This document shows positions 1 to 32,918 of a stretch of 32,918 nt of DNA, piece after piece (position 1 is the first letter of the stretch; every line of letters starts with the position of its first letter). Origin of the DNA: Polaribacter sp. (GTDB taxonomy: Bacteria > Bacteroidota > Bacteroidia > Flavobacteriales > Flavobacteriaceae). Location of the stretch: positions 1 to 32,918 of the forward strand of contig JANREL010000067.1 of NCBI GenBank assembly GCA_030758355.1, given 5' to 3'. Under the pieces are notes generated by a model. The model searched no databases and had not been told where the DNA came from. It saw only the letters and a program-made list of their open reading frames with translations. The translations under genes were made by a program, and so were the position numbers.

Positions 1-120
1 TACTAGTTTGTTGTAAAATACACTCGTAAAATTACTTAAATTCACTCGTTTTTGACTTATCAAAAAGTAATTGAATGTGTTTTTTTTACTAATTTTCCGA
101 AAGCAATCATAATTTTTGCA

Positions 121-393
121 TTTACAAAAAAAAGCATATCCTATGAAGATATTTCAAACTTTGAAGAATTGCATATCACTGAAAAACCTAACAAAGAAAC
201 AACTACGGAATCTCTAAAATGGGTTCATATAACCATTAGTAATGTAATGGGGAATCTATTAGTAAATTACTAGAAGATAAAAGGGAAATATCTTCAATTA
301 TATCTAAAAGAGTTTGTTTCCAAATTAAGTAGAAGATATTTTGAGGAAAAATTCTTCTGTAGGCTTGTAATTTCAAATATCACAAGCATATGA
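121..393 (+). pseudogene. Decayed ISXO2/IS1595-family-like transposase C-terminal fragment
   Basis: Frame 1 reads FTKKSISYEDISNFEELHITEKPNKETTTESLKWVHITISNVMGNLLVNY*KIKGKYLQLYLKEFVSKLSRRYFEEKFFCRLVISNITSI*. It has the LKWVHI.ISN and YLQ.YL.EF..KL.RRYF...F.RL signatures of ISXO2-like transposases, interrupted by TAG at 271-273. The listed ORF 52..273 is its upstream part. Confidence 0.7.
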
Positions 394-433
394 CAATATA
401 AGGGCCAATCAGTATTTTATTATTCCAAAATAA

Positions 434-464
434 AAAAACCCAAGATGTTTGTTCTTGGGTTTTT
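434..464 (-). terminator. Rho-independent terminator of typA (bidirectional potential)
   Basis: Perfect 12-bp inverted repeat AAAAACCCAAGA (434-445) / TCTTGGGTTTTT (453-464) with a 7-nt loop, flanked by A/T tracts, about 23 bp after the typA stop. Confidence 0.85.
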
Positions 465-486
465 ATGTTAAAATATATCTTTAAAA

Positions 487-2256
487 TTATTTAAAATTTA
501 TTTTACGCATACGTAAATTTGCTGGAGTCACCTCTAAATACTCATCATCTCTAATATATTCCATACATTCTTCAAGTGAAAAAGCAGTTTTTGGTGCTAT
601 TTTCATTGCTTCATCAGAACCTGTTTTACGCATATTTGTTAACTGTTTTCCTTTGATAAGGTTCACAGCCATATCGGAATCTTTACTGTTCTCCCCAACA
701 ACTTGACCAATATAAATTTCCTCATTGATATCAATAAAGAAACTTCCTCTATCTTGTAATCTGTCGATTGCATAGGCAGTTGCTTTTCCTGTTTCCGAAG
801 AAACAATGGCACCTTTTAGGTCCTCAGCAAACTCTCCTTTGAAAGGCCCGTATTCAGAAAAACGGTGATTGATGATGGCTTTACCTGCAGTGGCGGTCAA
901 TATTTTATTTCGCAACCCAATCAATCCTCTTGAAGGAATAGTGAATTCTAAATGCTGTAAATCACCTTTTGGCTCCATCACTAATAAATCACCTTTTCGC
1001 AACGAAACCAAGTTGATAGCTCTTGAAGAAACATCTTCAGGAACGTCTATTGACAATGTTTCATAAGGCTCGCATTTTACACCGTCAATGTCTTTCATGA
1101 TTACTTTTGGTCGTCCAACTTGCAATTCATATCCTTCTCTACGCATGGTTTCTATCAATACTGATAAGTGTAAAACACCACGTCCGTAGACATTGAATTT
1201 GTCTTCAGTATCAGTATCTTCAACGCGCAATGCCAAGTTTTTTTCGGTTTCTTTTTTCAAACGATCACGCAAATGACGAGAAGTTACAAACTTTCCTTCT
1301 TTTCCGAAAAATGGTGAATTATTGATGGTAAACAACATACTCATGGTTGGTTGATCCACTTCAATTCTTGGCAATGCTTCAGGATTTTCAATATCAGCAA
1401 TCGTATCTCCAATATCAAATCCTTCAATTCCAGTAATAGCACAAATATCACCACTACGTACTTTTGATACTTTGGCTTTGCCCATTCCTTCAAATACATG
1501 CAATTCTTTGATACGCACTTTTTTGAAACTACCGTCAGCTTTACACAACATGTAGTCTTTGTTTTCTTCTAAATCGCCTCTGTAGATTCTTCCGATTGCA
1601 ATTCTTCCTGTAAATGCAGAAAAATCTAACGAAGTAATTTGCATTTGAGGTGAACCTTCTCTGTAAGGAGCCTCTGGAATTGACTCGATAACAGCATCAA
1701 GTAAATCTATAATATTATCTTTTGGTTCTTTCCAATCTGTTGACATCCAACCGTTTTTAGCAGAACCATAAATGGTTGTAAAGTCTAATTGATCTTCAGA
1801 AGCTTCTAAAGCAAACATTAAATCGAATACTTTTTCGTGAACGATATCTGGCGTGCAGTTTTCTTTGTCGACTTTATTTACAACTACAATTGGTGTTAAT
1901 CCTAATTCTATGGCTTTACCCAATACAAAACGAGTTTGTGGCATTGGACCTTCAAAAGCATCAACCAACAATAAAACACCATCAGCCATTTTTAGTACAC
2001 GTTCTACTTCTCCACCAAAATCAGCGTGACCAGGCGTATCAATTACATTGATTTTTACATCTTTATAAACTACAGAAACGTTTTTGGAAAGAATTGTAAT
2101 TCCTCTTTCACGTTCTAAATCGTTGTTATCTAATAACAAATCTGTACGTTCTTTACGATCGTCTAAGATTTTTGCTTGGTCAATAATTTTATCTACTAAT
2201 GTTGTTTTTCCGTGGTCAACGTGGGCAATGATTGCGATGTTTCTAATTGATTGCAT
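487..2256 (-). CDS. typA: Translational GTPase TypA/BipA
   Basis: 589 aa; [20 protein letters not shown]-loop, [29 protein letters not shown], and the BipA C-terminal region. Confidence 0.97.
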
Positions 2257-2400
2257 AAGTGCGTTCTAAAATTTCGTGCAAAAGTAGTGCTTTATAAGTA
2301 ATTACACGAATTATAAATGATTAATTTGATTGGTTAATAAGAATGATAATTTTGAATCAAAAATGAATATAACTACTTATATTTAAGGAATTTAAAAAAA

Positions 2401-2703
2401 TCACAGAGATGTTTTGTCTTTTGTTGGATCATCTCTAAAAGCCGATGGCAAAATATCCGGAATCAATTTCACCAACAAAGGCAACAACAAAGTACCCCCA
2501 GGTAATAAAAAAACAGCCAAAGCAGGAACTGATTTGCAGATATCAATCAAATGGATTTTTATCTTTTCTTTTTCCTCTTCATTGAGTTTTGTTTTGGTAG
2601 ATTTCTTAATCAAATACATGGCTTCTTTGCTTTGAGACAATTCTTGATACAAGCGTAATTTGTTTCTTTGCAAAAGAGCTTTAATTTCTTCTTTATTCAG
2701 CAT
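2401..2703 (-). CDS. Small LETM1-like domain protein
   Basis: 100 aa; C-terminal FLLPGGTLLLPLLVKLIPDILPSAFRDD resembles the LETM1 signature. Start codon CAT (2701-2703) directly abuts the stop of the upstream proline dehydrogenase. Confidence 0.65.
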   Translation of the reverse strand: MLNKEEIKALLQRNKLRLYQELSQSKEAMYLIKKSTKTKLNEEEKEKIKIHLIDICKSVPALAVFLLPGGTLLLPLLVKLIPDILPSAFRDDPTKDKTSL

Positions 2704-3867
2704 TTATAATTTTCTTCTTTTGCGTTCTGTGGTAAGTAGGTTTAATTCTCTACTTGTTTGTCCAGCTACAGAGGTATTTTCTTCAGCTCTTCTTATCAAA
2801 TAAGGCATTACATCACGTACAGGCCCAAAAGGCAAATATTTAGCAACGTTATAACCCTCTTTTGCCAGATTGAAACTAATGTGATCACTCATTCCAAATA
2901 ATTGACCAAACCACAAGCGTTTATCATTTTTCTTTATTTGATATTTGTTTGCTAATTCCATCAATAAATACGAACTATTTTCATTGTGAGTTCCAGCAAA
3001 TAAAGCCATTTTTGGATGTTCCACGATAAATTTAATAGCTGCATCATAATTTTCATCAGTATCTTTTTTACTGTCACAAATGGGTGAACGATAGCCTTTT
3101 TCTTCAGCTCTTTCACGTTCTTTTTCCATATACGCGCCTCTCACCACTTTCATTCCTATATGGTAACCTTTTTCTTGTGCTTTGGCATAAACTTTTTTCA
3201 AATAGTCCATTCTGTCATGTCTGTACATTTGTAGAGTATTGAAAACTATTGCTTTATCTTTATTGTAAGTTTCCATTAGATTCTCAATTAATGCATCAGC
3301 AGCATCTTGCATCCAACTTTCTTCGGCGTCAATTAAAATAGGAACATTTTTTTCTTGCGCTTTTTTACAAACTTTGTGAAAGCGTACTTCTATTCTTTCC
3401 CATTCTATTTGTTCTGAATCTGTCAATATTTTTTTTTCAGTAATTTTTTGATACAATGCAAAACGTCCAAATCCTGATGGTTTGAAGACAGCGAACGGAA
3501 TAGATTTTTTTTCTTCACAAAAATCAAGTATTTTTAAAATCTTTTGTAGAGCATCATCAAAACTAGCTTCTTCATCTTTACCTTCAACGGAGTAGTCTAA
3601 AACACTGTGAACATTTCCTTCAATGTACATTTTTTCGATAACAGCTAAACAATCTTCTTCTGTAACTCCGCCACAAAAGTGATCAAAAACAGTTGAACGA
3701 ATCAAGCCTTCAATAGGCAAATGCGCTTTTAAAGCAAAATTTGTTACTGCCGAACCAATGCGAACCATAGGCTCATTTTGAATCATTTTGAACAAAAAAT
3801 ATGCGCGTTCGAGCTGGGAATCTGATTTTAAAGAAAAAGCAACTTCGGTATTATCAAAAAGTTTCAT
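2704..3867 (-). CDS. Proline dehydrogenase (monofunctional PRODH)
   Basis: 387 aa; PRODH features LIDAEESWMQDAADAL, NTLQMYRHDR, GMKVVRGAYMEKER, FAGTHNENS, WFGQLFGMSDHISFNLA. Confidence 0.92.
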   Translation of the reverse strand: MKLFDNTEVAFSLKSDSQLERAYFLFKMIQNEPMVRIGSAVTNFALKAHLPIEGLIRSTVFDHFCGGVTEEDCLAVIEKMYIEGNVHSVLDYSVEGKDEEASFDDALQKILKILDFCEEKKSIPFAVFKPSGFGRFALYQKITEKKILTDSEQIEWERIEVRFHKVCKKAQEKNVPILIDAEESWMQDAADALIENLMETYNKDKAIVFNTLQMYRHDRMDYLKKVYAKAQEKGYHIGMKVVRGAYMEKERERAEEKGYRSPICDSKKDTDENYDAAIKFIVEHPKMALFAGTHNENSSYLLMELANKYQIKKNDKRLWFGQLFGMSDHISFNLAKEGYNVAKYLPFGPVRDVMPYLIRRAEENTSVAGQTSRELNLLTTERKRRKL

Positions 3868-3892
3868 AAATTAATTACTAATAATTTGATTA

Positions 3893-3900
3893 CAAAGATA
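3893..3900 (-). promoter_or_regulatory. Bacteroidota -7 element TATCTTTG upstream of proline dehydrogenase
   Basis: Matches TAnnTTTG on the minus strand, 26 bp upstream of the ATG. No convincing -33 element seen. Confidence 0.5.
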
Positions 3901-3961
3901 GTTCAAGAGTGCAAATAATTAAATTATTTCTTTTTAATTTGCGCATCCAAAATAATCATTC

Positions 3962-5020
3962 ATGCAAACGATTGAAGCAGCCACTTATCCTGTTTATTTT
4001 CATCAAAAAGGATACAACGCACTTAGAAAATTAATAACCGATAAAAAGTATTCAAGTATTTTTATTTTGGTAGATGAAAATATATTAACACACTGTTATC
4101 CATTATTTTTAGAAAAACTGCAGTCCCCTTTAGATATTCAGTTGATTGAAATTCCGTCTGGAGAAATTCATAAAAATTTAGAAACTTGTGTGGCTGTTTG
4201 GAACAAAATTACGGCACTCGGCGCGGATAGAAAAAGTATGTTCATAACCCTTGGTGGTGGTGTTATTACTGATTTAGGTGGATTTGTGGCTTCATGTTTT
4301 AAACGTGGAATTGATTTTGTTAACATTCCAACCACGTTATTGTCTATGGTTGATGCATCAGTTGGAGGAAAAACCGGAGTTGATTTAGGGGTATTGAAAA
4401 ATCAAATTGGTTTGTTTGCAAATCCGCAAATGGTCATTGTTGATGATGAGTATTTGAAAACTTTATCACCTCGTGAAGTGACATCTGGAATGGCAGAAAT
4501 CATCAAATATGGATTGACGTATGATATGAAACTATTCAATCAAATAAAAAAGTTTAAAGAACAACAAATCAACGAATTAATACATCGTTCTATTGAAATA
4601 AAAAATGAAGTTGTTTTGCAAGATCCTAAGGAAAAACACTTGCGGAAAATTTTAAATTTCGGGCATACTTTAGGGCATGCTATTGAATCATTTTACTTAG
4701 AATCTGTCTCTAAAGAAACATTAACTCACGGTGAAGCTATTGCCATTGGTATGATTTGCGAAAGTTATCTTTCGTCTAAATTACTAAATTTTTCAGCGGT
4801 AAAAGTTGCTGAAATTAAAGAAACTATTTTATCTATTTATCCGAAAATTTTACTTGAGAAAGAAGATTTTCCTGAAATTATGCACTTGCTACAACACGAT
4901 AAGAAAAATGTAGGTGGCAATGTGAATTTCGTATTACTATTTGATTTTGAGGATTATAAAATAGATTGTAAAGTTGCTGATGACCTTATAATTGAAAGTT
5001 TAGAATACTATAATATGTAA
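3962..5020 (+). CDS. aroB: 3-dehydroquinate synthase
   Basis: 352 aa; LGGGVITDLGGFVASCFKRGIDFVNIPTTLLSMVDASVGGKTGVD and NFGHTLGHAIE. Confidence 0.97.
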   Translation: MQTIEAATYPVYFHQKGYNALRKLITDKKYSSIFILVDENILTHCYPLFLEKLQSPLDIQLIEIPSGEIHKNLETCVAVWNKITALGADRKSMFITLGGGVITDLGGFVASCFKRGIDFVNIPTTLLSMVDASVGGKTGVDLGVLKNQIGLFANPQMVIVDDEYLKTLSPREVTSGMAEIIKYGLTYDMKLFNQIKKFKEQQINELIHRSIEIKNEVVLQDPKEKHLRKILNFGHTLGHAIESFYLESVSKETLTHGEAIAIGMICESYLSSKLLNFSAVKVAEIKETILSIYPKILLEKEDFPEIMHLLQHDKKNVGGNVNFVLLFDFEDYKIDCKVADDLIIESLEYYNM

Positions 5021-5026
5021 TTCGAA

Positions 5027-5054
5027 ATTTAATAATCAACCTTGGTTATTAAAT
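5027..5054. repeat. AT-rich inverted repeat between convergent aroB and lytTR genes
   Basis: ATTTAATAA (5027-5035) / TTATTAAAT (5046-5054), perfect 9-bp arms. Possible weak bidirectional terminator. Confidence 0.4.
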
Positions 5055-5074
5055 GCTGAAGCATACATTTGGTT

Positions 5075-5830
5075 TTATTCAATCCAACTTTTAAAATCCT
5101 TCACACGTTCTCTACTGACAATAATCTCAGTTTGTGAATAGGATTGTAAGATCAATTTCAATCGTGAATTGGAATAGGCTATAATATCTTTAATAGCATT
5201 GATATTCACAATAAAGGTTCTGTTGACTCTAAAAAATTGTTCTGGATCTAATTGCTCTTGCCAAATTTCTAGTGAGTTGTCTAACAAAAAACTCCGTTTT
5301 TCGATCGTATAACAATAAGTTGCTTTGTTTTCGCTAAAAAAACATTCAATGTTATCTGTTGAAATTATCTTGATATGAGACCCTACTTTTATAGACAATC
5401 GTCTTTTAAATTTTCGATCTAAAGGATTTATCAATAACTTCTTGATATCATCCAAGTTAACCATCAAATCTGTTTTTTGTGGTTGATTTTTTTTAAATTG
5501 TTTTACAGCATTTGCCAATTCTTCTTCATCAATAGGCTTTAGCAAATAATCAATAGAGTTCAATTTGAATGCTCTGAGCGCATATTCATCATAAGCCGTT
5601 GTAAAAATAATGGCACTTTTTACTTCAATTTCCTCAAAAATTTCGAAAGACAATCCGTCAGATAATTGAATGTCTAAAAAAATCAACTCAGGATGTTTAC
5701 TATTTTGCAACCAATTCAGAGATTCCTCAACCGAATGCAACATTTCTTGAACCTCAATATCCAAGGCTGCTAACATTCTGCTGAGTCTTCTTGCTGCTGG
5801 TTTTTCATCTTCGATAATGACAACTTTCAT
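5075..5830 (-). CDS. LytTR-family DNA-binding response regulator
   Basis: 251 aa; receiver domain with LIFLDIQLSDGLSF and YLLKPI, then LytTR domain (FFRVNRTFIVNINAIKDI). Confidence 0.95.
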   Translation of the reverse strand: MKVVIIEDEKPAARRLSRMLAALDIEVQEMLHSVEESLNWLQNSKHPELIFLDIQLSDGLSFEIFEEIEVKSAIIFTTAYDEYALRAFKLNSIDYLLKPIDEEELANAVKQFKKNQPQKTDLMVNLDDIKKLLINPLDRKFKRRLSIKVGSHIKIISTDNIECFFSENKATYCYTIEKRSFLLDNSLEIWQEQLDPEQFFRVNRTFIVNINAIKDIIAYSNSRLKLILQSYSQTEIIVSRERVKDFKSWIE

Positions 5831-5832
5831 TA

Positions 5833-6171
5833 TTACTTTAGATTTTTGTAATGGTTATTTTCTTTCTCTAAATATTCTTTGATTTTTCGTTCTTCCCAAT
5901 CTTTTCCAAAACCTAAAAATTTAGTTCCAAAAACGCCAAACCAATGAAAAAAAAGACCAATACCCCAAAATATTGGAGTAGAATATACTCCAAAATTGCT
6001 AATTGCTTCTGTAAAACTTGCTCCACTCTTCATCAATCCGAAAATAATTATTCCGCTTATAAAAATATTTACTGCAATAAATACAACCAAATGCACATAA
6101 AATCCTTTGATGTCTTTTACTCTTTTTTTAGCCCTATTATAGCTTTGTTCTCTTAAAAATTGCTGTTCCAT
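5833..6171 (-). CDS. 2TM domain protein
   Basis: 112 aa; RAKKRVKDIKGFYVHL, two TM helices, then GKDWEERKIKEYL. Confidence 0.85.
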   Translation of the reverse strand: MEQQFLREQSYNRAKKRVKDIKGFYVHLVVFIAVNIFISGIIIFGLMKSGASFTEAISNFGVYSTPIFWGIGLFFHWFGVFGTKFLGFGKDWEERKIKEYLEKENNHYKNLK

Positions 6172-6175
6172 TGTA

Positions 6176-6463
6176 CTAATTATTTTGGTTCATAAATTCT
6201 TTAATTTTACGCTCCTCCCAGTCTTTTCCTAAACCGAGTAATTGAAAACCAAAAATTCCCAGCCAATGAAAAAACAATCCTAATCCCCATCCCAGAGCCG
6301 AAAACCAAAACCAATAAAAGCTTGGAGTAAATCTTAAATTTATAAATATAATGACCGGAATTACTAAACTATACGTTGTTAAATGCGTATAAAAACCTTT
6401 TATTTCTTTGACTCTTTTTTGAGCTCTTTCATATGCTTGCTGATTATTAAATGTTGAATTCAT
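6176..6463 (-). CDS. 2TM domain protein
   Basis: 95 aa; YERAQKRVKEIKGFYTHL, two TM helices, then GKDWEERKIKEFMNQNN. Paralog of the neighbouring ORF. Confidence 0.85.
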   Translation of the reverse strand: MNSTFNNQQAYERAQKRVKEIKGFYTHLTTYSLVIPVIIFINLRFTPSFYWFWFSALGWGLGLFFHWLGIFGFQLLGLGKDWEERKIKEFMNQNN

Positions 6464-6468
6464 ACTTT

Positions 6469-7821
6469 TTATTTTTTGTTTTCTTGATTCATTAATTCTT
6501 TTATTTTGCGCTCTTCCCAGTTTTTTCCTAAAAATATATTGAAATTTTGAACTTCTAAATATTTAAATATCAGGCTGATTCCCCAAAATATTAACGGAAA
6601 CCAAAACCAATAAAAGTCTGATAAAAATTGTAAATTGATGTAAATCAAAAGCGGAATTACAATGCAGTAAGAAACTAAACTTTGGTAAAACTCTTTTAAC
6701 CTTTCCACTTTTTCTATGGCATTTGCATACTTATTGTTTTCTAAACTCTCTCGATACATATTGTCGTTCATTTTGATTAATAGTGGAATTCTCACCTTAA
6801 ATGTTTTGTTATTATTTTCTATTAGCACACTTTTTTGAGTAATTAATCCATATCTATCAGCAATGTTTTGTAACCCAACTTTGGTACTTTTTCCAATTAC
6901 TTCTTTAGGATGTACGTTGTTTTCAATTACCAAAAAGTCATTTTCTTCATAAATACTAATTGTTAAGGGTTTGGATGAAGAAACTACGTTGTGTTTCACC
7001 GCATTTTCAAGTAATAATTGCAACGAAAGTGGCACAATTTTCAACTCTTGATTACTTACAGATACTGGAATATTGAATTGTACGGCATCTTCAAATCGCA
7101 TTGACAACAATTCCATATACGTTTTTGCAAACGTCAATTCTTCTGTTAATGGAATCAAATCTTTGTTTCTTTGTTCTAAAACATATCTATATACTTTTGA
7201 TAATTTGGTGGTAAACTTTTCTGCTTGAGTTGGATTTTCACTGATTAAACTTGTTAGTACATTCAAACTATTGAATAAAAAATGTGGATCTATCTGACTT
7301 TTTAATGATTCGAATTTGGCTGTTTCTGTTTTTGCAACGATTTCTTGTTGGGTACTTTCCTGTTTAACAGATTTTTTCCACTCAATCATAAAACTTCTTG
7401 CATGCAAAAATGCTGAAATTCCAAAAGATAAAATGGTGTAGAAAAAATGTATCCAAAGGTTACTTCCTTTGAAAAAATTATTTGGATTGTTTTCGTTGAT
7501 TACTATAAAATTGATATAATTGATCAATAAGACAACAGGAATTGTATAAACAATGGTAGCAATAATTCCTATCCAAACTCGCTGATTGGTCTGCTCAACC
7601 CAACTCCATTTTTTACTCAATTCATCATTGATTACACCTTGACCAAATCCCAACCCAAAAGAATACATTGCGGAAATCAATAAATTATGAGCGATTGCTA
7701 AGAAAGAAAAATCTTGGTTTAAAAGTGTGAAAACAATCGTAAAAATTAAAGTGATTTTCAAACTGGTAAAAACACCATCTTTAAAGCTATTTCTTAAGGA
7801 TATTTTGATAGCCATAATCAA
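6469..7821 (-). CDS. LytS/YehU-type sensor histidine kinase with C-terminal 2TM domain
   Basis: 450 aa; N-terminal TM helices, His-kinase box SLKSQIDPHFLFNSLNVL, N-box LLLENAVKHN, and a C-terminal 2TM unit ending GKNWEERKIKELMNQENKK. Confidence 0.92.
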   Translation of the reverse strand: MIMAIKISLRNSFKDGVFTSLKITLIFTIVFTLLNQDFSFLAIAHNLLISAMYSFGLGFGQGVINDELSKKWSWVEQTNQRVWIGIIATIVYTIPVVLLINYINFIVINENNPNNFFKGSNLWIHFFYTILSFGISAFLHARSFMIEWKKSVKQESTQQEIVAKTETAKFESLKSQIDPHFLFNSLNVLTSLISENPTQAEKFTTKLSKVYRYVLEQRNKDLIPLTEELTFAKTYMELLSMRFEDAVQFNIPVSVSNQELKIVPLSLQLLLENAVKHNVVSSSKPLTISIYEENDFLVIENNVHPKEVIGKSTKVGLQNIADRYGLITQKSVLIENNNKTFKVRIPLLIKMNDNMYRESLENNKYANAIEKVERLKEFYQSLVSYCIVIPLLIYINLQFLSDFYWFWFPLIFWGISLIFKYLEVQNFNIFLGKNWEERKIKELMNQENKK

Positions 7822-7844
7822 TAATATATTCGTAAAACTCGTTA

Positions 7845-8261
7845 TTAAAATTTAATTTTTAAAGATACATTTTTCTCTGAGACTGCAAACTTTGCTCTAT
7901 CAAAAGTTGGAGGCCCATAAGTCATCACATTGTTAGAAGCGCCATAATCTTCAATAGGCATTCCATTTGGTGAAAAATCCATTTTATTATTATCATTCTT
8001 GTCATGATAACAAATAACGGCATATTCTCCATAAGACACATTTTCAAAAGTTACAGTACTTTTTCCGTCTACGATTTTTACATTCCTTGCCTGAATTGGT
8101 TTTAGCATAAAGGTTGCTTTATCATACAACGCAAAACCTACCTTTCCAGTATCAGAAGAAACATTGATAACTTCTGCTGTGACACTTGCTTTTTCTTGAG
8201 CAATTACTGAATTCGTAATGAATGAAACTAACATTACTACTATTGATGTTACTAATTTCAT
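7845..8261 (-). CDS. DUF2141-like secreted protein
   Basis: 138 aa; signal peptide, YGEYAVICYHDKNDNNKMDFSPNGMPIEDYGASNN typical of DUF2141. Confidence 0.82.
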   Translation of the reverse strand: MKLVTSIVVMLVSFITNSVIAQEKASVTAEVINVSSDTGKVGFALYDKATFMLKPIQARNVKIVDGKSTVTFENVSYGEYAVICYHDKNDNNKMDFSPNGMPIEDYGASNNVMTYGPPTFDRAKFAVSEKNVSLKIKF

Positions 8262-8545
8262 GATTTTTTGTTTTTTAGATTAATGATGACACAAAAGTGC
8301 GACAGGAGTTACCTTTAAAAAATTGATTGTAACCCAACTGTCATTTTTTTAGGATGAATTGTCATAAAATAAAACTTATTTTTTTGATAGAAATAGTACA
8401 CTAAAAAATTACCAAAAATGTATTTATTTCAATAAATGCTAGTAAATTCATAAATCAATCCTTATTTTAGTTACGATTTCATAAAACTTTCAAAAAAATA
8501 ACTTGTTTTCAATAATAAGTTTTAAAAAATATATACTTTTACTTC

Positions 8546-8620
8546 ATGATTCAACTAATTAGAAATAAAAATTACACTCCAATAGTGCCCAGTAAGCGTT
8601 TGCGATGCAGACGCTGTTAA
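8546..8620 (+). CDS. Candidate Arg-rich leader peptide (24 aa), not in the ORF track
   Basis: ATG at 8546 to TAA at 8618-8620 encodes MIQLIRNKNYTPIVPSKRLRCRRC*. Five of 24 codons are Arg, four of them in the last seven. Upstream of the arginine operon. Confidence 0.55.
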   Translation: MIQLIRNKNYTPIVPSKRLRCRRC

Positions 8621-8630
8621 TCTTTTTCTT
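8595..8630 (+). promoter_or_regulatory. Candidate attenuator hairpin with U-rich tract overlapping the leader's Arg codons
   Basis: AGCGTTTG (8595-8602) / CAGACGCT (8608-8615), 8 bp including one G-U wobble, 5-nt loop, then TCTTTTTCTT (8621-8630). Confidence 0.45.
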
Positions 8631-8861
8631 AAAGATCAATACCACTAAAGTATAACCAATTTTTATTTTTTTTTATGAAACAATCAACCAAAGCTCCTCA
8701 ACATTTTAACGTTATTTTAGACAATAACAATGTTACAATTTCTTGTCATTTTACCACGCGCCCTTAGGGGTATGTTTGCAATTATAGAATTAGGTGAGTC
8801 CAGTTCTACTCTCAAAAAATCGACTTTAAAACATTTTTAAACTTACTAAATTTCAATTTCA

Positions 8862-9479
8862 ATGAAAATTGTCATTGCTGATAAAACTCATATTGGATAC
8901 GCTGAAATTATTTGCACAACTATAGAGGATGCTGCAAAAGTTCGAGGCACAGGAATTGCCAAGCGTAAACCAGAATATATTGCCACCAAAATGGAAAATG
9001 GCAATGCTGTTATAGCACTTGATGGTGATAAATTTGCCGGATTTTGCTATATTGAAAAATGGGGGCATGGAAAATTTGTCGCCAATTCAGGGTTGATAGT
9101 GCATCCTGACTATCGAGGTTTGGGATTATCAAAAAAAATCAAACAAGTTATTTTTGAGCACTCTAGAACCAAATTTCCTGATGCTAAAATATTTAGTATT
9201 ACTACCGGTTTGGCTGTAATGAAACTCAACACGAGTTTAGGTTACAAGCCTGTTACTTTCTCAGAATTGACAGACGATCCTACTTTTTGGGATGGTTGTC
9301 AAACATGTGTAAACTATGATGTTTTGACAAGAACAAACCGCAAAATGTGTTTGTGTACAGGTATGTTATACGACTCAAATAATCAATCCAAAGAAGCTCC
9401 AAAAAAAATCAAAGAAAAGGTTTTTTATAGACTTAAAAATATGAAACAAAACTTGTTCTTAAAAAAAGAAAAGAAATGA
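8862..9479 (+). CDS. GNAT-family N-acyltransferase, candidate first enzyme of arginine biosynthesis
   Basis: 205 aa; GLIVHPDYRGLGLSKKIK acyl-CoA-binding motif. First gene of the arg operon, with 4-nt ATGA overlap with argG. Confidence 0.85.
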   Translation: MKIVIADKTHIGYAEIICTTIEDAAKVRGTGIAKRKPEYIATKMENGNAVIALDGDKFAGFCYIEKWGHGKFVANSGLIVHPDYRGLGLSKKIKQVIFEHSRTKFPDAKIFSITTGLAVMKLNTSLGYKPVTFSELTDDPTFWDGCQTCVNYDVLTRTNRKMCLCTGMLYDSNNQSKEAPKKIKEKVFYRLKNMKQNLFLKKEKK

Positions 9480-10660
9480 AAAAACTAGTTATTGCGTATA
9501 GTGGCGGTTTAGACACCTCTTATTGTGCTGTAAAATTATCGAAAAAATACAAGGTCCATGCTGTCACTGTAAATACTGGTGGTTTTACTACTGAAGATAT
9601 CAAAAATATCGAAAATAATGCATACAAAATGGGTGTTTCAACCTATAAATGTATTGATGCTGTTGCTTCTTTTTATCAAAAAGTAGTAAAATATTTGGTG
9701 TATGGAAATGTATTGAAAAACAATACGTATCCATTATCTGTAAGTGCTGAACGAATCATTCAAGCCATTGAAATCATTGAATATGCCAAGAGTATCAATG
9801 CCGAATTTATCGCTCACGGAAGCACAGGAGCAGGAAATGATCAAGTGCGCTTTGACATGATTTTTCAAACGTTGGCACCACATATTTCGATCATCACTCC
9901 TATTAGAGACGAAAAATTGACAAGACAAGAAGAAATCGATTATTTAAAATCCGAAGGAATCAACATGCCTTGGGAAAAAGCAAAATATTCTGTAAACAAA
10001 GGTTTGTGGGGAACAAGTGTTGGTGGAGAAGAAACTCTTACATCCACAATGCCTTTACCTGAAAGTGCCTATCCATCTCAATTGGAAAAAGAAGGGTATC
10101 AAAAAGTAGTACTGACCTTTAATAAAGGGAATTTAGTTGCTGTAAATGGCAAAATTGATGACCCTGAAAAATGTATTGAATTACTCAATAGTTTTGCAAC
10201 AAAATATGCCATTGGTAGAGATATTCATGTGGGTGATACCATTGTTGGTATCAAAGGAAGAGTTGGTTTTGAGGCTGCAGCTGCTTTGATTACTATAAAA
10301 GCACATCATTTGTTAGAAAAACATACACTCACAAAATGGCAACTGCAGCACAAAGAATATTTGGCAAGTTTTTATGGAATGCATTTGCACGAAGGTCAAT
10401 ATTTGGATCCTGTAATGAGAAATATCGAAGCTTTTTTAGAAAGTAGCCAAAAAAATGTTTCTGGAAGTGTCTTTGTTACCTTGAGACCTTATCATTATTC
10501 ATTGGATGGCGTTTCTTCGCCACATGATTTAATGAATGCCAAATTCGGAAGTTATGGGGAGGAAAATAAAGTTTGGACAGCTGATGATGCAAAAGGGTTC
10601 ATTAAAATTTTGGGAAATCAAAACAAAATATATCAGCAAGTAAATAACGACGAATTATGA
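9476..10660 (+). CDS. argG: Argininosuccinate synthase
   Basis: 394 aa; AYSGGLDTSYCAVKL PP-loop, HGSTGAGNDQVRFD. Confidence 0.96.
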   Translation: MKKLVIAYSGGLDTSYCAVKLSKKYKVHAVTVNTGGFTTEDIKNIENNAYKMGVSTYKCIDAVASFYQKVVKYLVYGNVLKNNTYPLSVSAERIIQAIEIIEYAKSINAEFIAHGSTGAGNDQVRFDMIFQTLAPHISIITPIRDEKLTRQEEIDYLKSEGINMPWEKAKYSVNKGLWGTSVGGEETLTSTMPLPESAYPSQLEKEGYQKVVLTFNKGNLVAVNGKIDDPEKCIELLNSFATKYAIGRDIHVGDTIVGIKGRVGFEAAAALITIKAHHLLEKHTLTKWQLQHKEYLASFYGMHLHEGQYLDPVMRNIEAFLESSQKNVSGSVFVTLRPYHYSLDGVSSPHDLMNAKFGSYGEENKVWTADDAKGFIKILGNQNKIYQQVNNDEL

Positions 10661-11634
10661 TTCAAGTAGGAATTATTGGTGGTGCAGGATATACAGCTGG
10701 CGAATTGATCAGGCTGATATTGCATCATCCAAAAGCAGAAATCAACTTTGTGTATAGCACTTCTAATGCAGGAAATAAAATATATGACGTACATCAAGAT
10801 TTGTATGGAGACACTGAGTTGAAGTTTATCGATAGTATCAATTCTGAGGTTGATATCTTATTTTTATGTTTAGGTCACGGAAATTCAACGCAATTTTTAA
10901 AGGAAAATAGCTTTTCTAAAAACACTAAAATTATTGATTTAAGCAATGATTTTAGATTAGAATCTTCCAATATTATTGGTGGTAAAGCATTTGTGTACGG
11001 TTTGCCTGAATTGCAAAAAGAAGAAATAACAAAAGCAAATTATATTGCGAATCCAGGATGCTTTGCAACTGCTTTGCAACTGGCGATTTTACCTTTAGCA
11101 TCACACAAATTGTTGTTTGATGACATTCATATTCACGCTGTAACTGGCGCAACTGGCGCAGGAACTGCTGTTTCAGCAACTTCGCATTTTCCTTGGAGAG
11201 ACAATAATTTTTCGCATTACAAAGCTTTTTCTCACCAACATTTAGATGAAATCAATCAAACTGTACAAAACTTACAACCTGAATTTTCGTCAGAAATTAA
11301 TTTTATTCCCAATAGAGGAAATTTCTCAAGAGGAATTTTTGCAACCATTTATACAAAGTTTACAGGAAGCATGGATGAAGCAAAAGAAATGTATCAATCC
11401 TACTATGAAGAGGCCGCTTTTACATTTATTTCTGACAATGAATTGCATTTAAAACAAGTAGTGAATACCAATAAATGTTTATTGCATTTATCAAAAAAAA
11501 ATGATAAATTACTGATTACAAGCGTTATAGATAATTTATTAAAAGGCGCTTCTGGCCAAGCAATTCAAAACATGAACTTGATGTTTGGTTTTCATGAAAC
11601 TTTAGGACTACATAGTAAAGCCAATTATTTTTAA
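10657..11634 (+). CDS. argC: N-acyl-gamma-glutamyl-phosphate reductase
   Basis: 325 aa; GIIGGAGYTAGELIRLI, ANPGCFATALQLA, HAVTGATGAGTAVS. Confidence 0.96.
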   Translation: MIQVGIIGGAGYTAGELIRLILHHPKAEINFVYSTSNAGNKIYDVHQDLYGDTELKFIDSINSEVDILFLCLGHGNSTQFLKENSFSKNTKIIDLSNDFRLESSNIIGGKAFVYGLPELQKEEITKANYIANPGCFATALQLAILPLASHKLLFDDIHIHAVTGATGAGTAVSATSHFPWRDNNFSHYKAFSHQHLDEINQTVQNLQPEFSSEINFIPNRGNFSRGIFATIYTKFTGSMDEAKEMYQSYYEEAAFTFISDNELHLKQVVNTNKCLLHLSKKNDKLLITSVIDNLLKGASGQAIQNMNLMFGFHETLGLHSKANYF

Positions 11635-11645
11635 AAAAAACACCC

Positions 11646-12446
11646 ATGAAAATTGCAATCATAGGCACTGGAAATTTAGGGAAATCAATCGCAAAAGGAT
11701 TGATTATCAATAATGCCATCACTTCTTTATATCTTACCAAAAGAAATTTAGATTCAATCTCAGAATTTGAAGGATACAAGAATGTTTTTTTGACAACGAA
11801 TAATACAGAGGCAATTCAACAGTCTGATATTCTTATTTTTGCTGTGCAACCTGCTCATTTTGATAAAATTCTAAAAGAAATAAAACCATTTCTAACTAGT
11901 AAACATGTTCTTATTTCAACAATTACAGGATTCAGTATCCGAAGAGTTGAAGAAATTATTGGAAATGAAACATTTATCATTCGAGCGATGCCAAATACTG
12001 CCATTGCTGTTGGTAAATCCATGACTTGTTTGTGTAGTAACGAAATAGGAAAACAGCGAATTAAAATTGCCGAAGCTATTTTCAATAGATTAGGGCATTC
12101 TATGACAATTCCTGAAGCTCAAATGCAAGCTGCAACAGTGGTATGTGCGAGCGGAATTGCTTTTTGGATGCGACTGATTAGGGCAACCACACAAGCAGCT
12201 ATTCAGCTAGGTTTTGATGCCAAAGAAGCACAAGAATTAGCCATGTTTACCTGTGATGGTGCTGCCAATTTATTAATTTCAAATGGCAATCACCCAGAAG
12301 AAGAAATTGACAAAGTAACTACTCCAAAAGGGTGTACTATAGAAGGTTTGAATGAAATGGAACACAAAGGATTGAGCTCGTCTTTGATTCATGGAATGGT
12401 CGCTTCGTTCAATAAAATTAACATTATAAAAAAAGAACAACTATGA
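11646..12446 (+). CDS. proC: Pyrroline-5-carboxylate reductase
   Basis: 266 aa; Rossmann IIGTGNLGKSIAKGL, RAMPNTAIAVGKSMTCL, TPKGCTIEGL. Confidence 0.94.
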   Translation: MKIAIIGTGNLGKSIAKGLIINNAITSLYLTKRNLDSISEFEGYKNVFLTTNNTEAIQQSDILIFAVQPAHFDKILKEIKPFLTSKHVLISTITGFSIRRVEEIIGNETFIIRAMPNTAIAVGKSMTCLCSNEIGKQRIKIAEAIFNRLGHSMTIPEAQMQAATVVCASGIAFWMRLIRATTQAAIQLGFDAKEAQELAMFTCDGAANLLISNGNHPEEEIDKVTTPKGCTIEGLNEMEHKGLSSSLIHGMVASFNKINIIKKEQL

Positions 12447-13570
12447 GTTTGTTTAATGTATATCCTCTGTTTGATATCACTCCTGTAAAGGCAACAGATG
12501 TTTATGTCTATGATGACAAAGGAGTTGAATATTTAGATTTATATGGTGGTCATGCTGTGATTTCTATTGGGCATTCACATCCAAAATATGTAGAAGCCAT
12601 TAGTAATCAGGTTGCGAATTTGGGTTTTTATAGCAACTCTATTCAAAATCCTTTGCAACAAGCCCTCTCAGAAAAATTAGGACAACTTTCTTGTTGTATT
12701 GATTACGATTTATTTATGTGTAATTCTGGTGCTGAAGCCAATGAAAATGCCCTAAAATTAGCCTCATTTCATACCAATAAGAAAAAAATTATTGCCTTTA
12801 AAAACAGTTTTCATGGACGAACTTCAGCAGCTGTTGTGGCGACTGATGATGCTAAAATTATTGCGCCATTGAATGCACAACAAGAAGTTGAAATTTTGCC
12901 TTTGGGTGATTTAGTTGCATTAGAAAATGCATTGCAAAAAAACGATGTGTGTGCTGTAATTGTTGAATGTATCCAAGGAGTTGGAGGTTTAGACGAGAGT
13001 ACCACTGAATTTTATGAGGGAATTGACTCACTTTGTAAAAAGTACGGTGCGTGTTTTATTGCTGATGAAGTACAATCTGGTTATGGAAGAACAGGCAATT
13101 TTTTCGCTTATCAAAAATACAAGGTAACGCCTGATATTATTTCCATAGCAAAAGGAATGGGAAATGGATTTCCGGTTGGAGGCATTTTAATTCATCAATC
13201 CATCAAAGCTTCTTTTGGATTATTGGGAACTACTTTTGGCGGAAATCATTTGGCTTGTGCTGCGGCATTAACAGTTTTAAATGTGATTGAAGAGGAAAAA
13301 TTGATGGAAAATGCAAAAAATATGTCGCAATATTTCATCGAAAAAGCGCAAGAAATTGCACAAGTAAAAAGAATCAAAGGACGTGGATTGATGTTGGGAT
13401 TAGAATTTGATTTTCCAATCGCTGAACTTCGAAAAAAATTAATCAATACACATCATATTTTTACTGGGAATGCTAAAAATCAATATGTTATACGGATTTT
13501 ACCACCTTTAACCATCCAAAAAAATCATATTGATATTTTTATGAATGCCCTAAAAAGTGAATTATCATGA
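12443..13570 (+). CDS. argD: N-acylornithine aminotransferase
   Basis: 375 aa; class-III aminotransferase NSGAEANENALKLA, FIADEVQSGYGRTG, SIAKGMGNGFPVGG. Confidence 0.95.
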   Translation: MSLFNVYPLFDITPVKATDVYVYDDKGVEYLDLYGGHAVISIGHSHPKYVEAISNQVANLGFYSNSIQNPLQQALSEKLGQLSCCIDYDLFMCNSGAEANENALKLASFHTNKKKIIAFKNSFHGRTSAAVVATDDAKIIAPLNAQQEVEILPLGDLVALENALQKNDVCAVIVECIQGVGGLDESTTEFYEGIDSLCKKYGACFIADEVQSGYGRTGNFFAYQKYKVTPDIISIAKGMGNGFPVGGILIHQSIKASFGLLGTTFGGNHLACAAALTVLNVIEEEKLMENAKNMSQYFIEKAQEIAQVKRIKGRGLMLGLEFDFPIAELRKKLINTHHIFTGNAKNQYVIRILPPLTIQKNHIDIFMNALKSELS

Positions 13571-14520
13571 AAAACTATATCTCTATTCAAGACATTACTG
13601 ATATCTATTCTTGGATTAAAGAAGCCAAAAAAATTAAGGAAAACCCTCTAAAAAATAAAAAATTAGGCAAGAACAAAACTTTGGGTTTGTTGTTTTTCAA
13701 TCCGAGTTTACGGACACGTTTGAGTACACAAAAAGCAGCCTTAAATTTAGGAATGAATACGATTGTTATGAACGTTTCTGAGGATGCTTGGGGCATTGAA
13801 TTCGAAAATGGAACCATCATGAATGGCACAACTGCTGAACATATAAAAGAAGCTGCTGCTGTGGTTTCTCAATATTGTGATGTGATTGCTGTAAGAGCTT
13901 TTCCAACGTTAAAAGACAAAGAAAAAGATGAACGTGAACAGGTTTTAAATGCCTTTATAAAATACGCTTCTGTACCAATTGTGAATATGGAAAGTGCTAC
14001 AAGTCATCCTTTACAAGGTTTGACTGATGCAATTACTATTGCCGAAAATTCGAGCAAAAAAAGACCAAAAGTGGTTTTATCTTGGGCTCCACATGTTAAA
14101 GCGTTGCCTCATGCAGTTGCGAACAGTTTTGTAGAAGCCATGCAAAAAATGGACGTAGAATTTGTAATTACCAATCCTGAAGGATATAATTTAAATTCTG
14201 AAATCACGAAAAATATTCCGATAATTCACGATCAAAAAGTAGCTCTTGAAAATGCCGATTTTGTATATGCAAAAAATTGGAGTTCATATGATTCTTATGG
14301 ACAAATTTTAAAAACAGATTTAGATTGGATGGTAACCGAAAATAACATTGGAGAGGCTAAATTCATGCATTGTTTGCCAGTTCGCAGAAATGTAGTTGTT
14401 GAAGATGCGGTCTTAGATTCTGAAAATTCTTTGGTGATTCAACAAGCTAATAATAGAACATTTGCAGCGCAATTGGTGTTAAAGAAAATATTAGAAATGC
14501 AAATACAGCAGGGGCTTTAA
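13567..14520 (+). CDS. argF': N-acyl (acetyl/succinyl)-L-ornithine carbamoyltransferase
   Basis: 317 aa; FFNPSLRTRLS, NMESATSHPLQGLTD, and HCLPVRRN typical of AOTCase/SOTCase rather than ordinary OTCase. Confidence 0.93.
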   Translation: MKNYISIQDITDIYSWIKEAKKIKENPLKNKKLGKNKTLGLLFFNPSLRTRLSTQKAALNLGMNTIVMNVSEDAWGIEFENGTIMNGTTAEHIKEAAAVVSQYCDVIAVRAFPTLKDKEKDEREQVLNAFIKYASVPIVNMESATSHPLQGLTDAITIAENSSKKRPKVVLSWAPHVKALPHAVANSFVEAMQKMDVEFVITNPEGYNLNSEITKNIPIIHDQKVALENADFVYAKNWSSYDSYGQILKTDLDWMVTENNIGEAKFMHCLPVRRNVVVEDAVLDSENSLVIQQANNRTFAAQLVLKKILEMQIQQGL

Positions 14521-14544
14521 ACCCATTGTCAAAAAAGAGGAAAA

Positions 14545-15321
14545 ATGGAAAAACTATCAATCATCAAAATCGGTGGAAATATCATTGAAGATGAATCTTC
14601 TTTGCACGAATTTTTGAAACTTTTTTCAAACCTCACTGGAAAGAAAATTTTGGTTCATGGTGGAGGAAAAAAAGCCACACAAATGGCTGCGAAATTAGGA
14701 ATAGCATCCACAATGGTGAATGGTAGAAGAATTACTGATGCCGCTACTTTAAAGGTCATTACCATGGTGTATGGTGGTTTAGTAAACAAAAATATAATAG
14801 CTAAACTGCAATCATTGGGTATAAATGCAATCGGTTTGTCTGGAGCAGATGGAAATACTATTTTGTCTTCAAAAAGACCTGTAAAAGAGATTGATTATGG
14901 TTTTGTAGGTGATGTAAAAAATGTTGATAACCAAGCTATTGAGGTGTTGATAAATCATGATTTTACGCCTGTATTTTGCGCTATTACACATGATGGGAAT
15001 GGACAATTATTAAACACAAATGCAGATACTATTACCAGTCAAATAGCGGTTTCAATGAGTAAAAATTACGAAACAAGTATTTATTATTGCTTTGAATTGA
15101 ATGGAGTACTCGAGGATATAAATGATAAAAATTCAGTCATCAAACACATCAATTCCAAAAGTTATTCAACATTATTATCAGATGGAATTATTGCAGATGG
15201 CATGTTGCCAAAGCTCGAAAATTGTTTCAATGCCCTAAAAAATGGTGTTCGTGCTGTTTTTATGGGGAATACCACTATCTTGACAAAAGAAAACGAAAAT
15301 TACACTAAAATAATGCTATAA
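14545..15321 (+). CDS. argB: N-acylglutamate kinase
   Basis: 258 aa; IIKIGGNIIED, LVHGGGKKATQMAAKLG, TNADTITSQIA, DGIIADGMLPKLENC. Confidence 0.95.
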   Translation: MEKLSIIKIGGNIIEDESSLHEFLKLFSNLTGKKILVHGGGKKATQMAAKLGIASTMVNGRRITDAATLKVITMVYGGLVNKNIIAKLQSLGINAIGLSGADGNTILSSKRPVKEIDYGFVGDVKNVDNQAIEVLINHDFTPVFCAITHDGNGQLLNTNADTITSQIAVSMSKNYETSIYYCFELNGVLEDINDKNSVIKHINSKSYSTLLSDGIIADGMLPKLENCFNALKNGVRAVFMGNTTILTKENENYTKIML

Positions 15322-16389
15322 ATGGAACTCAACAAACTTACAATCGAAGCTATTGCGCTTTTAAAAAAGTTGATTGAAACTCCGTCTTTTTCATCCGAAG
15401 AAGACAAAACTGCTCTTTTGATTGAAAATTGGTTTAAAGATCATCAAATTCCGTTTCAAAGAGACAGAAATAATATATGGGCTGTGAATAAATATTTTGA
15501 TAAGAGCAAACCAACTTTATTGCTAAACTCCCATCATGATACTGTAAAACCAAACTCTGCCTACACCAAAAATCCATTTGAAGCGATTGTTGAAAACGGA
15601 AAATTGTATGGTTTGGGGAGCAATGATGCGGGAGGTTGTTTGGTTTCCTTGATGGCAACTTTCACATATTTTTTTCATCAAGAAAATCTAAAATACAATC
15701 TTGTCATGGTGGCTTCTGCAGAAGAAGAAAGTAGTGGAGAATTTGGATTGAACAGCATGTTATCCATCATTCCAAAAATTGATGTTGCCATTGTTGGCGA
15801 ACCAACATTGATGAATTTGGCCATTGCTGAAAAAGGTCTGGTGGTTTTTGATGCAGTCGTAGAGGGCATTGCAAGTCATGCTGCACACCCAAATAATGAC
15901 AATCCGATTTACAAAATGATTGATGTGTTGCGATGGTTTCGTGATTTTACTTTCGATAAAACTTCGGAAACTTTGGGCGATGTGAAAATGACCGTTACCC
16001 AAATCAATGCAGGAAAACAGCACAATGTGGTTCCTGCACATGTAGATTTGGTAATTGATGTTCGCGTAAATGATTCTTATTCTAATCAAGAAATTGCGCA
16101 AATTTTACAAGAAAATGCACCATGTTCTAAAATAATTCCAAGAAGTTTGCGACTCAACTCCTCCTCCATTTCTAGCGAACACGAATTGGTAAAAGCTGGA
16201 ATTTCGATTGGTAGAAAAACTTATGGTTCACCAACATTATCAGATCAATCTGTGTTGAGTTGCCAATCATTGAAGTTAGGCCCAGGAGACAGCACCCGTT
16301 CACATTCTGCTGATGAATTTATTTACATTGCTGAAATTGAAGAGGGAATTGCTATTTATGTGGAATTATTGAATCGTGTAATTATATAA
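15322..16389 (+). CDS. argE: M20 deacylase of the ArgE/DapE family (likely N-acylcitrulline deacylase)
   Basis: 355 aa; LLNSHHDTVKP, GSNDAGG, ASAEEESSGEFG, VGEPT. Confidence 0.92.
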   Translation: MELNKLTIEAIALLKKLIETPSFSSEEDKTALLIENWFKDHQIPFQRDRNNIWAVNKYFDKSKPTLLLNSHHDTVKPNSAYTKNPFEAIVENGKLYGLGSNDAGGCLVSLMATFTYFFHQENLKYNLVMVASAEEESSGEFGLNSMLSIIPKIDVAIVGEPTLMNLAIAEKGLVVFDAVVEGIASHAAHPNNDNPIYKMIDVLRWFRDFTFDKTSETLGDVKMTVTQINAGKQHNVVPAHVDLVIDVRVNDSYSNQEIAQILQENAPCSKIIPRSLRLNSSSISSEHELVKAGISIGRKTYGSPTLSDQSVLSCQSLKLGPGDSTRSHSADEFIYIAEIEEGIAIYVELLNRVII

Positions 16390-16396
16390 GCAAATA

Positions 16397-16470
16397 TCTC
16401 CTCGAGCGCAGTCGAGAGGTTTTTTTTAAAAGTAGTACATTAATTTAGGTCTCGACTGCGCTCGAGCAGA
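16397..16470. repeat. Long inverted repeat between argE and argH (intergenic hairpin element)
   Basis: CTCGAGCGCAGTCGAGA (16401-16417) / TCTCGACTGCGCTCGAG (16450-16466), perfect 17 bp, extended by 3 bp (TCT 16397-16399 / AGA 16468-16470) after one mismatch; 32-nt loop. T8 run (16420-16427) follows the left arm. Confidence 0.9.
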
Positions 16471-16485
16471 CAAACCAAGAAAAAA

Positions 16486-17763
16486 ATGAAACTTTGGGAT
16501 AAAGGATTTTCAATCGATAAAAAAATAGAACTTTTTACAGTTGGTAATGACCGTGAAATTGATATACACATTGCAAAATACGATGTAATTGCTTCGTTAG
16601 CTCATGCTAAAATGCTACATTCTATTAAACTGATTACCGAAAACGAATTGAAAGAGTTGGAAATTGGTTTGCAAAATATTGCCAAAGATATTGAAAATGG
16701 AACCTTTATCATTGAAGATTCCTTTGAAGATGTACACTCTAAAATTGAGTGGGAATTGACTCAAAAATTTGGGGAAGTTGGTAAAAAAATTCACACTGCA
16801 CGTTCTAGAAACGACCAAGTTTTAGTGGCTTTACAATTGTATTATAAAGAAAACTTGAATGAAGTAAATCAAAAAGTAAAAGTTCTTTTTGACACTTTAT
16901 TGCAACTAGCAGAAACTCACAAAAATCAATTTTTACCTGGTTATACACATTTACAAGTTGCCATGCCATCTTCTTTTGGACTGTGGTTTTCAGCCTATGC
17001 AGAATTGCTAATTGATGACGTTTATTTACTACATGCCGTTTCAAAAATTGTAGATCAAAATCCCCTGGGATCTGCTGCTGGATATGGAAGTTCGTTTCCT
17101 ATTGACAGAGAATTTACCACCAAAGAAATGAATTTCAGTACGTTAAAATTTAATGTGGTTGCAGCACAGATGAGTAGAGGAAAAAGCGAGCGTTCCATTG
17201 CTGCTGCTTTGGGTGGTTTATCCAATACTTTAGCACGTTTTTCTATGGATATTTGTTTGTATATGAGTCAGAATTTTGGTTTTATTTCTTTTCCTGACGA
17301 ATTGACTACTGGTAGTAGCATTATGCCACATAAAAAAAATCCTGATGTGTTTGAATTGATTCGTGGAAAATGCAATAAAATTCAGGCATTACAAACAGAA
17401 ATGATTCTTATTACCAATAATTTACCTTCTGGTTATCACAGAGATTTTCAGTTATTGAAAGAAAACATGATCAATGCTTTTGAAGATGTAAAAAATATCT
17501 TAGACATTTTCAACTTTGCCATTCAACAAATTATTGTGAAAGAAATTGATTTGAATGATGAGAAATACCACTATTTATTTACCGTTGATAGCATCAATAA
17601 TTTAGTTACTGAAGGGATGAGTTTTAGAGAAGCCTATCAAAAAATTGGTGGAGAAGTACAATCAGGTATTTACAAAGCTACTTTAGGTAAAAAACATACC
17701 CATATTGGAAGTATTCACAATTTAGGATTGGAAAAAATTCGAAAAAAGTTTCCCAGAGATTAA
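16486..17763 (+). CDS. argH: Argininosuccinate lyase
   Basis: 425 aa; HSKIEWELTQ, HTARSRNDQV, GYTHLQVAMPSSFG, TGSSIMPHKKNPDVFELIRGK. Confidence 0.96.
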   Translation: MKLWDKGFSIDKKIELFTVGNDREIDIHIAKYDVIASLAHAKMLHSIKLITENELKELEIGLQNIAKDIENGTFIIEDSFEDVHSKIEWELTQKFGEVGKKIHTARSRNDQVLVALQLYYKENLNEVNQKVKVLFDTLLQLAETHKNQFLPGYTHLQVAMPSSFGLWFSAYAELLIDDVYLLHAVSKIVDQNPLGSAAGYGSSFPIDREFTTKEMNFSTLKFNVVAAQMSRGKSERSIAAALGGLSNTLARFSMDICLYMSQNFGFISFPDELTTGSSIMPHKKNPDVFELIRGKCNKIQALQTEMILITNNLPSGYHRDFQLLKENMINAFEDVKNILDIFNFAIQQIIVKEIDLNDEKYHYLFTVDSINNLVTEGMSFREAYQKIGGEVQSGIYKATLGKKHTHIGSIHNLGLEKIRKKFPRD

Positions 17764-18899
17764 AAAATCCGCTTAAAAATTGCACGTATAAAATTGGCAG
17801 GCGGCATTTTCAACATGATGGATAAATCTTCTGTAAAAGACGTTTCTTCATCTAAAAATTTTAAAATCTTTTCTACGGAAGTTCTTTTGAATAAATGTCC
17901 AAATAATGAAGATCCTAAATGATTTTTCTCATGTAAAATATCCAATAATAACAGGTCATAAAACCAAAATTTATTGATTTTATAAAACGATGGTAAGGGT
18001 TTGTTTTCTTTTAAATGGTCAATTAATTGGGAAGTTTTTTTGGTCGTGTTTTTGAAGGTAAATCCTGTACTTGGTTTAGACCATCCTCCAGCAGTACCAA
18101 TATGAATGATATTATTAGAATTATTTTTCCAAAAATGATAACAAGTCATGGGTATTGACCCTTGTTCTTTTTCGGTAATGGTGAAGTTGGTGATGTTATT
18201 TTCTTTCAGATAAGTTTCGATTTCAGCTTCATATTCAGAAATGGGTAACAACTTTTCTGAAAACAAGGTATATTCAAAAAGTGCTTCATTTTTACTGAAA
18301 GGCAAAATATACATAAATCGTGTATTTCCCTTTTGTGGAATTTTAAAATCCATAAAGGTAGCCAAATCGTCATTAAAGGAATCTTCAGTTGTTTTTATAA
18401 AAAAACCGACAAAATGCTGCTGTAAAACTGGGTATTTTGTTTGAAGCTTGTATTTGTTTGAAAAAAGAATAGAGTTAAGAACAACTGTTGATGAAAATGA
18501 ACCCGCATCCGTAATAACAATTGCTGAACTTTCAGCCTGCTGAATTTCTAAAACGTTGGAAGCTATAAAGGTAATCTGTGGATTTTGATCTAACTGATTC
18601 CAAATTTTGTCGTAGATTTTTTTACTACGTATCATTTTATATTGATACGGTAAAATGGATTCTTCAAGCGAATGTATATCAGACTTGAATTGAATTTTAT
18701 CCCAAGTTTTGGCTAAAACATCATCCCATTCACCATTGTTCTTTTCCCAAAAACACCAAGTTCGGTCGTTGATTGACTTTTTCTCTTTGTCAATAATCAG
18801 GATTTTTTTTGTCTCAAAAAAAGAATCTTTTGACATCCTGTAGGCCATCATTAATCCTGAAGCTCCTGCACCAACTATGATATAATCGTAATTTTTCAT
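17760..18899 (-). CDS. crtY: Lycopene beta-cyclase
   Basis: 379 aa; DYIIVGAGASGLMMAYRM, NDRTWCFWEKNN, IHIGTAGGWSKPSTGFTFKNT. Confidence 0.93.
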   Translation of the reverse strand: MKNYDYIIVGAGASGLMMAYRMSKDSFFETKKILIIDKEKKSINDRTWCFWEKNNGEWDDVLAKTWDKIQFKSDIHSLEESILPYQYKMIRSKKIYDKIWNQLDQNPQITFIASNVLEIQQAESSAIVITDAGSFSSTVVLNSILFSNKYKLQTKYPVLQQHFVGFFIKTTEDSFNDDLATFMDFKIPQKGNTRFMYILPFSKNEALFEYTLFSEKLLPISEYEAEIETYLKENNITNFTITEKEQGSIPMTCYHFWKNNSNNIIHIGTAGGWSKPSTGFTFKNTTKKTSQLIDHLKENKPLPSFYKINKFWFYDLLLLDILHEKNHLGSSLFGHLFKRTSVEKILKFLDEETSFTEDLSIMLKMPPANFIRAIFKRIF

Positions 18900-18976
18900 C
18901 TTGTCAGTTGTGTATTACGATTCATAAATTATGATTTGATAGCATCTGTAAAAACAGGTAATTCTAAAAAAGTATT

Positions 18977-19423
18977 TTATAGGAATTCTCTAAAATATTT
19001 TAACGGAACAAACAACATCCCAAAACATTGACTTTCTTCTTTTCCCATATTTTTGTGATGTACTTTGTGACCTTTTCTCAGGGCTTTTAAATACCAACTA
19101 TTGGTGTTTTTAAACCACTTAAATCGTTGATGAATCAAGACATCATGGATTAAAAAATACGCCAATCCATATAATAAAATTCCTAAACCTATAAAAATTA
19201 AAAAAGTATAAGGAGTATTAGAGCCAAAAATAAACAACAACATGCTCGGAAATGCAAAAATCACAAAAAACAAGTCATTCTTTTCAAATACATTAGGATA
19301 CCCTGGTTGGTGATGGTCTTCGTGTAAAAACCATCCAAAACCGTGCATTACATATTTGTGCGTACACCAAGTAATGCCTTCCATCGTTATAAAAACCCCG
19401 AAGGTAATCAGTGCGTACAACAT
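18977..19423 (-). CDS. crtZ: Beta-carotene hydroxylase
   Basis: 148 aa; histidine motifs HKYVMH, HEDHH, HDVLIHQR, HKVHHK of the CrtZ/fatty acid hydroxylase superfamily. Confidence 0.94.
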   Translation of the reverse strand: MLYALITFGVFITMEGITWCTHKYVMHGFGWFLHEDHHQPGYPNVFEKNDLFFVIFAFPSMLLFIFGSNTPYTFLIFIGLGILLYGLAYFLIHDVLIHQRFKWFKNTNSWYLKALRKGHKVHHKNMGKEESQCFGMLFVPLKYFREFL

Positions 19424-20265
19424 TAGATAATATTTAATTTGTATTTTACGTAACTTCTTGCTAAAAGGTTAATTTTCATTGGATTAGAAATTCGAATTCT
19501 CGTATCCATGATTTTTTCTGAAGGTAAGTTTTTTAGTTTCTTCAACAATCGTCTGTAATATCTGTATGCCATATACACCCCAAATTTTGCTTCTACAGGC
19601 AATTTTAAGATGCCGTTTGTATACGCATAGTCAAAATCATCTTCTATCTCATCAATAATAAGTTGTTTTGAGGCCGCATCTAATTTTCCAAAATCGATAT
19701 TCGGGAAATACGAGCGATTCAACAACTCAAAATCGTCTTTTAAATCGCGCAAAAAGTTTACTTTTTGAAAAGCAGATCCTAAACGCATGGCAGCATCTCT
19801 TAACTCAACATACAGTTTTTCATCTCCGTTTACAAATACTTTCAAGCACATCAAACCTACTACATCTGCAGAACCAAAAATATATTCGTCATACTCTTCT
19901 TTGGTGTTGTATGTTGTTTTGTACAAATCAGCTTTCATGCTTTTTAGAAAAGCCTGCACCATTTCATCTGGAATATTATACTTATGAACCGTTTGTTGAA
20001 AAGAGTGCAAAATGGGGTTCAAACTTATTTTCTGTTCTTTGGCAAAATAATAGTCTTGTTCAAAATGACGCATCAACTGCTCTTTATCATAGTCATGAAA
20101 AGTATCTACGATTTCGTCGGCAAATCGCACAAAACCATAAATATTATAAATATCAGCTCTGATTTTTGGAGACAACATGTTTACAGCCATAGAAAAAGAA
20201 GTACTATATTTTTTAGTAACCATTTCGCTGCATCCATTTGAAACATCATCAAACAATTCTTTCAT
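19423..20265 (-). CDS. crtB: Phytoene synthase
   Basis: 280 aa; YGFVRFADEIVDTF, YIFGSADVVGLMCLKVF, LGSAFQKVNFLRDLKDD. Overlaps the crtZ start by 1 nt (TAATG). Confidence 0.95.
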   Translation of the reverse strand: MKELFDDVSNGCSEMVTKKYSTSFSMAVNMLSPKIRADIYNIYGFVRFADEIVDTFHDYDKEQLMRHFEQDYYFAKEQKISLNPILHSFQQTVHKYNIPDEMVQAFLKSMKADLYKTTYNTKEEYDEYIFGSADVVGLMCLKVFVNGDEKLYVELRDAAMRLGSAFQKVNFLRDLKDDFELLNRSYFPNIDFGKLDAASKQLIIDEIEDDFDYAYTNGILKLPVEAKFGVYMAYRYYRRLLKKLKNLPSEKIMDTRIRISNPMKINLLARSYVKYKLNII

Positions 20266-20268
20266 ACA

Positions 20269-21738
20269 CTAATTTTGTTGATTTTTTACTATTAAATCCG
20301 AAGCAATTTTTCCAGAAATTAACGCCGGAGGAACTCCAGGTCCTGGAACGGTTAATTGCCCTGTAAAATATAAATTATTCACTTTTTTACTTTTTATTTT
20401 TGGCCTTAAAAATGCTGTTTGAAACAACGTATTTGCCAATCCGTATGCGTTTCCTTTGTAAGAGTTGTATTCTTCTACAAAATCATTTACGCAAAAAGAT
20501 TTTTTAAATATAATATTTTTTTGCACATCTTGGTTGGTTAATTTCTCTAAACGAGTAATTATTTTCTTAAAATACAATTCTCGTAATTCGTCTGTATCTT
20601 CCAAACCTGGTGCTAAAGGTATTAAAAATGTTGCAGCCTCGCAATCATCAGGAGCAAAAGAATCGTCAGTAATGCTTGAAAAGCTTGCATAAAACAATGG
20701 ATTATCAGGCCATTTTGGGGTGTCATAAATGTCTTTTGCATGCACATCAAAATCGCTGTCAAAAAATAAGGTGTGATGAGAAACGTTGGCTAATTTTTTA
20801 TCAAAAGCTACATAAAAAAGCAATGACGAAGGTGCAAAAGTCTTTTTAGACCAGTAATTTTCTGAATATTGACGTACATTTTCATTCAATAAAGTCTCTG
20901 TGTGATGATAATCTGCGCCACTCAATACCAAATCTGCTTCAATATCTTCACCATTTACCACCAAACCAATTACATTATTAGAAGCATCTGTTTTTATTTT
21001 ATCAACATTGGCATTGGTTCTAAATTCTACACCCAAACTCTCTGCCAACGCAACCATGCCTTCAACTACTTTATACATTCCTCCAATTGGATGCCAAGTT
21101 CCAAGTCCAAAATCAGCATAATTCATGAAATTGTAAAACGCAGGGGTGTTGCTTGGCTTAGCTCCTAAAAACAATACTGGAAACTCTAAAATCTGAATGA
21201 GTTTATTACTTTTAATGTTTTTACGCACCTCTTTTCTGATCGTAGACACAAATTGATTGAGCTTTGTCACTGTTTTTGGGGTTACCAACTCTAAAGGTGA
21301 AATACCAGGTTTGTAAACCAAATCTTTTATAGCAATGTTGTAATTAGATTGAGCAGAATCCATGAATTTTTTTAATTGTGTGGCACTGCCTTTTTCCTCT
21401 TGTTCAAAAGTTTGGTAAATCTCTTCTAAATTTCCATCAATAGTAATAGAGTCTTGTTCTCCAAAATACACCTGATATGCTGGTTTTAGTTTTTCTAAAA
21501 GGTAAAAATCGGAAGGTTTTTTACCAAAATCAGCAAAAAAGCGCTCGAAAACATCGGGCATCCAATACCAAGTCGGACCGATATCAAAAGTAAAACCGTC
21601 TTTTTTATACTGCCTTGCTCTTCCTCCTAAAGTCGTATTTTTTTCTAAAACGATTACTTCAAATCCTTCTTTAGATAGATAACATGATGCCGCTAAAGCA
21701 GAAAACCCTGAACCAATAATATATATTTTTTTTTTCAT
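20269..21738 (-). CDS. crtI: Phytoene desaturase
   Basis: 489 aa; IYIIGSGFSALAASCYLSKEGFEVIVLEKN, FDIGPTWYWMPDVFE, YFTGQLTVPGPGVPPALISGKIA. Confidence 0.96.
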   Translation of the reverse strand: MKKKIYIIGSGFSALAASCYLSKEGFEVIVLEKNTTLGGRARQYKKDGFTFDIGPTWYWMPDVFERFFADFGKKPSDFYLLEKLKPAYQVYFGEQDSITIDGNLEEIYQTFEQEEKGSATQLKKFMDSAQSNYNIAIKDLVYKPGISPLELVTPKTVTKLNQFVSTIRKEVRKNIKSNKLIQILEFPVLFLGAKPSNTPAFYNFMNYADFGLGTWHPIGGMYKVVEGMVALAESLGVEFRTNANVDKIKTDASNNVIGLVVNGEDIEADLVLSGADYHHTETLLNENVRQYSENYWSKKTFAPSSLLFYVAFDKKLANVSHHTLFFDSDFDVHAKDIYDTPKWPDNPLFYASFSSITDDSFAPDDCEAATFLIPLAPGLEDTDELRELYFKKIITRLEKLTNQDVQKNIIFKKSFCVNDFVEEYNSYKGNAYGLANTLFQTAFLRPKIKSKKVNNLYFTGQLTVPGPGVPPALISGKIASDLIVKNQQN

Positions 21739-21754
21739 ATGAATATTTGTTTAA

Positions 21755-21762
21755 CAAAAGTA
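21755..21762 (-). promoter_or_regulatory. Bacteroidota -7 element TACTTTTG upstream of crtI
   Basis: TAnnTTTG match on the minus strand 17 bp upstream of the crtI ATG, in the 61-bp merR-crtI gap. Confidence 0.5.
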
Positions 21763-21799
21763 ACTATTAATTAAACGATTTCGTTGATATTGTGGAAAT

Positions 21800-22717
21800 T
21801 TATAAGACTTTTAACAAATCACTTATCGATTCATATAAATGAATTTGTTTTCCTAAAGGAAGGTGCTTAATTTTTTGAACTTTGTGACCAATAGCAATGA
21901 ATTTGTGATTGGTTTCTAACATTAAGTCGTTAATTTCATTGAAATAATCTTCTATTTTATCGTTATACGGTTGAATCGTTAACGAGGTAATGAAACAAAC
22001 TTCTTTGTCGTTTTCTAAAAAGTAATTTAAATTATTTAAGGGCAAACTTTGTCCTAAATAAATGGTGTGAAACCCTCTTAACACCAACTCATAATTCAAA
22101 TACAACAAGCCTAATTCGTGTATTTCGTTTTCTGGCAAAAACAAAACATAGGTTTTGTTGGTGTTGGTAATATTGTATTGTAATTTCTCGGTATTGGAAA
22201 GAATTTTTTGAGAAATTAAATTAGACATAAAATGCTCATGTGCAGGCAATAAAGTATCAGTATGCCACAACATTCCTATTTGTTCTAAAAAGGGAATGAA
22301 TACGTTTTTAAAAATTTCTCTGAATGTTTTTTTTTGTAATAAGGTATTATATGTGTTGTTAAACAACACCTTATCAAATTGATACATAGAGAGTTTCAAT
22401 GAATTTATTGCCTCATCACTCACAGCATTGCTAAACGCTAATTCTCTAGATTTTAACAAAATTTCATCATCAGTCATAGCAGCGATTTTCGAAATTTTGA
22501 AATCATTATTATTTAACAAAACAATATTTAAGAGTTTTGTTAGGTTTTCTGGCGAGTAGTATCTAATATTAGTATCTGTTCTATTAGGTTTCAACAGATT
22601 GTACCTTTTTTCCCATATACGTATCGTGTGCGCTTTGATTCCTGAAATATTTTCTAAATCTTTGATCGTGAAATCTTGCTTAATACTGTTCAATTTATTT
22701 TGTTTTAAAGTAAACAA
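21800..22717 (-). CDS. MerR-family regulator with CarH/LitR-like cobalamin-binding domain
   Basis: Up to 305 aa from a TTG start; MerR HTH (FTIKDLENISGIKAHTIRIWEKRYNLLKPNRT), B12-cap WHTDTLLPAHEH and ENEIHELG motifs. The true start may be TTG at 22693 (see findings). Confidence 0.88.
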   Translation of the reverse strand: MFTLKQNKLNSIKQDFTIKDLENISGIKAHTIRIWEKRYNLLKPNRTDTNIRYYSPENLTKLLNIVLLNNNDFKISKIAAMTDDEILLKSRELAFSNAVSDEAINSLKLSMYQFDKVLFNNTYNTLLQKKTFREIFKNVFIPFLEQIGMLWHTDTLLPAHEHFMSNLISQKILSNTEKLQYNITNTNKTYVLFLPENEIHELGLLYLNYELVLRGFHTIYLGQSLPLNNLNYFLENDKEVCFITSLTIQPYNDKIEDYFNEINDLMLETNHKFIAIGHKVQKIKHLPLGKQIHLYESISDLLKVL

Positions 22718-22722
22718 AGTTA
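22715..22722 (-). promoter_or_regulatory. Bacteroidota -7 element TAACTTTG upstream of merR
   Basis: Exact TAnnTTTG on the minus strand, overlapping the TTG start chosen by the ORF caller. Confidence 0.45.
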
Positions 22723-22811
22723 TACATTTTTTTTATGAAAAGAATAGTTAAAAATAAATCTGTAACATTTTCTAATTTTACACTACTAATACTCAAAACG
22801 AACCAATTAGA

Positions 22812-23306
22812 GTGCAAAAAGATTTAGAAGCTGAATTTTTGTCAGATTTTGAAAAAAATCAAAATATTGCTCATAAAATCTGTAGAATGTATACTACAGA
22901 CAAAGAAGCACATAATGATTTGTTTCAAGAAATCACCATCCAACTTTGGAAAAATTATTCCAAGTTTCGTGGTGATGCTAAATTTAGTACTTGGATGTAT
23001 AGAGTGGCGTTGAATACGGCAATTTCATTGTATAGAAAATCAACTAAAAGCATAAAAACAGATGATTTTAGCGATGTGGCATTCAGAATTTCATCAACAG
23101 AATATGATGATACTGAAGAAAAACAATTAGAGGCCTTATACAAAGCCATCCATCAGTTGAATGATATTGACAAAGCATTGATTTTCTTGTATTTAGAGGA
23201 TAAAAATTTCCATGAAATTGCAGAAACATTGGGAATTTCAAACGTAAATGCTCGTGTTAAAATGAACAGAGCAAAGGAAAAATTAAAAAGTATTTTAAAC
23301 CCATAA
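22812..23306 (+). CDS. ECF-type RNA polymerase sigma factor
   Basis: 164 aa, GTG start; DLFQEITIQLWKNYSKFRGDAKFSTWMYRVALNTA (region 2) and EIAETLGISNVNARVKMNRAKEKLK (region 4). Confidence 0.93.
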   Translation: MQKDLEAEFLSDFEKNQNIAHKICRMYTTDKEAHNDLFQEITIQLWKNYSKFRGDAKFSTWMYRVALNTAISLYRKSTKSIKTDDFSDVAFRISSTEYDDTEEKQLEALYKAIHQLNDIDKALIFLYLEDKNFHEIAETLGISNVNARVKMNRAKEKLKSILNP

Positions 23307-23308
23307 AA

Positions 23309-23923
23309 ATGGATTTGTTAAATAAATATAAAGAAACTTGGAGCAAACAAATAGAGATGCCCTATAAATTCTCTACACAAGAGATTTACAAAATGGCTCA
23401 TGCCAAATCTTCTTCTATTGTGAAATGGATTTTTGTAATTGGAATTTTGGAGTTTATTTTTATGAACTCATTATACTTCTTTATGGACATGGAAGAGGCC
23501 TACAAACAATATGAGGAATTGGGTTTACAAAGCTTTGTGTTCTATTCTCAAATTGTAGCTTATGCAATCTTAATTTACTTTTTGGTACAATTTTATCAAA
23601 ATTATGTAAAGATCTCATCAGTAGCATCAACCAGATTATTGATGAAAAAAATCTTACAGACTCGTAAAACAGTGCGCAATTATGTGTTTTTCAATCTCAG
23701 CTACTTAGCTCTAACCATGATTGTAGTAACTATAGCTAGCATCAACATTAACATAGAGGATTTGAGCAACAAACAAATTTTGTTAGTGGTTTTCTTAATG
23801 TTGATTGCAACCCTTATTATTCTTGGGCTTTTCTGGTTATTCTATCAATTATTGTATGGCATCCTGTTGAAAAAACTCAACAGAAACTATAAAGAATTGG
23901 CAAAATTAGAATCGGAAATGTAA
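23309..23923 (+). CDS. Membrane protein co-transcribed with the ECF sigma factor (possible non-canonical anti-sigma)
   Basis: 204 aa; about four hydrophobic segments; start 3 nt after the sigma stop; no obvious zinc anti-sigma motif. Confidence 0.7.
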   Translation: MDLLNKYKETWSKQIEMPYKFSTQEIYKMAHAKSSSIVKWIFVIGILEFIFMNSLYFFMDMEEAYKQYEELGLQSFVFYSQIVAYAILIYFLVQFYQNYVKISSVASTRLLMKKILQTRKTVRNYVFFNLSYLALTMIVVTIASININIEDLSNKQILLVVFLMLIATLIILGLFWLFYQLLYGILLKKLNRNYKELAKLESEM

Positions 23924-23932
23924 TGCTCCTTT

Positions 23933-24955
23933 TTACTGAAAATTTCGCAATGCATCCAATAGGATAGCATGCATTTCGTTTGTATAATCCAAGTGCGTTA
24001 CAATTCTGATTTTTCCTTCCCCCATGGGTGTTAGTAAGATTTTTTGATCTTTCATTCGTTTGATAAAATTGTCATCACCAATGGCGGTATCCACATAAAA
24101 TATCACAATATTGGTTTCAATAGTTTCCACTTTGGTGACATACGAAACAGTTTTTAGTACAGCTCCTATTTCCTTAGCTTTTTGATGATCTTCTGCCAAT
24201 CTTTCCACATGATGATCCAAAGCATAGTCACAGGCTGATGCTAAAAACCCCACTTGCCTCATCCCTCCTCCATACAATTTTCGGATTCGCAGAGCTTTGT
24301 GAATGTGTTCTTTTGATCCCAACAACATTGAGCCTACAGGCGCTCCCAATCCTTTAGAGAAGCAAATAGAAATGGTATCAAACAGCTGTCCATATTGCTG
24401 GGGTGTTTCGTTTTTGGCAACCAATGCATTGAACAATCGTGCACCATCTAGATGAAAAGCCAAGTTCTTTTCTCTGGTTATTTTTTCTATTTTTTCCAGT
24501 TCCGAAAAATCCCAACACGCTCCTCCACCTTTGTTGGTAGTGTTTTCAATACACACCAATCTTGCATAGGGCAAATAAATTTGCGGACTTCCTGAAGATG
24601 CTTCTTCTAATTGAGCTGCAGAAAACATTCCCCTTGAGCCGTCAATCAATCTACAAGTCACGCCCGAGTGAAAAGCAGCTCCACCACTTTCGTAATTGTA
24701 TACATGGGCATATTTATCACAAAACAATAAATCTCCAGGTTGGGTATGTATTTTTATAGCCGCCTGATTCGCCATGGTTCCTGAAGGGAAAAACAGGGCA
24801 TCTTCCATGCCAAACATCGCTGCCACTTTTTTTTGTAGTGCATTGACTGTTGGATCCATACTAAAAACATCATCTCCAACTTGTGCGTGCATCATGGCTT
24901 GCAACATGCCAGGCGTAGGTTTGGTTACGGTATCTGAAATTAAATCGATAATCAT
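23933..24955 (-). CDS. ltaE: Low-specificity L-threonine aldolase
   Basis: 340 aa; DLISDTVTKPTPGMLQAMMHAQVGDDVF, FPSGTMANQAAI, LDGARLFNA, SICFSKGLGAPVGSML. Confidence 0.94.
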   Translation of the reverse strand: MIIDLISDTVTKPTPGMLQAMMHAQVGDDVFSMDPTVNALQKKVAAMFGMEDALFFPSGTMANQAAIKIHTQPGDLLFCDKYAHVYNYESGGAAFHSGVTCRLIDGSRGMFSAAQLEEASSGSPQIYLPYARLVCIENTTNKGGGACWDFSELEKIEKITREKNLAFHLDGARLFNALVAKNETPQQYGQLFDTISICFSKGLGAPVGSMLLGSKEHIHKALRIRKLYGGGMRQVGFLASACDYALDHHVERLAEDHQKAKEIGAVLKTVSYVTKVETIETNIVIFYVDTAIGDDNFIKRMKDQKILLTPMGEGKIRIVTHLDYTNEMHAILLDALRNFQ

Positions 24956-24967
24956 TTGTTGTCTTTT

Positions 24968-27388
24968 TTAGTGAGATGTGCCTATTGGCGAACCATCCGG
25001 AATTTTCGGTGCATCTGATTTTTTAAAAACAGTAGGGTTTTTCTCAAAATCGTTTATCATTTTTATAAAGGATTGTTCCATCATTTCTTGTGCCTTTTTG
25101 GCTGAGGAATTCAGTAGTAATTGCTTAATTTCTTCTAATTTGGCAGCAACAATAGCATTGACCTGCAGATATTGATTTTTATTTGATGACAAATACATCA
25201 ATTGTTCTAAAAATTCAAGGTTAATGATGTTTTGCAATTCTTGGTAATAGCTGTCTTTGTGTGTCGTTTTAAAGGTGATTGCAATCAAAGAATCCAACAG
25301 TTCTTCCAAGCCTAATTGGGATTCATCCAAACTTTTATGGGCGATCAATCTGGAGAGTCTTTGTGGGTGCAACAGCAACTCTAAAGTCATTTCTGAGGAT
25401 GTCTCTACAGCTGAAAACGGATCAAAAGCAACGCCCAATTTGCTATTAAACGATTCTCTTGATCGATCATAGCCATAAGCTCTGGGCGGAAAAAGTGCGA
25501 GTTTCTCTTTCGGAATGGCTATTTCTTCTACTGCCAATGTTTTTAAAATGGCTTGCAATGCTAAGCGTTCTTCTTTACCTGCAATGCGTTGTACAATGGT
25601 TTGATTTCCTCCTTTTACTGCATAGGTGTAGTCCAAACCACCAATAATTTTAGAAGTAGCTTCAGTTTGATAGCGATGTAAAAAGTACAAGGGCACAAAA
25701 ACATCTTCCAACACAGAATATGGTTCGCCTGTTTTGATATTGTCTTCTGAAAAAGCGGCAATGGCTTTTTTTCTGATGTCAAGTAGCTTGTGTAATTCGT
25801 CATACACCGTAGTACCATTGTCCCACAAATGTGCATAGGCACTAGCACTGCCTGTTGGCCTTGCATCTTGATCAGATAAATAACGTAATCCATTAGCAAA
25901 GGCTTTTTCCAAAATATCATTGAGGGCTGTTTCTTCGTTAACATCTTCTTGAAAATCTTGATAGGAATACGCAACTGTAGCGTTGTCCCATGCACCAATT
26001 TTATCATCATAGGCTTGTGAAAAATCAATCTTACCGTCTTTCATTACCAACTTTGGATGTGGATAATCCATCACAGAAGTCCTGCCTACGGTACTTGCTG
26101 CAAAATTGTGCGCAAATCCCAACGTATGTCCTATTTCATGAGCTGACAATTGTCTTATTCTCGCAATCGCTAATTGCATCGCAAAATCATCATCCACAGC
26201 ATTATTTTTATAAGGTGCTTGCAGCGCTTGGGCAATTAAAAAATCTTGACGAATGCGCAAACTTCCCAAACTTACATGTCCTTTGATAATTTCGCCCGTT
26301 CTTGGGTCAGAAATATTAGCCCCATAACTCCAACCTCTTGTTGATCTGTGCACCCATTGTACCACATTGTAACGTGCATCCAACATGTCTGCGCCTTCGG
26401 GCAGCATTTTTATTTGAAATGCATCTTTGTAACCTGCTGCTTCAAAGGCTTGATTCCACCAACGACCACCTTCTAACAATGCTGTTCTAACAGGCTCAGG
26501 TGTGCCTCTGTCTAAATAATACACAATCGGTTCTAGAGCCTCTGAAGTGGCTGCTTTCGGATTTTTCTTCTCCAAACGATGTCTGTAAATAAAGCGTTTG
26601 GTAATATTTTCATTTACGGGCGTTGCATAATCCATATAGGTCATTTGCCATGAACCCGAACGTGGATCGTATTTTCTGGGTTTGTAGTTATTGTCTGGCA
26701 ATTCCACAAACGAATGATGTTGATGCACGGTTACTGCACTTGCATCAGGAGTTACACTGCGAATGTTGTAGCCTTTGGGTGTGCCACTAAAAGTCAACAT
26801 CACATCAAATTCTACGTTTTTAGGGAATGCTTTGGTGCGCTCTAGATAAAAAGCACTTTTGCTTTTATCCAAACTGTAATTGCCTTGGTTGTTGTTTGCC
26901 AAAGTAGCTGCCACACCATGGGCATCTCGCATCAAAAAATCAGTAGCATCTAACAAATAGACCCCTTTTTTTTCTTCTTTGATGGCAAATCCATGCAACA
27001 CCGATTTAGCAAAAGCTTCTTTTACGGATTCTTTTTCCTCTATATTATTGGTAATAGCTCTAAAATTTTGATTGGGTTGTATCAATAAAATCTTATTTCC
27101 CGCTTTTTTAAAAAGCACCACTACCCCAACACCCAATTGTCCTCTATCCAAACCAATATCATTCGAACCAATTCCTTGAGAAAGTGCGTTGACATATAAT
27201 AACTCTTGGTCGAGTTTGGCAATTTCCAGATAGATTTTATCAGTCGTTTCATCATGATAAAAGTTAACAAACCCCTCGTATTTGGCAATCCCTTTTCGCA
27301 ACTTACCCCCTGTTTTATCAGTAAAAAACTGAGAAAAACCAGGAATGCTCATCCATAGTAGGGCTAAAAAAACAGTTATTCTTTGCAT
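24968..27388 (-). CDS. Secreted zinc-dependent metalloprotease (DUF5117/DUF4953-type)
   Basis: 806 aa; signal peptide; LSAHEIGHTLGFAHNFAAS metzincin-like motif; SVMDYPHP. Confidence 0.9.
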   Translation of the reverse strand: MQRITVFLALLWMSIPGFSQFFTDKTGGKLRKGIAKYEGFVNFYHDETTDKIYLEIAKLDQELLYVNALSQGIGSNDIGLDRGQLGVGVVVLFKKAGNKILLIQPNQNFRAITNNIEEKESVKEAFAKSVLHGFAIKEEKKGVYLLDATDFLMRDAHGVAATLANNNQGNYSLDKSKSAFYLERTKAFPKNVEFDVMLTFSGTPKGYNIRSVTPDASAVTVHQHHSFVELPDNNYKPRKYDPRSGSWQMTYMDYATPVNENITKRFIYRHRLEKKNPKAATSEALEPIVYYLDRGTPEPVRTALLEGGRWWNQAFEAAGYKDAFQIKMLPEGADMLDARYNVVQWVHRSTRGWSYGANISDPRTGEIIKGHVSLGSLRIRQDFLIAQALQAPYKNNAVDDDFAMQLAIARIRQLSAHEIGHTLGFAHNFAASTVGRTSVMDYPHPKLVMKDGKIDFSQAYDDKIGAWDNATVAYSYQDFQEDVNEETALNDILEKAFANGLRYLSDQDARPTGSASAYAHLWDNGTTVYDELHKLLDIRKKAIAAFSEDNIKTGEPYSVLEDVFVPLYFLHRYQTEATSKIIGGLDYTYAVKGGNQTIVQRIAGKEERLALQAILKTLAVEEIAIPKEKLALFPPRAYGYDRSRESFNSKLGVAFDPFSAVETSSEMTLELLLHPQRLSRLIAHKSLDESQLGLEELLDSLIAITFKTTHKDSYYQELQNIINLEFLEQLMYLSSNKNQYLQVNAIVAAKLEEIKQLLLNSSAKKAQEMMEQSFIKMINDFEKNPTVFKKSDAPKIPDGSPIGTSH

Positions 27389-27436
27389 TGGATATAAATT
27401 TTGATAAAACTACAAATAACTCGTCTTGTTTTCAAG

Positions 27437-27465
27437 TTGAAATCTTAAAAAATCAGTTATTTTTG
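27437..27465 (+). promoter_or_regulatory. Putative prfB promoter (-33 TTG, -7 TATTTTTG)
   Basis: TTG at 27437-27439, 18-nt spacer, TATTTTTG at 27458-27465 (TAnnTTTG), 8 nt before the ATG. Confidence 0.5.
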
Positions 27466-27473
27466 CAGTACTT

Positions 27474-28565
27474 ATGATTACACTAGAACACTTAAAGGAT
27501 ATTACTGTCAGAATTGAGAAGCTACATTCGTATTTAGAAATCGATAAAAAGCTGATTCAGATAGCCAATGAAGAAGAAAAAACTGCGAATCCCGACTTTT
27601 GGAATCATCCAAAAGAGGCCGAAGTTTTGTTGAGAGAGCTCCGTTTTAAAAAGAAATGGGTGGCTGACTATCAAGAGGTAAAATCAATGAACGATGATTT
27701 GAATGTATTGTTCGAATTTTACAAAGAAGGCGAAGTGGATGAGGCTGAATTAGAAGAACAGTTTCAAAAAACACGCTCCTTTTTAGAGGATATTGAGTTT
27801 AAAAACATGCTATCGGAAGAAGGAGATTCTTTGTCAGCAGTCATCCAAATTACAGCAGGTGCTGGAGGCACAGAAAGTTGCGATTGGACAGAAATGCTTT
27901 TCAGAATGTACACTATGTGGGCAGAAAAACAAGGTTTTAAACTAAAAACACTAAACTATCAAGAAGGTGATGCAGCAGGTATTAAAACTGTAACTATCGA
28001 AATTGAAGGCGATTACGCCTTTGGTTGGCTCAAAGGCGAAAATGGGGTACACAGATTGGTGCGTATTTCTCCGTTTGATAGCAATGCCAAGCGTCATACC
28101 AGTTTTTCATCGGTATATGTATATCCTGTGGCAGATGATTCTATTGAAATTGATATCAACCCTGCTGATATTGAGATTACCACTGCACGCTCTAGTGGTG
28201 CTGGAGGGCAAAATGTAAACAAAGTAGAAACCAAAGTGCAATTGACGCACAAACCAACAGGTATTCAAATTCAGTGTTCCAATTCGCGTTCACAACATGA
28301 TAACAGAGCCACTGCGTTGCAAATGTTGAAATCGCAATTGTATGAAATAGAACTAAAAAAACAACAAGCAGCCAGAGACGATATTGAAGCCAACAAGATG
28401 AAAAACGAATGGGGAAGCCAAATTCGAAATTATGTAATGCATCCATACAAGCTAGTAAAAGATGTCCGGACAGGTCATGAAACTGGTAATGTAGATGCCG
28501 TAATGGATGGCAATATTGGCGAATTTCTAAAGGCTTTTTTAATGCTTAATGGTCAGAAAGAGTAG
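27474..28565 (+). CDS. prfB: Peptide chain release factor 2, no programmed frameshift
   Basis: 363 aa in one frame; [54 protein letters not shown]. Confidence 0.96.
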
Positions 28566-28581
28566 ATGGTCGAGGGTCGGT

Positions 28582-28640
28582 TTTAGATTTTAGATATTCG
28601 ATGCGTGAAGATTGAAAGATTATTAGATTGCTAGATTTTT
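28582..28640. repeat. Degenerate AGATT/TAGATT tandem-like repeat downstream of prfB
   Basis: Sequence tttagattttagatattcgatgcgtgaagattgaaagattattagattgctagattttt. Confidence 0.5.
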
Positions 28641-28832
28641 ACATTATATAAACTTTCATGTACAATTATTTTATTTGATAGTAGAATATATCATTATGGT
28701 GACGAATCCAAAATTCTTAAAAATGATTGGATGAAAGATCACATTTATCTCTTGTTTGAAAGAATAAAAGTCTTTATTAATTTATGAACAAAAATTAATA
28801 TTGATACACTCTTAAAACGTTGGATTTATTAG

Positions 28833-28864
28833 AGGTAAAATCACTGTTTTCTTTGATTTTACCT
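28833..28864. repeat. Perfect 11-bp inverted repeat
   Basis: AGGTAAAATCA (28833-28843) / TGATTTTACCT (28854-28864), 10-nt loop. Confidence 0.75.
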
Positions 28865-29076
28865 AGAAATTATGATACATTCCCAAAAACTACTATTCCA
28901 AAAAGAAAACCGTCTTTACTCATGATATGGGAGCTTTTAATTATTTACCAAGAACACCATTTAACAAACCAATTTATTCATGAAAAAACCGTGAGTCCTA
29001 TTTTTAAAAAAATACGAAAACAAATGATTTAGATTGCTGGTTTAGAAATAAATAAAAAAGTAATTGTTTTTATGTT

Positions 29077-29084
29077 TACATTTG
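29077..29084 (+). promoter_or_regulatory. Bacteroidota -7 element TACATTTG
   Basis: TAnnTTTG match 17 bp upstream of ORF 29102. Confidence 0.4.
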
Positions 29085-29101
29085 AGATATAATTTTTTCA
29101 C

Positions 29102-30028
29102 ATGGTGTTTAAGAAATATTCCGAGTTGTTTTATAAGAAGTTTTTATCTGATGATACTCGTAAAAAGACCGAAAAAATCATCTTAATCATTTCTATCGCT
29201 AGTTTTTTTATCCATTTATTGATTATTTTCTTAGTCGATTTTGGATTAATTGCACTCGCTGAACCTTCAGATTTATTGACAAATCCTATTTCTGCAATTT
29301 ACACTCCTTTTTCATTTATACTTATTTATGAAGTGTATTTATTGATTTATTATCTCCCAAAATCATTTACTATATATATTAGTAAACAATACGAAATCAT
29401 CTCACTTATTATCATCAGACGAATTTTCAAAGACCTTTCAAACTTATCCCTCTCCTCTGATTGGTTTACTATAAAGTATGATTTGCAGTTTACTTATGAC
29501 ATTATTGCATCATTATTGCTTTTTTTTCTGATTTATCAATTCTTTATTCAAAGCAAAAAAAGATACAATTATGAAAATGATGAGCTAAAAAATGAAGGAA
29601 TTGCAAGGTTTGTTAAATTCAAACAAATATTGGCAACTTTATTAGTACCTGTAGTTTTTTTTGTAACCATTTACTCATTTACCAATTGGATTTCCTCTTC
29701 AATAAGCTTACATACTGATTCAAATATTTCATTTAAAAATATTAATAATATCTTTTTTGAACAGTTTTTTTCAATCTTGATAATTACTGATGTAATTTTG
29801 TTATTATTTTCATTTTTTCATACGGATGAATTTCATAAAGTTTTTAGAAACTCAGGATTTATCATTTCTACCATTTTGTTGCGAATTTCGTTTTCAGTAA
29901 CTGGAATTCTAAACACTATTTTAATAATTGCAGCGATAATTTTTGGACTTATAATACTCATTATATACAATAAATTTGAAAAAAATATTGCAATAGAAAA
30001 AAGTAGAAAAATGGTTCAGAATAAATGA
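29102..30028 (+). CDS. Polytopic membrane protein of unknown function
   Basis: 308 aa; about 7 hydrophobic segments; no recognised domain. Charged segment SKQYEIISLIIIRRIFKDLSNLSL after helix 2. Confidence 0.75.
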   Translation: MVFKKYSELFYKKFLSDDTRKKTEKIILIISIASFFIHLLIIFLVDFGLIALAEPSDLLTNPISAIYTPFSFILIYEVYLLIYYLPKSFTIYISKQYEIISLIIIRRIFKDLSNLSLSSDWFTIKYDLQFTYDIIASLLLFFLIYQFFIQSKKRYNYENDELKNEGIARFVKFKQILATLLVPVVFFVTIYSFTNWISSSISLHTDSNISFKNINNIFFEQFFSILIITDVILLLFSFFHTDEFHKVFRNSGFIISTILLRISFSVTGILNTILIIAAIIFGLIILIIYNKFEKNIAIEKSRKMVQNK

Positions 30029-30255
30029 AAGTAAACAAATTACAAATTTTTTACAAACTCCAAATGTTTATTTTATCATCCCTATGTATCGCCCATAGCA
30101 TTGATTTACGGTTCAAATAGCGGCTATCAGAATAAGAAAATAGTGTGCTTTTTTCTTTAAATTAAAGACTCTAAACTCACGTTAGCTTAAAATTTTAATG
30201 AATAGGATTTCCTTACTAGTGTTGCAAAAACAATAAACAAACTTATAACTACCCT

Positions 30256-30894
30256 ATGTGCTTCCACATAAAACAAACCTTCACTGCCAAAGCGATGACA
30301 CAACGTTTTGATGCAGAAATAACATCGGATTTCTTGTTTACACCTCAAGATCAAATAAATGGATTTCGTTTTCCGCTATTGCCTGTCATTACCCAACAAG
30401 CACCTACCTTGATTCAGCCTTTTGCTTGGGGATTGATACCAGGGTGGGCAAAAAACGATGAAATTAGAAAAATGACCTTGAATGCCAAAATAGAGACCCT
30501 CCAAGAAAAACCTGCTTTTAAAGAAGTCGTTTCCCAACGTTGTTTGGTCATCGCAAATGGTTTTTACGAATGGCAATGGTTGGATAGTAAAGGTAAAAAA
30601 AAGCTAAAATATGAAATCGGCTTTGAAAAAGAAGCTCTATTTGCTTTTGCCGGTTTATACTCGCATTGGATTGATGGGCATACAGGTAATTTAAAAAGCA
30701 CGTGTACCCTGATTACCACAGTAGCCAATGAATTAATGTCGAGCATTCACAACATCAAAAAAAGAATGCCGGTTATTTTACAACAAAATGACGAGCAATC
30801 ATGGCTAAACCAAGCCCCTATTACCAATTTTGCTTATCCGTATCAAGTACCGCTTATCACCAGAAAAGTTAGCGAAAATTACCGTTTGTTTTGA
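30256..30894 (+). CDS. SRAP-domain protein (HMCES/YedK family, SOS response-associated peptidase)
   Basis: 212 aa; Cys2 (MCF), NAKIETLQEKPAFKEVVSQRCLVIANGFYEWQW, HNIKKRMPVILQ. Confidence 0.94.
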   Translation: MCFHIKQTFTAKAMTQRFDAEITSDFLFTPQDQINGFRFPLLPVITQQAPTLIQPFAWGLIPGWAKNDEIRKMTLNAKIETLQEKPAFKEVVSQRCLVIANGFYEWQWLDSKGKKKLKYEIGFEKEALFAFAGLYSHWIDGHTGNLKSTCTLITTVANELMSSIHNIKKRMPVILQQNDEQSWLNQAPITNFAYPYQVPLITRKVSENYRLF

Positions 30895-32918
30895 TTACAA
30901 GAGTTTTGCCATAGCAGCTTTAATGATGGTAATATTTTTTTCGCTGTTTGACATGCTTAATCGTTGTTGCTCTTGAATCATGGTACGCATTAAGTTGATG
31001 ACTACTTTGTCAAAACTAAATTGTTGGTACTTCTTGCCTTTCACAACCATATCATCCACTACATTTTGTATAGCTTCGGTATTATTGCTTTCGGTGATCT
31101 GTTTAAAGGCTTTTTGAAACAGTTTTTTTGTAGTATCATCTCCCGTTAAGAACATACCAGTTAACACATTTTTAGCCACAAAAGGCAATTCAGATTCATC
31201 ATTTTCTTCAATGAAAATACGCGTTAAAGGCGTAGCTAAAATCTGACGTACTTCGTCTGGCAATTGTTTCGATTTGTCGATGGCTGTTGGTTTGTCTACA
31301 TAATACATAGACACCAAGGCTTTGCCCAAAACCGAATAAGACTTGCTTTCAAGCGCTTTTAAAAAGATAGGTTTCAAATCAGGGTCTGTTAATTTGCCTA
31401 AGGTGTGAATCGCCTCTGCTTGCACCAGAGTTTTAGAGTCGTTATTTGCCATTTTCATGATTTTTTGAATAGCATCCTTTTTGGCAAATTTGTTGATCAA
31501 ATCGATTTTTTGTAAAGCTAAAATTCGGATTTTATACGCCTCATCATCCAAGGCATTGACGATGGCATCAAACGCATTTTTGTCTTCTTGTCTTTTAGCA
31601 ACTTCCAACAAAGCGTCTCTTCGGTGTTCAAAATTATCAGCTTTGCGTAGCTGAAAGATATAATCACTCAAAACTTTGTTTTCAGTAATATCGCACAACA
31701 ATACGCCATCCGAATTTACCTGAATCAAGTTGGGTTGTATTTGATAGGGAAAGGTAAAGGAAGCATCTTTACCGTTTACAAACATTTGATGTCTTTTACG
31801 AACATTTCCTTCAAAAATATCAATAGCAAACGGAAACTGAAAAGTATCTGCTTGCAATTGCAACACATTTACAGTGACTGTTTTGCGTAAGGTATTGTAA
31901 TCATAAGAAATCTCTAAACTAGGATGTGCTGCTCCAAAATACCATTGATTGAAAAACCAGTTGAGGTCTTTGCCTGTAATTTTCTCGAAAATCAATCGTA
32001 ATTGATGTACCTCTGCAGCTTGGTATTGATACTCGGTTAAATAGGTTTGCAAGCCTAAGAAAAAAGCCTCATCACCTAAATATTTTCGCAACATGTGTAA
32101 AATAGCACCCCCTTTGTTATAGCTGATTTCATCGAACATGTCTTCTTTATCTGCATAATCAAAACGCACCAATTTTTTATCGATATTTTGTCCATTTTTA
32201 TAAGCACTCACTTGCTCATAAAGATGCATTTCTGCATCGGTTTTGCCGTATTTGTATTCGCGCCACAAATATTCACTGTAATTGGCAAACGATTCGTTGA
32301 GGGTAAGATTACTCCAACTTTCTGAGGTTACCAAATTACCAAACCAATGATGAAACAATTCGTGTGCGATGGTATTTTCATGGATATTTTCATCAATCAA
32401 TTGTCCCGGTTTTTGGTAGGCTTGGTCACCATGCACAACCGCTGTGGTGTTTTCCATAGCTCCCGAAACATAATCTCTCACCACCATTTGGCTGTATTTT
32501 ACCCACGGATACTTCACCCCTAATTTGCTTTCGAAAAACCCCATCATTTCTGGTGTCAGTCCAAAAATTGCTTTGGCATGTGGTGCATATTCTTTTTCAA
32601 CATAATAATCTACAGAGATATTCTTATAAGCATCTTTGATGATTTCAAACTCACCAATTCCCATAAAAAATAGGTATGGCGCATGCTTTTGATCCATTTT
32701 CCAATAATCCGTGCGCAGGTTCCCTTTTTTAGTTTGATTTAGCAAAATTCCGTTGGAAAGCGTTACATATTCATTTGGTACTGTAATGTAGATTTCTTGG
32801 GTAGTTTTTTGGTTGGGTGCATCAATTGTTGGAAACCAACAACTGCTAGCTTCTGTTTCACCCTGTGTCCAGATTTGTTTAGGTTTGGATTTGATCAATC
32901 CGTCAGGATTTATAAAAT
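30895..32918 (-). CDS. M1-family aminopeptidase, N-terminus outside window
   Basis: GAMENTTAVV, HELFHHWFGN-x18-E (NESFANY), C-terminal HEAT-like region. The frame stays open to the window edge (FINPDGLIKSKPK...), so the listed start at 32898 is not the true start. Confidence 0.93.
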   Translation of the reverse strand, partial: FINPDGLIKSKPKQIWTQGETEASSCWFPTIDAPNQKTTQEIYITVPNEYVTLSNGILLNQTKKGNLRTDYWKMDQKHAPYLFFMGIGEFEIIKDAYKNISVDYYVEKEYAPHAKAIFGLTPEMMGFFESKLGVKYPWVKYSQMVVRDYVSGAMENTTAVVHGDQAYQKPGQLIDENIHENTIAHELFHHWFGNLVTSESWSNLTLNESFANYSEYLWREYKYGKTDAEMHLYEQVSAYKNGQNIDKKLVRFDYADKEDMFDEISYNKGGAILHMLRKYLGDEAFFLGLQTYLTEYQYQAAEVHQLRLIFEKITGKDLNWFFNQWYFGAAHPSLEISYDYNTLRKTVTVNVLQLQADTFQFPFAIDIFEGNVRKRHQMFVNGKDASFTFPYQIQPNLIQVNSDGVLLCDITENKVLSDYIFQLRKADNFEHRRDALLEVAKRQEDKNAFDAIVNALDDEAYKIRILALQKIDLINKFAKKDAIQKIMKMANNDSKTLVQAEAIHTLGKLTDPDLKPIFLKALESKSYSVLGKALVSMYYVDKPTAIDKSKQLPDEVRQILATPLTRIFIEENDESELPFVAKNVLTGMFLTGDDTTKKLFQKAFKQITESNNTEAIQNVVDDMVVKGKKYQQFSFDKVVINLMRTMIQEQQRLSMSNSEKNITIIKAAMAKLL

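Follow-up and report, generated by a model that had tools for sequence, protein, structure and literature searches.

Arginine operons are usually described as being under the control of ArgR or of T-boxes. T-boxes are also described in PMC1262725. The window analyzed here, a stretch of 32,918 nucleotides from Polaribacter sp. (contig JANREL010000067.1 of assembly GCA_030758355.1), raises the question of how an arginine operon is controlled in this lineage. In this window, a leader of 316 nt precedes nine genes on the forward strand (8862-17763): GNAT, argG, argC, proC, argD, argF' (N-acetylornithine carbamoyltransferase), argB, argE, and argH. The assignments were made from the list of open reading frames and with NCBIfam. 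Matches above the cut-offs were obtained for argC, proC, argB, argH, and the N-acetylornithine carbamoyltransferase, and clear matches under the cut-off for argG, argD, and argE; GNAT, the first gene of the operon, had no NCBIfam match. The matches to arg genes bear out the nine-gene arginine operon that an earlier note on this DNA had placed downstream of the leader. On the minus strand, at 17760-21738, we named by eye a carotenoid-like gene cluster (lycopene cyclase, hydroxylase, phytoene synthase, and desaturase), which is adjoined by a MerR-type regulator at 21800-22717, also named by eye.

A comparison of the leader to about 100 loci, drawn from many genera, brought out a pair of short ORFs rather than a single one. 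In our view, the leader is likely to be a tandem arginine-sensing control region that works in two steps, one formed by a first leader ORF and a terminator (uORF1-T1), the other by a second leader ORF and two hairpins (uORF2-P1-P2). Conservation strongly supports the view that the arg operon is under arginine leader control. The earlier note had proposed arginine leader-peptide attenuation; the Arg leader ORF on which it built is supported by conservation, but the main terminator is probably a different one, and the second, non-classical leader had been overlooked. The leader had no match in Rfam, the T-box model included, either at the gathering threshold or at E values of up to 5.

The first leader ORF, uORF1, is located at 8546-8620 on the forward strand. 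Its translation, MIQLIRNKNYTPIVPSKRLRCRRC followed by a stop codon, agrees with the ORF reported before, including the C-terminal Arg codons CGT (8597), CGA (8603), AGA (8609), and CGC (8612). Conservation of its position had been named as a check, and indeed an Arg-rich ORF was found at the same place in 126 of 215 related loci. It is usually 20-25 codons long with an Arg-rich end, as exemplified by MKNLKNKIRCTTPGLPARNRRRCF-like peptides in the Algibacter group. Arg accounts for 22% of the uORF1 codons, compared to 3.2% in the genes of the window; this enrichment arises partly by selection, as the ORFs were chosen for Arg, and position and promoter spacing agree with it. The Arg codons used by uORF1 at the 126 loci are CGC (53%), CGT (24%), and AGA (12%), while the window genes use AGA (47%), CGT (24%), and CGC (9%). 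Selective charging (PMC1183508) is a possible reason for the bias of uORF1 towards CGC and CGT.

Four nucleotides before the ATG of uORF1, a match to the motif TAnnTTW was detected (TACTTTTA, 8534-8541, forward strand). The same motif ends 4-5 nt upstream of the uORF1 start in 112 of the 126 loci. It resembles the -7 box of Bacteroidota and is a putative promoter element. Among the loci that lack uORF1, a strict TAnnTTTG is found 6-8 nt before an in-frame start of uORF2 in 33 of 89.

Two hairpins had been described around the end of uORF1, and both were found on the forward strand. The first, AGCGTTTG-CGATG-CAGACGCT (8595-8615), lies over the Arg codons and was recovered from the sequence, a terminator scan, and the fold; the second (8620-8636, ATCTTT at 8620-8625 and AAAGAT at 8631-8636) lies 3' of the uORF1 stop codon and was recovered from sequence and fold. 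Apart from the hairpin at 8595-8615, no terminator-like site was found in 8262-8900, where shuffled sequences give 0.0 (sd 0.2). As for its conservation, the exact hairpin is common to the closest relatives L002, L031, and L032, and L033, which completes the four closest, has it with one inner mismatch (7 of 8 pairs), but other Polaribacter form different hairpins over the same Arg codons. The hairpin named in the earlier note, with the U-tract at 8621-8630, is probably not the main terminator: the best U-tract, ATTTTTATTTTTTTTT, was identified from sequence and relatives at 8659-8674, behind a long-range stem. A fold of 8571-8675 showed that the 5' arm of this outer stem of T1 (TAGTG, 8583-8587) lies immediately before the Arg codons and the 3' arm (CACTA) at 8643-8647. 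Both hairpins noted earlier are inner hairpins enclosed by it.

The stem of T1 is weak in the window and stronger in relatives. A U-tract after uORF1 (at least 8 T of 12) was present in 124 of the 126 uORF1 loci, and the segment before it pairs with the segment before the Arg codons, with a mean of 9.3 long-range pairs compared to 4.4 after shuffling. For this pairing, p was about 1e-12 over 86 peptide groups, a value that overstates independence, as the loci are related and the groups not independent; moreover, the fold-based test was added after a weak duplex-energy result and is to be weighed accordingly. The duplex energy was -9.3 kcal/mol for native arms, -7.6 kcal/mol for arms swapped between species, and -7.4 kcal/mol for shuffled arms, and only 16% of the loci beat 95% of the arm swaps, a weaker signal than that of the fold test. 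T1 is clearest in L008, L012, and L021. Because the outer stem of the window has only 5 bp and a longer fold from 8546 favours another pairing, the case for T1 is made mainly by the relatives.

As in a ribosome-mediated transcription attenuator, the leader ORF uORF1 is enriched in codons for the end product, and an intrinsic terminator, consisting of a U-tract and a stem above shuffles (weak in the window), lies between it and the structural genes. The first step is best read as ribosome-mediated transcription attenuation. Transcription would start at uORF1 or slightly upstream of it. With an ample supply of charged tRNA-Arg, the ribosome would complete uORF1 and leave, and T1 with its U-tract would end transcription ahead of uORF2. 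Under a shortage of Arg-tRNA, the ribosome would instead stall on the Arg codons of uORF1, and we infer that a ribosome halted at the first of these codons would mask the 5' arm of T1, allowing RNA polymerase to read through.

This arrangement is similar to the leader attenuators of his, trp, thr, and ilv operons in that an ORF rich in end-product codons is followed by a terminator before the structural genes. It differs from them in that the amino acid is arginine, two leader ORFs are arranged in tandem, and a second module without a terminator is present. In addition, no separate antiterminator was found for uORF1-T1, the 5' arm of T1 being located just before the Arg codons, and the T1 loop itself encloses the sensing codons. 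In Polaribacter and relatives (L315-L326), a His-rich leader peptide, for example MNFIQIHHHFHICPQAK, was seen upstream of hisG. A strong terminator hairpin with a T-run lies behind this peptide, and there is no P1-P2 module; judged by its sequence, the hisG leader is a textbook attenuator. Because of the His-rich leader and the strong terminator, leader-peptide attenuation can be considered at home in the genus. For Flavobacterium psychrophilum, which belongs to the same family, the transcriptome study describes structured 5' regions with clues of leader-peptide attenuation before amino-acid operons, and its main text does not name arg (PMC9723704). No arginine leader-peptide attenuator in Bacteroidota was found in the open-access literature searched.

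Directly 3' of the U-tract of T1, at 8675, a second leader ORF begins. This ORF, uORF2 (8675-8767, forward strand, MKQSTKAPQHFNVILDNNNVTISCHFTTRP and a stop codon), had been overlooked together with the hairpins P1 (8759-8772) and P2 (8787-8806), and the three are conserved more widely than the feature originally reported. At every one of the 215 loci, the uORF2 frame stays open over 20 codons or more; the other frames do so at 43 and 49 loci. Arg makes up 27.7% of its last ten codons before a final Arg-Pro, compared to 2.3% and 3.8% in the other frames. The open frame and the Arg codons indicate that uORF2 is truly coding. CGC serves as the last Arg codon at each of the 215 loci, in part by construction, as the loci were anchored on CGCC. 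Relatives have 3-6 Arg codons near the end of uORF2, while the window keeps just the final Arg-Pro; the window and the four relatives closest to it have lost most of the uORF2 Arg codons (TISCHFTTRP and similar). With a single Arg codon, the last, remaining in the uORF2 of this subclade, sensing there probably falls mainly to uORF1. Within uORF2, a hairpin termed P0 (GTTATT..AATAAC, 8711-8728, forward strand) was found in just part of the family.

The end of uORF2 brings to mind an arrest peptide, the Arg-rich, Pro-terminated end of which would sense arginine in the ribosome and block termination at high arginine, so that the stalled ribosome would turn the operon down via P1-P2. We consider this unlikely. 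Arg-Pro ends uORF2 in 211 of 215 loci and is directly followed by the stop codon in 176, and this end is at a fixed distance from P2, all of which agrees with arrest, but in 39 loci, mostly Polaribacter, no stop follows the Pro directly, and the peptide is variable apart from its Arg residues and Arg-Pro. The fungal arginine attenuator peptide arrests the ribosome with Arg. For TnaC, arrest of the peptide with Trp blocks termination (PMC8429421). In both, a short uORF controls genes related to amino acids, and TnaC shares with uORF2 a Pro directly before the stop codon; uORF2 differs from them in being poorly conserved beyond Arg and Arg-Pro.

P1 (CGCCC..GGGG, forward strand), which was recognized by comparison of loci, holds the Arg-Pro-stop codons of uORF2. 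At the 215 loci, CGCCC pairs with GGG, and the loop is mostly GUAA or UUU/UUA. P2 (GAATT-AGGTGAGTCC-AGTTC, forward strand) was recognized by covariation and comparison of loci; the P1-P2 distance is 33-35 nt in 188 of 215 loci, and the sequence of the linker is variable. The loop of P2 (8792-8801) reads AGGUGHGUCC (H = A/U/C) in 212 of 215 loci, which were chosen by pattern for most of the loop, and an independent covariance search supports it. In an unselected set, the stem has at least 5 contiguous pairs in 93 of 97 loci, and its inner pairs covary. The arm-swap test gave 100%, partly by selection, as these loci were chosen for at least 5 bp. For RNAalifold, the loci were aligned in one loop-length register, as a one-base loop insertion was otherwise misplaced. 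In principle, the reported feature could have arisen from a short ORF and a hairpin that overlap by chance, and the fold of the complete leader is indeed only a modest improvement on shuffles (z -1.8), but both uORFs and P2 are conserved across the family; the comparative data contradict chance, which we regard as extremely improbable.

In two loci (L312 and L313), the inner GG/CC of P2 is replaced by GA/UC while the hairpin is kept, a swap that would fit a short inner helix closing a UGHGU pentaloop. Two other pairings were considered by eye: a pairing of the P2 loop with P1 (CGCC/GGUG) was dropped, as GA/UC abolishes it, and a pairing with the anti-Shine-Dalgarno end of 16S rRNA was dropped as incompatible with the same swap. 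P2 was also rejected as an intrinsic terminator: no U-tract follows it, with a mean of 3.6 T in the best 8-nt window. The module uORF2-P1-P2 lacks the intrinsic terminator of a ribosome-mediated transcription attenuator and is not a classical attenuator, because it has no U-tract. Mutual information, calculated for pairs in or just after uORF2-P1-P2, revealed only P2 and no long-range pairing, antiterminator, or switch partner.

P2 combines a covarying stem with conserved unpaired bases, as a riboswitch does. P1-P2 might be a small arginine riboswitch that overlaps the coding region and binds its ligand directly, which would agree with nine of ten loop positions being nearly invariant and with its constant location at the arg operon. 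We consider this very unlikely, as the conserved Arg codons of uORF2 point to translation as the sensor, P2 is small with no other covarying helix around, and diverged lineages have other loops. Being a short hairpin with an invariant loop, P2 might instead be the binding site of a regulatory protein, with the uORFs merely modulating, an idea that has also been proposed for the LEU element (PMC1262725); this would leave the conserved Arg codons unexplained and appears quite improbable to us. The LEU element, located upstream of leuA in Actinobacteria, is the closest described analogue that we found for uORF2-P1-P2 (PMC1262725). Here as there, a leader ORF with end-product codons overlaps a conserved RNA structure without a classical terminator. 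The LEU element, however, is a pseudoknot that pairs with the Shine-Dalgarno box and has no conserved unpaired bases (PMC1262725), whereas the arg leader has a hairpin whose loop is almost invariant. In or just after uORF2-P1-P2, no covarying LEU-like long-range pair was found.

The second module of the tandem control region exists, and we infer its mode of action as follows. The progress of the ribosome through the Arg codons of uORF2 and Arg-Pro-stop would set whether P1 can form. The state of P1 would then be relayed to the expression of GNAT-argG by P2, which lies at a constant distance from it. Because there is no U-tract after P2, we propose that the output could be Rho-dependent termination, polymerase pausing, or translation. 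Tentatively, and with more doubt than confidence, uORF2-P1-P2 might represent a new class of ribosome-coupled RNA switch, in which a short leader ORF ending in Arg-Pro and, at fixed distance, a hairpin whose loop is almost invariant would jointly detect arginine or Arg-tRNA. It would do so with no intrinsic terminator, and arginine-dependent ribosome arrest might be involved, which would make it the bacterial equivalent of the fungal arginine attenuator peptide. Points against the tandem reading are the weak T1 in the window, the lack of a terminator or switch partner in the second element, and the Arg-poor uORF2 of the subclade.

Genomes were searched with a covariance model of P1-P2, as the exact pattern was too strict (6 of 39 genomes). 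Of 301 Flavobacteriaceae genomes, 179 had uORF2-P1-P2 by this model, and of 237 genera, 147. Among the genomes listed, there is one copy per genome, except in G356; G441 has a weak second match. In 58 of 58 loci checked, the element is directly upstream of GNAT-argG, or of argG where no GNAT matched (L148). When 17 family genomes without the element, outside genus g148, were searched for the GNAT gene, 15 were without it, and in the other two the operon was present with diverged leaders. Genus g148, taken to be Flavobacterium judging by its size and the named relatives it lacks, has the operon and no match to the P1-P2 model, and in several of its members the leader contains other short ORFs that include Arg codons. 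Among the sampled genomes, those without the element are thus mostly without the operon too, g148 being the exception, and the two leader peptides with their hairpins are retained by most operon-bearing genera of the family. In a sample of the phylum, one weak match (E 0.002) was obtained outside the family; elsewhere in the order, Arg-rich uORFs accompanied by different hairpins occur at some loci of other families. From this distribution, uORF2-P1-P2 appears to be the older module, with uORF1-T1 seemingly either added later or frequently lost.

Several further observations were made among these loci. By eye, hairpins with different stems and a U-N-C-G-U loop (UCCGU/UACGU) were seen at the place of P2 in L286, L309, L310, L311, and L297; these loops, downstream of Arg-rich uORFs, look similar to the UGHGU of the main family, and L297 also shows a P1-like hairpin, AGGCC-GUAA-GGUCU, over Arg-Pro-stop. 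The arg operons of L284, L290, L291, and L293 have no evident leader ORF and carry repeated AGATATTATATCT-like palindromes near the promoter, upstream of GNAT, possibly a repressor site replacing the leader. An open frame of ~590 aa holds the GNAT match in G642, G650, G657, and further genomes of family f16 (about 0.6 Mb); GNAT may be fused there to an adjacent arg gene.

In uORF2-P1-P2, much of this large family has a conserved RNA-peptide element at its arg operon that is almost always present as a single copy and is absent from Rfam. Its almost invariant loop and fixed geometry lead to testable predictions of how the translation of a leader peptide may control genes without a terminator.
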